NCBI RefSeq assembly: GCF_014489075.1
Contig: NZ_JACTGR010000003.1
Location: forward strand, 324,501 to 388,500
Source of the DNA: Sphingomonas sp. JC676
GTDB lineage: Bacteria; Pseudomonadota; Alphaproteobacteria; Sphingomonadales; Sphingomonadaceae
DNA: 64,000 bases
Direction of reading: 5' to 3'
Part shown: piece after piece, positions 1-64,000 of the stretch
Numbering within the stretch: position 1 is the stretch's first letter
Layout of the letters: each line of letters opens with the position of its first letter
Program-made: the position numbers and the translations under genes
The notes under the pieces: model-generated
The model's input: the letters and a program-made list of their open reading frames with translations, nothing else
What the model was told of the DNA's origin: nothing
The model's database searches: none

Positions 1-441
<441 letters not shown>

Positions 442-449
442 CCTGGACT

Positions 450-588
450 AACCCCTCCCTTTCAAGGGAGGGGTTGGGGGTGGGTCGCGAGCGCAGCGAG
501 CGTCCCGAACTCACCTCCAAAGCGACGCCGGGGCATCGAGCCCCGTCGCCGCTGCCCCACCCCTAACCCCTCCCCTGAAGGGGAGGGG
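450..588. repeat. Paired palindromic repeat between atpD and atpC
   Basis: Two GC-rich hairpins lie in opposite orientation. The left one (about 452-485) has arms CCCCTCCC and GGGAGGGG followed by TTGGGGGTGGG. The right one (about 554-588) starts with CCCACCCCTAACCCC and ends in GGGGAGGGG. Each arm pair folds alone and the two units are reverse complements of each other, like a paired REP element. The ribosome-binding site of atpC (GGAG at 591-594) starts just after the right unit. Confidence 0.75.
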
Positions 589-600
589 CCGGAGCTTGAT

Positions 601-852
601 ATGCTGCACTTCGAACTCGTCACTCCCGAACGTCTCGTCCGCTCCGAGGACGTGCACATGGTTGTCGTCCCCGGCACCGAGGGCGATTTCGGCGTGCTCG
701 AAGGGCATGCCCCGCTGATGTCGACCATCCGCGACGGCAATCTCGAAATCTACAAGGCCGGCGCCACCACGCCCGAGACGATCCGCATTGAGGGCGGCTT
801 CGCCGAGGTCAATGCGCGCGGCCTGACCGTGCTCGCCGAAAAGGCCGAATAA
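601..852 (+). CDS. atpC: F1Fo ATP synthase subunit epsilon, short form
   Basis: This is the epsilon subunit of the F1 central stalk, which couples rotation to catalysis. The 83 residues cover the N-terminal beta-sandwich domain: [10 protein letters not shown] at the start, then [20 protein letters not shown], the family signature. The protein stops right after the sandwich, whereas the better-known bacterial epsilon of about 135 residues continues into a C-terminal helical hairpin that can inhibit ATP hydrolysis. The start codon is preceded by GGAG with six bases of spacing. It is the last gene of the atp cluster and converges with the next gene, whose stop lies three bases away. Confidence 0.95.
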
Positions 853-855
853 CCT

Positions 856-1290
856 TCAATGCTTCACGCGGTGGTACGTCCACCGCATCGGCTTGCCGCC
901 GTCAGCCAGCGAAATCTCCGCCATCAGCAATTCGCCGTCGCGCCAATAGCGGACGCGCTGCGGGTAATCGTGCGCACGATTCTCGAATGTCAGCTCGGAA
1001 GGCGCGTAATCGCGCACGGTCGACTGGAAATCGGCAGCTGCCTGCCCCTTGGGCTCGGCGTGGAATACCAGCCTCCCCGCATGGTCGATGATCCGCATCG
1101 TCTCCGCCGACACTGTCTCCGCGCCACGCCGGGTCTCGCTGACACCGCGCATCTCGTGCTTCGCCATCGGCGCCCAACGCTCGCAAGTCTGTTCGCCCTG
1201 GCTGGGTTCGGTGCACCATTCGCCGACCAGCCAGCCGAGCGGCGGATCCTGCGCAATCGGCGCGGCGACAATGAGCAGCGACAGCAGCAT
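856..1290 (-). CDS. Exported DUF6265-like protein
   Basis: This gene encodes a small exported protein of 144 residues with no known activity. The N-terminus MLLSLLIVAAPIAQ is a short signal peptide. The body has the pattern GWLVGEWCTEP, then ERWAPMAKHEMRGVSETRRG and LVFHAEPKGQ, which resembles the DUF6265 family of single-domain beta-rich proteins. A purine-rich ribosome-binding site (GGGAGAGGATC) precedes the ATG. The gene converges with atpC and is probably transcribed alone. The family assignment rests on remembered patterns, so it is moderately sure. Confidence 0.7.
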   Translation of the reverse strand: MLLSLLIVAAPIAQDPPLGWLVGEWCTEPSQGEQTCERWAPMAKHEMRGVSETRRGAETVSAETMRIIDHAGRLVFHAEPKGQAAADFQSTVRDYAPSELTFENRAHDYPQRVRYWRDGELLMAEISLADGGKPMRWTYHRVKH

Positions 1291-1502
1291 GATCCTCTCC
1301 CGTTAGTCGGCCCAGTCTCCCATGCGCGCGCGCAGGCGGCAAGCCAGCGTCAAAGCCCTGCGATCCAGCGACGCGGCGCCGCGGTATCGCCCATGTCGCC
1401 GGTCCAGGCATATTTCGGCACCCGCTAGGCCCAAGAGAAAAGTAAAAACTAGCGGGCCATTAACTATGTTCGGCCTAGACCGCGCCAGGTGACGGTGGCG
1501 CG

Positions 1503-3473
1503 ATGACCTATTTCCTTCAGGACCTGGGCGGGCTCGCGCTCGGCACCTTGCTCGCGCCCCTGCTCGGCCTGCTTCCGGGCTTCGCGCTGCTCGTGTTTCT
1601 CGAACGCTTGGGATTCGGCGCGGGCACGCCTTGGCAGCGCATGGGTTGGGCCGGCCTCCTCGGCCTGGCATTGCTCCCGGCGCTCGACGCCCTCCTCGTC
1701 CGCTTCGTTGGCATGTCGGTCACGATCGGTCTCCATTTCGTGCTCGCTGCGATCGGCGGCCGGGCGATGCTGCGCGCCAGGCTCGATCTGCGCTGGGGCT
1801 ATGTCGCGACATTGCTCATCTGGTGGGCTGCGGTCGCCATCGCCTTCGTCGATTTCGATCACGCCGGTCGCCTCAACCAGAGCATCGTCATCATCGATCT
1901 GGTCAAGCACGCCGCCGTGGTCGATGCGGTCGCCCGCGTGGGGCTGCCCCTGCAGGATCCGTTCTTCGCCCGCGATGCCGCCGCGGGCTATTATTATTTC
2001 TACTATCTCTGGCCCGCCGAGCTCCACTGGCTGGTGCCCGCGATCGACAGCCGCATGGCCTTCGCCGCGACGCTGTTCTGGACCGGGCCGGTGTTTCCAG
2101 CCCTGCTCTGGCGACTCGGCCACGCCGCGAAGCTGATCCGCCCGGGCCGCGAGCGTCGCTTCCTCGCGCTTTGCGTCGCGCTCTGCTTCGTTACCGGTCC
2201 TGATCTCGTCCTGATGCTGCTCCGCTTCCTAGCCTCGGGCGTGATCGAGCCACAGGTCGATTCGTGGAACGAAGAAGTCCGCTTCGCGATGACCTCCTTG
2301 TTCTGGGTGCCGCACCATATCGCCGCTTTGATCGCCTGCTGGTGCGGACTCCTGGTGCTCGACGAGGCGCGCGGCGCGGCACCCCGCACCCGCGTCGCCC
2401 TGTTCGTCGCCGCGGGAATAGCCTTCGCCGCCACCTTCGGCATGTCGGTGTGGATCATGCTCACCGCCGCCCCGATCCTGAGCATCTGGGCATTGATCGA
2501 GCTGCGTCGCGGCGACCGCTTCCCGCTGATGGCGCTCGCTGTCGCCAGTGGGATCGCGCTCGTCGTCGCCGCGCCCCAGATCGTCGATCTCCTCCACGGC
2601 CGCGCAGACACCGACATGCCCGTCGCGCTCACGGTCCGCCGCTTCCTGTGGTGGCAGCCCGAAATCGCCGGCTGGCTGGCGATCCCGCTGATTCTTATCC
2701 TGCCGCTCAACTATGCGCTGGAATTCGGCGTCTTTGCGGCCGGTGCCGGGCTCTGGCTGCGCACCCGGATGCGCAGCAACGGGATGGGCCGGTTGCTGCT
2801 CGTTTCGGCGATTGCCGCACTTTTGATTGCAGGCTTCCTTCGCTCGACGATCATCAACAACGATCTCGGCTGGCGCTCGATCTGGTTCGCGCAACTGCCC
2901 GCGATGCTGTGGACCGCGACGATCCTCCAGAACATGCCGCGCCTGCTCAAGCCGAGCCTGGGCTTCAGGCTGCTCGTCCTGGTCGGCGTGCTCGGCAATG
3001 TCTGGGATCTGGTCGGCATGCGCGTGATCCGACCGCCGCTCTTCCCCACTTCCTGGCCCGAGCTCAATGCCGCACCCGCCAACGACTATTCCCAGCGCAC
3101 CGCCTATGGCTGGGCGCGCGCGCATCTGCCGCGCGAATGGGTGCTCCAGCACAATGCCGGACTCCAGCATCGCCTGTTCGCCTTCGGCCTCTATGGCAGC
3201 CATCGTATTGCCGCGTCGGACGACGAAGCCAATCTGTTCGGCGCCGGCCGCCGCGAGGCCTGGGCGCGCATCCGCGCCCTGCGTCCGGTGTTCGAAGAGG
3301 CGATTCCCGCCGCCCGGCGCTATTCCATTGCCCGCGGCGAGGGTATCGACGCGCTCGTCTTCACCGATCTCGATCCGGTGTGGAAGAATGTAGGCCATCT
3401 GCCCGCCGACATCTCCTGCCTCTATCGCGACGCGCATGTCTGCATTGCCGCCGTCTCCGGAGCCCGCAAATGA
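1503..3473 (+). CDS. Polytopic membrane protein, GT-C glycosyltransferase-like
   Basis: This 656-residue protein is almost entirely made of hydrophobic segments, at least ten of which look like membrane helices. Near residue 160 it has the loop FFARDAAAGYYYFYYLWPAEL, a tyrosine cluster after the early helices. This recalls the YYY-type DUF2298/GT-C membrane proteins that use polyprenyl-linked sugars. The C-terminal quarter is hydrophilic and probably periplasmic. I cannot identify a catalytic residue with certainty, so a role in cell-envelope glycan assembly is inference. The stop codon overlaps the start of the next membrane protein (ATGA), which suggests translational coupling. Confidence 0.7.
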   Translation: MTYFLQDLGGLALGTLLAPLLGLLPGFALLVFLERLGFGAGTPWQRMGWAGLLGLALLPALDALLVRFVGMSVTIGLHFVLAAIGGRAMLRARLDLRWGYVATLLIWWAAVAIAFVDFDHAGRLNQSIVIIDLVKHAAVVDAVARVGLPLQDPFFARDAAAGYYYFYYLWPAELHWLVPAIDSRMAFAATLFWTGPVFPALLWRLGHAAKLIRPGRERRFLALCVALCFVTGPDLVLMLLRFLASGVIEPQVDSWNEEVRFAMTSLFWVPHHIAALIACWCGLLVLDEARGAAPRTRVALFVAAGIAFAATFGMSVWIMLTAAPILSIWALIELRRGDRFPLMALAVASGIALVVAAPQIVDLLHGRADTDMPVALTVRRFLWWQPEIAGWLAIPLILILPLNYALEFGVFAAGAGLWLRTRMRSNGMGRLLLVSAIAALLIAGFLRSTIINNDLGWRSIWFAQLPAMLWTATILQNMPRLLKPSLGFRLLVLVGVLGNVWDLVGMRVIRPPLFPTSWPELNAAPANDYSQRTAYGWARAHLPREWVLQHNAGLQHRLFAFGLYGSHRIAASDDEANLFGAGRREAWARIRALRPVFEEAIPAARRYSIARGEGIDALVFTDLDPVWKNVGHLPADISCLYRDAHVCIAAVSGARK

Positions 3474-4024
3474 AGCGATTCGCCGTCCTGATGCTGACGC
3501 TCGGCCTCGCGGTCGCTGCCGGCTTCCTCGTCTATCTCGGCCTCACCAACACGCCGCTCTTCGCCGGCATCTCGATCCTCTTCTATCGCGGCGTGCTGCT
3601 CTGCATGGCGAGCGCGATCCTGCTCGCCGCCGCGCTAGCGCTGGCCGGCCGCTGGAAGCCGCTCGCGCTGGAAACGGTCGTCGCTGCCGCCGCCTTGTCC
3701 TTCGCGTTCAACCTGAGCTTCCTGGTGATCTTCCCGGTCACCCTCGATCGCTCGATCAGCGTGTTCCTGCTTGCCGAGATCGAGGCACATGACGGCCTCG
3801 ACACGCCCGCGCTCGAGCGGCTGTTCGTCGATCGCTATGTCCGCGACATGGCCCAGATCGACCGCCGAGTCGCCGAACAGGCGCAATCGGGCAACATCAC
3901 GGTCCAGAATGGACATATCCGCCTCACGGCAAGCGGCCGCCGCTTCCTCGCGCTCTCGCGCCACATCGGCAGCGCATTCGCGACGGATCCGCGCTTCGTC
4001 CACCCCGAAGCACCCCGGCGCTGA
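3470..4024 (+). CDS. Small membrane protein coupled to the GT-C-like gene
   Basis: This 184-residue protein starts at an ATG overlapping the upstream TGA. It opens with MKRFAVLMLTLGLAVAAGF, followed by two more hydrophobic stretches at about residues 40-62 and 65-90. The second half is charged and soluble, and includes LFVDRYVRDMAQIDRRVAEQ and ITVQNGHIRLTASGRRFLALSR. The latter resembles the end of a small helix-turn-helix or ribbon domain, but I recognise no family. The four-base overlap indicates that it works with the upstream membrane protein. Confidence 0.7.
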   Translation: MKRFAVLMLTLGLAVAAGFLVYLGLTNTPLFAGISILFYRGVLLCMASAILLAAALALAGRWKPLALETVVAAAALSFAFNLSFLVIFPVTLDRSISVFLLAEIEAHDGLDTPALERLFVDRYVRDMAQIDRRVAEQAQSGNITVQNGHIRLTASGRRFLALSRHIGSAFATDPRFVHPEAPRR

Positions 4025-4091
4025 GTTGGTTAGCTAATTCTCAAGCCTTCGCCGCTAACCCTGCCGCTCCGATGGGGATGATGAGCCTGCG

Positions 4092-5648
4092 ATGAGTGCT
4101 TTCGGTCGACGCAATGGTTTGGGTGGCGGCACGGGTGGCCGGCCCGCATTCGGAGTCGCGAAGCCGATGCAGGGCCCCGGCCCGGCCGGCCGTCCCGACG
4201 CGGCGCCGCTCGGCGGCGAACAATTCCCTCCGATCAACAGCGTGCCCCTGCCCGGTGCCGGCGCGCCCGATCCGATGGCCGAGCGCGATCCTTCGGGGCC
4301 CAGCCTCGCCAGCAGTGACGCGCTCCAGCGCCTCGCCGACCGTCAGGCCGCATCCGGCGATGCCGGCAGTTCGCGCATGGAAGGCTTCGAAGCCTCGATT
4401 CACCGCATCAAGGAGCAGGTGCTTCCGCGCCTGCTCGAGCGTGTCGATCCCGAAGCCGCCGCGACGCTCAGCAAGGACGAGCTGGCCGAGGAATTCCGCC
4501 CGATCATCGGCGAAGTGCTCGCCGAGCTGAAGCTCACGCTCAACCGCCGCGAGCAGTTCGCGCTCGAAAAGGTCCTGGTCGACGAACTGCTCGGCCTCGG
4601 ACCGCTCGAAGAATTGCTCTCCGATCCGGCGATCTCGGACATCATGGTCAACGGCCCCGAGCAGACCTATATCGAGCGCAAGGGCAAGCTCGAGCTCGCC
4701 AACATCCAGTTCCGCGACGAGGAGCATCTGTTCCAGATCGCACAGCGTATCTGCAACTCGGTCGGCCGCCGCGTCGACCAGACCACTCCGCTCGCCGACG
4801 CCCGCCTCAAGGACGGCAGCCGCGTCAACGTGATCGTGCCCCCGCTCAGCCTGCGCGGCACCGCCATCTCGATTCGTAAATTCTCGGCCAAGCCGATCAC
4901 GCTCGACATGATGGCGAACGGCGGATCGATGAGCCCCAAAATGGCGACGATGCTCAAGATCGCCGGCGCCAGCCGCTTCAACATCGTCATCTCGGGCGGT
5001 ACCGGCTCGGGCAAGACGACGATGCTCAACGCCATCTCGAAGATGATCGACCCCGGCGAGCGCGTGCTGACGATCGAGGACGCCGCCGAGCTTCGCCTCC
5101 AGCAGCCGCACTGGCTGCCGCTCGAAACCCGCCCGCCCAATCTCGAGGGCCAGGGCGAGATCAGCATCCGCGACCTCGTCAAGAACGCGCTGCGTATGCG
5201 CCCGGATCGCATCATCCTGGGCGAAATCCGTGGATCCGAGTGCTTCGACATGCTCTCGGCAATGAACACCGGCCATGACGGCTCGATGTGCACGCTTCAC
5301 TCCAACTCGCCACGCGAGGCGCTGGCACGTATGGAGAACATGGTGATGATGTCGGACATCAAGGTGCCCAAGGAAGCGATCTCGCGCCAGATCGCCGATT
5401 CGGTCGATCTGATCATCCAGGTGAAACGCCTGCGCGACGGTTCTCGTAGAGTCACCAACGTCACCGAGGTGATCGGCATGGAAGGCCCCGTCATCGTGAC
5501 GCAGGAGCTTTTCAAGTTCGAATATCTGGACGAGAGCGCCGATGGCAAGATCATCGGCGAGTATCGCTCGATGGGCCTGCGCCCCTATACGCTCGACAAG
5601 GCCAAGCAATACGGCTTCGACCAGGCGATGCTCGAGGCGTGCCTGTAA
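4092..5648 (+). CDS. cpaF: CpaF/TadA-type pilus assembly ATPase
   Basis: This is a secretion ATPase of the type II/IV superfamily that powers assembly of Flp (Tad) pili from the cytoplasmic face of the inner membrane. The 518-residue protein has a disordered glycine/proline-rich N-terminus (about residues 1-95). The N-terminal all-alpha/beta domain follows, and then the catalytic core. Walker A GGTGSGKTT is near residue 303, the Walker B region RPDRIILGEIRG near 370, and the histidine box TGHDGSMCTLHSNSPREA near 393. The length fits CpaF. None of its usual neighbours (cpaB, cpaC, cpaE, tadB, tadC) is adjacent. A Flp pilin gene lies 28 kb downstream. Confidence 0.93.
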   Translation: MSAFGRRNGLGGGTGGRPAFGVAKPMQGPGPAGRPDAAPLGGEQFPPINSVPLPGAGAPDPMAERDPSGPSLASSDALQRLADRQAASGDAGSSRMEGFEASIHRIKEQVLPRLLERVDPEAAATLSKDELAEEFRPIIGEVLAELKLTLNRREQFALEKVLVDELLGLGPLEELLSDPAISDIMVNGPEQTYIERKGKLELANIQFRDEEHLFQIAQRICNSVGRRVDQTTPLADARLKDGSRVNVIVPPLSLRGTAISIRKFSAKPITLDMMANGGSMSPKMATMLKIAGASRFNIVISGGTGSGKTTMLNAISKMIDPGERVLTIEDAAELRLQQPHWLPLETRPPNLEGQGEISIRDLVKNALRMRPDRIILGEIRGSECFDMLSAMNTGHDGSMCTLHSNSPREALARMENMVMMSDIKVPKEAISRQIADSVDLIIQVKRLRDGSRRVTNVTEVIGMEGPVIVTQELFKFEYLDESADGKIIGEYRSMGLRPYTLDKAKQYGFDQAMLEACL

Positions 5649-5696
5649 CCTTCTTTCCCGCGTGATCCGCCCGGCGGCCGGCGCTAGGCTGGCCGG

Positions 5697-6848
5697 GTGA
5701 TGTTCCCGCTGCTTCTCGCGCTCGCCGCGTCCCCGCCGGCCACCGCCATGCTGGCCCCGGACGCCGAGGCGCGCTGGGTGCCGTTCGAGCTTACCGCCAA
5801 CAACCACATCCTGTTCAGCCTCACGCTGAACGGCAAGCCCGCCACCGCGATCCTCGATACCGGCATGACCGACACGATGGTGTCCGAGCGCTTCGCCGCC
5901 GTGGCCGGCCTCAAATCGCGCCAGCGCCAGCGCGGCACCGCGATCGGCGGCCAGGTCGCGATCGGCTGGACGGCCGGCCCCGTTTTCGTGATCGGCGGCC
6001 TCACCCGCAGCGGCGGACGCATCGGCATCGCGCCGATGGAGACGCCGGCCGAAGCCAATGTCGTCACCGCCGACATGCTCATCGGCGCCGACATATTGTC
6101 GTGCTGCGCGCTCGATATCGACTATCCCGGCCGCCGCTTCCGCATCATTCCCAGCGGCCGGATGCCCTTCACCGGCTTTACCGCGCCGCTCGCGCATGGC
6201 CGCGGCCGCAGCATCTGGGTCACCGAGCTCGCGATCGCCGGCACGCGGCTGCGGCCGATGCTGATCGATACCGGCGACGGCACCTGGCTATCGCTCACCC
6301 GCCCCGCCTGGCTGTCGACCGGCTATCACGGCTCGGCGGTCACCACGACGCTCGGCTATGGCCTGGGCGGACCCTCGGTCACCGAAGCCGCCGTCATCCC
6401 CAATGCGACGATCGCGGGCACCGACACCGGCGAGGCCGAGATCCGTATCGAGGAAGCGAACGGCTATTCGGGCCGCGCCGGCCTGGCGGGCCGGATCGGA
6501 TCGGCGCTGCTGATGCGCTTCCGCATCCTGTTCGACGTCAAGGCCGGCCATATGGTGCTGCAGCCCGCCGCCCCGAATGCCGCGCCTTATATCCGCTCCA
6601 CCAGCGGGCTGCTGATGGGCTATGCCGAGAACATGCTGCGCGTGCTGCATGTGATGCGCGGCTCGCCCGCGGCGCAGGGCGGCTGGCGCGCGGGCGATAC
6701 GATCTGCGCCGCCAATGGCACCCCGATCACCGACGCCGCCTCGGCCCAGGCGCTCTCCGGCTGGACGGCGGGCATGCCGGGCACCATTGTCCGACTGACG
6801 CTCTGCGACGGCACCGAACGCACGCTGACGCTGCGGAAATTCTACTAG
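5697..6848 (+). CDS. Exported retropepsin-like aspartic protease with PDZ domain
   Basis: This 383-residue protein begins with a signal peptide (MMFPLLLALAASPPATA) and should act in the periplasm. Two aspartic-protease motifs are visible: AILDTGMTDTMVS near residue 54 and MLIDTGDGTWLSL near residue 190. The two half-domains could therefore form one active site in a single chain. The C-terminus, from about residue 315, is a PDZ domain (GSPAAQGGWRAGDTICAANG). Aspartyl-protease/PDZ proteins of this kind are common in Sphingomonadales and their substrates are unknown. The gene starts GTGATG, so either codon could be used; the GTG is given here. Confidence 0.8.
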   Translation: MMFPLLLALAASPPATAMLAPDAEARWVPFELTANNHILFSLTLNGKPATAILDTGMTDTMVSERFAAVAGLKSRQRQRGTAIGGQVAIGWTAGPVFVIGGLTRSGGRIGIAPMETPAEANVVTADMLIGADILSCCALDIDYPGRRFRIIPSGRMPFTGFTAPLAHGRGRSIWVTELAIAGTRLRPMLIDTGDGTWLSLTRPAWLSTGYHGSAVTTTLGYGLGGPSVTEAAVIPNATIAGTDTGEAEIRIEEANGYSGRAGLAGRIGSALLMRFRILFDVKAGHMVLQPAAPNAAPYIRSTSGLLMGYAENMLRVLHVMRGSPAAQGGWRAGDTICAANGTPITDAASAQALSGWTAGMPGTIVRLTLCDGTERTLTLRKFY

Positions 6849-6881
6849 AGCGTAGACCTAGCGCGCTGGTCGATCGCGCGC

Positions 6882-7412
6882 CTATGCGGGAACATAGGTC
6901 AGCCTGATCACGTCGCCGCCGATTCGCTCGCTGGCCACGAGGTGCAGCGGCGGCCGCGGACCGGCGAAGAGCGGCTTGCCGCTGCCAAGCACGACGGGAT
7001 GGATATACAGCCGATACTCGTCGACAAGACCAAGGTCGGTCAGGCTTCGCGCCAGCCCGGGTCCGGAAACTTCGATCACCCCGTCCAGTCGCGCTTTCAA
7101 CCCGCGTACCGCCGCCTCCAGGTCGTCCGCGACAAGCGTGGCGTTCGGGCCGACCGACTTCAGTGAGCGCGACACGACCCATTTCGGCTGGCTCCGCCAC
7201 GCCGCCGCATAGTCGCGTTCCGCCTCGTCCCACTCGGCATGGTCCTCGTCCCAATATTGCATCACCTCGTACATGCCGCGGCCGTACACGCTGCCGGCCA
7301 GGGCACGCACGTCATCGATGAAATGGCGAAAGAGCGCGGCATCGGGCGCAAATGCCATGTGGTCGACATACCCATCCAGGGACTGGTTCAACGCGAACAC
7401 GAGCTTCGCCAT
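6882..7412 (-). CDS. Dihydrofolate reductase/RibD C-terminal family protein
   Basis: This 176-residue protein belongs to the RibD C-terminal/DHFR-like fold. The fold binds NADPH and usually reduces pterin-like or unknown substrates in the cytoplasm. Typical elements are the N-terminal strand AKLVFALNQSLDGYVDH, GSVYGRGMYEVMQYW, KWVVSRSLKSVGPNATLV and the nucleotide-binding stretch DGVIEVSGPGLARSLTDLGLVDE, followed by HPVVLGSGKPLF. I chose the ATG at 7412 because it begins at the conserved strand and has GGAGAGGAGAT just upstream. Longer in-frame starts have no such site. The substrate is unknown. Confidence 0.85.
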   Translation of the reverse strand: MAKLVFALNQSLDGYVDHMAFAPDAALFRHFIDDVRALAGSVYGRGMYEVMQYWDEDHAEWDEAERDYAAAWRSQPKWVVSRSLKSVGPNATLVADDLEAAVRGLKARLDGVIEVSGPGLARSLTDLGLVDEYRLYIHPVVLGSGKPLFAGPRPPLHLVASERIGGDVIRLTYVPA

Positions 7413-7523
7413 GCTGCGGGATCTCCTCTCCAAGTTCCCCAAAAGCTTTGAGCCGAGGCTAGGCAGAAATGCAGTTGGTGACAATCTAGCCGCCGCGCCG
7501 CCCGCTCTGGGTCACGCCGCGCC

Positions 7524-7715
7524 CTAGCGCATGTTGAGCGCCACGCTCACCAGGATCACCGCGCTCAGCACCGCCAGCACCTGCACCATCGCCCAGGGCA
7601 TGAAGCCCACCCGATCGAGGTTGCGCCGCTTGCGCCGCCGGCTCTCGCCGACACCGCTCACCACCGCGAGTAACAGTGCTGCAACAGCCCCGCCCCATAA
7701 TTGTTGTTGCATCAT
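7524..7715 (-). CDS. Small two-helix membrane protein
   Basis: The 63-residue product has two hydrophobic segments, WGGAVAALLLAVVSGV and PWAMVQVLAVLSAVILVSVAL, separated by a very basic loop (SRRRKRRN). This predicts a small inner-membrane hairpin with the loop in the cytoplasm. The start used here has GGGAG nine bases upstream; an ATG six codons earlier is also possible. I do not recognise a family. It is divergent from the exported methyltransferase-like gene. Confidence 0.55.
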   Translation of the reverse strand: MMQQQLWGGAVAALLLAVVSGVGESRRRKRRNLDRVGFMPWAMVQVLAVLSAVILVSVALNMR

Positions 7716-7764
7716 ACCGTCGCGCTCCCTCATGCCCGACCCAGCATCTAGGTAAGGAATCGCA

Positions 7765-8583
7765 ATGCGCCAGACCCTCGCCATCGCCGCGATACTCACC
7801 ACCGCGGTCGCTATCGCAAGCGTCGCTGCGGGCGAACCCGCCACGCAGCGTCATTCGCTCGAAGAGGCCGTCGCCGCGACCACGCGCACGCCCGCCAACA
7901 TCGCCCGCGACAAATATCGCCACCCCGTCGAGACCCTGGCCTTTTTCGGCGTGAAGCCCGGTGACACCGTGGTCGAGATCTGGCCCGGCGGCGGCTGGTA
8001 CACCGAGATCCTCGCGCCACTCACCAACGCCAAGGGCACGCTCTATGCCGCAACCCCCTGGCCCGACGGCGCCAAGGGCATCCAGGCACTCCAGGCGAAA
8101 GACGCCGCCAACTTCGGCAAGGTGAAGCTCGCCGCCTTCCCGGTCACCGCCGCCGATCAGCCCAAGGTGCCCGACGGCACCGCCGATGTCGTCCTCACCT
8201 TCCGCAACGTCCATAACTGGCGGATGGGCTATCAGCGCGGCGGCCAGGATTATTCGGGCGAGGCGTTCAAACAGATGTACGCGATGCTCAAGCCCGGCGG
8301 CATATTGGGCATCGAGGACCATCGCCTTCCCGAGAGCGCCAGCGACGAGCGCGAGCTTAAGTCAGGCTATTTGAAGGTCTCCACCGTCCGCCGCCTCGCC
8401 GAGCAGGCAGGCTTCAAATATGTCGGCGCCTCGGAAGTGAACGCCAATCCCAAGGACAGCGCCGACTGGCCCAACGGCGTTTGGACGCTGCCGCCCACCT
8501 ATCGGCTCAAGGATGTCGATCGCGCCAAATATGAAGCGATCGGCGAAAGCGATCGGATGACGCTCCGTTTCCGCAAGCCCTGA
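7765..8583 (+). CDS. Exported class I methyltransferase-fold protein
   Basis: This 272-residue protein has a signal peptide (MRQTLAIAAILTTAVAIASVAAG), which is unusual for a methyltransferase fold. The mature part contains RDKYRHPVETLAFFGVKPGDTVVEIWPGGGWYTEILAPL, which is motif I of class I SAM-dependent methyltransferases, and later VVLTFRNVHNWRMGY and LKPGGILGIEDHR. It matches the predicted-methyltransferase group COG4798, whose members are often exported. Whether it uses S-adenosylmethionine outside the cytoplasm is unknown. The gene appears to be monocistronic. Confidence 0.8.
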   Translation: MRQTLAIAAILTTAVAIASVAAGEPATQRHSLEEAVAATTRTPANIARDKYRHPVETLAFFGVKPGDTVVEIWPGGGWYTEILAPLTNAKGTLYAATPWPDGAKGIQALQAKDAANFGKVKLAAFPVTAADQPKVPDGTADVVLTFRNVHNWRMGYQRGGQDYSGEAFKQMYAMLKPGGILGIEDHRLPESASDERELKSGYLKVSTVRRLAEQAGFKYVGASEVNANPKDSADWPNGVWTLPPTYRLKDVDRAKYEAIGESDRMTLRFRKP

Positions 8584-8687
8584 TCCCGAGCTACCCGCGG
8601 CAAGGCTTTGCGGACGCGCAAGGATTCTGTAGATTCGGCGCGGATTCTCCACACGGCGTTAACCATTGCGATTTACGCCAGTGAATC

Positions 8688-9749
8688 GTGCCGCGCCGCA
8701 TCCGATCCTTGCTGTCCGTCCTGAGGGACGAGGTCGACACCTATGCCAGTACGAGCGAGGAAATCGCCGTGCGGACCAATCTGCTCGCGCTTAACGCCGC
8801 GATCGAGGCCGCCCGCTCGGGCGAGGCCGGTCGCGGTTTCTCGGTCGTCGCGCAGGAAGTGAAGGCGCTGGCGCAGCAGGCGCGCGGCGCCTCCCATGAA
8901 TTCCGCTCCGAAGTCCGCGAGCGCCTGGCGCTCGGCGCGGGCATCGCCGACGAGATGGTCAGTGAGATCGAGGGCACGCGCCTGGTCGAGCTCGCCCAGG
9001 CGCTGATCCAGAACGTCACCCGTCAGCTCTACGGCCGCAGCATCGATCTGCGTGTAATGGCTTCGGATGCCGAGATCGTCGCCGCGACGCTCGATCCGAC
9101 GCCGGAAAAGCTCACCGCGGCGCAAGGTCGACTCGAGCAGCTCGTCGATACCTCGCCCTATTACGTCAACGCGTTCATCGCGAACGCGGAAGGGCGCGTG
9201 CTGCTCTGCTCGAATCCGAATGCGCGCGTGCTCAGCGTCGATCTTTCCGATGCGCCGCAATATCTGAACGCGATGGCCAGCCGCCGCCGCGACGAATGGT
9301 TCACCGACGAAGTCTGGGAAAATCCCTATTCGGACGGGCGCGCGGTGCTCGTCTTCGTCACCGGCATCCGCCCGCGCGGCACCGATGGTGCGCCGGCGGG
9401 CGTCTTCTATCTCGAGTTCGACTGGCAAGGCCATGTCCCCGCGATCATCTCGGACAAGTCGCTGTTCAGCGACAAGGACTGGGCGCGCACGCGCATCTCG
9501 ATCGTCGATCCGGCCGCACGCATCGTCGCCGATACCCAGGGCAAGCGATTCGGCCAGATCGTGCCGCTGCCGGCGCTTGCCGTGCGCGGCACCGAGAGCC
9601 GCGGCGAATCGATCGTCGCTTTCGCTACCGCCGCCGATTATCACGGCTTTTCGGGGCTCGGCCTGCGCTGCGTCATCGAGCAGCAGATGCTGAGCACCGA
9701 AGAGATCGAAGCCGAGCTCGGCGGCCTGGGGGCACGCCGAGCAGGCTGA
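8688..9749 (+). CDS. Soluble chemoreceptor-like protein with C-terminal sensor domain
   Basis: This 353-residue protein starts at a GTG and begins almost directly with the tip of a methyl-accepting chemotaxis signalling hairpin. The stretch from [20 protein letters not shown] to [17 protein letters not shown] spans residues 27-64 and is the part that contacts CheA and CheW. The usual long helices, HAMP domain and membrane segments are absent. From about residue 100 to the end there is a mixed alpha/beta region resembling a Cache/PAS-type sensor ([23 protein letters not shown], then [11 protein letters not shown]). The order is thus signalling part first and sensor last. No chemotaxis genes are nearby. 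Its partner and ligand are unknown. Confidence 0.75.
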
Positions 9750-9763
9750 CCGCTCCGAACGCG

Positions 9764-10333
9764 TTACTTGCCGAGCTTCTCGATCTTGTCCTGCAACCGC
9801 GCGAGTTCGGCCTTGAGCGCCGCGACATCGTCGTCACCCGATTCGGCTGCAGGCGCAGCCGCGGCCGGTGCCGCCTCTACGCCGCCGGCACCCGGCTTGA
9901 ACGCATTGGCCGCCGCCTCGAACATCGCAATGTTGCGCTTGGCGATCTCGGCGAAGGGCGAATGCGCGAACGCGCCCTCGACCGCCGACTTGAACTGTTC
10001 CTGGTTGCGGCGGAAACTGTCCATCGACGCTTCCAGATAACCCGGCACCATCGCCTGCATCGAGTCGCCATAGAGCGCGATGAGCTGCCGCAGGAAGTTG
10101 ACCGGCAGCATCGTCTGGCCGCGCTGCTCCTCTTCCATGATGATCTGGGTCAGCACATTGTGCGTGATGTCTTCCTCGGTCTTCGCATCGATGACCTTGA
10201 AGTCGCGGCCCTCGCGCGTCATCGCGGCGAGATGGTCGAGCGTTATGTAGGATGAGGTTTCGGTATTGTAGAGTCGGCGGTTCGCATACTTCTTGATGAT
10301 GACGGGACCAGTACCAGGCGTAGCTTTCTTCAT
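9764..10333 (-). CDS. phaR: Polyhydroxyalkanoate synthesis repressor
   Basis: PhaR binds both DNA and PHA polymer and represses phasin and PHA genes when granules are absent. The 189-residue protein has the N-terminal PHB/PHA accumulation regulator DNA-binding domain (VIIKKYANRRLYNTETSSYITLDHL, residues 11-35, then GRDFKVIDAKTEEDITHNVLTQII). It then has the PHB_acc domain (LPVNFLRQLIALYGDSMQAMVPGYLE). The tail is alanine-rich and ends in a short coiled coil (ALKAELARLQDKIEKL). I chose the ATG at 10333 because the family starts at this point. The divergent PhaC-like gene starts only 14 bases away. Confidence 0.95.
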   Translation of the reverse strand: MKKATPGTGPVIIKKYANRRLYNTETSSYITLDHLAAMTREGRDFKVIDAKTEEDITHNVLTQIIMEEEQRGQTMLPVNFLRQLIALYGDSMQAMVPGYLEASMDSFRRNQEQFKSAVEGAFAHSPFAEIAKRNIAMFEAAANAFKPGAGGVEAAPAAAAPAAESGDDDVAALKAELARLQDKIEKLGK

Positions 10334-10347
10334 GGGGACCCCCGCGC

Positions 10348-11415
10348 GTGACAGACGCACACCTAACACGGTTTTTTTCCGCATCGCAACAAGGCCCTCG
10401 CCCGCTCCCGTTGTTTCTTGAGCTGCTGCGCAGCGAAACTGCAGCATCGCCGGATCGACGCGCTGCGGCATTGGCGGGATTGGCGGCCTATCAGGCCGCG
10501 GAACGCCCGGCGCCGCTTGTGCCCAAGCCGGCGATCGCACGCCGGGGCCGCGCCGTGCTGCGCGATTATGGTGGCCGCGGCCGGCCGGTGGTCTTCGTCC
10601 CCTCGTTGATCAATCCGCCGATGGTGCTGGACCTGTCCCGCGGCAATTCGCTGCTACGCTGGCTCGCGCGCCAGGGTGTGCGGCCGATGCTGGTCGATTG
10701 GGGCGTCCCAGACCGGGACGCGCGCGACGAGGACGTGACCGCGCATGTCGAGCAATTGCTGCTGCCCTTGCTGCGCACCCTCGATCGCCCGCCGGTGCTC
10801 GTCGGCTATTGCCTGGGCGGCACGATGGCGCTCGCAGCCGCGGCGGCAAGCGAGGCCGCCGGGCTCGTCACCATCGCCGCGCCCTGGCATTTCTCGGGCT
10901 ACGGCCCATCGCTCGAATCGATCTCGGCGCTCTGGGAACAGGCGCAGCCGACCTGCGAGAAATTGGGCATGGTGCCGATGGAGGTGCTCCAGTCGGGCTT
11001 CTGGCAGCTCGATCCCGCACGCACGATCGCGAAGTTCGAACGGTTCGGCCGCCTGGCGCCGCGCAGCAGCGCCGCCAACGCCTTTGTCGCGCTCGAGGAT
11101 TGGGCCAATGGCGGCGCCCCGCTCGCTTATGCCGCCGGCCGCCAGCTGTTCGACGATTTCCTCTCCGCCGATCTGCCCGGGCAGGGCCATTGGCAGGTCG
11201 CGGGCGCGGCGGTCCGCCCCGAATCACTCGTCTGCCCGTCGCTGTCCTTCATCTCGACCACCGACCGCATCGTTCCCGCAGCCAGTGCGCCTCGCCTCGC
11301 CGAGAGCCGCGAGCTTTCGATCGGCCATGTCGGCATGATCGTCGGCGGTCGCGCGCGAGACCTAGTCTGGCAGCCACTCGCGGACTGGCTATGCGCGCTT
11401 CCTGCCACTAGATAG
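10348..11415 (+). CDS. PhaC-like alpha/beta hydrolase
   Basis: This 355-residue alpha/beta-fold protein carries a PHA-synthase-type nucleophile elbow, [11 protein letters not shown] (near residue 155), in which cysteine replaces the serine of lipases. An aspartate in STTDRIVP and a histidine in [11 protein letters not shown] complete a likely catalytic triad. It lacks the long N-terminal domain of class I PhaC, so it may be a short synthase-like enzyme or a PHA-linked hydrolase. Its neighbours, phaR and a thiolase, support a role in PHA metabolism. The annotated GTG start leaves only 14 bases to the divergent phaR start. A TTG at about codon 22 (LFLELLRSE) is an alternative. Confidence 0.8.
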
Positions 11416-11453
11416 CCCGCAACCATAGAACACACCCGCCGCAGGAGTCCTTC

Positions 11454-12629
11454 ATGACCGAAGTCGTCATCATCGCCGCCAAGCGCACCCCCGTGGGCAG
11501 CTTCCTCGGCGCATTCGCCGCAACCCCCGCGCACGAGCTCGGCCGCATCGCGATCGAGGCCGCGCTCGAGCAAGCCGGCGTCAGGGGCGAGGAAGTCAGC
11601 GAAGTCATTCTCGGCCAGGTGCTCACCGCGGCGCAGGGCCAGAACCCCGCGCGCCAGGCATCGATGGCGGCCGGCGTGCCAAAGGAGATCCCCGCCTGGG
11701 GCGTCCAGCAAGTCTGCGGCTCGGGCCTCCGCGCTGTGGCGCTCGCCTATCAGGCGATCTCGACCGGCGACGCGACGATCGTCGTCGCGGGCGGCCAGGA
11801 GAGCATGTCGATGTCGAACCACGCCCAGTCGCTGCGTCCTGGTACCAAGATGGGCGACCTCAGCCTGGTCGACACGATGATCAAGGATGGCCTGACCGAC
11901 GTGTTCAACGGCTATCATATGGGCATCACCGCCGAGAACCTTGCCGAGCAGTACCAGGTCACCCGCGTCGAGCAGGACGAGTTCGCCGTCCGCTCGCAGA
12001 ACCGCGCCGAGGCCGCGCGCGCTGCGGGCAAGTTCAAGGACGAGATCGCACCCGTCACGATCAAGGGCCGCAAGGGCGACACCATCGTCGCCGACGACGA
12101 ATATATCCGCGCTGGCGCCACGCTGGAGAGCGTTGCGGGCCTGCGCCCCGCCTTCAAGAAGGACGGCACCGTCACCGCCGCCAATGCATCGGGCCTCAAC
12201 GACGGCGCCGCTGCGCTGGTCATGATGAGCCGCGAGGAGGCCGAGAAGCGCGGCGCCCCGATCCTCGCCACGATCAAGAGCTGGGCCTCGGTCGGCGTCG
12301 ACCCGTCGATCATGGGCATCGGCCCGGTGCCGGCGTCGCGCAAGGCGCTGGAAAAGGCCGGCTGGACGCTCGCCGATCTCGACCTGATCGAAGCCAATGA
12401 GGCGTTCGCCGCGCAGGCGCTGTCGGTCGGCAAGGAACTCGGTTGGGACGCCGAAAAGGTCAACGTCAACGGCGGCGCGATCGCGATCGGCCACCCGATC
12501 GGCGCCTCGGGCGCCCGCGTCCTCACCACGTTGATCTATGAGATGCAGAAGCGCGACGCCAAGAAGGGCCTCGCCACGCTCTGCATCGGCGGCGGCATGG
12601 GCATCGCCATGTGCGTTGAGCGGGACTGA
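11454..12629 (+). CDS. Acetyl-CoA C-acetyltransferase (thiolase II)
   Basis: This 391-residue enzyme condenses two acetyl-CoA to acetoacetyl-CoA, or runs in reverse, in the cytoplasm. All thiolase landmarks are present. The acyl-accepting cysteine is in [11 protein letters not shown] near residue 88, the catalytic histidine in [17 protein letters not shown], and the second cysteine in [13 protein letters not shown] near the C-terminus. A strong ribosome-binding site (GGAG) precedes the ATG. Placement after phaR and the PhaC-like gene suggests that it supplies the first step of polyhydroxybutyrate synthesis. It could equally serve acetoacetate or fatty-acid metabolism. Confidence 0.95.
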
Positions 12630-12638
12630 CGAGTTAGG

Positions 12639-12664
12639 GAGGCCGGGAAGCGACCTCCGGCCTC
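12639..12664. terminator. GC-rich hairpin after the thiolase gene
   Basis: A perfect eight-base stem, GAGGCCGG and CCGGCCTC, with a ten-base loop follows the thiolase stop codon and reaches the stop of the convergent VOC gene. The downstream tract (ACCTTTCC) is only weakly T-rich, so termination is plausible but not certain. It could serve both strands. Confidence 0.4.
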
Positions 12665-13046
12665 ACCTTTCCTCCCAGGCAAAGTCGTAGAAGACGCGGA
12701 AATAATTCCCGTCCAGATCCTGGGCGAAGAATTCGTAGAGCTTGTGCGGCTGCGCCTCGGGACGACTTGCGATAGTTGCCCCTGCCGCACTCCACTCCGC
12801 GTGCAGCGCATCGATCTCGGCCCGGCTGGAGAGATTCAGCCACAGGACGAGCGGCCCCTGGTTGCCGAGAACCGATCGATAGGCAGCCGCGCTCATGAAC
12901 ATTCGGGTTTCGCCGCGCGACACGCCGGCAAGCCCGAGCTCCTCGTCCGACCAGTCGATCGTGAAGCCGAATTTGTCCCGGTAATAGGCCAGAGCTGGTG
13001 CCAGATCGCGGACCGGGATTTCCGGACAGGCCGAGGGAAACTGCAT
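12663..13046 (-). CDS. VOC family (glyoxalase/bleomycin-resistance-like) protein
   Basis: This 127-residue protein belongs to the vicinal oxygen chelate superfamily. The first beta-alpha-beta-beta-beta unit is PEIPVRDLAPALAYYRDKFGFTIDW and the second ends in FFAQDLDGNYFRVFYDF. Family members bind a metal and act as dioxygenases, isomerases or binding proteins for small toxic compounds. The local sequence ARPEAQPHKLYEFFAQDLDG is typical of the bleomycin-resistance-like branch. It converges with the thiolase gene and its start is 26 bases from the end of alr. The substrate is unknown. Confidence 0.85.
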   Translation of the reverse strand: MQFPSACPEIPVRDLAPALAYYRDKFGFTIDWSDEELGLAGVSRGETRMFMSAAAYRSVLGNQGPLVLWLNLSSRAEIDALHAEWSAAGATIASRPEAQPHKLYEFFAQDLDGNYFRVFYDFAWEER

Positions 13047-13071
13047 CTGGGGATCCTCCGTCGCGACGGTA

Positions 13072-14088
13072 TCAATACCAGATTCGGTCGAACCGCGCTC
13101 CCAACCCGGTCAGCAACTCGTACTGCGACAGCCCGCTCAGCTTCGAAGTCGCGGGCAGGTCATAGTCCAGCGCCACCCAGTCGCCCTCGCCCAGCCCCGG
13201 CGCCGCGTCCACGCCGATCGCCACCAGGTCCATCGACACGCGCCCGAGCACCGGCAGCACGGCATCGCCCGTCCGTGCCAGCCCCTTGCCCGAGAAGCAG
13301 CGCAGATAGCCGTCGGCATAACCGATGTTGAGGATCGCGACGTCCATGTCCATCGGAGCAGTAAAGGTGGCGTTGTAGCCCACCGTGTCGCCCGCGCGCA
13401 CGCGCCGCCGCTGCAGCACCTGCGACTCGGGCGTCACCACCTGGCGGATGCCGGCATGCCCCGGTCCCTGCACCCCGCCGTACAGCGCGATCCCCGGCCG
13501 GGTCAGGTCGAAGGCGTAGTCTGCCCCCAGCGCGATCCCGGCCGAATTGGCGAGGCTCATCCGCTTCGCTGAAGTCCGCCCCTTGAGCGCCGCGAAGCCG
13601 GCCAGCTGTCGTGCATTGAGTGGCGATTCCTCATCGGCACAGGCGAGATGGCTCAGCAGCGTCTCGATCCGCAATCCGTCGAGCAACCCCGCCCCGATCT
13701 CCTCCGCCGAAACCCCCAGCCGGTTCATGCCGGTATCGACCATCACGTCGCAGGGTAGCCCGGTCGGCCTCCAGCGCGCGACCTGCTCGGCGGTGTTCAG
13801 CACCGGCCGCAGATTGGGCGCACCCAGCGGATCCTCGGCGCGCACGCCGTGCAGCACCGATATCGCCACGCCCAGATCGGCCAGCGCCAGCCCTTCCGCC
13901 CAGGTGGCGACGAAGAAGTCTCGGCACCCCGCCGCTGCCAGCCGCTCGGTCACGCCGCGCGCACCAAGCCCATAGCCATCGGCCTTCACCGCCGCGCCGC
14001 ATGCGGCGGCGCCGCTCATCCGGTCGAGCAGCTTCCAGTTGGCGACGAGCGCGTCACCATCGAGACGCAGGCGGGAGGGAGCGATCAT
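13072..14088 (-). CDS. alr: Alanine racemase
   Basis: This PLP enzyme interconverts L- and D-alanine for peptidoglycan synthesis in the cytoplasm. The PLP-binding lysine is in AAVKADGYGLGA near residue 35. The second catalytic residue, a tyrosine, is in RAGDTVGYNATFTA. The substrate-binding stretch MVDTGMNRLGV is also present. At 338 residues it is slightly shorter than the usual 355-370. The C-terminal beta domain (NIGYADGYLRCFSGKG, then VLGRVSMDLVAIGVD) is complete. The next gene upstream on the same strand is a transporter that stops 10 bases away, so the two may be co-transcribed. Confidence 0.95.
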   Translation of the reverse strand: MIAPSRLRLDGDALVANWKLLDRMSGAAACGAAVKADGYGLGARGVTERLAAAGCRDFFVATWAEGLALADLGVAISVLHGVRAEDPLGAPNLRPVLNTAEQVARWRPTGLPCDVMVDTGMNRLGVSAEEIGAGLLDGLRIETLLSHLACADEESPLNARQLAGFAALKGRTSAKRMSLANSAGIALGADYAFDLTRPGIALYGGVQGPGHAGIRQVVTPESQVLQRRRVRAGDTVGYNATFTAPMDMDVAILNIGYADGYLRCFSGKGLARTGDAVLPVLGRVSMDLVAIGVDAAPGLGEGDWVALDYDLPATSKLSGLSQYELLTGLGARFDRIWY

Positions 14089-14098
14089 CCCCGAGCGG

Positions 14099-15700
14099 TT
14101 AGCGGCGCAGCGGCCTCTGCGCCACCGTCTCCTTCAATCCCCATGCGGTCACCACCAGCGCCATCGCCACCACTACGATAGTGTACCAGAGCCCGGCATA
14201 GGGATCGCCGCTCTTGGCGACGATATACTGGCTGATCAGCGGCAGGAATCCGCCAAAATAGCCGGTGCCGATATGATAGGGGATCGACATCGAGGAGTAG
14301 CGGATGCGGCTGGGGAACATCTCCGCCAGCAATGCCGCGACCGGGCCATAGGTCGCGCCCGAAAGCGCCATCAGCGCCAGGATCGCGAGCACGATCACCA
14401 CGATGTTGCCCACGGGCGGCACCACCTTGGTCAGGTCGTATCCCGCGGTGCGGAGTGCTGCGTCGAGCGCCGCGGGGCTCGTATCGCCCATCATTTGTCC
14501 GCCGATCGTCACGTCCAGCGAAGACGCCTCGGCAGTCGTGTAGGCGACGCCCTTTTTCGAGAAATAATCGAGCAGCTGGCCACAGGCTTCGGCCTGTTTG
14601 GCGGCGAACGGATCATAGGTGCAGTTGGGGCCGGACACGACCACCGGTGCGCGCTTCGCCGCCGCGGCCAGCCCCGGATTGGCCGCGCTGCCGATCGCCC
14701 AGAACAAGGGGAAGAGCAGCAACAGGGTCAGCGCATAGCCGATCACGATGGGCTTCTTGCGCCCCACGCGATCGGACAGGCTGCCGAAATAGATGAAGAA
14801 GACGAGACCGAGCAGCGCCGATCCGCCGCAGATCAGTTGCGCCGCGGTCGCGTCCACCCGCATCGGCCCGGTCAGGAACGACAGCACCGAGAACATCGAG
14901 GTGTACCAAATCACCGTCAGCCCAGCCGAGATGCCGAACAGCGCGACGAACAGCCTTTTGCCGTTGCCGGGATAGGTGAAACTCTCGACGAACGGGTTCT
15001 TCGCGGTCTCGCCGGCGTCCTTGATCGCCTTGAACACCGGGCTCTCGGAGAGCTTCAATCGCATCCACAGCGATACCGCGAGCAGCACGATCGAGAACAG
15101 GAACGGCACCCGCCAGCCCCATGCGTCCCACTGCGCGGCCAGCGCGAACTTGGCGGCGAGCACCACGACCAGGCTCAGGATGAACCCGCCGACCACGCTC
15201 GCCTGGATGAAGCTGGTGTGGAAGCCCGCGCGGCCCTTGCCCGAATGCTCGGCGACATAGATCGCCGCGCCGCCATATTCGCCGCCCAGCGCGAGGCCCT
15301 GGCAGATGCGCAGCAGGATGATCAGCACCGGCGCCAGCGCGCCGATCGCGGCATAGCCGGGGATCAGGCCGATCCCGGCGGTCGCCAAGCCCATCAGCGT
15401 GATCGTGACGAGGAACGTGTATTTGCGCCCGAGCTTGTCGCCCAGATAGCCGAACAGGATCGCGCCCAGCGGGCGGAAGCCGAACCCCACCGCGAAGGTC
15501 GCCCAGGCCATCAGCGCGCCCAGGATCGTGTCGCCGGAGGGGAAGAAGGTGCGGCTGAGGATTCCCGTCGCGGTCAGTGTCCCCCAGATGAAGAAGTCAT
15601 ACCATTCGAAGATCGTGCCCAGCGACGAAGCGCTGATCACCAGCCGCATCTCCTTGGCACTGGGCTCGGCCTGCGGCGCCCCTTCCGCAATTGCCATCAT
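14099..15700 (-). CDS. MHS-family major facilitator transporter
   Basis: This polytopic inner-membrane transporter of 533 residues belongs to the metabolite:proton symporter branch of the MFS. The signature FEWYDFFIWG is in the first helix, and GYLGDKLGRKYTF is the helix 2-3 loop. RICQGLALGGEYGGAAIYVAEH and FGSLSDRVGRKKPIVIG are also typical. A hydrophilic insert of about 90 residues, from roughly ANPGLAAAAKRAP to TKVVPPVGN, sits between two late helices and has two cysteines. Substrates of such proteins include osmolytes and organic acids; this one is not predictable. Two consecutive ATG codons follow the ribosome-binding site GGGGAGGAA, and the second one (15697) has the better spacing. Confidence 0.9.
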   Translation of the reverse strand: MMAIAEGAPQAEPSAKEMRLVISASSLGTIFEWYDFFIWGTLTATGILSRTFFPSGDTILGALMAWATFAVGFGFRPLGAILFGYLGDKLGRKYTFLVTITLMGLATAGIGLIPGYAAIGALAPVLIILLRICQGLALGGEYGGAAIYVAEHSGKGRAGFHTSFIQASVVGGFILSLVVVLAAKFALAAQWDAWGWRVPFLFSIVLLAVSLWMRLKLSESPVFKAIKDAGETAKNPFVESFTYPGNGKRLFVALFGISAGLTVIWYTSMFSVLSFLTGPMRVDATAAQLICGGSALLGLVFFIYFGSLSDRVGRKKPIVIGYALTLLLLFPLFWAIGSAANPGLAAAAKRAPVVVSGPNCTYDPFAAKQAEACGQLLDYFSKKGVAYTTAEASSLDVTIGGQMMGDTSPAALDAALRTAGYDLTKVVPPVGNIVVIVLAILALMALSGATYGPVAALLAEMFPSRIRYSSMSIPYHIGTGYFGGFLPLISQYIVAKSGDPYAGLWYTIVVVAMALVVTAWGLKETVAQRPLRR

Positions 15701-15932
15701 TTCCTCCCCATATTCTATCGGAAGGTTTAGCGGGTTGGCCCGGCGCGGCAAGCGTTGCGACGAGCCGAGCCGCAAAGCACCGCAAACGCGACGAACGTGG
15801 TTAACCACCCGTTTACCCAAAATGGCTCCCGCCCTATCAACCCAGACGCGAACCAATCCGAAAATGCGAGGATCGGGGCGCCAGTGAAAAAGTTGGGGTT
15901 GCAAGAATCAACCGCTTTCTAGGGGACTTGCG

Positions 15933-16667
15933 ATGAAGTTGCGTTTGGTATCGGCGGCATGCGCCGCACTCCTTATGTCGGGCGCGGCCAGCGCCCAGAC
16001 GGTCTACAGCAATGATTTCGACGGCAATGTCGTCACGGGCGCCGGAGTTTCGGTGACCTCTTCGAATGCGTCGGGCACCGGCACCGCGACCAGCGGCAGC
16101 TGGAACGCGTCGGGCTGGGCAGGTAGCTTCCTGCGCAACGACAGTGTTTCGCCCATCACCACCACAGAATTCAGTTTCAGCGGGCTCGGGTCGCATACCC
16201 AGATCGCGCTGGGCGGCGTGCTCGGCATGCTGGACAGCTGGGACTCGACCAACGGCAATCCGGCGCCCGATTGGCTCCAAGTGCTGGTCAATGGCAATGT
16301 CGTTGCACAGCTCACCGCGAACAACGCCAGCGGCAACAACACCGAATATGGTGGCGGCACCGTGATCGCACTGCACCAGAATACCGATGGCCAGACCACG
16401 TACAGCGACACGCTGGTCGATTTCGCCAACTCGCCCTGGGCGACCTTCGCGCATACCGGTTCGACGCTGACCATCGCCTTCCGCGCTGCCGGCGCCGGTT
16501 GGCAGGGCGGCGCCGACGAGAGCTGGGGCCTCGATGATTTCAGCGTGACCGCGTCGGGCGCCACCAGTCCGGTGCCCGAGCCTGCGGCCTGGGGCATGAT
16601 GATCGGCGGCTTCGGCCTGGCCGGCATGACAATGCGTCGCCGCCGCGCGGGCGTCGCGTTGGCCTGA
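15933..16667 (+). CDS. PEPxxWA-CTERM sorting domain protein
   Basis: This secreted protein of 244 residues has a signal peptide (MKLRLVSAACAALLMSGAASA) and a mature beta-rich region. It ends with VPEPAAWGMMIGGFGLAGM followed by RRRR, the PEPxxWA-CTERM signal. Such tails are recognised by an exosortase system, which removes the tail during export to the cell surface or matrix. The mature part is rich in Ser, Thr, Asn and Gly and may fold like a carbohydrate-binding jelly roll (DFDGNVVTG, WGLDDFSVTA). No exosortase gene lies in the window. A terminator follows directly. Confidence 0.88.
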   Translation: MKLRLVSAACAALLMSGAASAQTVYSNDFDGNVVTGAGVSVTSSNASGTGTATSGSWNASGWAGSFLRNDSVSPITTTEFSFSGLGSHTQIALGGVLGMLDSWDSTNGNPAPDWLQVLVNGNVVAQLTANNASGNNTEYGGGTVIALHQNTDGQTTYSDTLVDFANSPWATFAHTGSTLTIAFRAAGAGWQGGADESWGLDDFSVTASGATSPVPEPAAWGMMIGGFGLAGMTMRRRRAGVALA

Positions 16668-16687
16668 TCCTCTGCCGACAAGGAAAG

Positions 16688-16721
16688 AGGGCGCGGTTCT
16701 GCCGGGAGCCGCGCCCTTTTT
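16688..16721 (+). terminator. Rho-independent terminator after the PEP-CTERM gene
   Basis: A GC-rich stem with arms AGGGCGCGG and CCGCGCCCT is followed by five T residues. It sits 21 bases after the stop codon of the PEP-CTERM gene and before the next promoter region. Confidence 0.85.
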
Positions 16722-16782
16722 CGTGCCGCCTCGACTGTGCTCCGCACCGCGCCTAAGGCTCGGCCCGAGGAGCAAGACGATC

Positions 16783-16962
16783 ATGGCCGAACGTTTCGAA
16801 CGCCACCGCCAGCCCTGGCGCCAGGACGAGGTGCAGAAGCTGCACACGCTCGCCAAGAAGGGCATGCCGCTGAAGGCGATCGCCAAGGCACTCACCCGCA
16901 GCGAGGAATCGGTCAAGGAACGCGCCAAGGCCGACGGATTGTCGATCGCCAAGCTGCACTGA
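16783..16962 (+). CDS. Small SANT/Myb-like helix-turn-helix protein
   Basis: This is a 59-residue basic protein. The pattern WRQDEVQKLHTLAKKGMPLK followed by AIAKALTRSEESVKERAKADGL resembles a three-helix SANT/Myb or GcrA-like DNA-binding unit. The starting tryptophan, the LA-KKG-P turn and the final RAK helix are typical. The ATG at 16783 is favoured because GAGGAG lies 10 bases upstream. The downstream flavoprotein gene starts one base after its stop, so the two may be read together. The target is unknown. Confidence 0.75.
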   Translation: MAERFERHRQPWRQDEVQKLHTLAKKGMPLKAIAKALTRSEESVKERAKADGLSIAKLH

Positions 16963-16963
16963 A

Positions 16964-18136
16964 ATGACCGAATATGACGCGATCGTGCTCGGCGCGGGCG
17001 CGGCCGGATTGATGTGCGCCGCGGTCGCCGGGCAGCGCGGCCGCCGCGTGCTGCTGGTCGAGCATGCCGATGCGCCGGGCAAGAAGATCCTGATCTCGGG
17101 CGGCGGGCGCTGCAACTTCACCAATATCGGCACCGCGCCCGATCGCTATCTCTCGGCCAATCCGCATTTCGCCAAGTCGGCGCTCAGCCGCTACACCGCG
17201 CAGGACTTTCTCGCCCTGGTCGAGCGCTACGGCATCGCCTGGCACGAGAAGACGCTGGGACAGCTCTTCTGCGACGGCTCCGCGCGCCAGATCCTCGACA
17301 TGCTGCTCGACGAATGCGCCAAGGGCGGCGTGGAGCTGGTGCTGGGCAGCGCCGTCACCTCGGTCGATCACGCCGATGGCCGTTTCCGCCTCGTCACCGG
17401 CCGTGGCGAAGCCACCGCCCCCGCGCTGGTCATCGCCACCGGCGGGCCGTCGATCCCCAAGATGGGCGCGACCGGCTTCGCCTATGATCTCGCGCGCCAG
17501 TTCGGCCTCAAGGTGGTCGAGCCGCGCCCCGCGCTCGTGCCACTGACGCTCGGTCCTGACGAGGCGCTGTTCCGCGACCTCTCCGGCGTCGCCGCGCCGG
17601 TCGTCGCCCGGGCGGGCAAGGCCGCGTTCCCCGAGGCCGCGCTGTTCACCCATCGTGGCCTTTCGGGTCCCGCGATCCTCCAGATCTCGTCCTATTGGCG
17701 GCATGGGGAATGCATCGGGATCGATTTCCTGCCCGCCCGCCCCGCGGGTTGGATTGCCGCCGCCAAACGTGCCGAGCCTCGCGCGACGCTCCGCCGCCTG
17801 CTTGCCCGGGACCTGCCCGATCGCCTAGCCGATGTGCTGGCCGAGCGTCTCGCGCTTCCCGCCGAGCTCGCCAATATCCGTGACGCCGCATTGGCCGAAG
17901 CCGAACGCCACCTCGCCGATTGGCGCTTCAAGCCGAGCGGCACCGAAGGTTTTGCGAAGGCCGAAGTCACGATCGGCGGCATCAGCACCGCCGATCTCTC
18001 GTCGCAAACGATGGAGGCGCGGAAAGTCTCCGGCCTCTATGCGATCGGCGAAGCGGTGGACGTCACCGGATGGCTCGGCGGTTATAATTTCCAATGGGCC
18101 TGGGCCAGCGCCTGGGCGGCCGGTCAGGCGCTGTAG
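16964..18136 (+). CDS. HI0933/BaiN-type FAD-dependent oxidoreductase
   Basis: This 390-residue flavoprotein starts with a dinucleotide-binding motif, DAIVLGAGAAGLMCAAVAGQ. It has the family-specific ILISGGGRCNFTN near residue 44. Further motifs are ALVIATGGPSIPKMGATGFAYDLA, LFTHRGLSGPAILQIS and the C-terminal FAD contact GLYAIGEAVDVTGWLGGYNF. This matches the HI0933-like (YhiN/BaiN) group, whose physiological substrate is mostly unknown. Some members reduce bile-acid or other alkenes. The length is typical. Confidence 0.92.
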   Translation: MTEYDAIVLGAGAAGLMCAAVAGQRGRRVLLVEHADAPGKKILISGGGRCNFTNIGTAPDRYLSANPHFAKSALSRYTAQDFLALVERYGIAWHEKTLGQLFCDGSARQILDMLLDECAKGGVELVLGSAVTSVDHADGRFRLVTGRGEATAPALVIATGGPSIPKMGATGFAYDLARQFGLKVVEPRPALVPLTLGPDEALFRDLSGVAAPVVARAGKAAFPEAALFTHRGLSGPAILQISSYWRHGECIGIDFLPARPAGWIAAAKRAEPRATLRRLLARDLPDRLADVLAERLALPAELANIRDAALAEAERHLADWRFKPSGTEGFAKAEVTIGGISTADLSSQTMEARKVSGLYAIGEAVDVTGWLGGYNFQWAWASAWAAGQAL

Positions 18137-18264
18137 AGCGCGGCCCCAGATACACACCAACGGCGCGTAGAGTTAATACTTCCATTTTGGAAGCAACCAC
18201 TTATGGCGCGATTCTGTAACGCACGATACCGATCCATCGGGGGTATCTGGGGGGTTAGTACATC

Positions 18265-20313
18265 GTGTGTGGGTTGCGTATTATCGGCGGGGCGCTCTGC
18301 GCCTTCGCCCCGCCCGCGCTGGCGCAACAAGCGCTTCCCCAGGATGCTTCCGCCGCGCAGGGCCCTGCGACACAGGGTAACACCCTGGTCTTCGCACCCG
18401 GATTCTTCGCCAGCGCGCGCCCGGACAGTGCGTATGAAATGATCCAGCGCCTGCCCGGCTTCACGCTCGATCTCGGCGACAGCGCCACGCGCGGGCTTTC
18501 GGGCAGTTCGGGCAACGTCCTGATCGATGGCGCGCGCCCTTCGTCCAAGAGCGACAATCTGTTCGAAATCCTCAAGCGCATCGCGGCCAAAAGCGTCGCG
18601 CGGATCGAATTGATCCGCGGCGGCGCGCCGGGCATCGACATGCAGGGCCAGACGATCGTCGCCAATGTCGTGCTCCGGCCCAGCGCGACCACCGAGATCG
18701 CACTCGCGACCGAAACCTATCTCTATGACGACGGCTATGTCGGTCCCGCCCTGCGCCTCCAATATTCGCGCCGCGAAGGCGACAAGCAGACCGAGCTCGC
18801 CGCCTATGCCACCACCGATCGCTCGGGCGGCACCGCCTGGGGCGATCGCACCCGCCGCGACGCCTCGGGTGCGCTCGTGCAGAGCGCCGATCTCGCTTTA
18901 TGGGACCGCTATCGCAACGCCAGCCTGCGCGGCGTGGTCCAGCGCTCCGCCGGCGGCGGCAAGCTGCGCGTCAACGGGCTGATCGAGACCACCCAGCTGC
19001 GCACGCGTCAGGACATCGCGATCCTCTCCGGTGCCGGGCTCGATGCGCATAGCGAGGATGACGACCGCTATCTGAATGGCGAGTTGGGGCTGAACTGGAC
19101 GCGCGCACTGGGCCCGCGCACATCGCTCGAGATTACCGCACTCCAGCGCGCCTATCGCGAGCGTTACGATTCGCTCTCGTCCGAATCCGACGGCTTTGTC
19201 TCGACCTTCACTGGTCGCTCGACCGCCGGCGAGAGCATCGCGCGCGCCGTCGTCAAGTTCCGTCCGAACGATCGCTGGGCGTTCGAGAGCGGCGGCGAAG
19301 GTGTCTATAATTTTCGCGACAGCCACACCGCTTATGCCGAGGAAGCAATGGCGGTGGCGCTGCCCAATGATTCGGTCCGCGTGGACGAATTGCGCGGCGA
19401 GGTGTTCGGGCAGGCGACCTGGCGCCCCGATGTCAGGCTGACCCTGGAGGGCACGCTGCGTGTCGAAGTCTCGCGCATCGGCCAGTCGGGCGACACCGAT
19501 CAGTCCAAGTCGTTCGTCTACCCCAAGCCGCGCTTCCAGCTCACCTGGGCCCCGGCCAGGGGCCACCAGTTCCGGCTGCGCTTCGAGAAGACCGTAGGCC
19601 AGCTCGATTTCAGTGATTTCATCGCGTCGACCGAAATCAATCTCGGCACGGTCGAAGGGGGCAATGCCGATCTCGTTCCCGAGCGGACGACGATCTTCGA
19701 GGCCGCCTATGAGCACCGCTTCTGGGGCAAGGGTGTGTTCCAGCTCACCGCCAGCCACAGCGCGATCGCCGATGTGATCGACCTGATCCCGCTCGCCGGC
19801 GGGTTCGATGCGGTCGGCAATATCGGTAATGGCCGGCTCGAGAAACTCGAGACCAGGCTGACCCTGCCGTTCGACCGCATCGGGCTGAAAAACGCGATCC
19901 TGAGCGGCCGCGCCACCTTCAGGCGTTCGCGCGTCACCGATCCGCTGACCGGCGAGAAGCGCCGCCTCTCGGCCGAGCAGCCGTTCAGCTGCAGCGTCTC
20001 CTTCGATCAGGATCTGAAGGGCGGCCGCTTCTCCTGGGGCGCCCAGCATAGCTGCCGGACCAAATATACCAGCTACCGCGTCCGCGAGGTCCGCACGATC
20101 GACAATGATCCGTCGCTATCGATCTACGGCCAGTGGAAACCGCGCAAGGACCTCACGATCCGCGTCGATCTCGGCAACGTCACCGATTATGGCGCGCTCA
20201 ATCTGCGCAACGTCTATACCGGCCCGCGCAACGCCGCAGCCCTGCTCTACCGCGAGCGGCGCGCGCTGACGCACAGCCGCTATCTGTTCCTGCAGGTCCG
20301 CAAGGCGCTCTGA
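18265..20313 (+). CDS. TonB-dependent receptor with plug domain
   Basis: This 682-residue outer-membrane protein starts at a GTG, with an in-frame stop three codons upstream that limits the start. A signal peptide (IIGGALCAFAPPALAQ) is followed by a plug domain at about residues 50-150 (YEMIQRLPGFTLDLGDS, then GSSGNVLIDGARPSSK). A barrel made of alternating strands runs to the terminal aromatic/hydrophobic strand YLFLQVRKAL. The substrate cannot be read from the sequence, and no ferric, sugar or vitamin B12 genes are adjacent. The plug lacks a clear TonB box. It is probably transcribed with the small gene that starts 57 bases downstream. Confidence 0.88.
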   Translation: MCGLRIIGGALCAFAPPALAQQALPQDASAAQGPATQGNTLVFAPGFFASARPDSAYEMIQRLPGFTLDLGDSATRGLSGSSGNVLIDGARPSSKSDNLFEILKRIAAKSVARIELIRGGAPGIDMQGQTIVANVVLRPSATTEIALATETYLYDDGYVGPALRLQYSRREGDKQTELAAYATTDRSGGTAWGDRTRRDASGALVQSADLALWDRYRNASLRGVVQRSAGGGKLRVNGLIETTQLRTRQDIAILSGAGLDAHSEDDDRYLNGELGLNWTRALGPRTSLEITALQRAYRERYDSLSSESDGFVSTFTGRSTAGESIARAVVKFRPNDRWAFESGGEGVYNFRDSHTAYAEEAMAVALPNDSVRVDELRGEVFGQATWRPDVRLTLEGTLRVEVSRIGQSGDTDQSKSFVYPKPRFQLTWAPARGHQFRLRFEKTVGQLDFSDFIASTEINLGTVEGGNADLVPERTTIFEAAYEHRFWGKGVFQLTASHSAIADVIDLIPLAGGFDAVGNIGNGRLEKLETRLTLPFDRIGLKNAILSGRATFRRSRVTDPLTGEKRRLSAEQPFSCSVSFDQDLKGGRFSWGAQHSCRTKYTSYRVREVRTIDNDPSLSIYGQWKPRKDLTIRVDLGNVTDYGALNLRNVYTGPRNAAALLYRERRALTHSRYLFLQVRKAL

Positions 20314-20369
20314 GCGGAACTCGCCTGCACCTCGCGCGCTTCCGCTCCTTCAAGGCGAAGGAAGAAACG

Positions 20370-20743
20370 ATGCCGAAATCCGTGCTCATCATCGGCGAGG
20401 ATCCGGCGATGATCGATTTCGCTGCCCCCGGTGCGCCCACGGGGGTGACACCCGAATCGATCCTCGCGGGCCTTGAGGGTGCGCGCGACCGTCTACGCAG
20501 CGTCGGCCATGCTGTGGAAATCCTGCTGACGCGCGAAAATGCCGAGGAACAGGTCTCCGATGCGCTGCGCCACGCCCGTCACGACGTGATCGTCATCGGC
20601 GCCGGACTACGCACGCTCCCGCAGATGGCCGCCAAGTTCGAGCGGATCATCAACGTGGTTCATGAGCAGGCTCCGACGACCGCCATCGCCTTTAACACCA
20701 GGCCCGATGATTCGGACGTCGCCGCGCTGCGCTGGCTGAACGC

Positions 20744-20747
<4 letters not shown>
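20370..20747 (+). CDS. Conserved hypothetical protein, Rossmann-like
   Basis: This 125-residue protein has a start preceded by AAGGAAGAAACG. It opens with [15 protein letters not shown], and the middle holds [20 protein letters not shown] and [29 protein letters not shown]. The alternating strand/helix pattern suggests a small flavodoxin- or response-regulator-like fold without the phosphorylation site. I recognise no named family. Its stop codon overlaps the stop of the convergent metH gene by three bases. Confidence 0.75.
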
Positions 20748-23347
<2,600 letters not shown>

Positions 23348-23361
23348 ATCAGTCCTAAGTT

Positions 23362-23443
23362 CGTCATCCCGGCGAAAGCCGGGATCCAGGGTCACAGGCG
23401 ACACTGCTCTTGGCTCTGGGCCCCGGCTTTCGCCGGGGTGACG
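23362..23443. repeat. Paired palindromic repeat inside the met operon
   Basis: Two inverted-repeat units face each other: CGTCATCCCGGCGAAAGCCG on the left and CGGCTTTCGCCGGGGTGACG on the right. Each unit has its own hairpin. The element fills most of the gap between the two halves of methionine synthase. The same design occurs at 26430-26534 and, as a single unit, near 61332. Confidence 0.8.
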
Positions 23444-23448
23444 TGAAG

Positions 23449-24501
23449 TTACGCCGCCATCGTGAACGGCTCGAGCCCGGCCAACCGCGTCCGCACCTCC
23501 GGCGTCACGATCGCGCGCGGCGCCAGCCCGGTCACCGCCTTGGCGATCGCCGCGATATGCGCCGGTGTCGATCCGCAGCAGCCGCCAAGGATGTTGACCT
23601 GCCCTGCATCGGCCCATTCCTTGACCAGCCCCGCCGTGGTCGCGGGCATCTCGTCATAGGCGCCCAGCTCGTTGGGCAGGCCCGCGTTCGGATAGACCAT
23701 GATCAGCGTATCGGCGAGCGCGCTCAGCGTCTTCACATGCGGGCGGAGCTGCTCGGCGCCGAACGAGCAGTTGAGCCCGATCGTGATCGGCTTGGCATGC
23801 CGCACCGCGTGCCAGAACGCCTCGACCGTGTGACCCGACAGGTTGCGCCCCGAAAGATCGGTCAGCGTCATCGACAGCATGATCGGCAGGTCCCGGCCGA
23901 GATCGTTGCCCGCCTCGATCGCCGCCATGACCCCAGCCTTGGCATTGAGCGTGTCGAACACCGTCTCGATCAGGATGAAGTCGACGCCCCCTTCCACCAG
24001 CGCGTCGATCTGCTCGCGATACACCTGCTTCAGATAATCGAAGTCGATCTCGCGATAGCCGGGATCGTTGACGTCGGGGCTCAGCGACAGCGTCTTGTTG
24101 GTCGGCCCGATCGCGCCGGCAACGAAGCGCGGGCGGCCGTCCTTCGCCGCATATTCGTCGGCCAGCCGCCGCGCGATCTGCGCACTGGCCACGTTGATCT
24201 GCTTCACCAGATGCTCGGCGCCATAATCGGCCTGGCTGATCACGTTCGCGGAGAAGGTGTTGGTCGAGACGATGTCCGAGCCCGCGTCCAGATATTCGCG
24301 CGTGATCGTCTCCGGCACCTCGGGCTTGGTGATCGCGAGGATGTCGTTATTGCCCTTCTGGTCGTGGCTCAGCCCCAGATCGCCGGCATAGTCCGCCTCG
24401 ACCAGCTTCCAGTTCTGGATCTCGGTGCCGAAGGCGCCGTCGGTCATCAGGATGCGCTTCGCGGCTTCGGCCAGCAGTTTCTCGCGTGGTGTCATCGTCA
24501 T
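23449..24501 (-). CDS. Methionine synthase, homocysteine-binding part
   Basis: This 350-residue protein is the homocysteine S-methyltransferase barrel normally found at the N-terminus of MetH. It binds zinc-activated homocysteine. The zinc cysteines are visible in [11 protein letters not shown] near residue 240 and in the pair in [11 protein letters not shown] near residue 305. [12 protein letters not shown] at the N-terminus and [13 protein letters not shown] are family signatures. It lies between metF and the large MetH subunit in a single operon, so the two polypeptides presumably assemble into one enzyme. Two ATG codons (24501, 24495) are possible starts. Confidence 0.93.
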
Positions 24502-24508
24502 TGTCCTA

Positions 24509-25426
24509 TCAAGCCGCCACCAGCTCCGCCGGCACCGTCGGCCGCAGCCCCAGCAGATGGCAGATCGCGTAGCTCAGCTCGGCCCGGTTGAGCGTGTAGA
24601 AGTGGAACTGCCGCACGCCGCCCGCATAGAGCTTGCGGCATAGCTCGGCCGCCAGGGTCGCCGCGACCAGCTGGCGCGCCGCGGGATGCTCGTCGAGCCC
24701 CTCGAACAGTCGCCCCATCCAGGCGGGAACCTCGGTGCCGCACATCCCCGACATCCGCACCACGCTGGCATAGTTCATCACCGGCATGATCCCCGGCACC
24801 AGCTCCGCGCTGATCCCCGCCGCCGCCGCATCGTCGCGGAAGCGGAAGAATGCCTCGGGCGTGAAGAAGAATTGCGTGATCGCCCGGGTCGCGCCCGCAT
24901 CGATCTTGCGCTTGAGATTGTCGAGATCGGCGGTCGCGTCGGGCGAATCCGGATGGCATTCGGGATAGGCCGCGACCGAGATTTCGAACGGGTGGAGCTT
25001 CTGCAGCCCCGCCACCAGCGCCGCGGCATTCTCGTAGCCGCCGGGATGCGAGCGGAATTTCTCGCCGACGCGCGGCGGATCGCCGCGCAGCGCGACGATA
25101 TGCCGCACGCCCGCCGCCCAATATTCCTCGGCGACCTGATCGATCTCCTCCTTGGTCGCCTCGACGCAGGTGAGGTGCGCCGCCGCCGGAATGCCGGTCT
25201 CGCGCGCGATCCGCGCCACCGTGTTGTGGGTGCGCTCGCGCGTCGTCCCGCCCGCGCCATAGGTCACGCTCACGAAGCGCGGCCCCAGCGGCGAGAGCGT
25301 CTGGATCGACTCCCAGAGCGTCTCTTCCATCTTCTCGGTCTTGGGCGGGAAGAACTCGAAGCTCACATCCACATCGCCCGCCACATCGGCGAACAAGGGC
25401 GGCGCCAGGGGATCCACGATACTCAT
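24509..25426 (-). CDS. metF: Methylenetetrahydrofolate reductase
   Basis: This 305-residue FAD enzyme reduces 5,10-methylene-THF to 5-methyl-THF, the methyl donor for MetH. Family motifs are VSFEFFPPKTEKMEETLW near residue 20, SVTYGAGGTTRERT, HIVALRGDPPR and AITQFFFTPEAFFRFRD. The ATG overlaps the stop of the upstream regulator gene (ATGA), and the next gene starts seven bases after its own stop. This gives a tightly packed regulator-metF-metH operon. The ATG at 25426 is favoured over a longer start because GAAGG lies upstream and the family begins here. Confidence 0.95.
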   Translation of the reverse strand: MSIVDPLAPPLFADVAGDVDVSFEFFPPKTEKMEETLWESIQTLSPLGPRFVSVTYGAGGTTRERTHNTVARIARETGIPAAAHLTCVEATKEEIDQVAEEYWAAGVRHIVALRGDPPRVGEKFRSHPGGYENAAALVAGLQKLHPFEISVAAYPECHPDSPDATADLDNLKRKIDAGATRAITQFFFTPEAFFRFRDDAAAAGISAELVPGIMPVMNYASVVRMSGMCGTEVPAWMGRLFEGLDEHPAARQLVAATLAAELCRKLYAGGVRQFHFYTLNRAELSYAICHLLGLRPTVPAELVAA

Positions 25427-26385
25427 GCCGCCTTCACCTTCTCCGTAACTTCGCCGGTCTTGCGACCGAGCCACAATTTAACCGTCAGTTCGCCACCGCC
25501 GAGCGTCTCGATCTTCACCGGGGCGAGGCCCGCATTCTCGAACCAGCCGAGCATCTGCTCGTCCGAAAAACCCAGCCGCGCATGTGCGTCGCGGGTGCGC
25601 AATTCCTCGCGCTCGTGCGGCGCGAAATCGACGATCAGCAGCCGTCCCCCGGCCGAGAGAACGCGCGCCGCCTCGCCGATCGCGGCGCCCGGCTGCTGCG
25701 CGAAATGGAGCACATGGTGCAATATAGCCGCGTCCGCCCCGCCATCCTGCAGCGGCAGCGCATAAAGATCGGCCTGCCTGAGCTCGGCATTGGCCAGCCC
25801 GCGCTCGGCGAGCTTGACCCGCGCGAGCCGCAGCATCTCCGACGAGCGGTCGATCCCCAGCGCATATCCGGCCTGGGGCGCGAACAGTTCGAGCATCCGC
25901 CCGGTCCCTGTGCCGATATCGATCAGACAGTCGAGCGGCGCATCGCCCAGCGCAGCCGCCATCGCCGCCTCGACTTCGCTCTCGGCGATGTGAAGCGAGC
26001 GGATCGCGTCCCACTGGCCCGCATTCGCCTCGAACCATTCCGCCGCCGCGCTCGCCCGATCGGCACGCACCGCGGCAAGCCGAGCCTCGTCCGCCACGGC
26101 CCAGGGGTCGGCCTCGTCCCAGCCATCCAGCGCGGTGAGCACCGGATCGACAATGGCGGGCTTGCCCAGCGCGACGAACACCCAGCTGCCTTCCTTGCGC
26201 CGCTCGGCCAGCCCGGCGTCGCACAGGATCTTGACGTGCCGGCTCACCCGCGGCTGGCTCTGCCCCAACACCTGCGCCAGCTCGCCCACCGACAGCTCCA
26301 TCGAGCGGAGCAGCGCGAGGATGCGCAGCCGCGTCGAATCCGCGAGAGCTCGGAAGATGGCAAGGGCAAGTTTCATGGTTCGCAT
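25423..26385 (-). CDS. sahR: ArsR-type regulator fused to SAM-methyltransferase domain (SahR-like)
   Basis: The 320-residue protein has an ArsR winged helix at residues 5-75 (FRALADSTRLRILALLRSME, then QSQPRVSRHVKILCDAGLA). It is joined to a class I methyltransferase-fold domain from about residue 135 (CLIDIGTGTGRMLELFAPQ, then VLSAGGRLLIVDFAPHE). This fusion next to methionine genes matches the SahR group described in Proteobacteria. That group senses S-adenosylhomocysteine or S-adenosylmethionine and represses the methionine cycle; the assignment is by architecture and context. A perfect palindrome lies three bases upstream of the start codon and is a likely operator. The gene is first in the met operon. 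Confidence 0.8.
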   Translation of the reverse strand: MRTMKLALAIFRALADSTRLRILALLRSMELSVGELAQVLGQSQPRVSRHVKILCDAGLAERRKEGSWVFVALGKPAIVDPVLTALDGWDEADPWAVADEARLAAVRADRASAAAEWFEANAGQWDAIRSLHIAESEVEAAMAAALGDAPLDCLIDIGTGTGRMLELFAPQAGYALGIDRSSEMLRLARVKLAERGLANAELRQADLYALPLQDGGADAAILHHVLHFAQQPGAAIGEAARVLSAGGRLLIVDFAPHEREELRTRDAHARLGFSDEQMLGWFENAGLAPVKIETLGGGELTVKLWLGRKTGEVTEKVKAA

Positions 26386-26388
26386 ATA

Positions 26389-26410
26389 GATATAAAGATA
26401 TCTTTATATC
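26389..26410. promoter_or_regulatory. 22-bp perfect palindrome, probable SahR operator
   Basis: The half-site GATATAAAGAT is followed immediately by its exact reverse complement. It is AT-rich in a GC-rich genome and sits three bases before the start codon of the ArsR-methyltransferase gene, where a bound repressor would block the whole met operon. Autoregulation is inferred from the position. Confidence 0.75.
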
Positions 26411-26429
26411 AGGTCAACGCGCGTTCATT

Positions 26430-26534
26430 GTCACCTCGGATTGGTCCGGGGTCCACGGTGCCGCGAGCGCTGGATTGGAGCCTCTTGCTGACTGCCGTGA
26501 CGCGCGGTGGATCCCGGACTAAGTCCGGGGTGAC
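26430..26534. repeat. Paired palindromic repeat upstream of the met operon
   Basis: The left unit starts GTCACCTCGGATTGGTCCGG and the right unit ends GGACTAAGTCCGGGGTGAC. They are inverted relative to one another and separated by about 50 bases. The ends GTCACC and GGGTGAC match the element at 23362-23443, so the two belong to one family. Confidence 0.7.
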
Positions 26535-26625
26535 GAAAACGGCGGCCAGCTCGGCCACCCATCGCTTGCGCCTGCCCGGCACGCTCGGCTAGCCCATTGC
26601 CAAGCCAGTCCCCGAAAGGAATCTC

Positions 26626-26868
26626 ATGCGCAAGGCCCTGCTCCTTCCCGTCGCCGCCCTCGCTCTCACCAGCCTCGCCGCCTGCGGCCAGAAGGCCAAG
26701 AACGAAGCCGCCGAAGCCAATGAGGCGATGACCGGCGACAGTAACACGATGGGCGAGGCCGTGGCCGATGTGAACGCCGCGCAGGACGCCGCCTTCGCTG
26801 ATGCAGAGAACGCCTATACCGCCACCGGCAATGAGAGCGACGCCGGCAGCAACGAAATCGTCGACTGA
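26626..26868 (+). CDS. Small lipoprotein
   Basis: This 80-residue protein has a lipoprotein signal, MRKALLLPVAALALTSLAAC, with the lipobox LAAC at residues 17-20. The mature part is acidic and rich in Ala, Asn, Glu and Asp (EAAEANEAM, DVNAAQDAAF), and is predicted to be disordered or helical. It is followed 10 bases later by a second short lipoprotein with a similar composition. The function is unknown. Confidence 0.75.
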   Translation: MRKALLLPVAALALTSLAACGQKAKNEAAEANEAMTGDSNTMGEAVADVNAAQDAAFADAENAYTATGNESDAGSNEIVD

Positions 26869-26878
26869 CCGTTTGTCC

Positions 26879-27052
26879 GTGCGAACCTTCCTCCTGCTTC
26901 TCCCGCTCGCGCTCGCCGCCTGCGGCCAGTCGGACAATGACGCCGCCGGCCCCGACGGCGTCACGCCCGCCGAAGCGCGCCAGCTCGACGACGCCGCCAA
27001 GGCGATCGACATCAACACGACCACGGCCAACGCCACGGAGGCTCCGCAATGA
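26879..27052 (+). CDS. Second small lipoprotein
   Basis: The 57-residue product begins at a GTG with VRTFLLLLPLALAAC, a lipoprotein signal with the cysteine at residue 15. The mature tail is short and polar (GQSDNDAAGPDGVTPAEARQ). A methionine start is not available nearby in this frame. Its stop overlaps the ATG of the aldo-keto reductase (ATGA). The neighbouring lipoprotein shares the CGQ sequence after the lipobox, so the two could be related paralogues. Confidence 0.6.
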   Translation: MRTFLLLLPLALAACGQSDNDAAGPDGVTPAEARQLDDAAKAIDINTTTANATEAPQ

Positions 27053-27999
27053 CCGAATCTCGCGAACTCGGTGCCAGTGGGCTCAAAACGCCCCCGCTCG
27101 TGCTCGGCGGCAATGTCTTCGGCTGGACGGTCGACAAGGCCCAGAGCTTCCGCATCCTCGACGCCTTCGCCGATGCCGGCGGCGTGATGATCGACACCGC
27201 CGACGTCTATTCGTCCTGGGTCGACGGCAACAAGGGCGGTGAATCGGAGACGATCATCGGCGAATGGCTCCGGCAATCGGGCAAGCACGACAAGGTGCTG
27301 ATCGCCACCAAGGTCGGCATGCTCGACGGCGAAGGCGGCGCCAAGCTCGCCCCCGCGCGCATCGCGGCCGCCGCCGAGGCGTCGCTCGCCCGGCTCGGCG
27401 TGGATACGATCGACCTCTACTTCGCGCACCAGGACGATGAGGACGTGCCGCAGGAGGATGTACTCGCCGCGTTCGACCTGTTGATCAAGGCGGGCAAGGT
27501 CCGCGCGCTCGGCGCGTCCAACTTCCACGCCGCGCGCCTCAAGTCCGCGCTCGACATCGCGATGAAGAACAGCCTGCCGCACTATCGCGTGCTCCAGCCC
27601 GAATATAATCTGGTCAGCCGCCATAAGTTCGAGGGCGAGCTCGAGGATATCTGCATCACCCACAATGTCGGGGTCATCCCCTATTACGGCCTCGCCTCGG
27701 GCTTCCTTACCGGCAAGTATCGCAGTCAGGCCGATTACGGGAAGAGCGTTCGCGGCGGCCGGATGGCGGCGTTCCTCGAAGGCAAGGGCAAGGCCGTGCT
27801 CGAGGCGATGGACCAGGTCGCGGCGGAAAGCGGCGCCACGCACGCCCAGATCGCGCTTGCCTGGCTCGCAGCGCAGCCGGGCGTCACCGCGCCGATCGCC
27901 AGCGCCACCAGCGTCGAGCAGATTGGCGAGCTGGTCGGCTGCTGGGACGTTCGTCTGAGCGCGGAGCAACTCGACCGGCTGACCGCTGCGGGCGCCTGA
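27049..27999 (+). CDS. Aldo-keto reductase
   Basis: This 316-residue NADPH-dependent oxidoreductase has the TIM-barrel AKR fold. The catalytic tetrad is recognisable: aspartate in MIDTADVYSSWVDG, with the tyrosine four to five residues later, lysine in KVLIATKVGMLDG and histidine in DLYFAHQDDEDVP. The C-terminal cofactor loop is ASATSVEQIGELVGCWDVRLS. The sequence resembles the general-stress/YajO-like AKR branch. The start overlaps the stop of the lipoprotein gene, so the three genes from 26626 are probably one operon. The substrate is unknown. Confidence 0.9.
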   Translation: MTESRELGASGLKTPPLVLGGNVFGWTVDKAQSFRILDAFADAGGVMIDTADVYSSWVDGNKGGESETIIGEWLRQSGKHDKVLIATKVGMLDGEGGAKLAPARIAAAAEASLARLGVDTIDLYFAHQDDEDVPQEDVLAAFDLLIKAGKVRALGASNFHAARLKSALDIAMKNSLPHYRVLQPEYNLVSRHKFEGELEDICITHNVGVIPYYGLASGFLTGKYRSQADYGKSVRGGRMAAFLEGKGKAVLEAMDQVAAESGATHAQIALAWLAAQPGVTAPIASATSVEQIGELVGCWDVRLSAEQLDRLTAAGA

Positions 28000-28152
28000 G
28001 CGCCTCGCGCCCCGCCCTGCTTTACGCCTTGCTTATGGCCGCGCCCAAGCTCCCCGTGGAAGCTTAATGCGGCGTCGCCCCATATCGCTGTCGGCGGCGC
28101 GGTCGCGCCGCTCCCGGGCCGGCGGGAGATGCGCCGGCAATGGAGTAGCCAG

Positions 28153-28377
28153 ATGCAACCCTGCTCGGCATGCGCCGACAGTCCGGCTGATCATGTCCTT
28201 CTCGTCGGACGTGATCGTGATGGCCGTTGGGTCGTCCAGGAAAATCACGGCCTGATCGAGGGCCTGTTCATCAATCGCGCGGCGGCGTTGCACTTCGCAC
28301 ATTGCGAGCGTCATGCCTTCCCCGCGGCCCGGATCGAGCTCGCCACTGCGCCGCTCACTTCGATCCTCAGCCGCTGA
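28153..28377 (+). CDS. Small conserved protein with CxxC
   Basis: This 74-residue protein starts at the second ATG of its frame, which has GGAG seven bases upstream. The earlier ATG at 28129 has its purine tract too close. It has CSAC near the N-terminus and a compact region, HVLLVGRDRDGRWVVQENHG, followed by FINRAAALHFAHCE. The beta-hairpin plus helix layout looks like a small DUF2188-like or similar domain common in Sphingomonas. The function is unknown. Confidence 0.6.
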   Translation: MQPCSACADSPADHVLLVGRDRDGRWVVQENHGLIEGLFINRAAALHFAHCERHAFPAARIELATAPLTSILSR

Positions 28378-28401
28378 TCCCGCGAGCCATGGTCACTAAA
28401 G

Positions 28402-28596
28402 ATGAGCGCTTTCATGCTGCTGACGCTGGCCCTGATGGGCCTCGCGCTGACCAATCTGGTCCTGGTGTTCATGCTCGCAAGGCGCCTGAAGCGGCTCAGG
28501 CGGCTCGAGCAGCGGCGGACGGAGGCGCTGGCGCGGCGCCCTCGGCCGCGCCGACGCCTCGATCCCACCAGCGGATTCAGGGATCCCTGTCGCTGA
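28402..28596 (+). CDS. Possible small single-span membrane protein
   Basis: The 64-residue frame has one strong hydrophobic segment (MLLTLALMGLALTNLVLVFML) followed by a highly basic tail (ARRLKRLRRLEQRRTEALARR). The arrangement suits a small inner-membrane protein with a cytoplasmic tail. The ribosome-binding site is weak and the opposite strand is also open, so the call is uncertain. Confidence 0.4.
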   Translation: MSAFMLLTLALMGLALTNLVLVFMLARRLKRLRRLEQRRTEALARRPRPRRRLDPTSGFRDPCR

Positions 28597-28651
28597 GGCG
28601 CTTCCGGGATAAGGGGGGCGGGAAGCCGCGCTGATCCGCACGGCCTCGACG

Positions 28652-28807
28652 TTATTTGTGCAGTTGCGCGAGCGCAGCGAACACCGCGATCAGCGTCACC
28701 GCGCCCAGGATCAGGTTGAGCGGCTTCTGCGCGCCCAGCCAGTCGGTCACGGCGCGCCAGCGGCGCTGGGCCGGGGTTTCGAGGGGCTGGAGGCGGTTCG
28801 GCGACAT
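28652..28807 (-). CDS. Possible small tail-anchored membrane protein
   Basis: The 51-residue frame starts at an ATG with AGGG just upstream. It has a polar N-terminal half (RLQPLETPAQRRWRAVTDWL) and a C-terminal hydrophobic segment (LNLILGAVTLIAVFAALAQL). An earlier in-frame ATG at 28837 is possible but has no clear ribosome-binding site. I recognise no family. Confidence 0.45.
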   Translation of the reverse strand: MSPNRLQPLETPAQRRWRAVTDWLGAQKPLNLILGAVTLIAVFAALAQLHK

Positions 28808-29255
28808 GCCCTGATGGATGCGGCGGCGATTTGGCATGGCGGCGATATGGGGCAGCCCGCCATTAAGCTTCGAGAGCGAATGCACCGTCGCCCCGTAAAG
28901 CTTGCATAAAGCAGGCTGCGCGAGACCAGCTGGCCTCGAAAACCATGATCGGGACAACAGTTTTGTCCAAGTGCCGGACAAGTCCCATTTTCCCCGCGAC
29001 TCGGCGCGCCGGTTGCCGCCTTCGATGCTCCGGCGGAGTCACTCAGATCGGGACTCCGGGCGCGCGCTGCGAAGCCCTCCAATCTCATCATTATTGCATA
29101 TCTATCCGTGAATGCAGCATAATCTCCCCGCGAAACAGGGGCAAGCTACACTGTGTCGAATCCGGTTCTACTTTTGGCTAATTTTGAGTAAACTACGAGA
29201 CATAACAATGGTCGCGATGGATCAGCGCAGTATTGCGCGCATGAGGGGATCAGAC
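28808..29255. other. Gene-poor stretch upstream of a PEP-CTERM gene
   Basis: No convincing gene is present in this 448-base stretch. Its right half, from about 29080, is AT-rich and probably holds the promoter of the PEP-CTERM gene at 29256. Short in-frame extensions of that gene run upstream to 29112 but lack a signal peptide at their start. I see no clear operator or RNA structure. Confidence 0.5.
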
Positions 29256-29951
29256 ATGTCCAAGAAGATCGCGTTCGCCGTTGTAGCTGCGCTCACCGTA
29301 GCGGCGCCTGCTTCGGCCCAAAACCTTGTTACCAATGGCAGTTTCGAAAGCGGCTTCGGCGGCTGGCTTCTCGGCAATGTGGGCGGTGGCACCGCTCCAG
29401 TCGTGATACCCTATGGCAGCCCGAGCGGTTATCCGGGCGGCGCGTTCGGCGAGCCGATCGGCCCGAACGCCGTCATGACGCTGAGTCCGGATCCGACGGG
29501 CGCCAATGTCGCCTATTTCTCATCGGATACCGCCAATCCCGACTCGCTGACGCAGACGATCAACCTGGTCGCGGGCACCACCTACAATATCGGTTTCGAT
29601 TATTATGCGCCGGCGAACGGCATCGCGAATCCCAATGACGCGACGCTTGCGTTCCTGATCAACGGCCTGTCCGTGGGCAGCACGCTGACCGCAGGCAGCG
29701 GCGCAGGCACGCCGGCTCAGACCTGGTTCAACTTCAACACCTCGTTCGTCGCGATGGCGAGCGGCCCGGCTTCGCTTACCTTCGAGTTCCGCGGGCTGGG
29801 CGTGACGGCAGCCGACTTCGCCATCGACCGCGTCTATGCGATCGCAGCGGTTCCCGAGCCGGCGGCTTGGGGCATGATGATCGGCGGCTTCGGCATGGCC
29901 GGCATGGCGGTCCGCCGCCGCCGTCCCTCCAAGGTTGCCTACGCGGCCTGA
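29256..29951 (+). CDS. PEPxxWA-CTERM sorting domain protein
   Basis: This is a secreted protein of 231 residues. The ATG at 29256 follows GAGGGGATCAGAC and starts a standard signal peptide (MSKKIAFAVVAALTVAAPASA). The mature part begins NLVTNGSFESGFGGW, a common start of jelly-roll carbohydrate-binding-like domains, and contains SLTQTINLVAGTTYNIGFDY. The tail is VPEPAAWGMMIGGFGMAGM followed by RRRR, the PEPxxWA-CTERM signal for exosortase processing. The tail is nearly identical to that of the protein at 15933. A terminator follows. Confidence 0.88.
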   Translation: MSKKIAFAVVAALTVAAPASAQNLVTNGSFESGFGGWLLGNVGGGTAPVVIPYGSPSGYPGGAFGEPIGPNAVMTLSPDPTGANVAYFSSDTANPDSLTQTINLVAGTTYNIGFDYYAPANGIANPNDATLAFLINGLSVGSTLTAGSGAGTPAQTWFNFNTSFVAMASGPASLTFEFRGLGVTAADFAIDRVYAIAAVPEPAAWGMMIGGFGMAGMAVRRRRPSKVAYAA

Positions 29952-29978
29952 TCCTTTATCGCGAATATCGAAACGGGG

Positions 29979-30008
29979 CGGAGCCGGCATTGCCGGCTCC
30001 GTTTCGTT
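29979..30008 (+). terminator. Hairpin terminator after the PEP-CTERM gene
   Basis: The stem GGAGCCGGC and GCCGGCTCC is almost loopless and is followed by GTTTCGTTT. It lies about 30 bases after the PEP-CTERM stop codon. Confidence 0.7.
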
Positions 30009-30026
30009 TGAGCGTGCCCGCCCGGA

Positions 30027-30461
30027 TCACATCTCGAAGTCGATCGTCACGCTGTCGGCCGATCGCTCCGCCGGGCCGTGGAACACCGCCTCGATATTGT
30101 TGCCGTCGGGATCGAGCAGGAACGCGGCGTAATAGCCGGGATGATAGGGCCGCTCACCCGGCGCGCCATTGTCACCGCCGCCATGCGCCAGCCCCGCCCT
30201 GTGAAAGGCATCGACGGCCGCACGGTCCTTCGCCTGGAAGGCGAGATGGTGCCGCCCGGTCAGCTTGCCCAGCGCGGCCTTGCTGTCGGCGGTGGAGACG
30301 AACAGCTCGTCCACCCAGAAATAATCCCCGGCCTCGCCGCCGATCGGCACGCCGAGCACGCCGAACACGGCCTCGTAGAATTTCCGGCTGGCGGGCAGGT
30401 CGCGCACGACGAGCTGAATATGATCGATCAGCCGTCCGCGATGCAGTTGCATGGCTTCCAT
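30027..30461 (-). CDS. VOC family protein
   Basis: This 144-residue member of the vicinal oxygen chelate superfamily begins its first module with LIDHIQLVVRDLPASRKFYEAVFGVLG and its second with HHLAFQAKDRAAVDAFHRAGLAHGG. It ends in GYYAAFLLDPDGNNIEAVFHG, where the glutamate is a likely metal ligand. The start codon has AAAGGAGG seven bases upstream. It follows a GFA-family gene on the same strand with 28 bases between them. Both genes are divergent from a WYL regulator that probably controls them. Confidence 0.88.
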   Translation of the reverse strand: MEAMQLHRGRLIDHIQLVVRDLPASRKFYEAVFGVLGVPIGGEAGDYFWVDELFVSTADSKAALGKLTGRHHLAFQAKDRAAVDAFHRAGLAHGGGDNGAPGERPYHPGYYAAFLLDPDGNNIEAVFHGPAERSADSVTIDFEM

Positions 30462-30489
30462 CGGTCGTCCTCCTTTCGATCCCCGCGCC

Positions 30490-30894
30490 TCAGAGATACG
30501 CAGTCACCTTCGGCGCGTTCCACCAATTGTTGTTACGCCCATCGGCATGGCGCACCGGCACGGCGGCCATTTCCTCGGGGCTCACTTCGTCGAGGCAGTT
30601 GAGCGCGATCGAGACATAGGCGCCACCGATCGCCTCGACATGGCCGTCGCCGAATGGCGCGCAGCCACAGTTCGAGCAGAAGCGGTGGTGCCCGCTCTTG
30701 GTGCCGAACTGATAGTCGCTGAGCTTGTCGGCGCCGCGCAGCAGACGGAATGCCTCGGGCTTGATCAATATGCCCCAGGCGCGGCGCTTCACGCAGATCG
30801 AGCAATCGCATTTGCCCGATCCCTGCGCCAGGTCGATCTCCGCCTCGAACGTCACTTCGCCGCAGTGGCAGCTGCCATAATAGGTCTTCAGCAT
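30490..30894 (-). CDS. GFA (CENP-V/Mss4-like) family zinc protein
   Basis: This 134-residue protein has the cysteine pattern of the glutathione-dependent formaldehyde-activating family. SCHCGEVTFEAEIDL is near the N-terminus, followed by CDCSICVKRRAWGILI and FCSNCGCAPFG, which together hold two zinc sites. Family members are small and mostly uncharacterised, and true formaldehyde activation is shown for very few. The gene is first in a two-gene unit with the VOC protein. It starts 86 bases from the divergent WYL regulator, with an inverted repeat between them. Confidence 0.9.
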   Translation of the reverse strand: MLKTYYGSCHCGEVTFEAEIDLAQGSGKCDCSICVKRRAWGILIKPEAFRLLRGADKLSDYQFGTKSGHHRFCSNCGCAPFGDGHVEAIGGAYVSIALNCLDEVSPEEMAAVPVRHADGRNNNWWNAPKVTAYL

Positions 30895-30925
30895 CGTCGG
30901 TCTCCCAGGAGGTTGCCCGCTGGAC

Positions 30926-30971
30926 CTACTGCCACACTGCTGCCAGCATGGTGTCAGCAGCGTGGCAGTAG
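30926..30971. promoter_or_regulatory. 46-bp imperfect palindrome between GFA gene and WYL regulator
   Basis: The left arm is CTACTGCCACACTGCTGCCA and the right arm reads TGTCAGCAGCGTGGCAGTAG. Only two mismatches occur within 20 paired bases. It lies midway between the two divergent start codons and is the likely binding site of the WYL regulator. Confidence 0.65.
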
Positions 30972-30980
30972 GGTTCCGGA

Positions 30981-31682
30981 ATGCGCAAGGCCGACCGTCT
31001 CTTCCAGATCGTCCAGATCCTCCGCCGCACCGGCAGGCCGGTAACCGCGGACGCTATCGCCGAGGAGCTCGAGACCTCGAAGCGTTCGGTCTATCGCGAC
31101 ATCGCCGCGCTGATCGGCCAGCGCGTGCCGATCCGGGGCGAGGCCGGGATCGGCTATGTCCTCGAAGGCGGGTTCGATCTGCCGCCGCTGATGCTGACCG
31201 CGGACGAGATCGACGCAGTGTCGCTCGGTGCGCATTGGGTCGCGGGCCATGCCGATCCCGCGCTCGCCCGCGCCGCGCGCGACGTGCTGGCAAAGGTGGT
31301 GAGTGTGCTGCCCGAGGAGATGCGCCCCTTCCTCATCGATTCCGCGGCGCGCTCGATACCCGTGTGGAACGCACCATCGGACGGTGTCGACGTCGCCGAG
31401 CTGCGTGCCTGCATCCGCGCCGCGAAGAAGCTCGCGCTCACCTATAGCGATGAGACCGGTCGCATGACCCAGCGCACCGTCTGGCCGCTGCTGATCGGCT
31501 ACCAGGACGCGACCCGCCTGCTCGTTGCCTGGTGCGAACTGCGCCAGGATTTCCGAACCTTCCGGCTCGACCGGATCCAGCAGGCGATGTTCCTGGAGGA
31601 CGCGATTCCGGGCCGGCCGGCGCTACTGCGGGCGCAATGGCTCAAGTGGATGGAGGAATGCGCCCGCGCCGCGAACGCCTGA
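30981..31682 (+). CDS. HTH/WYL-domain transcriptional regulator (YafY-like)
   Basis: This 233-residue protein has an N-terminal DeoR-type helix-turn-helix at residues 4-60 (RLFQIVQILRRTGRPVTADA, then ELETSKRSVYRDIAALIGQ). The middle is a linker. The WYL domain follows, with the local sequence LALTYSDETGRMTQRTVWPLLIGYQDATRLLVAWCELR. WYL domains bind small ligands or nucleic acid and convert this to transcription control. It is divergent from the GFA/VOC pair across an almost perfect palindrome, a common arrangement for this family. The inducer is unknown. Confidence 0.88.
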   Translation: MRKADRLFQIVQILRRTGRPVTADAIAEELETSKRSVYRDIAALIGQRVPIRGEAGIGYVLEGGFDLPPLMLTADEIDAVSLGAHWVAGHADPALARAARDVLAKVVSVLPEEMRPFLIDSAARSIPVWNAPSDGVDVAELRACIRAAKKLALTYSDETGRMTQRTVWPLLIGYQDATRLLVAWCELRQDFRTFRLDRIQQAMFLEDAIPGRPALLRAQWLKWMEECARAANA

Positions 31683-31691
31683 TCCTGGCGC

Positions 31692-31940
31692 TTAACCCGC
31701 CTGCCGCTCGGAATGCTCGGCGAAGCCGTGCCGGGCATGCGAGGGCCAGCGGCGGACGCCGGCGGCATCGTTCAGATAGGCCCGGACGAAGCGGGCCGAT
31801 GTGCCGACGGCCTGGATGGCCTCGTACAGCTCCCCGGGACCGACCCCCAATTCCCGCATCCAGAAGCAAAGTTCGTCGTCGTCGGAAATGTCGATTCGTC
31901 TTCGGTGCAGGCTGGAAACGGACGACGCGGACGATGCCAT
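31692..31940 (-). CDS. DUF3606 family protein
   Basis: The 82-residue product contains RRRIDISDDDELCFWMRELG followed by VGPGELYEAIQAVGTSARFVRAYL. This is the DUF3606 pattern, a two-helix module of about 45 residues found in many alphaproteobacteria with no known function. The start at 31940 was chosen as the closest ATG with a weak GGGA site; an ATG at 31955 is also possible. The C-terminal tail is basic (RRWPSHARHGFAEHSERQ). Confidence 0.65.
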   Translation of the reverse strand: MASSASSVSSLHRRRIDISDDDELCFWMRELGVGPGELYEAIQAVGTSARFVRAYLNDAAGVRRWPSHARHGFAEHSERQAG

Positions 31941-32117
31941 GCAACTTGATCCCATAGTTGTGCGGGTGCGAACGGATATCGGCGGATGCGGTTCCGCAAC
32001 GATCGCATTTGCGGCAGCTTGCTGCGGGAACACGCCCCGGCTCTGCGATGAGCGGTTGCGCGGGCTAACGGTCCGCCGATTTGGTCGGCGGCGGGCGGTG
32101 CGTCGTCCGTACGGACC

Positions 32118-32279
32118 TCAAACCTTCATCGCGTTGGTCGCGGTCTCGAAGATGTTGGCCAGGTTCAACCCGAGCGCCTGGAACGCCATGATGCAGGCGA
32201 TGCTGATCAGCGCGGCAATCAGTCCATATTCGATGGCTGTGGCTGCGGTCTCGTCCCGAATGAGATTGCGGTAGCGCAC
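32118..32279 (-). CDS. Flp/Fap-type pilin, 53 residues
   Basis: The frame starts at a GTG with GGGGGA six bases upstream. It reads VRYRNLIRDETAATAIEYGL, then IAALISIACIMAFQALG and NLANIFETATNAMKV, ending in TGA. This is the short Flp pilin pattern: a basic leader, the prepilin-peptidase site before an IEYGLIAALI stretch, and a long hydrophobic helix. The glutamate at +5 and the adjacent tyrosine typical of Flp are both visible. Tad machinery, including CpaF, polymerises such pilins. No Tad gene is adjacent; the only Tad-type gene in the window is cpaF at 4092. Confidence 0.9.
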   Translation of the reverse strand: MRYRNLIRDETAATAIEYGLIAALISIACIMAFQALGLNLANIFETATNAMKV

Positions 32280-32515
32280 GTCTTGTCCCCCATGGTCGGG
32301 GAATAGTCGGTCGGGGAATGTTGCCGAAAGGTTAACAGGATCGGCGCCGGCGCCCGTAGGCCAAAAAAGTGCGTGGAGAATGAACCGGGCGAGCCTCGGC
32401 CCCCACTAAGGAATGGCACCGCCAAGCGCCTCATCTCCCCGTGCCCAGTTCGAAGGCAATACGCCTCGCGGTGCCGACCCGATTAGGGAGCGCAGTTTGC
32501 GCAAAGGAGGACAAG

Positions 32516-33709
32516 ATGGTTTCGCAAGGATCAGCTCGAATTCGCGCCATCCGTTTTGCCATGGCCGCGAGCACGTTCATGTTCTGGGCATGCCCGTCGT
32601 CTGCCCAGTACGTGTCTCAAACCAATCTAGTGACCGACAATCAGGAAGCGCTCGCGGACCTTGGCTTTACGGCCGCGGCATTTGTCGACCCGAACCTCAT
32701 CAATCCATGGGGCATGTCGTTCGTCGGCACGAGCCCGTTCTGGGTTTCCGACCAGGGGACCAACGTTTCCACCCTGTACCGCGGTGACGGTTCGATCGTG
32801 CCACTGGTAGTCTCGACGCCAGTCACTGTATCGGGACCGCAGGGGCCGACTGGGCAGGTGGGGTATGGCGGGTCCGGCTTCCTGCTCAGTAATGGCCAAT
32901 CGGGGCGATTCTTCTTCGCCAATCTGAACGGCACCATCTCGGCCTGGAACTCGGGCTTCGGCACGTCGGCCCAGACGGTCGCAACCACGCCGGGCGCCGT
33001 CTATACCGGCCTGGCGTCGGGCACGATCGGCACAGCCAATTTCCTGTACGCCGCCAACGATTCGATGGGCCGGATCGACGTGTTCGACGATTCGTTCTCG
33101 CCCGTGAACATTCCCGGCGGGTTCGTCGATCCCGGGTCCAATCCGGACAACCTCGTTCCCTTCAACATCGCCAATATCGGCGACCGGCTCTTCGTAAGCT
33201 ATGCGCCAGGCGGGCCTGACGCCGACGAGTCTGCGCTCGGTACCGGCTTTGTGAGCGAGTTCATGCTCGACGGCACGTTCGTACGTCGTGTCACGGACGG
33301 CGGGCCGCTTGCGTCGCCCTGGGGAATGACGCTCGCACCAAGCAGCTTCGGCGATTTTGCCGGCAGCCTGCTGGTCGGCAATTTCAACGAGGATCATGGC
33401 CAGATCAACGCCTTCGATCTGGGTACGGGCGCTTTTCTCGGAAGCCTGCTCAACCCCGATGGAAGCGCGGTAACAATCCCGTATCTGTGGCAGATCACAC
33501 CGGGCAACGACGGCAATGCCGGCAGTTCGCAAGCCTTGTTCTTCGCTGCCGGTATCGGAGACGAGGAACACGGGCTACTCGGCCGATTCGACGCGGTTGC
33601 CGTTCCCGAAGCGACGAGCTGGGCGATGATGATCGCGGGATTCGGCATGATCGGTGCGGTTGTACGCCGTCGCGGCAAGGCGGAACGAGCCCTTTCGCTT
33701 TCGGCGTAA
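32516..33709 (+). CDS. TIGR03118-type PEPxxWA-CTERM protein
   Basis: This is a 397-residue secreted protein. The ATG at 32516 has the excellent ribosome-binding site AAAGGAGGA, and the first 40 residues include a signal peptide (FAMAASTFMFWACPSSAQ). The mature region contains repeated beta-blade-like segments, for example INPWGMSFVGTSPFWVSDQG, GYGGSGFLLSNGQSGRFFFA and FLYAANDSMGRIDVFDDSF. These match the TIGR03118 family of secreted propeller-like proteins. The tail is VPEATSWAMMIAGFGMIGAV followed by RRR, a PEPxxWA-CTERM variant. The function is unknown. Confidence 0.88.
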   Translation: MVSQGSARIRAIRFAMAASTFMFWACPSSAQYVSQTNLVTDNQEALADLGFTAAAFVDPNLINPWGMSFVGTSPFWVSDQGTNVSTLYRGDGSIVPLVVSTPVTVSGPQGPTGQVGYGGSGFLLSNGQSGRFFFANLNGTISAWNSGFGTSAQTVATTPGAVYTGLASGTIGTANFLYAANDSMGRIDVFDDSFSPVNIPGGFVDPGSNPDNLVPFNIANIGDRLFVSYAPGGPDADESALGTGFVSEFMLDGTFVRRVTDGGPLASPWGMTLAPSSFGDFAGSLLVGNFNEDHGQINAFDLGTGAFLGSLLNPDGSAVTIPYLWQITPGNDGNAGSSQALFFAAGIGDEEHGLLGRFDAVAVPEATSWAMMIAGFGMIGAVVRRRGKAERALSLSA

Positions 33710-33905
33710 TGCAGCGAGTGTTCGGGATCGTCGGTCCCCTGAGAAGCAACGCTCGAAAGAAAGGGCGTTCGCTTCGCAGGGAGGCCGGCCGCCGATCCAT
33801 GATCGAAGGGCATCTTCCAGGATCAGGTAATCGGCCGCTGAAGGCGCCATTGGGCGCAAAGCGGACATTTGCCCGCGCCCTTGAAGGCATTCCAAGGGCG
33901 AGGCC

Positions 33906-35282
33906 CTAGTCCCCCGCAAACCCGAACGCCGTCACCCCGCGCTCACGGTCGCTGACCACCAGCCCGCGTCCCGCCGGCGGCGCCGACCGCTGGGGGCAGT
34001 CCATCCGCGTGCAGGCGCGGCAACCCAGCCCGATCGGCACGGCGCTCGCTTCCAGGTCGACGCCGCGTGCCGCTGCGAGACTCCCCGCGTCGCGCGCGGG
34101 CAGGCCGAGCGCGATCGCAAAGCGCGGCCGCACGCCCGCCACCGTCCCGGCATGCGGATGGGTGCACCGCGCCAGCGTGAACCAGCGCGATCCGTCCTCC
34201 AGTTCGACAAGCTGGGTCACGCTCTCGTCCGCCCGCGCAAACGCGTCGAACGCGTTCCATAAAGGGCAGAGCGCCACGCTCTCCGCCAGCGGCGATCCGC
34301 TCGCGCCGGCATAGCGGATCGAGACCTGCCCCGCCCGATCGGTCCGCACCAGGAAGAAGGGCAGCCCGCGCGCGCCGATCTTCTGCAAGGTCGTCAGCCG
34401 GTGCGCGACCTGGGCGAAGCTCGCGCCGAAGCGCCGCTGGAGCAGCTCGACATCATATCCGCTCGCCTCGCATGCGCGCAGGAAGCGGGCATAGGGCATC
34501 GTCACCGCCGCAGCGAAATAGCGCATCAGGTGCCGGCGGAAGAGCCGTTCGCTGACCCGGTCCAGCGCCGCGCCGCGCACCAGCCCGTCGATCTCGGTCC
34601 GAGCCTCCACCGCCAGCTGCTCGGCCAGCGCGAAGCTGCGCGCCGATGACGGCAGCATCTCGGAAAGCTGCACTTGCCGCGCATGCAGGTCGAGCCGCGT
34701 CACCCGGTCGGGCATCACCTCGGCGGGCAGGATCCGCACGGACAGCTGGTGCTTGACCCGCAACCGCTCGGCCATCGCGCCATACAGGTCGCCCGCCATC
34801 CGCAGTTCGTCGGCCAGCGCTTCGGCCGCCGCGTCGAGATCGCCAAAATGGTTGCGCCAGCGCTCGATCTCGCGGCGCACCTGGCTACCCGGATCGGCCG
34901 CCTGGCCTTCCGGACCGGGGGCGGCGCCCATCCGGTCATAGGCGCGCGCGAACGCTTCCGCCCCGCCTGGCGCACCGGCCAGCCATTCCTCGAGCTGGTG
35001 CCGGTCGATCTCGAGATCGGCGAAGACCGGATCGGCCAGCCGCCGCCGCATCGCCTCCGCCCCGCCGCCTGGCTCGCTCGCCGAAAGTGTGCGCGGATCG
35101 AAGTCGTATGTCTCGGCGAGCCGCAGCATCAGCGATGCCGAGAGCGGCCGCTGGTTGCGTTCGACCAGGTTGAGATAGCTGGGCGAGACATCCAGCGCCT
35201 CGGCCATCGCCGCCTGGGTCAGCCCCATCTGCCGCCGCAACCGGCGCACCGCATGTCCTGCGAAAAGCTTGCGTTCGGCCAC
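33906..35282 (-). CDS. ScfR/RamB-like XRE-family transcriptional regulator
   Basis: This 458-residue regulator has an N-terminal XRE helix-turn-helix (AVRRLRRQMGLTQAAMAEAL, then SPSYLNLVERNQRPLSASL). An IrrE-like/peptidase-like region is in the middle (LPSSARSFALAEQLAVEARTE), and a C-terminal domain (DUF2083-like) carries the cysteine set CRACTRMDCPQR. The architecture fits ScfR (short-chain fatty acid regulator) and RamB, which bind acyl-CoA-type signals and control acetate and glyoxylate genes. The divergent neighbour is aceA, in line with that role. An AT-rich palindrome between the two genes is a likely site of action. Confidence 0.85.
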   Translation of the reverse strand: MAERKLFAGHAVRRLRRQMGLTQAAMAEALDVSPSYLNLVERNQRPLSASLMLRLAETYDFDPRTLSASEPGGGAEAMRRRLADPVFADLEIDRHQLEEWLAGAPGGAEAFARAYDRMGAAPGPEGQAADPGSQVRREIERWRNHFGDLDAAAEALADELRMAGDLYGAMAERLRVKHQLSVRILPAEVMPDRVTRLDLHARQVQLSEMLPSSARSFALAEQLAVEARTEIDGLVRGAALDRVSERLFRRHLMRYFAAAVTMPYARFLRACEASGYDVELLQRRFGASFAQVAHRLTTLQKIGARGLPFFLVRTDRAGQVSIRYAGASGSPLAESVALCPLWNAFDAFARADESVTQLVELEDGSRWFTLARCTHPHAGTVAGVRPRFAIALGLPARDAGSLAAARGVDLEASAVPIGLGCRACTRMDCPQRSAPPAGRGLVVSDRERGVTAFGFAGD

Positions 35283-35292
35283 GCCTCAACTC

Positions 35293-35422
35293 CTCCCCGA
35301 GCTTGTCTCGGGGAGGGGAACCGCCGCCAAAGGCGGTGGTGGAGGGGTCGATCCCGCGGCCTCCGCAACGCCCCTCCACCAGCCTGCGGCTGGTCCCCCT
35401 CTCCGAGACAAGCTCGGGGAGA
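35293..35422. repeat. Paired palindromic repeat (CTCCCCGAGCTTGTCTCGGG type)
   Basis: The left unit is CTCCCCGAGCTTGTCTCGGG (35293 onward) and the right unit reads CTCCGAGACAAGCTCGGGGAG near the end, so the two are inverted copies. Between them is a second inverted pair, CCACCGCCTTTGG-like and ACCAGCCTGCGGCTGGT. It starts 10 bases from the start of the ScfR-like gene. Confidence 0.75.
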
Positions 35423-35486
35423 AACTATGCCGCGCTGGCAATGCAGGAAAGTTCTCCATATGTTCCTATTACCCCGGCCTGATCTC

Positions 35487-35501
35487 TGTAAATAATTTAC
35501 A
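35487..35501. promoter_or_regulatory. AT-rich palindrome upstream of aceA
   Basis: TGTAAATAATTTACA has seven-base perfect arms around a central A. It lies 128 bases upstream of aceA and 204 bases from the divergent regulator's start codon, in an AT-rich stretch. It is a candidate binding site for the ScfR/RamB-like regulator. The regulator-site pairing is inference. Confidence 0.5.
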
Positions 35502-35629
35502 ACAAGACAACTCGTCAACGATTGCCTTCGACACCAACACCCAGAAACCGGCCCGATTTGCCTATACCACCGGGTCAAATTCGACAATCGATACACACAA
35601 GCAATCGGTATCTTGTCAAGGAAAGCACA

Positions 35630-36913
35630 ATGTCCCAGCGTTTCGAGGATCTGGTCCCCGCCCCCGCCGGCCGCTTCGACGGTATCGCTCGGCCGTACAG
35701 TGCCGACGATGTGGCGAAGCTGCGCGGGTCGTTCCCGATCGAGCATACGCTGGCCCGCCGCGGCGCGCTCAAGCTCTGGGAGTTGCTCAGGAACGAGGAT
35801 TATGTCCACGCCCTCGGCGCTATGTCGGGCAACCAGGCGATGCAGCAGGTCCGCGCCGGGCTGAAGGCGATCTATCTCTCCGGCTGGCAGGTCGCCGCCG
35901 ACGCCAACACGGCGGGCGCCATGTATCCCGATCAGTCGCTCTATCCGGCCAATGCCGGCCCCGAGCTCTGCAAGCGGATCAACAACGCGCTCCAGCGCGC
36001 CGACCAGATCGAGCATATGGAGGGCGGCGCCACGCGCGACTGGTTTGCGCCGATCGTCGCCGATGCCGAGGCCGGCTTCGGCGGGCCGCTCAACTGCTTC
36101 GAGATCATGAAGGCCTATATCGCCGCAGGCGCCGCCGGGGTGCATTATGAAGACCAGCTCGCATCGGAAAAGAAGTGCGGGCACCTCGGCGGCAAGGTCC
36201 TGATCCCGACCCAGGCGCATATCCGCAACCTCGACAGCGCGCGCCTGGCGGCGGACGTCTGCGGCGTTCCCACCGTGATCTGCGCACGCACCGATGCGGA
36301 ATCGGCGAAGCTCATCACGTCGGACGTCGACGAGCGCGACCAGGAGTTTCTCACCGGCGAACGTACCGCCGAGGGCTTCTTCCGTCTGCGCGAAGGCACC
36401 GGCGTCGATCACTGCATCAAGCGCGGCCTGGCATTCGCACCGCACGCCGATCTTTTGTGGTGGGAAACCAGCAAGCCCAATCTGGCCGATGCCCGCCGCT
36501 TCGCCGAGGCGATCCGGCGCGAGCATCCGGACAAGATGCTGGCGTACAATTGCTCGCCCAGCTTCAACTGGGAGAAGAATCTCGACAAGGACGATATCGC
36601 CCGCTTCCAGCGCGAGATCGGCGCGATGGGCTACAAGTTCCAGTTCGTGACCTTGGCGGGCTTCCACCAGCTCAACTACGGCATGTTCGAGCTTGCCCGT
36701 GGGTATAGGGACCGCGGCATGGCCGCCTATTCCGAGCTGCAACAGGCCGAATTCGCCGCCGAGACGAACGGCTACACCGCGACCCGCCACCAGCGCGAGG
36801 TGGGCACCGGCTATTTCGACCAGATCGCCCAGACTGTCGCGGGCGGATCGAGCTCGACCACCGCGCTCGGCGAATCGACCGAAGCCGACCAGTTCAACAA
36901 GCAAGCTGCCTGA
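35630..36913 (+). CDS. aceA: Isocitrate lyase
   Basis: This enzyme splits isocitrate into succinate and glyoxylate, the first step of the glyoxylate bypass, in the cytoplasm. The 427-residue protein has the signature KKCGHLGGK near residue 180, with the catalytic cysteine. It also has the Mg-binding [32 protein letters not shown] and [16 protein letters not shown] chose the ATG at 35630, where the family begins, because AAGGAAAG precedes it. A 51-residue gene follows 14 bases downstream and probably shares the transcript. Regulation by the divergent ScfR/RamB-like protein is likely. Confidence 0.97.
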
Positions 36914-36927
36914 AAGGAGTGACTGTC

Positions 36928-37083
36928 ATGACCAACGAACCCCAGCGCAGCCGCGCTGTCTTCTCGACCGAGGATTTCCGCCTGATCCGCGAAGCCGTCG
37001 GCACCCATCTCCAGCAGATCAAGGATTCGCCGGAATCGGTCAAATATTCGAACCTCTATCACCGGCTAGGCCGCGTCGCCTGA
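36928..37083 (+). CDS. Small conserved protein downstream of aceA
   Basis: This 51-residue protein starts at an ATG with the strong site AAAGGAGT eight bases upstream. It reads MTNEPQRSRAVFSTEDFRLI, REAVGTHLQQIKDSPESVKY, SNLYHRLGRVA. The mixed charge and predicted amphipathic helix suggest a real small protein, and its codon use matches that of aceA. It is too short for most gene finders. I do not know a family name. The position directly after isocitrate lyase suggests a linked role. Confidence 0.75.
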   Translation: MTNEPQRSRAVFSTEDFRLIREAVGTHLQQIKDSPESVKYSNLYHRLGRVA

Positions 37084-37115
37084 CGTAGCCCGAAGTTTTC
37101 CTGGGGAGGAAAGGT

Positions 37116-37146
37116 GCCCGCCGGGACTATTTCCCGGCGGGCATTT
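37116..37146. terminator. Bidirectional hairpin between aceA unit and GPH symporter
   Basis: An 11-base perfect stem, GCCCGCCGGGA and TCCCGGCGGGC, has a five-base loop that contains the stop codon of the convergent transporter gene. ATTTCC follows on the plus side and CACCTTTCC on the minus side. It probably terminates both transcripts. Confidence 0.6.
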
Positions 37147-38575
37147 CCGCCTTCGCCAGGTGCGCCACCCGCGCCAGATGCTCCGCCCGCCCGAAGGGAA
37201 AGCGCCGGTAGAAGAACGCCGCGGTAAAGCCCAGGCCCATATAGAGGAGGATGAACATCAGGGTCAGCCGGTCGACCGTCGCCTCGGGCACCTTGCCGGG
37301 CTCGGCCAGCGCCGGGAAGCCGGCGATCGAGAGGATCGTCCCCGCCGCGAAGATGCCGAGCCCGCTGGTGCATTTCTGGACGAAGAAGCCGCCGGCGAAG
37401 AACACACCCTCCGATCGCCGCCCGGTCTCGACCTCCGAATGCTCGACGACATCGGCCATCATCGAGGCGCCGAGGATGGTGGAGGAGACGCTGCACGTCG
37501 CATTGACGGTGAAGATCGTGAACAGCACCGGCACCAGCCAGGGGCTGCCGGGCTCGGGAAACACGCCCGCCAGCCGCAGGACGTACGGCCCGGTGAGCAA
37601 TATCGCCGCGGCAATCATGAAGCCCATCGCGGCGATCGGCTTGCCCGTCCTCTTGGCCACCCGCGGCGCGATCAGGAAGGCGACGACGACGCCGAGCAGC
37701 AGGGTCAGCGCCAGCATTTGATAGGCCCAGGGCGGCAGCTGCCAGACATAAGCGTAGAGATAGTTGGAGAGCGCGAAGCTGATCCCCTGCGCCGAATAAT
37801 AGCAGATGCCCGCGCCCATCAGGATCAGGAACGCCCGGTTGCGCACCGTTTCGCCCAGTTCGGCCAGGCTGGCGCGGAAGGGCTGGCGGGCGATCTCGAC
37901 TTTGGGCAGCCGCTTGATCTCGCTGTGCGTGCCGAGTGCCGAGACCAGGATCGCGACGAACATCGCCACCGCCCCGCCGATCGCGAACCCCGGATAGCCG
38001 CTCCGGTTGAGCACGCCGCCGGCCAGGAACCAGCCATAGGCCGCCATCATCATGCCCATCCCGCCCGCCCAGCCGAACAGATAGCGATAGGCCATGATCC
38101 GCGTCCGCTCGTCATAATCGGCCGAAAGCTCGGGGCTCAGCGCCTGCGACGGCACCTCATAGGCGGAGACCGCGGTACGGACGACCACCGCGGTTGCGAA
38201 CACCCACACCAGCATGCCGTAATGCGACAGCGCCGGCGGGTTCCACAACAGCAGCCACCCCGCCACGATCGGCACCGCCGACGCATACATCCAGGGATGC
38301 CGCCGCCCCCAACGGCTCTTGGTCCGGTCCGAAAGGAACCCGATCGCCGGATCGATCACCGCGTCGAACAACAGCGCGCACATGATCGCGAATCCCACCT
38401 CGGCGGAGGGCAGCCCGATCACCTGGTTGTAGAACAGCAGCAGAAAGGTCGAGAAGCACAAGTCCTTCACGCCATAGGCGGCTGCGCCAAACCCATAAGC
38501 GAGCATCGTCGGCGTCGCGACGCGCCGGACCGGCGGAATCGCGCCGACCGCGACCTGTTCTGCGTCCGATTGCAT
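37127..38575 (-). CDS. GPH-type (MFS) sugar:cation symporter
   Basis: This is a 482-residue inner-membrane transporter with 12 predicted helices. The N-terminus KLAYGFGAAAYGVKDLCFST-like segment (MLAYGFGAAAYGVKDLCF) starts the first helix. DAVIDPAIGFLSDRTKSRWGRRHPWMYASAVPIV is the typical glycoside-pentoside-hexuronide symporter loop. The stretch TILGASMMADVVEHSEVETGRRSEGVFF is also typical. Members import sugars or sugar acids with H+ or Na+. The substrate here is unknown, because the neighbours concern fatty-acid and C2 metabolism. The start codon follows AAGGGA. Confidence 0.88.
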   Translation of the reverse strand: MQSDAEQVAVGAIPPVRRVATPTMLAYGFGAAAYGVKDLCFSTFLLLFYNQVIGLPSAEVGFAIMCALLFDAVIDPAIGFLSDRTKSRWGRRHPWMYASAVPIVAGWLLLWNPPALSHYGMLVWVFATAVVVRTAVSAYEVPSQALSPELSADYDERTRIMAYRYLFGWAGGMGMMMAAYGWFLAGGVLNRSGYPGFAIGGAVAMFVAILVSALGTHSEIKRLPKVEIARQPFRASLAELGETVRNRAFLILMGAGICYYSAQGISFALSNYLYAYVWQLPPWAYQMLALTLLLGVVVAFLIAPRVAKRTGKPIAAMGFMIAAAILLTGPYVLRLAGVFPEPGSPWLVPVLFTIFTVNATCSVSSTILGASMMADVVEHSEVETGRRSEGVFFAGGFFVQKCTSGLGIFAAGTILSIAGFPALAEPGKVPEATVDRLTLMFILLYMGLGFTAAFFYRRFPFGRAEHLARVAHLAKAEMPAGK

Positions 38576-38716
38576 GCGATCCCTTTCCAAAGACGGGCGC
38601 AGCATAGGTGGGGGCGTGCCGGGGTCAATCGAAAGCGATTGGAAGATCGGGTACGGCTTGTCCGCAGCCACCTGTCCGGTATAGCCTCGCGCTTCGAACA
38701 AAGAGAACGGCTGACG

Positions 38717-39862
38717 ATGGCACTCGACCCGGAAATCTTCGACGCCCTGCTCGATACCATCCGCCGCTTCGTCGCCGAGCGGCTGCGACCATTGGAAGCC
38801 GAAGTCGAAGAGGCCGACGCGATTCCCGAGAGCGTGGTCGCGGAGATGAAGGCGCTCGGCCTGTTCGGCCTGTCGATCGCCGAAGACTATGGCGGGCTGG
38901 GCCTCACCATGAGCGAGGAATGCCGCGTCGCGATCGAGATGGGCCGCACCACCCCCGCCTTCCGCTCGGCCTTCGGCACCAATGTCGGCATCGGTAGCCA
39001 GGGCCTCGTCATGGCCGGCACGCCCGAGCAGAAGGCCGAGTGGCTGCCGCGCATCGCCTCGGGCGAGATCGTCACCAGCTTCGCGCTCACCGAGCCCGAT
39101 GTTGGATCGGATTCGGGCGCGGTGAAGGCCCGCGCGGTGCGCGACGGCAACGTCTATCGCCTCACCGGCACCAAGCGTTTCATCACCAATGCCGACAAGG
39201 CGCAGCTTTTCACCGTGATGGCGCGCACCGGCGACGAACCGGGCGCCCGCGGCGTCTCCGCCTTCCTGGTGCCGCGCGACCTGCCCGGCGTCTCGATCGG
39301 CGAGCCTGAGAAGAAGATGGGGCAGAAGGGCGCCAAGGTCGCCGACGTGATCTTCGACGACACGCCTGTCCCCGTCGCCAATCGGCTGGGCGGCGAAGGC
39401 GAGGGTTTCAAGATCGCGATGCAGGTGCTCGATCGCGGCCGGTTGCACATTTCGGCGGTCTGCGTGGGGGTCGCCGAGCGGTTGATCGCCGATTGCGTCG
39501 CCTATGCCTCGACACGCAAGCAGTTCGGCAAGCCGATCGCCGAGCACCAGCTCATCCAGGCGCTGCTCGCCGATTCCAAGACCGAAGCGCTCGCTGCTCG
39601 CGCGCTGGTGCTCGAGACCGCCGCCGCAAAGGACGGCGGCGCCAACACCACGATGGAGGCGGCCGCCGCCAAATATTTCGCCAGCGAGATGGTCGGCCGC
39701 GTCGCCGATCGCGCCGTGCAGATATTCGGCGGCGCGGGCTATATCGCCGATTACGGCATCGAGCGGCTCTACCGCGACGTGCGGCTGTTCCGGATCTACG
39801 AAGGCACCAGCCAGATCCAGCAGCTCATCATCGCGAGGGAAACGCTGAAGCGGGGCGGATAG
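38717..39862 (+). CDS. Acyl-CoA dehydrogenase
   Basis: This 381-residue FAD enzyme introduces a double bond in acyl-CoA, the first step of beta-oxidation or amino-acid catabolism. The N-terminal helical domain includes LGLFGLSIAEDYGGLGLTMSEE. The middle strand region has ALTEPDVGSDSGAVKARA, and RKQFGKPIAEHQLIQALLAD and QIFGGAGYIADYGIERLYRDVRLFRIYEGTSQIQ follow. The glutamate in RIYEGTSQIQ is in the usual catalytic-base position. The start is an ATG at 38717. It lies just upstream of an SDR gene, with a palindromic repeat between them. Chain length specificity cannot be read. Confidence 0.93.
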   Translation: MALDPEIFDALLDTIRRFVAERLRPLEAEVEEADAIPESVVAEMKALGLFGLSIAEDYGGLGLTMSEECRVAIEMGRTTPAFRSAFGTNVGIGSQGLVMAGTPEQKAEWLPRIASGEIVTSFALTEPDVGSDSGAVKARAVRDGNVYRLTGTKRFITNADKAQLFTVMARTGDEPGARGVSAFLVPRDLPGVSIGEPEKKMGQKGAKVADVIFDDTPVPVANRLGGEGEGFKIAMQVLDRGRLHISAVCVGVAERLIADCVAYASTRKQFGKPIAEHQLIQALLADSKTEALAARALVLETAAAKDGGANTTMEAAAAKYFASEMVGRVADRAVQIFGGAGYIADYGIERLYRDVRLFRIYEGTSQIQQLIIARETLKRGG

Positions 39863-39867
39863 AAAAG

Positions 39868-39969
39868 CCCTCTCCCGCCTGCGGGAGAGGGTTGGGTGAG
39901 GGTGAGTCCCCACCACAAACATTGCCGTTCGCGGAGAGACCCCGGCCCTCTCCCGCGAGCGGGAGAGGG
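39868..39969. repeat. Paired palindromic repeat (CCCTCTCCCGC type)
   Basis: Unit 1 at 39868-39891 is CCCTCTCCCGC-CT-GCGGGAGAGGG and unit 2 at 39946-39969 is CCCTCTCCCGCGAGCGGGAGAGGG. Both fold as near-perfect hairpins and are separated by about 54 bases. The purine end of unit 2 (GGGAGAGGGAG) abuts the start of the SDR gene 10 bases later and probably serves as its ribosome-binding site. Confidence 0.8.
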
Positions 39970-39979
39970 AGTAGAAGAC

Positions 39980-40768
39980 ATGGACACCACAACACTCTTC
40001 CGGCTCGACGGCCGGGTCGCCCTCGTCACCGGCGGGTCGCGCGGTATCGGCCGGATGATCGCGGCAGGCTTCATCGCGCAGGGCGCCAGGGTCTATGTCT
40101 CCTCCCGCAAGGCCGAGGCCTGCGAGGAGACCGCCGCAGCACTCGGCCCGAACTGCATTGCATTGCCCGAGGACGTCTCCACCGTCGCGGGCTGCAAGGC
40201 GCTGGCGGAAAAGCTCGCCGCCCTAGAGCCCCGGCTCGACATCCTGGTCAACAATGCCGGCGCCGCCTGGGGCGAGCCGTTCGAGACCTTCCCGGAAAAG
40301 GGCTGGGACAAGGTCATGGACCTCAACGTCAAATCGCCCTTCTTCCTGACCCAGGCGCTTCACGAGCTGCTCAAGGCCGGCGCATCGGCGGACAAGCCCG
40401 CCAAGGTGCTCAACATCACCTCGATCGACGGCCAGCGCCTCAATCCCTGGGAGACCTACAGCTATCACGCGTCCAAATCGGCGCTGATCTACCTGACCAA
40501 GCGCATGGCAGCGCGGCTGATCCGCGATCATATCAACGTCACCTCGATCGCCCCCGGCGCCTTCGCCAGCGAGATGAACAAGGCCGCGCGCGATCACGGC
40601 GGCGCGGTATCCAAGGCAATCCCGGCGAAGCGCATCGGCGTCGACGAGGACATGGCCGGCGCCGCGATCTACCTCGCCAGCCGTGCCGGCGACTATGTCG
40701 TCGGCGACACGATCACGGTCGATGGCGGGCTGGTCAACGCATCGCTGGGGAGCAGCATCGACGGCTAG
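39980..40768 (+). CDS. Short-chain dehydrogenase/reductase
   Basis: This 262-residue SDR enzyme has the NAD(P)-binding motif ALVTGGSRGIGRMIA near residue 15. DILVNNAGAAWGEPFE is the NNAG motif. The catalytic serine is in NITSIDGQRL, and the tyrosine and lysine are in YSYHASKSALIYL. The final DTITVDGGLVN is typical of the 3-oxoacyl-ACP reductase-like group. The ATG at 39980 lies right after a palindromic repeat that supplies GGGAG. It follows the acyl-CoA dehydrogenase, so a fatty-acid or alcohol substrate is plausible but unproven. The last four bases overlap the convergent UrcA gene. Confidence 0.9.
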   Translation: MDTTTLFRLDGRVALVTGGSRGIGRMIAAGFIAQGARVYVSSRKAEACEETAAALGPNCIALPEDVSTVAGCKALAEKLAALEPRLDILVNNAGAAWGEPFETFPEKGWDKVMDLNVKSPFFLTQALHELLKAGASADKPAKVLNITSIDGQRLNPWETYSYHASKSALIYLTKRMAARLIRDHINVTSIAPGAFASEMNKAARDHGGAVSKAIPAKRIGVDEDMAGAAIYLASRAGDYVVGDTITVDGGLVNASLGSSIDG

Positions 40769-41094
40769 AGCCGCCGGCCGCGCACACCTGCTTCACGCCG
40801 CGCGAGCGCGTAGGCGCGCCGCGTCGCGGGCGACATCTCGTGCACGATCCACGAGCGCAGCATGTCCGGGCAATAATAGGGATCCGCACGCGAGTCGTGC
40901 GGCGTCACCTCGGCGTGATGCGCCGCGCAGTAACTTTGCGCCGCCTCCGCCACGCGGGACCGCAGATGCGCCCGGCCTTCGCGACTATCGAGGCGCAGAT
41001 CGGTATAGCTCAGGCGTATCTTCACCTCCATCGCCTGCGCTGGCATGCATGCGCCCAGCACTCCCGCCGCCGCGGCCAAGATAATTACGCGCAT
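40765..41094 (-). CDS. UrcA family protein
   Basis: This 109-residue exported protein has an ATG at 41094, six bases after GGAGG; an upstream TTG is less likely. The signal peptide is MRVIILAAAAGVLGACMPAQ. The mature part begins VKIRLSYTDLRLDSREGRAHLRSRVAEAAQSYCAAH, the UrcA pattern of a conserved Tyr-Asp-Leu segment and later cysteines (SYC, YYC). The family is common in Sphingomonadales and Caulobacterales and has no known function. Its end overlaps the SDR gene's end by four bases. Confidence 0.8.
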   Translation of the reverse strand: MRVIILAAAAGVLGACMPAQAMEVKIRLSYTDLRLDSREGRAHLRSRVAEAAQSYCAAHHAEVTPHDSRADPYYCPDMLRSWIVHEMSPATRRAYALARREAGVRGRRL

Positions 41095-41181
41095 CGTCAA
41101 CCTCCCTCTAGAATTCGGACAAGCCTGTCCCGTGGCGCGGAATCGCGCGATTTTCAGTTCGCTTGGGGTTGCGGCCGGGCG

Positions 41182-42669
41182 CTACGGCGCGCCGAGCATC
41201 GCCTTTGCTTCGCTTTCCAGTTTCGCCGCCTGGTTGCGCAGCGATTGCGCAGCCCGGCGATGCCCGTCGCGCGCCGACGCGGTGAGGCCGTCCTCGTCGG
41301 CGCTTTCCTCCAGGTCCATCGCCTGCTCGCGCAGCTCGGCCGCGCTCTCCATCAGATTGCCGATCGCTTCGCCACGGCTTGCGGCGCCCTGACGCTGGCC
41401 TTCGACCGCTGAACCACGCCCTTCCTCCTGCGGATTCGCGATCGTAACCTGTTGCTGAACCGGCACGGCGATCACGAGCTTGTCGGACTTCGACAGGATC
41501 ACCGCGCCCGGCTGCGAAGCGGACGGCTGCGGGGTTGGCGCCGGTGGCGGAGCGACGGGCGGAGCCTGAACGGGGGGCTTCTCCCGCCCGGGCACGGACT
41601 CACGCGCCGCCTCGCCTCGCTCGCGATTGCCTTCCACCTTGAATGGGGCGGCGAGAGCAGGAGCGATCGACACGGTCCGCAAGCTCGCCTCCGGACCGGC
41701 CGGGGAAGCGGCGGGCACCAGTTTCATCGCTGCCAGCGGAGCCGCCACGCCCAGCCCGCCCACCAGCAGCGCCACGGACAAGGCCCTGTTGGCGCGCCGG
41801 TGGGCACCTCCTTCGAGCAAAGTCGCAATACGGTGCGGCAGTGTCCCCTGCGCCAGCGCCATGCCGTTGGCGATGCGCGGCCCCGCCGGACGCGCGGCGA
41901 CCGAAAGCAGCACCTGTGCATAGTCGGCGCAGGCAATCTCGCGGACCGCATCGCTGTCGGCAGCAAGCTCGGCCTCGCGCATCAGCCGTTGCCGCAGCAT
42001 CCAGACCAACGGGTTGAACCAGTACAGCGCCACCGTCAGGTGCGCCGCCACCAGCGCGAGCCAGTCGAAGCGCCGGATATGCGCGATCTCGTGCGCGATC
42101 ACCGATTCCGCCTGCTCGGGGCGGGCTGCCGTTTCCGGATCGATCAGGATCCAGGCCGGCGCGATTCCCCAGCTCAGCGGCGTGCTCGCATGCGGCGATA
42201 CCAGGAGCCGCACCGCTCGCCGCCCCTTCCCGGCGCGCTGCAGCGCCGCCAGCCATTGCCGGTCCGCGACCGGTTGGCCGCGCCGTGTCCAGTGTGCCAG
42301 CGTCGCTATCCCGACCGCGAGATGCGCCAGCATCAGCGCCGCGCCGCCCAGATAGAGCAGCCATAGCAGCGCGGCAGGCTCCGGGCTGCGCTCGGCGGGC
42401 GGTATCCGAAGCGTGATCGTGGCTTTCTGCTGGGGCAACGACGTCGCCATCTCGGTTGGTGCTACCGCCTGTGGCGCCGGCAGCAGCGGCACCTCCGCGG
42501 CGGGAAGCGCCAGGGTCAGCAGCGGTAGCGCCAGCAGCGCCGCCAGTGCCACGCGGAGCAGTGCCACGCGTTCGGCGGCGGGCCGCCTGCGCATCGCCCA
42601 TGCCCCTCCCAGCGCCACGACACAGAGGAGCGCGGATTTCCAGGCGAGCGCGATCAGCAGCGGCGGCAT
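41182..42669 (-). CDS. BlaR1/MecR1-type M56 membrane metalloprotease
   Basis: This 495-residue protein has four hydrophobic segments in the N-terminal half and the zinc protease motif HEIAH at about residues 193-197. EAELAADSDAV supplies a likely third zinc ligand some 40 residues later. The C-terminal part is proline-rich (PPVQAPPVAPPPAPTPQ) and helical instead of a penicillin-binding sensor domain, so it probably does not bind beta-lactams directly. M56 proteins cleave a partner repressor when they sense a signal. The start codon overlaps the stop of the BlaI-like gene by one base. The role of the pair is unknown. Confidence 0.88.
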   Translation of the reverse strand: MPPLLIALAWKSALLCVVALGGAWAMRRRPAAERVALLRVALAALLALPLLTLALPAAEVPLLPAPQAVAPTEMATSLPQQKATITLRIPPAERSPEPAALLWLLYLGGAALMLAHLAVGIATLAHWTRRGQPVADRQWLAALQRAGKGRRAVRLLVSPHASTPLSWGIAPAWILIDPETAARPEQAESVIAHEIAHIRRFDWLALVAAHLTVALYWFNPLVWMLRQRLMREAELAADSDAVREIACADYAQVLLSVAARPAGPRIANGMALAQGTLPHRIATLLEGGAHRRANRALSVALLVGGLGVAAPLAAMKLVPAASPAGPEASLRTVSIAPALAAPFKVEGNRERGEAARESVPGREKPPVQAPPVAPPPAPTPQPSASQPGAVILSKSDKLVIAVPVQQQVTIANPQEEGRGSAVEGQRQGAASRGEAIGNLMESAAELREQAMDLEESADEDGLTASARDGHRRAAQSLRNQAAKLESEAKAMLGAP

Positions 42670-43043
42670 CACTTCGCGTCCTCGCGCGCGCGGTCGATCG
42701 CCCGCTGGAGCATCTCGATCTCCTCAGCCTTTAGCCGCGGCTCCATGCCGAGCAACGCAGTCGCCGCGCCCGCCGCCGATCCGTGGAAGAAGGTCTGAAC
42801 GATGCGCTGCAGCGCCGTCTCGGCAACCGCCTCGGTCTGCGTCGCGGGCGCATAGACATAGGCCTGGTTGGCGGTGCGGTGCGTGACCAGCCCCTTGGCC
42901 TCAAGCCGCCCGAGCAAGGTGCGCACCGCCGAATCGCTCGGCGGATCGGTCATCGCCGTCCGCACTGCCGAGGCGGTCGCCTCCTGCAGACTGCACAGCA
43001 CCTCGAACACCTCGCGCTCGCGACGCGGCAGCGACTCGATCAT
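42669..43043 (-). CDS. BlaI/MecI/CopY family repressor
   Basis: This 124-residue winged-helix repressor begins SLPRREREVFEVLCSLQEAT and then has SDSAVRTLLGRLEAKGLVTHRT, which is the recognition-helix and wing region. The C-terminal part (AALLGMEPRLKAEEIEMLQRAIDRA) is the dimerisation and cleavage region. BlaI-type repressors are cut by a coupled M56 protease such as the next gene. A 34-bp perfect palindrome lies 10 bases upstream of the start codon, and each half contains a TACA-TGTA box, the known BlaI-type recognition pattern. The pair is probably autoregulated. Confidence 0.92.
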   Translation of the reverse strand: MIESLPRREREVFEVLCSLQEATASAVRTAMTDPPSDSAVRTLLGRLEAKGLVTHRTANQAYVYAPATQTEAVAETALQRIVQTFFHGSAAGAATALLGMEPRLKAEEIEMLQRAIDRAREDAK

Positions 43044-43052
43044 AACCGCCTC

Positions 43053-43086
43053 CTGCTACATTTGTAGCATGCTACAAATGTAGCAG
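43053..43086. promoter_or_regulatory. 34-bp perfect palindrome, BlaI-type operator
   Basis: The half CTGCTACATTTGTAGCA is followed by its exact reverse complement. It contains TACATTTGTA and TACAAATGTA, both of the TACA-N2-TGTA form expected for BlaI/MecI repressors. Its position 10 bases upstream of the repressor gene indicates an autoregulated operator. Confidence 0.88.
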
Positions 43087-43111
43087 CAAGGGCGACTTCA
43101 TTTGTTGGACG

Positions 43112-45370
43112 TCAGCGCGCGATCCCGCCCGCCGCGAGCACCGCCAGGGTCACCAGCTCGCTCGCCGTCGCGGTCATCGGCGCGATCTGGACGGGCTTCT
43201 CCAGCCCGACCAGCATCGGGCCGATCGTTGAATCGCCGCCCAGCTCGCGCAGCAGCTTGGCCGAGATGTTGGCTGACTGCAGCCCCGGCATGATCAGCAC
43301 ATTCGCCGGGCCCGAGAGCCGCGCGAACGGATAATTGGCGAGCTGGCGAGGATTGAGCGCCACGTCGGGTGCCATCTCGCCCTCGTATTCGAACTCGGCG
43401 CCGCGCTCGTCGAGAATCTTTACCGCGCCGCGGACATTCTCCAGCCAGCGGCCCTCGGGATTGCCGAAGGTCGAATAGCTGAGGAACGCGACGCGCGGCT
43501 CATGCCCCATCCGACGCGCCACCTGCGCGGTGCCCACCGCGATATCCGCCAGCTCCTCGGCATTGGGCCGCTCGTTCACCGTCGTGTCGGCGATGAACAC
43601 CGTGTGCGACTGGCCGACCATGACATGGATGCCGAACGGCGTGCGGCCGGCCTCGGGATCGATGACGCGGCGCACTTCGCGGATCGCCTGGGCATAGGTG
43701 CGGGTGATGCCAGTGATCATCGCATCGGCCTCGCCCAGCTGGAGCAACAGGGCGCCAAAGATGTTGCGGTCGCGATTGACCATCCGCTCGGCCTCGCGGC
43801 GGAGGTAACCGCGGCGCTGCAGCCGCTGGTAGAGGAACTCGACCATCCGCGGCACCAGCGGCGAATTGACGCTGTTATGCACCTCGAACTCGTCCGGATT
43901 GACGCCGAGCGCGCGCAGCCGGTCGTGCACCGACTCCCGCCCGACCAGCACCGGCACGCCATAACCGCCTTCCTTGAAGGCGATCGCCGCGCGCAGCACG
44001 ACTTCCTCCTCGGCCTCGGCGAAGATCACCCGCTTCGGATTGGCGCGCGCGCCCTCATAGGCAAGACTCAGCACCGAGGTGGTGGGATTCAACCGCGCGC
44101 GCAGCGACTGGCGATAGGCCTCGAAATCCTCGATCGGCTTGGTCGCCACCCCCGAATCCATCGCCGCCCTGGCGACGGCGGCGGGAACGATCTCCATCAG
44201 CCGCGGATCGAATGGCGCCGGAATGATGTAGTCGGGGCCGAAGCAGTGCTGCACGCCATAGGCCGCAGCCACTTCCTCGGGCACCTGCTGGCGCGCGAGC
44301 GCCGCCAGCGCCTCGGCCGCCGCAACCTTCATCGCGTCGTTGATCGTCGTCGCCCGCACGTCGAGCGCGCCGCGGAAGATGAAAGGGAAGCCGAGCACGT
44401 TGTTGACCTGGTTCGGATAGTCCGAACGACCGGTGGCGATGATCGCGTCGGGCCGCGCCGCCTTGGCGACGGGCGGGCTGATCTCGGGATCGGGATTGGC
44501 CATCGCGAAAATGATCGGCTTGGGTGCCATCGTCTCGAGCAGCTCGACCGGCAGCGAATTGGCCGAGGCGAGCCCCAGGAACACATCCGCACCGTCCAGC
44601 GCGTCGGCCAGCGTGCGCCGCGTGGTGTCGACGGCGTGCGCCGACTTCCACTGGTTCATGCTTTCCTCGCGGCCCTGGTAGATCACGCCCTTCATGTCGA
44701 GCATCAGCAAATTGTCGTGCGGCAGCCCCATCGCCTTGATCAGCTCGGCACAGGCGATCGCCGCGGCGCCAGCGCCCAGCACCACCACCTTGGTCGTCTT
44801 GATGTCGCGCCCGGTGAGATACAGCGCGTTGATGATGCCGGCAGCGGCGATGATCGCGGTGCCGTGCTGATCGTCGTGGAACACCGGGATGTTCATGCGC
44901 TCGCGCAGGGTCTGCTCGATGATGAAGCATTCGGGGGACTTGATGTCCTCCAGATTGATCCCGCCAAAGCTGGGCTCCAGCAGCTCGATCGCGTCGATCA
45001 GCCGGTCGACATCCTCGGTGTTGAGCTCGAGGTCGATCGCGTCGACATCGGCGAAGCGCTTGAACAGCACCGCCTTGCCTTCCATCACCGGCTTGGAGGC
45101 GAGCGCGCCGAGATTGCCCAGCCCCAGGATCGCCGTGCCGTTCGAAATCACCGCGACCAGATTGCCCTTGGCGGTATAGTCATAGGCAAGCGCCGGGTTC
45201 TCCGCGATCGCCAGCACCGGCACCGCGACCCCCGGCGAATAGGCCAGGGCCAGATCGCGCTGGGTCGCCATCGGCTTCGACGCGACGATCTCGATTTTGC
45301 CCGGCCGTCCTTCCGAATGATAGCGAAGCGCCTCGCGATCGGAAAACTGGACGTTGCTGTCTTCGGACAT
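43112..45370 (-). CDS. maeB: NADP-dependent malic enzyme with phosphotransacetylase-like domain
   Basis: This 752-residue enzyme oxidises malate to pyruvate and CO2 and supplies NADPH. The malic-enzyme part occupies about residues 1-430, with YSPGVAVPVLAIAENPALAYDYTAKGN, PVFHDDQHGTAIIAAAGIINAL and the nucleotide motif VVVLGAGAAAIACAELIKAMGLP. A second part, from about 440, resembles phosphate acetyltransferase (IFAEAEEEVVLRAAIAFKEGG) but is thought to be regulatory in such fusions. The length is typical. It is divergent from mutS with about 215 bases between. Acetyl-CoA sensitivity is inferred from the family. Confidence 0.95.
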   Translation of the reverse strand: MSEDSNVQFSDREALRYHSEGRPGKIEIVASKPMATQRDLALAYSPGVAVPVLAIAENPALAYDYTAKGNLVAVISNGTAILGLGNLGALASKPVMEGKAVLFKRFADVDAIDLELNTEDVDRLIDAIELLEPSFGGINLEDIKSPECFIIEQTLRERMNIPVFHDDQHGTAIIAAAGIINALYLTGRDIKTTKVVVLGAGAAAIACAELIKAMGLPHDNLLMLDMKGVIYQGREESMNQWKSAHAVDTTRRTLADALDGADVFLGLASANSLPVELLETMAPKPIIFAMANPDPEISPPVAKAARPDAIIATGRSDYPNQVNNVLGFPFIFRGALDVRATTINDAMKVAAAEALAALARQQVPEEVAAAYGVQHCFGPDYIIPAPFDPRLMEIVPAAVARAAMDSGVATKPIEDFEAYRQSLRARLNPTTSVLSLAYEGARANPKRVIFAEAEEEVVLRAAIAFKEGGYGVPVLVGRESVHDRLRALGVNPDEFEVHNSVNSPLVPRMVEFLYQRLQRRGYLRREAERMVNRDRNIFGALLLQLGEADAMITGITRTYAQAIREVRRVIDPEAGRTPFGIHVMVGQSHTVFIADTTVNERPNAEELADIAVGTAQVARRMGHEPRVAFLSYSTFGNPEGRWLENVRGAVKILDERGAEFEYEGEMAPDVALNPRQLANYPFARLSGPANVLIMPGLQSANISAKLLRELGGDSTIGPMLVGLEKPVQIAPMTATASELVTLAVLAAGGIAR

Positions 45371-45586
45371 TCTTCTCTCCCGGGATTACCCTCCCTTTAG
45401 GGTCGGCGCACCGGCCCCGCAATGAGCCGAATCGACGTCGCTCCACGGAGAGAAGCCCGCAATCGGCTTCGATAGCCCCAATCGCAGTCCCAACATGTGC
45501 GATATTCCGCACAGTCTCGTTTGTCCCCAGGAAAAGGCCGGACGGATGTTTGACGCCTCCGCCGGTTCGGCTACCGAAAGGCCCGC

Positions 45587-48190
45587 ATGTCTTCCGCCGC
45601 TCCCACTCCGATGATGGCGCAATATCACGCGCTCAAGGCCGAGGCCGAGGATTGCCTGCTCTTCTACCGGATGGGCGACTTCTTCGAATTGTTCTTCGAC
45701 GATGCCAAGGTCGCAAGCGCGGTGCTCGACATCGCCCTGACCGCGCGCGGCGAGCATGACGGCGAGCGCATCCCGATGTGCGGTGTCCCCGCGCATGCGA
45801 TGGACGGCTATCTAGCGCGCCTGATCAGGGCCGGCTACCGCGTCGCCATCGCCAACCAGACCGAGACGCCCGAGGAAGCGAAGAAGCGCGCCGGATCCAA
45901 GGCGCTGGTCGCCCGCGCGATCGTCCGCGTCGTCACGGCCGGCACGCTGACCGAGGAATCACTGCTCGACAGCCGCGCCGCCAATTGGTGCGTCGCGCTC
46001 GGCGAGGCCGGGGGCCAGGTCGCGCTCGCCTGCGCCGATGTCTCGACCGGGCGGTTCGAGCTGATCGAGACCGATGCCGAGCGCGTCACCGCCGAGATCG
46101 CCCGGCTGAACCCCGCCGAGACCGTCGCCAGCGACGCCTCCGCCTTCGCCGATCTCGCGACCGTCCAGCGTCCTCGCATGGATTTCGAGAGCGGCAATGG
46201 CGAGGTTCGCCTCAAGCGCCTGTTCGGCGTCGCGACGCTCGACGGCTTCGGCCAGTTTTCGCGCGCCGCGCTCTCCGCCGCGGGCGGCCTCGTCGCCTAT
46301 CTCGAGCATACCGCCAAGGGATCGCTCCCCTTCCTCCGCCCGCCGCGCCTCAGCCGCGCCGATGCGGCGATGGCGATCGACGCCGCGACGCGCGAGAGCC
46401 TCGAGCTCACGCTCAGCGCCGCGGGCGCTCGCAAGGGCAGCCTGCTCGACAGCGTCGACCGCACCGTGACGGGCGCCGGCGCCCGTCTGCTCGGCACCGA
46501 CATCGCCGCACCGCTGATGGACCGCGGCCAGATCGACGCAAGGCTCGATCTCGTCCAGCGCTTCCACGACGATGCCGGTCTGCGCGACAGCATCCGCAAT
46601 GCGCTGCGCGCTCTGCCCGATATTGGCCGCGCGCTCGGCCGCCTCGCCGCCGGACGCGGTTCCCCGCGCGATCTCGGCCAGCTCCGCGACGGCCTCGACG
46701 GCGCCTGGCGCCTCGGCGAGCGGCTCGGCGGCATAACCGACGTGCCCGCATTGCTCCGCGACCTCATCCCCCAGCTGCGCGGCCACGGCGCGCTGATCGA
46801 CCTGCTCGCCCGCGCGCTCGTCCCCGAGCCGCCGATCGACGCCGACAAGGGCGGCTATATCGCCGAAGGCTATGACGCCGCGCTCGACGACCTGCGCGAC
46901 GCCGGTGCCGGCGGCCGTCGCGCCATCGCCGCGCTGGAAGCCGACTACCGTACCCGCACCGGCATCGCCTCGCTCAAGATCCGCCACAACGGCGTGCTCG
47001 GCTATCATATCGAGGTTCCCGCCCGGAACGCCGATCCGCTGATGAAACAGGACAGCGGCTTCACCCATCGCCAGACGCTCGCCGGCGTCGTCCGCTTCAA
47101 CGCCCCTGAACTCCACGAAGTCGCGATCAAGGTCACCCAGGCCGGCGCGCACGCCCTCGCCGCCGAAGCCGCGCATCTCGAAGATCTGACCGGCACCGCG
47201 CTCGATCGCTGCGAGGCCATTGCCGCCACCGCCGACGCGCTCGCCCGGATTGACGTCGCCGCCGCCCTCGCCGAGCGCGCGGCCGAGGGCGGCTGGGCCC
47301 GCCCCATCCTGGTCGAGCATAGCTGCTTCGAGATCGAGGGCGGCCGTCACCCGGTGGTCGAGGACGCCGTCGCACGGTCGGGCGGCCGCTTCGTCGCCAA
47401 TGACTGCTCGCTCTCCGAAAGCTCGCGGCTCTGGCTGGTCACCGGCCCGAACATGGGCGGCAAGTCGACCTTCCTCCGCCAGAACGCGCTGATCGCCGTG
47501 CTCGCCCAGGCGGGCAGCTACGTCCCCGCCACCAGCGCAACGCTCGGGCTGGTCGATCGCCTGTTCAGCCGCGTCGGCGCCTCGGACAATCTTGCGCGCG
47601 GCCGCTCGACCTTCATGGTTGAGATGGTCGAGACCGCCGCGATCCTCGCCCAGGCGACCCCGCGCAGCTTCGTCATCCTCGACGAGGTTGGCCGCGGCAC
47701 CAGCACCTATGACGGCCTCGCCATCGCCTGGGCGGTCGTGGAGGCGATCCATGAGGACAATCGCTGCCGCTGCCTGTTCGCCACCCATTATCACGAGCTG
47801 ACCCGCCTCGCGGAGCGCTGCGACGCGCTCACCCTCCACCATGTCCGCGCCCGCGAATGGAAGGGCGATCTCGTCTTGCTCCACGAAGTCGCCGAGGGTC
47901 CGGCCGACCGCAGCTATGGAATCGCGGTCGCGCGCCTCGCCGGCCTGCCCCCGATCACGATCAAACGCGCCAAGTCGGTGCTCGACAAGCTCGAGGCCGG
48001 CCGCGCCAAGACCGGCGGCCTCGCTGCGGGTCTCGACGACCTGCCCCTATTCGCCGCGGCGGCCGAGCAGGAGGAAGAGAAGATCGACACGCTACGCGCC
48101 GAGCTGACCAGCCTCGACCTGGACGCGCTCAGCCCTCGCGAGGCGCTGGAAACGCTCTACCGGTTGAAGGGCCTGGCGAGCGAGGCATGA
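45587..48190 (+). CDS. mutS: DNA mismatch repair protein MutS
   Basis: MutS recognises mismatched bases and starts repair. The 867-residue protein is full length. The N-terminal mismatch-binding motif is near residue 20 (LLFYRMGDFFELFFDDA, which contains the FxE phenylalanine and glutamate). The clamp and lever region lies in the middle. Walker A is GPNMGGKSTFLRQNA near residue 620, and Walker B and the signature follow (FVILDEVGRGTSTYDGLAIAWA). The next gene's ATG overlaps its TGA. No mutL is nearby. The ATG at 45587 fits the family start. Confidence 0.97.
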   Translation: MSSAAPTPMMAQYHALKAEAEDCLLFYRMGDFFELFFDDAKVASAVLDIALTARGEHDGERIPMCGVPAHAMDGYLARLIRAGYRVAIANQTETPEEAKKRAGSKALVARAIVRVVTAGTLTEESLLDSRAANWCVALGEAGGQVALACADVSTGRFELIETDAERVTAEIARLNPAETVASDASAFADLATVQRPRMDFESGNGEVRLKRLFGVATLDGFGQFSRAALSAAGGLVAYLEHTAKGSLPFLRPPRLSRADAAMAIDAATRESLELTLSAAGARKGSLLDSVDRTVTGAGARLLGTDIAAPLMDRGQIDARLDLVQRFHDDAGLRDSIRNALRALPDIGRALGRLAAGRGSPRDLGQLRDGLDGAWRLGERLGGITDVPALLRDLIPQLRGHGALIDLLARALVPEPPIDADKGGYIAEGYDAALDDLRDAGAGGRRAIAALEADYRTRTGIASLKIRHNGVLGYHIEVPARNADPLMKQDSGFTHRQTLAGVVRFNAPELHEVAIKVTQAGAHALAAEAAHLEDLTGTALDRCEAIAATADALARIDVAAALAERAAEGGWARPILVEHSCFEIEGGRHPVVEDAVARSGGRFVANDCSLSESSRLWLVTGPNMGGKSTFLRQNALIAVLAQAGSYVPATSATLGLVDRLFSRVGASDNLARGRSTFMVEMVETAAILAQATPRSFVILDEVGRGTSTYDGLAIAWAVVEAIHEDNRCRCLFATHYHELTRLAERCDALTLHHVRAREWKGDLVLLHEVAEGPADRSYGIAVARLAGLPPITIKRAKSVLDKLEAGRAKTGGLAAGLDDLPLFAAAAEQEEEKIDTLRAELTSLDLDALSPREALETLYRLKGLASEA

Positions 48191-48414
48191 CCGGCGACGA
48201 CCTGATCGACCGCTTCCTCGCCCGGCTGCTGCGCGAGCAGGGCGGCACCCGCCGCCGCTGGCGCAATGTGCTCGGTGCGGTCCGCGTCTACAGCGCCGCG
48301 ACGCACGCGCATTGCAACTGGTCGATCACCCCCACCGGGAGCGCGGCGGACGTCGCGGCGGTGGAGGCGGTGTCCGATGCGCTCCGCTCGGAATATCCGA
48401 TCCTTGTGACTTGA
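48187..48414 (+). CDS. Small hypothetical protein downstream of mutS
   Basis: This 75-residue protein starts at an ATG overlapping the mutS stop (ATGA). It reads MTGDDLIDRFLARLLREQGG, then RRRWRNVLGAVRVYSAATHA, and ends SDALRSEYPILVT. I do not recognise a family. The overlap and matching codon use indicate translational coupling to MutS. It has no signal peptide or membrane segment. Confidence 0.7.
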   Translation: MTGDDLIDRFLARLLREQGGTRRRWRNVLGAVRVYSAATHAHCNWSITPTGSAADVAAVEAVSDALRSEYPILVT

Positions 48415-48554
48415 ACGCGGACACGAACCGGAGATTTGCTTCTAAACCGAGTTGCGGAGGTCAGACAGGGGCAGCTTTGCGCCCAGCTCCGGAATGGCCG
48501 GTGGAGTCACTTCCCAAGAACAGACGTTCCCCCGGGGCGAGTTTCCCGACCGCG

Positions 48555-49058
48555 CTACTCGCTTATGCTGGAAAGCAATTCGTCGAGCTGCTCCAGCTGC
48601 TCCGGCAATCCGGCCGCCGAGCCCTGCAGTGCTTCCTCAAGCGCCTCCTTGGACGGATAGACTTCGTGGAAATTCAGCAGCGTCTTCCCACCCTGGTCCT
48701 CGAAGGTCACGGTCGTGATCGCGCCCTCTTCGCCCTCATCGTTGGTCCAGACGATGCGCTCGTTCGGCACCACCTCGAGATACTTGCCATAGAAGGCCAT
48801 GGTATCCGGGCCGCCGGCGCTGAATTCCAGCCGATATTTGCCGCCGGTACGGACGTCCATATCGCACGATACGAGCGAAACGCCGGATACCGATTTTGGC
48901 ACCCACCAGCGCTGGAACAGTTCGGGCTGGCTCCACGCTTTGTAAACAATGCTCGGCGGCGCATTGAACGTCCGCGTTACGACGAGTTCGCGATGCCCCT
49001 TGCGCTCGACTGACGTGCGGTTCTGCGCACCACCTGCACTGCTAACTTGCTGATCCAT
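48555..49058 (-). CDS. SRPBCC (AHSA1-like) domain protein
   Basis: This 167-residue protein has the ligand-binding START/Bet v1-like fold seen in AHSA1 homologues. Typical elements are ELVVTRTFNAPPSIVYKAWSQPELFQRWWVPK, the strand GGKYRLEFSAGGPDTMAFYGKYLEVVPNERIVWTND and TVTFEDQGGKTLLNFHEVYPSKEALEEAL. Such genes commonly accompany ArsR-type regulators, as here, where the two overlap by 17 bases. They probably bind a hydrophobic ligand; the substrate is unknown. Confidence 0.9.
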   Translation of the reverse strand: MDQQVSSAGGAQNRTSVERKGHRELVVTRTFNAPPSIVYKAWSQPELFQRWWVPKSVSGVSLVSCDMDVRTGGKYRLEFSAGGPDTMAFYGKYLEVVPNERIVWTNDEGEEGAITTVTFEDQGGKTLLNFHEVYPSKEALEEALQGSAAGLPEQLEQLDELLSSISE

Positions 49059-49398
49059 CGCTTTCCTCCTGTTTCATTTCGCTGATGATTTCGTCCAATG
49101 CTTCGAAGCGGGCCTCGAAGAGTTTGCGGTGCGCCTCGATCCACTCGGCCTCCGCCTTGAGGCCGCGTTTCCCAAGCGCGCAGGTTCTCACCCGTCCGAC
49201 CTTCTGCGTGACGACGAGCCCCGCCCGCTCCAGAACCTGGACGTGCTTCTTCATGCCAGTCAGCGTCATCTGGAACTTATCCGCGAGACTGGTGATCGAC
49301 GCGTCCCCTCGCCCAAGCTGATCGATGATCCCGCGGCGGGTCGCATCGGACAGCGCCGCAAACGAGAGATCGAGGGGAGGGCTTGAATACTGAACCAT
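49042..49398 (-). CDS. ArsR-family transcriptional regulator
   Basis: This 118-residue winged-helix regulator contains FAALSDATRRGIIDQLGRGDASITSLADKFQMTLTGMKKHVQVLERAGLVVTQK, the full ArsR helix-turn-helix. No metal-binding cysteine cluster of the ArsR/SmtB type is visible. It overlaps the SRPBCC gene by 17 bases, the usual layout for regulator plus ligand-binding partner. Its start codon sits inside a short palindrome (49391-49406), which may be an autoregulatory site. Confidence 0.92.
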   Translation of the reverse strand: MVQYSSPPLDLSFAALSDATRRGIIDQLGRGDASITSLADKFQMTLTGMKKHVQVLERAGLVVTQKVGRVRTCALGKRGLKAEAEWIEAHRKLFEARFEALDEIISEMKQEESDGSAS

Positions 49399-49406
49399 AT
49401 AGTTCA
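49391..49406. promoter_or_regulatory. Palindrome overlapping the ArsR start codon
   Basis: TGAACCATATAGTTCA has perfect five-base arms (TGAAC and GTTCA) around six bases. The start codon of the ArsR-family gene lies within it on the minus strand. A dimer bound here would block translation start as well as transcription. Its use as an operator is inferred from position. Confidence 0.4.
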
Positions 49407-49613
49407 GTGTCTAACCTGCTCGCGCACGAAGCGCAAGCACCCCGGACTTCCCTGCTCTAGACCAGTCATTCGAGGTCATGCATCGCGGCGGCGGCAGCAA
49501 AAAATCGTATGCTGCGGGTCAAAAGCGGACCTTCCCCGACCCCAGCTCGCCTTTCCAAAGCGCAAATCTCCGCGCCATCTTGCTCCGCCTCCCACACCGT
49601 CTAGCAATGAAGC

Positions 49614-50555
49614 ATGCCCGAGCTCTCCCAGATCGTCGCCGACATCGCCGCCGAAATCCGCGCCACCACCGATCGCGGCACGGTCGCCGACTATATCGAG
49701 CCCCTCGCCAGGATCGATCCGGCCTGCTTCGGTATCGCGATCACCACCGCCGACGGCACCGAGCATGTCGCAGGCGATGCCGACGCGCCCTTCTCGATCC
49801 AGTCGATCTCCAAGGTCTTCGCGCTCACCCTCGCGCTCGGCGCGGTCGGCGATCAATTGTGGAAACGCGTCGGCCGCGAGCCCTCGGGCAGCGCGTTCAA
49901 TTCGATCGTCCAGCTCGAGACTGAGCATGGCATCCCACGCAATCCCTTCATCAATGCCGGGGCGATCGTCGTCTCGGACATATTGCTCGGCCGCAGCGCG
50001 CCGGGCGAGGCGATCGGAGAGCTGCTACGCTTCGTCCGCGGCCTCGCCGGAGACGAGGCGATCTTCATCGACGAAGCCGTCGCGCGCGCCGAACAGGATA
50101 CCGGCTTCCGCAACATCGCGCTCGCCAATTACATGCGCGCCTTCGGCAATCTGGTGAATTCGCCCGAGTGTGCGCTGGGCGTCTATTTCCACCACTGCGC
50201 GCTGGCGATGAGCTGCCGCCAGCTCGCGCGCGCCGGGCGGTTCCTGATGAACGGCGGCGTGATCCCGGAGACCGGCCACAGTATCGTCTCGCCGCAGCGC
50301 GCGCGCCGCATCAACGCGCTGATGCTCACCTGCGGTCATTATGACGGCTCGGGCGAGTTCGCCTATCGCGTCGGCCTGCCCGGCAAGTCGGGGGTCGGCG
50401 GCGGCATCCTCGCAGTCGCACCGGGCATCGCCTCGATCGCGGTCTGGTCGCCGGGTCTCAACGAACGCGGCAATTCCCAGCTCGGCGTGCTAGCGCTCGA
50501 GCGGCTGGTGGCGCGCACCGGCTGGTCGATATTCGAGCCGCGCGAAGGCGGCTGA
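49614..50555 (+). CDS. glsA: Glutaminase
   Basis: This 313-residue enzyme hydrolyses glutamine to glutamate and ammonia in the cytoplasm. It has the serine-dependent glutaminase fold related to beta-lactamases. The catalytic S-x-x-K is in [16 protein letters not shown] near residue 60, and [14 protein letters not shown] and [17 protein letters not shown] follow. [16 protein letters not shown] and [32 protein letters not shown] complete the pattern. The length is typical. The start used is an ATG at 49614. Confidence 0.95.
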
Positions 50556-50567
50556 AGCACGCCGGGG

Positions 50568-51038
50568 TTATTTGACCGGCGTCGCGTTCGGCCCGGTCCA
50601 GGTCCAGGCGGCGATCTTCCAGCCCGCAGCGGTCTTGCGCAGCGCGAAGGTCATCTGCGCGACCTCGGACATGGCGGTGCCCTTCTGCTTGAAGCGATAG
50701 GTCGACGGCACGATCACATAGGCGCTGTCCCCCGTGACGAGCGTGCGCGTCGGCGTGCCGAGCTCGACCGACTGATCGGTGATGCCCTGCGCCGCGCTGT
50801 CTTTCATCAGATCGGCGACCCAGGCGTCGAACGCGCCGGGCCCGCGCCAGATATAAGGCGATACTTCGTCGACGATCACTGCATCGGCATGGTGCGTCGC
50901 GCGCGCCGCGGCGACATCGCCCTTGTTGAAGCCGTCCATGAACTGGGAGATGGGCGCCGAAACCGCGGCGTCCTGCGCCATGGCCTGCCCCGGAAATAAT
51001 GCGAACAGCGCCAGCAGCGCGGCAATCATCGTCTTCAT
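50568..51038 (-). CDS. Exported SnoaL/NTF2-like protein
   Basis: This 156-residue protein starts at an ATG following GGGGAATGCC, and has a signal peptide MKTMIAALLALFALFPGQAMA. The mature part follows the NTF2-like cone fold: ISQFMDGFNKGDVAAARATHHADAVIVDEVSPYIWRGPGAFDAWVADL and later VAQMTFALRKTAAGWKIAAWTW. The fold suits binding or catalysis on small hydrophobic molecules, but the sequence does not identify the ligand. It converges with glsA (stop codons 12 bases apart). Confidence 0.8.
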   Translation of the reverse strand: MKTMIAALLALFALFPGQAMAQDAAVSAPISQFMDGFNKGDVAAARATHHADAVIVDEVSPYIWRGPGAFDAWVADLMKDSAAQGITDQSVELGTPTRTLVTGDSAYVIVPSTYRFKQKGTAMSEVAQMTFALRKTAAGWKIAAWTWTGPNATPVK

Positions 51039-51140
51039 GGCATTCCCCGTTCCTGTGCCGGGAGCGTAACCCGAGCGCCCAGTTGAGTCACGCGGCGAGC
51101 CCTGTCCCATTGGGGCTAGACGGACGGCCAATTGGCCCGC

Positions 51141-51548
51141 TCAGGTGCAAAGCGCGTTGCGCAGCCCTTCGATCTTAGTCACGCGGTTCTGCTCGGCGCT
51201 CCACCAGATACGGGCGATCTGGACACAGGGCACGCCCTTGCGCTGCCATTGCGCATAGTGCGACGGTGGACTGACCTTGAAACCCTGCGCGAGCAGTTCG
51301 GCGATCACGGCCGATTCCGGCGTCCCGACAGGAAAACGGGCACGCGCGCGATCCGTCAGCGCCCCGGTTGCCGCCTCATAGGTCTGGGGAAGGCCACGCA
51401 GCAGCGGCGGCTCGGATGCCTCGCGTGGCTCGGGAAACAGCAGATTGCCGACGAGCACGACGACCAGACCCAGCACGACCCCGCCGATCACGGTGCGCAC
51501 CCAGCGAATGCGGGGTCGCGAGCTATCTGTCTGTGCGGACGTTTCCAT
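51141..51548 (-). CDS. Hypothetical membrane-anchored protein
   Basis: The 135-residue product has one membrane segment near the N-terminus (VIGGVVLGLVVVLVGNLLF) after a basic start (SSRPRIRWVRT). The remainder is a soluble domain with RFPVGTPESAVIAELLAQGF, PPSHYAQWQRKGVPCVQIA and WWSAEQNRVTKIEGLRNALCT. It is probably a periplasmic domain anchored in the inner membrane. No family is recognised. It is the first gene downstream of the structured region at 51563-51865, but a terminator-like hairpin separates them. Confidence 0.65.
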   Translation of the reverse strand: METSAQTDSSRPRIRWVRTVIGGVVLGLVVVLVGNLLFPEPREASEPPLLRGLPQTYEAATGALTDRARARFPVGTPESAVIAELLAQGFKVSPPSHYAQWQRKGVPCVQIARIWWSAEQNRVTKIEGLRNALCT

Positions 51549-51562
51549 CGGCGCGCCATAGC

Positions 51563-51610
51563 AGAAAATGAAAGAGGCCGCCGGGCCCCGTCAGGGTACC
51601 CGGCGACCTC
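51563..51610 (-). terminator. Strong terminator-like hairpin
   Basis: On the minus strand GAGGTCGCCGGGTACCC pairs with GGGGCCCGGCGGCCTC, allowing one G-U pair and a two-base bulge. A T-rich run (TTTCATTTTC) follows. It lies just before the next minus-strand gene at 51548. Confidence 0.75.
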
Positions 51611-51745
51611 CGACATGGTCAGCGGCCGGAAGCTCCAGCAGGGGAGACCATGCGGACCGCTTTGCTGCCAGCGGGCGAGCGTTGGTTGGAGGAGGATACC
51701 TCCCGCTCACCATACGGACGGAGGGCTTCCGTCCGCGCTTTCAGC

Positions 51746-51802
51746 TCAGCGGCGCGTCTCCCGAACGAACTGAACCGACCCCATTGCTGAACCATGAGAC
51801 AT
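51746..51802 (-). CDS. 18-codon short ORF with exceptional ribosome-binding site
   Basis: The frame encodes MSHGSAMGSVQFVRETRR, then TGA. Its ATG follows AAAGGAGGTGATCC, which is complementary to the entire 3' end of 16S rRNA (14 bases), with three to seven bases of spacing. Such a long match is very unusual for a normal gene. The peptide could be a leader peptide or a functional small protein, or the site could bind ribosomes for regulation. An overlapping longer GTG frame (51619-51810) is possible but less likely. Confidence 0.4.
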   Translation of the reverse strand: MSHGSAMGSVQFVRETRR

Positions 51803-51856
51803 CGGATCACCTCCTTTCGCTAGTTGAAGAACGAGCGTGCGTCACTGCACGAACGA

Positions 51857-51885
51857 ATCATGAATCACCCTGAGTCGCAGAACAA
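51857..51885 (-). promoter_or_regulatory. Possible promoter of the structured transcript
   Basis: On the minus strand TTGTTC is followed after 17 bases by CATGAT, giving a weak -35/-10 pair. A start near 51849 would place the short ORF about 47 bases downstream. The sequence lies in an AT-rich patch. Confidence 0.3.
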
Positions 51886-51977
51886 GTCTTGTAATGTTTT
51901 TTTATATGAGCGATTCTGGAAGTCTTGGGGATGAGCGAAGCGTAACGCCGCCTCCGGTTCCTGGAATTCCCCGATTT

Positions 51978-52532
51978 TCAGCCGCGGCAGTCTTCCACGA
52001 CGCGCAGCGTCTCGGCCCAGGCAGGCACCACCAGCTCCTGCAGGCCGTCCACCTCGACCACGAACCGCCCGCGGCTGAAGCCGATCGCGTCGAGCAACGG
52101 ATCGCGCGCACCAAGCTCGACCGCGAGATAGGGAGGCGTACCGCCGGTCGGCAGCGCCGCGAGCCGGCGCTCCAGGCTGGTCGTGCGGATTCTGTATCCG
52201 CCGCCGCCCTCGCCCCGGCGCGAGAGGTAGATGCGCCCGCGTGCGCGGTCGCAGCGCAACGTCAGCTCGGCATCCTGACCCGCACGTCCGAACAGCGCGA
52301 TGCTGCCGCGCTCGTCCTGGCGATAGGCCCAGGTGCCCGGCGTCAGCGGCCAGTCGCGCCAGTCCTCGGAACGGGGCATCGGCAGACCAGCCGTCCCATA
52401 GGGCAAGGTTTCCGTCACGGTTACGGGCGCGGGCGCAGCGGGCGCCGGCACCACCTTGGCGGTGGTCGAGCATCCGCCCAGCGCGAGCGCGGCTGACGAA
52501 ACAAGGCTGGCGAGCACTAGGATGCGGCGCAT
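51978..52532 (-). CDS. Hypothetical lipoprotein
   Basis: This 184-residue protein starts at the ATG at 52532 with a lipoprotein signal MRRILVLASLVSSAALALGGC, in which the cysteine is residue 21. The mature part has a proline/valine linker (VVPAPAAPAPVTVTE), then DWPLTPGTWAYRQDERGSIALFGRAGQDAELTLRCDRARGRIYLSRRG and LQELVVPAWAETLRVVEDCRG. It is likely to be on the periplasmic face of a membrane. I recognise no named family. It lies upstream of the structured region and ends in TGA. Confidence 0.7.
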   Translation of the reverse strand: MRRILVLASLVSSAALALGGCSTTAKVVPAPAAPAPVTVTETLPYGTAGLPMPRSEDWRDWPLTPGTWAYRQDERGSIALFGRAGQDAELTLRCDRARGRIYLSRRGEGGGGYRIRTTSLERRLAALPTGGTPPYLAVELGARDPLLDAIGFSRGRFVVEVDGLQELVVPAWAETLRVVEDCRG

Positions 52533-52589
52533 GGCGCGCCTTATGGGGGAAGAGTCCGGGAGGCTCAACCTAGTGTCAGCGGGCCCCGG

Positions 52590-53018
52590 TCATGCCGCGG
52601 CGCGGCGCTGCGCCAGCCGCTCGACATGCGCGTAGAGCACTTGCTCCTCGAGGAAGATGCGGCTGTTGAGGTGCATCACCATCGCCTCGGTCTCGGCGCG
52701 GAAGGCTGCCCATTCGCTGGCGACCCGGTCGACCGGCCAGGCCCCGATATAGCGCGAGAAATCGGGGGCAAGCTGGCCATGTTCCTGGCGGTAGCGCCAG
52801 GCGACCGCCGTCGCCGACGCGTCGCCCGAAGCGACGAGTTGCTCATACACGACGCGATCCTCGCGGACGCAATGGTCGCTCAGCTTCTGCGCCATCCGCC
52901 AGCGCAGCATCGCCACCGCGGCGGGATCGGGGACGAGGTTCTGCACGACGCGAAGCAGCGTTGCCGCCTGCTCCTCGAGTTCACGATGCTCGATACGAAG
53001 GTCGAGAATCGACGTCAT
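52590..53018 (-). CDS. Hemerythrin domain protein
   Basis: This 142-residue four-helix protein carries the HHE/hemerythrin cation-binding layout. The likely iron ligands are His in DLRIEHRELEEQ, His in KLSDHCVREDRVVYEQL, His in YRQEHGQLAPD and the final HLNSRIFLEEQVLYAHVE. Such proteins bind a di-iron centre and oxygen or handle reactive species. It is a single-domain cytoplasmic protein. Its neighbours are lipoproteins, which give no functional clue. Confidence 0.88.
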   Translation of the reverse strand: MTSILDLRIEHRELEEQAATLLRVVQNLVPDPAAVAMLRWRMAQKLSDHCVREDRVVYEQLVASGDASATAVAWRYRQEHGQLAPDFSRYIGAWPVDRVASEWAAFRAETEAMVMHLNSRIFLEEQVLYAHVERLAQRRAAA

Positions 53019-53105
53019 GCGTTCCCCTTTCGACCGGCATAGAGCAGCTTCCGGCCAGAATGGGCATTCCGTAGAGTCCCGTGGGGCTTGCCCCGCGCGC
53101 CGCCG

Positions 53106-54260
53106 CTATTGCAGCGTCGTCGTGGTCCGGATCGCCTCGACCATGCCGGGCAGCCAGGTGTTGCCGTCGCGCAGCCGGAAGGTGTTGGTATAGGCCCAGG
53201 CGCAGCTCTGCACCCCGATCGACGCGTATGCGGCGGTGATCGTGCCGTAATAATTGACCCGCTCGGCCAGCGGCACGCCGGGATCGTCGTTGGCGCCATA
53301 TTCGCCGACGAACACCGCGCGGCCCGTCCGCGTCATGTAATCGCGCACCTTCTGCAGATTGGCGTCGAGTTCGGCCTTGTCGGCCGCGTCCCCGAACGTC
53401 CGGCCGAGCGGCGGCGTCGGCGTGATCCAGCTCGCGCCCTGATGGGTGAAGGCGAACGGGTCATAGGTATGAATCGTCGCGATCACATAGGGGTCCGCCG
53501 GCAGCGCCAGGGTCGCCAGCGACGCCACCCCGCTCCAATTCTGCCCGCCGACGATCACCGGCCGCGTCGGATTGGTGGCGCGGACATTGGCGAGCGCCGG
53601 CGCGAGTATGCCGGGCAAATTGCTGTCGTTGAGCGCGCCGTTGGGCTCGTTCATCAGCTCGAACCAGACGCTCGCCACCGGCTCGTCGGCGAACGCCGCG
53701 CCGATCTGCTTCCACAACTCGGCGAAGCGCGTGGCGTGCGCGGCGGGATCGGTCGCCATCTCGTCATAGTGATGCAGGTTGAGGATGACGTTCAGCCCCG
53801 CGGCCCGCGCGGTATCCACCACGTGCCGCACCCGCGCCATCCACGCCGCGTCGATCGTATAGGGCGCCGCGGCCAGCGCATGCGTCGACCAGCGCACCGG
53901 CAGCCGGATCGTGTTGAACCCCGCCGCCCGGATGGTTGCGAAGTCGCCGTCCACGATCGCGCGGCCCCAATCGCCTTCGTTGGGCGCTTCCAGATGGTTG
54001 CCCATGTTCACGCACTTGCCGATCGGCAGCGCAATGCCGGCGCTCGGGCGGAACGCCACGGCCGGCGCATAATCCGCCGCGCTCGCCTTAGGCGCGGGAG
54101 CGGGCGTCGGCAGCGGGGTGGGAGAAGGCGTGGGAAGCGGGATCGGCGTTGGCGTGGGCGTCGGCATGGGCGCGGGGTTCATCCCCGAAGAGCCGCCGTC
54201 ACTGCACGCGGTCAGGCCGAGCACGACCAGGCTCGAGAAGAACAGGCTGTTGCGCAACAT
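53106..54260 (-). CDS. Glycoside hydrolase family 5 lipoprotein
   Basis: This 384-residue exported enzyme has a lipoprotein signal (MLRNSLFFSSLVVLGLTAC) and a proline/threonine linker at residues 30-55 (PMPTPTPTPIPLPTPSPTPL). The catalytic domain follows. The acid/base glutamate is in WFELMNEPNGAL near residue 205, and the nucleophile is in AVFVGEYGANDDP near residue 317. IRLPVRWSTHAL, LNVILNLHHYDEM and VIATIHTYDPFAFTHQG are also conserved. This fits an endo-beta-glucanase or mannanase of GH5. The enzyme is probably anchored on the cell surface or in the periplasm. Confidence 0.93.
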   Translation of the reverse strand: MLRNSLFFSSLVVLGLTACSDGGSSGMNPAPMPTPTPTPIPLPTPSPTPLPTPAPAPKASAADYAPAVAFRPSAGIALPIGKCVNMGNHLEAPNEGDWGRAIVDGDFATIRAAGFNTIRLPVRWSTHALAAAPYTIDAAWMARVRHVVDTARAAGLNVILNLHHYDEMATDPAAHATRFAELWKQIGAAFADEPVASVWFELMNEPNGALNDSNLPGILAPALANVRATNPTRPVIVGGQNWSGVASLATLALPADPYVIATIHTYDPFAFTHQGASWITPTPPLGRTFGDAADKAELDANLQKVRDYMTRTGRAVFVGEYGANDDPGVPLAERVNYYGTITAAYASIGVQSCAWAYTNTFRLRDGNTWLPGMVEAIRTTTTLQ

Positions 54261-54387
54261 CGTATCTCTCCCAAACGCCCCCGCTCGGGATGGAAACTCG
54301 CATTTCCGTGCATGCTTAACGCCGGAAACACTTTACGCAAGAAACTGTAAAATCAGGCGGCGGGGGGTTTGTTCCCGGTCCGCAACG

Positions 54388-56583
54388 TCAGCGCGTCCTG
54401 CCCCCGCTTATCCGCATCTTCGACTGCTTGCCGTAGCGCGTCTTGCGCGTCCCCGGCTTGCCTTCGTTGCTGCGGCCCATGATCGGCGCCTTGTGCTCGC
54501 CCGCCGGCAGGCCGAGCTCCTCGGCCTCGAGGCTGCGGATCTCGTCGCGCAGCCGCCCGGCTTCCTCGAACTCCAGGTTCGCCGCGGCGTCGCGCATCTT
54601 CTTCTCGAGGCTCTCGATATACGAGCGCAGATTGTGCCCCACCATGTGCGGCCGATCCTCGTCGATCGCGACCGTCACCTGGTCCTTCGACGCCACATGC
54701 GCGATGATGTCGCCGATGTTGCGCTTGATCGTCGCGGGCGTGATGCCGTGCTCGGTATTGTAGGCATGCTGCTTCTCGCGCCGCCGCCCGGTCTCCGCCA
54801 ACGCCCGCTCCATGCTGCCGGTGATGCGGTCGGCATAGAGGATCACCCGCCCCTCGACGTTGCGCGCCGCGCGGCCGATCGTCTGGATCAGCGACGTCTC
54901 CGAGCGCAGGAACCCTTCCTTGTCGGCATCGAGGATCGCGACCAGCCCGCACTCGGGGATATCGAGCCCCTCGCGCAGCAAATTGATCCCCACCAGCACA
55001 TCGTACACGCCCATCCGCAAATCGCGGATCAGCTCGATCCGCTCCAGCGTCTCGGTGTCCGAGTGCATGTAGCGGACCTTCACCCCCGCCTCGTGCATAT
55101 ATTCGGTCAGATCCTCCGCCATCCGCTTGGTCAGCGTCGTCACCAGCGTGCGATACCCCATCTCGGCGGTCTTCTTCGCCTCGACGATCAAATCCTGCAC
55201 CTGCTCCTCGACCGGCTTGATCTCCACCGGCGGATCGATGAGGCCCGTGGGGCGGATCACCTGCTCGACGAACACGCCGCCGGTCCGCTCCATCTCCCAT
55301 GAGCCCGGCGTCGCCGACACATACGTCGTCTGCGGCCGCATCGCGTCCCATTCGTTGAACCGCAAAGGCCTATTGTCGATCGCGCTCGGCAGGCGGAAGC
55401 CGTACTCCGCCAGCGTGATCTTGCGCTTGTGGTCGCCCCGCGACATGCCGTTGATCTGGCCGATCGTCTGGTGGCTCTCGTCGACGAACAGCAGCGCATT
55501 CTCCGGCAGATATTCGAACAGCGTGGGCGGCGGCTCGCCGGGCAGGCGCCCGGTCAGGAAGCGCGAGTAATTCTCGATCCCCGCGCAGCTTCCCGTTGCC
55601 GCGATCATCTCGAGGTCGAAATTGGTCCGTTGCTCCAGCCGCTGCAGCTCGAGCAACTTGCCCTCGATCTCCAGTTCCTTCAGCCGCTCGGTCAGCTCGT
55701 GGCGGATGCCCTCCATCGCCTGCTTGAGCGTCGGCCCCGGCGTCACATAGTGCGAGTTGGCGAAGACGCGGACATAGTCCAGGCTCGCCACCTTGCTGCC
55801 CGTCAGCGGATCGAACTCGACGATCTCCTCCACATCGTCGCCGAAGAACGACACGCGCCAGGCGGTGTCCTCATAGTGCGACGGGAAGATCTCCAGGCTG
55901 TCGCCGCGCACCCGGAAATTGCCGCGCGCAAAGGCGGCGTCGTTGCGCTTGTACTGCAGCGCGACCAGCTTGCGGATGATCTCGCGCTGGTCGACCACCT
56001 GGCCCTTCTTCAAATCGAAGATCATCGCCGAATAGGTCTCGACCGAGCCGATGCCGTACAGGCACGAGACCGAGGCGACGATGATCACGTCGTCGCGCTC
56101 CAGCAAAGATCGCGTCGCCGAATGCCGCATCCGGTCGATCGCCTCGTTCACCGAGCTTTCCTTCTCGATGTACGTGTCGGAGCGCGGCACATAGGCCTCG
56201 GGCTGGTAGTAATCGTAATAGCTGACGAAATACTCGACCGCATTCTCGGGAAAGAAGCTCTTGAACTCGCCATAGAGCTGCGCGGCCAGGATCTTGTTGG
56301 GCGCCAGGATCAGCGCCGGGCGCTGCAATTCCTCGATCACCTTGGCCATCGTATAGGTCTTGCCGGAGCCGGTGACCCCGAGCAGTACCTGGTCCCGCTC
56401 GCCGGCCAGCGCCTGCTCGACCAGCTCGGGGATCGCATAGCGCTGGTCGCCCGAGGGTTCATAGTCGCTGACGAGCTTGAAGCGCTTGCCGCCCTCGATC
56501 TTGTCGGGACGGTTCGGGCGATGGGGGACGAAGTCGGTCCCGGTCTCGGGCTCGGCTAGGCTGGTGCGGATCTGGATTGCCAT
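54388..56583 (-). CDS. uvrB: UvrABC system protein B
   Basis: UvrB is the damage-verification helicase of nucleotide excision repair. The 731-residue protein has Walker [14 protein letters not shown] near residue 70. The beta-hairpin is [20 protein letters not shown], followed by the helicase motifs [17 protein letters not shown] and [46 protein letters not shown]. The C-terminal UVR motif ([35 protein letters not shown]) binds UvrC. The tail is basic ([18 protein letters not shown]). The start at 56583 fits the family. No uvrA or uvrC is nearby. Confidence 0.97.
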
Positions 56584-57076
56584 AAGGGGAATATGGGGCT
56601 CCGAGGGGGACGGTGCAATCGAACGCTGTCCGCGGCCTGCCGCCGGATCACAACAAGTTAGCGGCTAGCCCCGTATAGCGTGTTCTGCTTATGTTCTCAA
56701 GACGGCAACTCACGATTCACTCCTGATCCAGCACGCGATGGCAGTCCTCCGCAGTTCGATTGCGGAAGAGGGGCTGGGAAGGCCGCTTACGCCGTGCGAG
56801 AAGCTGGCGTACCGCGCTCTGTTGCCCGTGCTAGGCAAGCGCTCGCTGGTGCACTTCTGCGACCTCGTGAACAGCTGCGACCCGCTCTATCGGCGATCGC
56901 ATCTATCGCTGGCCTATGACGCTATGGAGCGGAACGTACAGCGCACCATTCGCACTTGTTCCAAATGACGTTGGTATCGACAATTTTTTGGAGTTTGCGG
57001 AGATCGAAGAGTTGCAGGTGTGCTGGCCTTGCAGCCGACAAAGGTTGAAAACGGGCGCAACGGAGGGAGAGGAAAA
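56584..57076. other. Left flank of the accessory island
   Basis: This 493-base stretch has one possible frame (56738-56968, 76 codons: MAVLRSSIAEEGLGRPLTP then CEKLAYRALLPVLGKRSLVH). It lacks a good ribosome-binding site and family resemblance, and the opposite strand is also open, so it is only a possibility. Base composition drops from the host level from about 56690. No direct repeats that could be attachment sites were seen. Confidence 0.35.
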
Positions 57077-57990
57077 ATGGATTTCAAGGGCTTCGAACCC
57101 GGCAAAAAATATCGATATGGTTGGTATCGGCCTCAAACCAGAAACCCCCTCCAGAGAGGAAACGTAGACCCCCCGGTTACTCTGGGAGATTGGATAGAAT
57201 ATCAACGCCACACCAGCTTCATTCCTCAGCTTAAACCTATAGTAATCGACTTTCTCGCGCTTGACGCTGAGGCAGCATCAGCGGCAACTCTTAACGAAGA
57301 TGTTGTCGCAACTTTGGGCGATGACCTGATGAAGCCTATTACCTTGGAAACTCTGGCCTTGGCCCAGCGGAGGGTGAATGCTTTTCTTGCAGCTGCGAGC
57401 GGTTTCGAGAAAGGGCTCTGCATTATGTAAGCGAAGAATGGGGTAGCGACAGCACCCAAAGGAAATCACTTAAAGATCATTATTCGTTCTTATATGATGA
57501 ATATTTTAGCTATCGTTTTCTTCACAATTTACGCAACTATTCTCAACACCGGTCCCTCCCTCTATCTAATATACGTACCTACGCTGAGCCATCACCAAAC
57601 GGTGAATTCTTATTTCGGGCTGAGATACAAATCGACTCTGTTAAAATTATACAAGAAGACAAAACAAACGCAAAAGTTCGCGCGGAACTGAAAAATTTAG
57701 ACGCCCCAAATATAGACGTTGTACCGATGCTAATTGAATATCGAGAGATATTGTCATCTATAATGATGGAAGTATTGTATTTGTATGAAAATAACTTAAA
57801 ATTATTCGCCGATTACAAAAAGTTGCTATATAAAGGACTTCGGGTCCCGTCCGGAGTGGTTCCGGTTATATGGGAGGAATCCACAACGATAAGTGGTCAG
57901 GCAATAAGCCATCATTTCGGATTCGATGATCTTGCCAAGATAGTACAACTTCGTACGCGGCTAATGGCCCAACTTACTTCGCCAACGTAA
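57077..57990 (+). pseudogene. Frameshifted gene with HEPN-like R-x4-H motif
   Basis: The start ATG at 57077 follows GGAGGGAGAGGAAAA. The first frame runs to a TAA at 57428-57430 (MDFKGFEPGKKYRYGWYRP and RRVNAFLAAASGFEKGL). A second frame, shifted by one base, is open from about 57325 to the TAA at 57988-57990 and continues the helix as FRERALHYVSEEWGSDSTQ. It then gives YSFLYDEYFSYRFLHNLRNY and SQHRSLPLS, and later LFADYKKLLYKGLRVPSG. R-N-Y-S-Q-H at 57532-57549 fits the R-x4-6-H signature of HEPN ribonucleases. Together the parts give about 300 residues. The break near 57405-57420 is an indel in AAAGGG or an assembly error. The gene is AT-rich and likely acquired by transfer. Confidence 0.5.
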
Positions 57991-58136
57991 TTATTCCTGC
58001 AGGAACGGGCATATCATTAAGCCGAGATTGCCATCCCTAGGTTGGCCGAAGATAACCCGCCCAATGCCGCCCAAGAAATATTAGAAATCGGTAGTTTACT
58101 CCTACCTTGCTCGGTAATGCGGTTCGCGCCACGTTA

Positions 58137-58781
58137 TTACGAGATTCTTTTGATCAACTTGGAAACTTGAGGAACGGAAAGCCGAATGTAGGGCTTACTT
58201 TCATCATCCACCTCCCATGCGGCACGAACTTCATTCTCCCACTTCTTGTCGATGTTTTTGTAGAATGGCCCCTCGGGCAGGACTTCGCCACTCCGATCGA
58301 CATCGCTAGAACGTCGGCAATATCGAACGGGTTGGCAGTCATAATTTCCAAGCAGCCCTCCTGAGGCGAGCTTTATTTGCCAAGCGAATTCCCGAAGATT
58401 CTCTATAAAAAATATGTGCTCGCCCATATCCGCTCGGCGCAAGTCCGGCTGCGAAGACGCACAGAATACATAGAAGGGCTGCACGCGGAATTGGAAGCTA
58501 CAACCTTCGAATGAATGACCACTTCCCATCATGGCCTCCATTCTCCGAGACAAAAAAACTTGCGCCGGATTGAACACTCCCCCCGGCATACCAGCCCAAA
58601 TCCTTTGGGCGCTGTATCTGACGACCCCCTCGAGCTGATCGGCTCTATCCCCTTCCATTTCGCGATAAGCGTTAAGTGTCGCGAGCTGAATCGACTCGCC
58701 ACTCGCAAACGCGTCCCCGAACTTCGCAGGAACATGCTTGTAAGCCGAGATCGCGGATGGCGGGATTGCTAAGATCGACAT
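58137..58781 (-). CDS. Accessory protein facing the frameshifted gene
   Basis: This 214-residue protein starts at an ATG with AAGG about 10 bases upstream. It begins MSILAIPPSAISAYKHVPAK, then has FASGESIQLATLNAYREMEGDRADQLEGVVRYS. The layout (short Tyr-Lys strand, then LATLNAYR, then an acidic DxxEG segment) resembles the DUF2971-like group of phage- and defence-linked proteins. I cannot confirm this. Codon use and base composition are less GC-rich than in the neighbouring genes. It converges with the frameshifted gene, about 147 bases separating the two stops. Confidence 0.55.
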   Translation of the reverse strand: MSILAIPPSAISAYKHVPAKFGDAFASGESIQLATLNAYREMEGDRADQLEGVVRYSAQRIWAGMPGGVFNPAQVFLSRRMEAMMGSGHSFEGCSFQFRVQPFYVFCASSQPDLRRADMGEHIFFIENLREFAWQIKLASGGLLGNYDCQPVRYCRRSSDVDRSGEVLPEGPFYKNIDKKWENEVRAAWEVDDESKPYIRLSVPQVSKLIKRIS

Positions 58782-58986
58782 GAGATCCGCCTTATCACGG
58801 CAGCTTTCCTCGACCACTATCCCGGGCAACGCACCCGGAGGAGAGCGCACGCACCGCCTTATCGCCGCGAAGACCGGCAAGGAGAAGCTCGCCCCCCCTA
58901 GCCCTCCCATGAACAACCCCCTCACGGCCAATTCAGGAACGTAGGCGCATTCCCCATGGTTGAGGGGGCATCGAGGAGAGGATGCC

Positions 58987-60618
58987 ATGACCAACCGTTT
59001 CCGAATGCGTCGCCGCGGCGCGACGATGACCGCGATCGTCGCGCTTGCGGCTGTGCTGGCGGGCTGCAACCCGGGTCCCGCGAGCCAGACCGGCGCGGAA
59101 AATCCCGATCTCAACCAGTCGGCGGCGCTGCCGCCCTTGCCCGCCACGCTGCCGCTCGACGCCGGCGCCGCGACCGCGATCGCCGCCGCGCCGCCCGCCG
59201 CGCGGCTTCCCGCCGCCCGGCCGATCCAGACGGTCCGCGTCGCCCGGCCGGATGACGCCTGGGCCTATGCCGACGATGCGCGCGATTTCAGCGAGGTCGT
59301 CTATGACGCGCCGCCCGATTACGGCTTCGACTATGACGGGGTCGAGCCCTGGGCCTGGCAGGGCTATGACGATTCGCAGGTCTTCGCCGAGCCGGTCGAT
59401 GACGGCTATCGCTATTATTATTACCGGCCGGGCGCCAACCGGCCCTATTATGTCCGCGATGCCGATTATGGCTATGGCTATGACGGCGATCGCCTCGCCG
59501 TGGTCTATGGCCCGCGCGGCGACGTCCTCCCTTATGACAGCTACGGCCAGCGCGCCGATTATGCCGGACGCTATCTGAACCGGGGCGAGGCGCTCTATCG
59601 CGCGTCGCGCGAGCGGCAGCGCCGCGCCGTCATCGCCGCCAACTGGTCCGCGCGCCAGCAGGCGATCGCCCTATCGCAGCGGCGCTGGGCGGCCGAGCAG
59701 GCGCAGCAGCGCGACTGGCAGGCCTATCATGCCCGCAACGCCCCGCGCGCCAACGGCTATTGGCAGCAGGAGCGTGTGCGCCGCGTCGCCGATACGCGCC
59801 AATATGCCGAATGGCGCGGCCGCGGTTTCAACGCCGCCCCGCCACCGCCGCGCGTGATCCCCGAGCGCTGGCAGAGAGCCGATTGGGCGCGCGATCGCAC
59901 CCGCTATGTCGCCGATGTCCGGCAGGCCGCCGAGGAGCGGCAACAAGCCGCGCAACGCCAGCAGGCCGAGCAGCGCCAGCAGGCGGCGCAGCATGCGCAG
60001 CTCCGCCAGCGCCAGGTCGCCGATCAACGCCTCCAGCAGCAGCAAGTCCGTCAGCAACAGGTCGCGCAGCAACAGGCGCAGCGCGCCACCCAGGCCCAGC
60101 GCCAGCTCCAGGTCCGTCAGCAGCAGGCCGCCCGGCAGCAGGCGCAGCGCGTCCAGGGTGAGCGCCAGCAACAGGTCGCGCAGCAACAGGCGCAGCGCGC
60201 CACCCAGGCCCAGCGCCAGCTCCAGGTCCGTCAGCAGCAGGCCGTCCAGCAACCGGCGCAGCGTGTCCAGGCGCAACGCCAGCAGCAGGTAGCGCAGCAA
60301 CGCGCCCAGCAGGCGCAGGTCCAGGCGCGTAGCCGCCAGCAGCAGCGCGAGGCCCAGCAGCAGAGCCAGCGCGCCACGCAGGTCCGCGCACAACAGGGGC
60401 AGGCGGCGCGGAACGCCCAGGCCGACCGGGCACGCCAGATGCAGGCCCAGCGCCAAGTCCAGGTCGCCCAGCGCCAGGCCCAGGTCGCGCAGGCGCGCCA
60501 GGCCCAAGCCGCGCAGCGCCCGTCGCAGCCGGCGCGGGTCCAGCAGGCCCGGCCTGTCCGGCCGGTAGCCGGCCCGCCGAAACGTCCGGACCGCCCGGAC
60601 CGGAAGGATCACCCCTAG
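58987..60618 (+). CDS. Glutamine-rich repeat lipoprotein
   Basis: This 543-residue protein has a lipoprotein signal (TMTAIVALAAVLAGC) with the cysteine near residue 28. The N-terminal third is acidic and Tyr/Asp/Gly-rich (DGYRYYYYRPGANRPYYVRD). From about residue 325 it is built of Gln, Arg and Ala (QQQVAQQQAQRATQAQRQL), probably a long helix or coiled coil. The DNA encoding it has a 38-codon tandem repeat at 60050-60277. The start ATG follows GAGGAGAGG. The function is unknown; a surface or cell-wall contact is plausible. A terminator follows at 60631. Confidence 0.8.
   Translation: MTNRFRMRRRGATMTAIVALAAVLAGCNPGPASQTGAENPDLNQSAALPPLPATLPLDAGAATAIAAAPPAARLPAARPIQTVRVARPDDAWAYADDARDFSEVVYDAPPDYGFDYDGVEPWAWQGYDDSQVFAEPVDDGYRYYYYRPGANRPYYVRDADYGYGYDGDRLAVVYGPRGDVLPYDSYGQRADYAGRYLNRGEALYRASRERQRRAVIAANWSARQQAIALSQRRWAAEQAQQRDWQAYHARNAPRANGYWQQERVRRVADTRQYAEWRGRGFNAAPPPPRVIPERWQRADWARDRTRYVADVRQAAEERQQAAQRQQAEQRQQAAQHAQLRQRQVADQRLQQQQVRQQQVAQQQAQRATQAQRQLQVRQQQAARQQAQRVQGERQQQVAQQQAQRATQAQRQLQVRQQQAVQQPAQRVQAQRQQQVAQQRAQQAQVQARSRQQQREAQQQSQRATQVRAQQGQAARNAQADRARQMQAQRQVQVAQRQAQVAQARQAQAAQRPSQPARVQQARPVRPVAGPPKRPDRPDRKDHP
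60050..60277 (+). repeat. Two copies of a 114-bp tandem repeat
   Basis: Copy 1 begins about 60050 and copy 2 about 60164. Both read CAGCAACAGGTCGCGCAGCA at the start and agree over most of 114 bases. The period is an exact multiple of three, so the lipoprotein frame is kept. It encodes RQQQVAQQQAQRATQAQRQL twice. Confidence 0.8.
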
Positions 60619-60630
60619 AACCCGGGAAGG

Positions 60631-60655
60631 GGCGGCCTGCACGGGCCGCCTTTTT
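60631..60655 (+). terminator. Rho-independent terminator after the Q-rich lipoprotein
   Basis: A seven-base stem GGCGGCC/GGCCGCC with the loop TGCACG is followed by TTTTT. It lies 12 bases after the stop codon. Confidence 0.88.
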
Positions 60656-60752
60656 CAACGTCCGCGGCTATCGCATTGCCATCGCGCCCGAACCCGGCGA
60701 CACTCCGGGACAAACTCATGGGAGAGATGCCGATGCCCGCCTGATCGCTGCC

Positions 60753-61301
60753 TTGCCCGTCCTTTTCGCCCTCGCCGCCTGCAACCAGCAGCAGTCCACC
60801 GCCGATACCGCGGCGAAGACCGGCGAGGTATCGCTCACCAATGCCTCGGCCGCCGAAGTCGCGAAGCAGGCCCAGGCGGCGGGGGGCGCGCATTTCACGC
60901 CCGGCGAATGGGAGACGACGGTCGAGGTCACCGATATGGAGCTGCCCGGCGTGCCGCCGCAGATGCGCGACCAGATGAAGAAGACGCTGATGTCCACCAG
61001 CAAGGTGGTCAAGACCTGCATGACCCCCGAACAGGCCGCCAAGCCCGAAGCGGGCGTGCTGACCGGCAAGAATGACGGCCGCTGCACCTACAAGAACTTC
61101 AATATGGCGAGCGGCCGGATCGATGCGACCATGATCTGCGCGGGCCAGCAGGGCGCCGAGATGACGCAGACGATCGCGGGCACCTATACCGATACCAGCT
61201 TCGCGCTCGCCTCCTCGATGGACGCGACCGGCGGCCCCGGCGGCGGCATGAAGATGAAGGCGAAGACCGCCGGCCGGCGCATCGGCGAGTGCAAGGGCTG
61301 A
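60753..61301 (+). CDS. DUF3617-type lipoprotein, N-terminus uncertain
   Basis: This protein of about 182 residues has a lipobox LAAC near its start and the DUF3617 pattern: FTPGEWETTVEVTDMELPGVPPQM, VVKTCMTPEQAAKPEAGVL and GRCTYKNFNMASGRIDATMIC. DUF3617 proteins are small secreted proteins of unknown function. The only in-frame start near the signal peptide is a TTG (60753). It leaves a very short leader (MPVLFALAAC) with no basic residues. A good ATG start with GGAGAG (60727) is in another frame, so a one-base deletion near 60737-60742 may have broken the N-terminus, or the sequence has an error here. Confidence 0.7.
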   Translation: MPVLFALAACNQQQSTADTAAKTGEVSLTNASAAEVAKQAQAAGGAHFTPGEWETTVEVTDMELPGVPPQMRDQMKKTLMSTSKVVKTCMTPEQAAKPEAGVLTGKNDGRCTYKNFNMASGRIDATMICAGQQGAEMTQTIAGTYTDTSFALASSMDATGGPGGGMKMKAKTAGRRIGECKG

Positions 61302-61331
61302 CGGCGGAAGGGTCGCGCGATCTCCTAATTC

Positions 61332-61359
61332 GCCACCCCGGCCCGAGTGCCGGGGTCCA
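61332..61359. repeat. Single palindromic repeat unit
   Basis: CACCCCGGCCCGAGTGCCGG forms a hairpin and matches the ends of the elements at 23362 and 26430 (CACCCCGG and CCGGGGTCCA). Only one unit is present. Confidence 0.6.
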
Positions 61360-61376
61360 CGCCTCCGGCCGCGCGG

Positions 61377-61841
61377 CTATTCGCTCCGGCGATAGGCGAT
61401 TCGCCACATCACCACGCCGATGGCGCCCGCGGCCAGCGCCAGCACCGCGCTCGACAGGATCGCGCTCACCCAGCGGTAGAGCAAAGCGCGGCCGTCCATC
61501 GGCGGCATCTCGAACAGCCCGAAGCCATAGGTCTGCGCGCCGACGAAGATCGCCATCGCGGTGACCGCGCCGACCAGGGCGGCGTGGCGGGCACGGCGAA
61601 GGCCGGCGACGTGCATGACGAGCCAGAGCGGCCCGCCCACCGCGGTGATGGCGATCGCGGCGAAGATGCTGCCGATCATCCAGCCGCTGACGATCGACAC
61701 CGGATCGTGCCGCCCGCCGGCGAGCACCAGCACGACGATGATGATCCCGGCCAGCAGGCTCCCCGCGCCGAGTGCGATGCCGGCGCGGTCGATGCTCGTG
61801 TCATAGCGGTGCCCGGCGCTGCGGGCGCGTCTGTCGGTCAC
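61377..61841 (-). CDS. Four-helix membrane protein
   Basis: This 154-residue protein has four hydrophobic segments: ALGAGSLLAGIIIVVLVLAG, IGSIFAAIAITAVGGPLWLVM, ALVGAVTAMAIFVGAQTYGFG and AILSSAVLALAAGAIGVVMW. The N-terminus is basic. I recognise no family. It lies between DUF3617 and the MBL-fold gene, on the opposite strand to DUF3617. Confidence 0.7.
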   Translation of the reverse strand: MTDRRARSAGHRYDTSIDRAGIALGAGSLLAGIIIVVLVLAGGRHDPVSIVSGWMIGSIFAAIAITAVGGPLWLVMHVAGLRRARHAALVGAVTAMAIFVGAQTYGFGLFEMPPMDGRALLYRWVSAILSSAVLALAAGAIGVVMWRIAYRRSE

Positions 61842-61904
61842 GTTGCGGGCTCCCCTCCCGACGCGCAGGGATACGCCGGTGAGCGCCCGTCCTCAAGTCG
61901 CGGA

Positions 61905-64000
<2,096 letters not shown>

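Follow-up and report, generated by a model that had tools for sequence, protein, structure and literature searches.

The window, as we call the 64,000-nucleotide stretch of Sphingomonas sp. JC676 DNA analysed here, carries on its minus strand an RNA that, judged from its sequence, is a divergent branch of the CC2171 family (RF01867) and not a new kind of RNA. We name this form type A and the form closer to RF01867 type B. Comparison with relatives supports this family relation together with a 15-base complement of the 16S rRNA tail, an open reading frame (ORF) whose length appears to be selected, and a long-range helix, a:c. The new points are the extent of the 16S-tail complement, the length-locked ORF and a helix that a ribosome would exclude. 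With moderate confidence, we read the locus as a stand-alone type-A transcript of about 290 nt, structured and translated, in which a ribosome entering the RNA and helix a:c would exclude one another.

A first-pass annotation had pointed to a structured transcript at 51549–51885, a range close to our own estimate, in which the RNA would run from about 51851 to about 51560 on the minus strand. It had reported a 14-base match to the 3′ end of 16S rRNA, and AAAGGAGGTGATCC is indeed present at 51804–51817 on the minus strand, with no second exact copy anywhere in the window or the 4.87-Mb genome and none in 100 shuffles of the window; the match itself is one base longer than reported (15 bases, GAAAGGAGGTGATCC). 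The 18-codon ORF that it described was also recovered, one base past AAAGGAGGTGATCC. The strong structure that it described is borne out by folding: a 331-base stretch has a z-score of −4.87, none of 100 shuffles being equally stable, and the terminator stem-loop with its U-rich tail reaches −34.2 kcal/mol. A lack of conservation of the Shine–Dalgarno (SD) sequence or the ORF, and a lack of compensatory changes, had been named beforehand among the observations that could refute the claim; relatives show both the conservation and such changes. An origin as a 16S or ITS artefact was rejected; the Rfam scan of the window returned no family at its gathering score and the tRNA search of the window found none. 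The features of the locus are collected in Table 1.

Table 1. Features of the type-A RNA locus, with positions counted from the first base of the window.
Feature	Position	Strand	Basis or remark
−35-like element CTTGTT	51881–51886	minus	Sequence reading; motif with 18-base spacing in type-A members; overlaps palindrome ACAAGNCTTGT
−10-like element CATGAT	51857–51862	minus	Sequence reading and type-A conservation
5′ hairpin CGTGCAGTGACGCACG	51836–51851	minus	Folds before the SD; probably forms the 5′ terminus of the RNA
Extended Shine–Dalgarno GAAAGGAGGTGATCC	51804–51818	minus	15-base complement of the 16S rRNA 3′ tail
18-codon ORF MSHGSAMGSVQFVRETRR, stop TGA	51746–51802	minus	Stop position conserved in Sphingomonas relatives
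Strand a of the long-range helix, CATGGTTCAGC (codons 3–6)	51786–51796	minus	Pairs with c
Strand b, CATGGTC, which may compete locally with a and accompanies the Sphingomonas form	51646–51652	minus	
Strand c of the long-range helix, GCTGACCATG, beside the terminator	51614–51623	minus	Pairs with a
Terminator stem-loop, then TTTCATTTTCT	51574–51611	minus	Folding and pair changes on both sides

Relation to the CC2171 family

The covariance model of RF01867 aligns over its full length (model positions 1–159 of 159; 32.8 bits, E 2.5e-5, local Rfam scan by E-value over 461 bases), and the long-range helix of CC2171, which joins the start region to the segment preceding the terminal hairpin, is found as well. 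Since this full-length match lies below the gathering score of 75 bits, Rfam's rule does not make the window RNA a member, and it is to be regarded as a divergent branch. Among other type-A loci, those of two further genera reach 46.7 and 41.3 bits, and another reaches 34.6 bits. Six type-B relatives score from 63.3 to 73 bits, also below the gathering score, among them a copy in the same genome (G000:C29:502097-502247; 67.8 bits) with the 24-codon ORF MSHCHLPHAADFLSMTSTAGVRLA. At E ≤ 0.01, the model matched 69 of 289 alphaproteobacterial genomes, nine of these above the cut-off; because it also matched an unrelated control genome (Deinobacterium chartae), the weakest of these matches are untrustworthy.

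In a BLAST search with a 341-base query, 35 of the 37 genomes of the genus, counting the window's own, showed related DNA; in one of them this is the 3′ block only, at a contig end, and the two genomes lacking a match are 84% and 81% complete. Of 396 genomes of the order, 271 contain a 24-base SD-and-start pattern, with one mismatch allowed, and none contains its reversed form; by hand count, the carriers are 271 of the 313 genomes inside the window's family and none of the 83 outside it in the same order. A further hand count over 99 genomes of the family gave 78 with CATGG (type A) and 10 with CATTG (type B), four of the carriers, again including the window's own genome, having both. The search for related stretches yielded at least 119, and removal of near-identical members by a 180-base key left 137 of type A, 45 of type B and 13 of type C. 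Many members were fetched by a pattern containing the SD, the start and codons 2–3, so these are conserved by construction outside the Sphingomonas set; the Rfam-model loci were likewise chosen by a model containing the same SD and start segment, and since the sequences are related, member counts are not independent events.

Among the matches listed, five loci (L072, L095, L101, L135 and L137, three of them from Azospirillum) have the same SD and ATGTCTCATGGA start in front of a protein of 57–59 residues that looks like a secreted small protein, and have neither the type-A nor the type-B helix. Also among the matches listed, a record labelled Candidatus Kuenenia, a planctomycete, holds a type-B copy (L089) like those of the alphaproteobacterial loci L201 and L204, and is probably a misbinned contig.

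Reading frame and extended Shine–Dalgarno sequence

All 33 Sphingomonas relatives (the window's own copy was kept outside this set, under L001) have an in-frame stop at codon 19, written as TAA in 19, TGA in nine and TAG in five, and the other two frames stop anywhere at codons 6–60 and 19–63, with two lacking a stop. ORFs within two codons of 18 make up 138 of 141 in the type-A set (the 137 type-A members and four MSHGP members of type C), and ORFs within two codons of 24 make up 40 of 47 in the type-B set (the 45 type-B members, L193 and L208). In the 30 Rfam-model loci, every ORF has 18–26 codons, starts with ATG (16) or GTG (14) and ends with TGA (17), TAA (nine) or TAG (four), the stops of the other frames being scattered. 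ORF length looks selected, as for translation of a fixed length.

The peptide behaves differently from its length. Variation in the Sphingomonas set is lowest at codon position 3 (mean minor frequency 0.037 versus 0.086 and 0.078 for the other two), and therefore the peptide sequence itself seems unconstrained; codons 2–6 never vary, and codons 7, 8, 11, 15 and 18 change amino acid freely. A codon-position test did not reveal selection on the amino acid sequence, and since that test is simple and the ORF short, weak selection on the peptide is possible. We consider it unlikely that the locus is a small-protein gene whose product is the 18-residue peptide, made from a very strong ribosome-binding site between structured flanking regions. 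The selected start, stop position and ORF length would suit such a gene, as would the N-terminal MSH common in types A and B, but the third codon positions and the five free codons speak against it, and the N-terminal codons that are conserved are those that also form strand a. Of the unusual small-protein gene entertained in the first-pass annotation, what remains is the selected length; selection on the peptide has left no sign. Because ORF length, but not protein sequence, looks preserved, an RNA that is filed as non-coding is probably translated.

In the limited collection of literature searched, as far as its text was available, CC2171 RNA figures as a list entry only, and no description of an ORF or of a full 16S-tail match in the family was found. 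The available text of the Rfam 15 paper gives one additional covarying pair for CC2171, and that of a study on Mesorhizobium huakuii gives RNA-seq ends at 5178945–5179159 for its CC2171 RNA, MH_s33 (PMC5596092). Ribosome profiling in Caulobacter (Schrader et al. 2014, PMC4117421) is reported to have found two earlier-predicted ncRNAs translated, their names not being given in the portion available.

The RNA segment GAAAGGAGGUGAUCC complements the 16S end over 15 bases. This match was read against the 16S ends of related records: a 40-base end closing with CTGGATCACCTCCTTTCT (also given as GGCTGGATCACCTCCTTTCT) is matched at 100% identity by records of Novosphingobium and Sphingobium and by a plasmid record of Sphingomonas paeninsulae, and pattern searches for the 16S end of the window's own genome returned the window's own site or nothing. 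The unpaired tail past helix 45 of 16S rRNA is GGAUCACCUCCUUUCU, so the match spans the tail except for its last base. The calculated energy of the SD:16S duplex is −29.9 kcal/mol, versus −12.3 for a plain AAGGAGG context. The SD GAAAGGAGGTGATCC is invariant in all 34 aligned Sphingomonas sequences, and an SD is present in all 30 Rfam-model loci, whose model itself contains the segment. Very long SD duplexes have been reported as hindering initiation in E. coli. For S. aureus, extended start-proximal SDs are described, in the available part of one study, as a normal feature (PMC13009471).

A duplex of this calculated strength, and an SD recurring throughout the Rfam-model loci (by a model containing it), would also be consistent with a non-coding RNA that captures 30S subunits by pairing with the full tail, without productive translation. 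We find this improbable, slightly more so than the small-protein gene: a selected ORF length, three interchangeable stops and ATG or GTG starts would be unexpected in an untranslated RNA. The ribosome-binding small RNA suggested at first thus holds as far as a structured RNA of the CC2171 family is concerned, its binding to ribosomes being suggested by complementarity.

Very unlikely, in our judgment, is a sponge for sRNAs with an anti-SD motif (such as the suhB/alpha-r8 family). The window's own genome does have four suhB (RF00519) matches at E ≤ 0.001, two of them above the cut-off (G000 C1, C31, C32), and the model for such a role would be CrfA of Caulobacter, described in the accessible text as a sponge of the alpha-r8 siblings SisA-D, which carry UUUCCUCCCU (PMC12559287). 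Against it, two related loci give calculated energies of −12.6 and −14.6 kcal/mol for pairing with the UUUCCUCCCU motif versus −30.1 for the 16S tail, a script search did not find the motif in the own-genome copy, and such pairing has no need of the GAUCC half of the SD.

How exposed the SD is may be read from folding. For the window RNA, the calculation has the SD core GGAGGUGA mostly paired (unpaired probability 0.01–0.11) with the U-rich 3′ tail, so the SD is possibly not freely exposed. The terminator tail ACCUCUUUUC was considered as a dedicated anti-SD and rejected: its CCUC part belongs to the terminator stem, so that such a role is not needed. Sequestration by the ORF interior was also rejected as a general feature, exact complements showing no overall excess (16 of 172 members versus 31.1 expected; 172 of 211 were kept after leaving out identical members and, as for the energies, five type-C loci with ORFs of more than 40 residues). 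SD:ORF-interior energies lie below those of shuffles (mean z −1.1 in type A, −1.15 in B, −1.42 in C and −1.56 in other Rfam loci), with p = 0.067 against shuffles for this pairing in the window RNA. An exact SD complement within the ORF is found in eight of 14 members with ATCCA before the start versus two of 158 others; it is a possibility that sequestration is limited to that branch.

Long-range helix and proposed switch

On the comparison of sequences between branches, helix a:c is kept by compensatory changes. Its type-A form, CATGGTT/GACCATG, is found in 127 members and its type-B form, CATTGTC/GACAATG, in 34; distant loci have CATTGCC/GGCAATG, ATGAGATT/AATCTCAT, CATGAAT/ATTCATG and CGAGATC/GATCTCG. 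A full 7-pair partner of a is present in 178 of 192 members (three of 195 were skipped), versus 50.4 expected with shuffled a. By our own reading of the 30 Rfam-model loci, made without a shuffle control, the partner lies just before the terminator in 21, is weak or misplaced in seven and is missing in two. Calculated probabilities in the window RNA are 0.84–0.95 for five of the six pairs and 0.48 for the sixth, and the mean over the Sphingomonas set is 0.30. Since a:c, strand c included, is invariant in the 34-sequence Sphingomonas alignment, that alignment tells nothing about the helix there.

Taken as a whole, the structure has 95.3% of cells paired in that alignment, versus 92.0 in shuffles, and 48 cells changed on both sides versus 18.6, nearly all from the terminator; a slide by three columns still yields 40 such cells. 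The number of further pair types in the 34 sequences was not unusual, being reached by 68 of 500 shuffles. In the terminator, 10 of the 16 counted pairs changed on both sides among these sequences. A hairpin of at least five pairs precedes the SD in all 34, with 31 distinct stems (counted without a shuffle control). Of 150 members of types A and C, 53 have the strand-b motif CATGG[TC] at a distance of 10–60 bases ahead of c; competition of b with a for c was rejected, as folding gives a mean b:c probability of only 0.05.

Returning to our preferred reading of a structured and translated RNA, free 30S subunits would dock through the 15-pair duplex and then initiate at the AUG. By geometry, a ribosome on codons 1–6 should be incompatible with helix a:c; translation would therefore open the RNA, and the folded RNA would resist translation. 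We infer a switch between a:c and the ribosome in which the act of translating and not the peptide would matter, most likely by coupling the RNA fold, its lifetime or its availability for pairing to the supply of initiating ribosomes. Candidate outputs are RNA lifetime, release of c and 30S titration. More tentatively, and with greater doubt than confidence, we hypothesize that CC2171 may be a ribosome-gated RNA device and not a non-coding sRNA: its near-maximal 16S complement, together with an ORF locked in length and free in sequence, would let the fold report how many initiating 30S subunits are available, and the effector would be the ribosome and not the peptide. An ORF selected for length in a family classed as non-coding, behind an SD that takes up nearly all of the 16S tail, would offer a compact natural system to ask what very long SD duplexes do, and a test of translation acting as a switch without the peptide mattering. 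The family is little studied yet widespread (69 of 289 alphaproteobacterial genomes, with type A in 78 of 99 of the window's family).

Genomic context and comparison with known systems

For the weak promoter proposed in the first-pass annotation, a fitting −35/−10 layout, CTTGTT-18-CATGAT, is present; a generic sigma-70 scan gave no match at the locus. As that scan found none, the promoter is the weaker part of the description and draws on conservation, the −35/−10 motif with 18-base spacing occurring in 49 of 135 type-A members. The palindrome ACAAGNCTTGT (51882–51892), which overlaps the −35-like element, could be a regulator site; of 135 type-A members, 85 have ACAAGNCTTG, whereas all 45 of type B lack it. 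GANTC is a CcrM-type methylation site. Three such sites lie in the promoter region (51855–51876), and the corresponding stretch has at least one in 88 of 135 type-A versus nine of 45 type-B members, as raw counts without a chance control.

Upstream, on the same strand, lies an orphan conserved neighbor, a lipoprotein-like gene of 184 residues (51978–52532), found by tblastn in 127 of 137 type-A loci. The downstream gene of 135 residues (51141–51548) was found in one of the 137, the window's own; Pfam had no match for either. A leader with a regulatory peptide, as first suggested, or an attenuator of this downstream gene, is scarcely credible: the gene is on the same strand about 25 bases past the terminator stem, but a conserved linkage to a regulated gene is lacking. 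Because the upstream gene is kept and the downstream one is not, the RNA appears to be a stable independent locus and not the leader of its downstream neighbor.

Compared with CC2171 of Caulobacter crescentus, the window RNA has in common GAAAGGAGGUGAUCC followed by xUG at equal spacing, UCUCAU at codons 2–3, and a long-range helix from the region of codons 2–3 to the segment before the terminal hairpin. It differs in being longer, with an extra 5′ hairpin, in having CAUGGU in the helix where CC2171 has CAUUGU, and in an ORF of 18 codons against about 24; the Rfam entry for CC2171 is classed as sRNA, without an ORF. Dual-function small RNAs such as SgrS/SgrT and SR1 are likewise small RNAs with a short frame. 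In SgrS/SgrT, SR1 and similar cases, the peptide has a reported role, whereas the peptide of the window RNA bears no sign of sequence selection. Finally, CrfA and the alpha-r8 RNAs SisA-D of Caulobacter, in the available text, resemble the window RNA in SD-like and anti-SD-like pairing among alphaproteobacterial small RNAs (PMC12559287); in contrast to them, the window RNA complements the whole 16S tail, far past the CCUCC core, and does so in front of an ORF.
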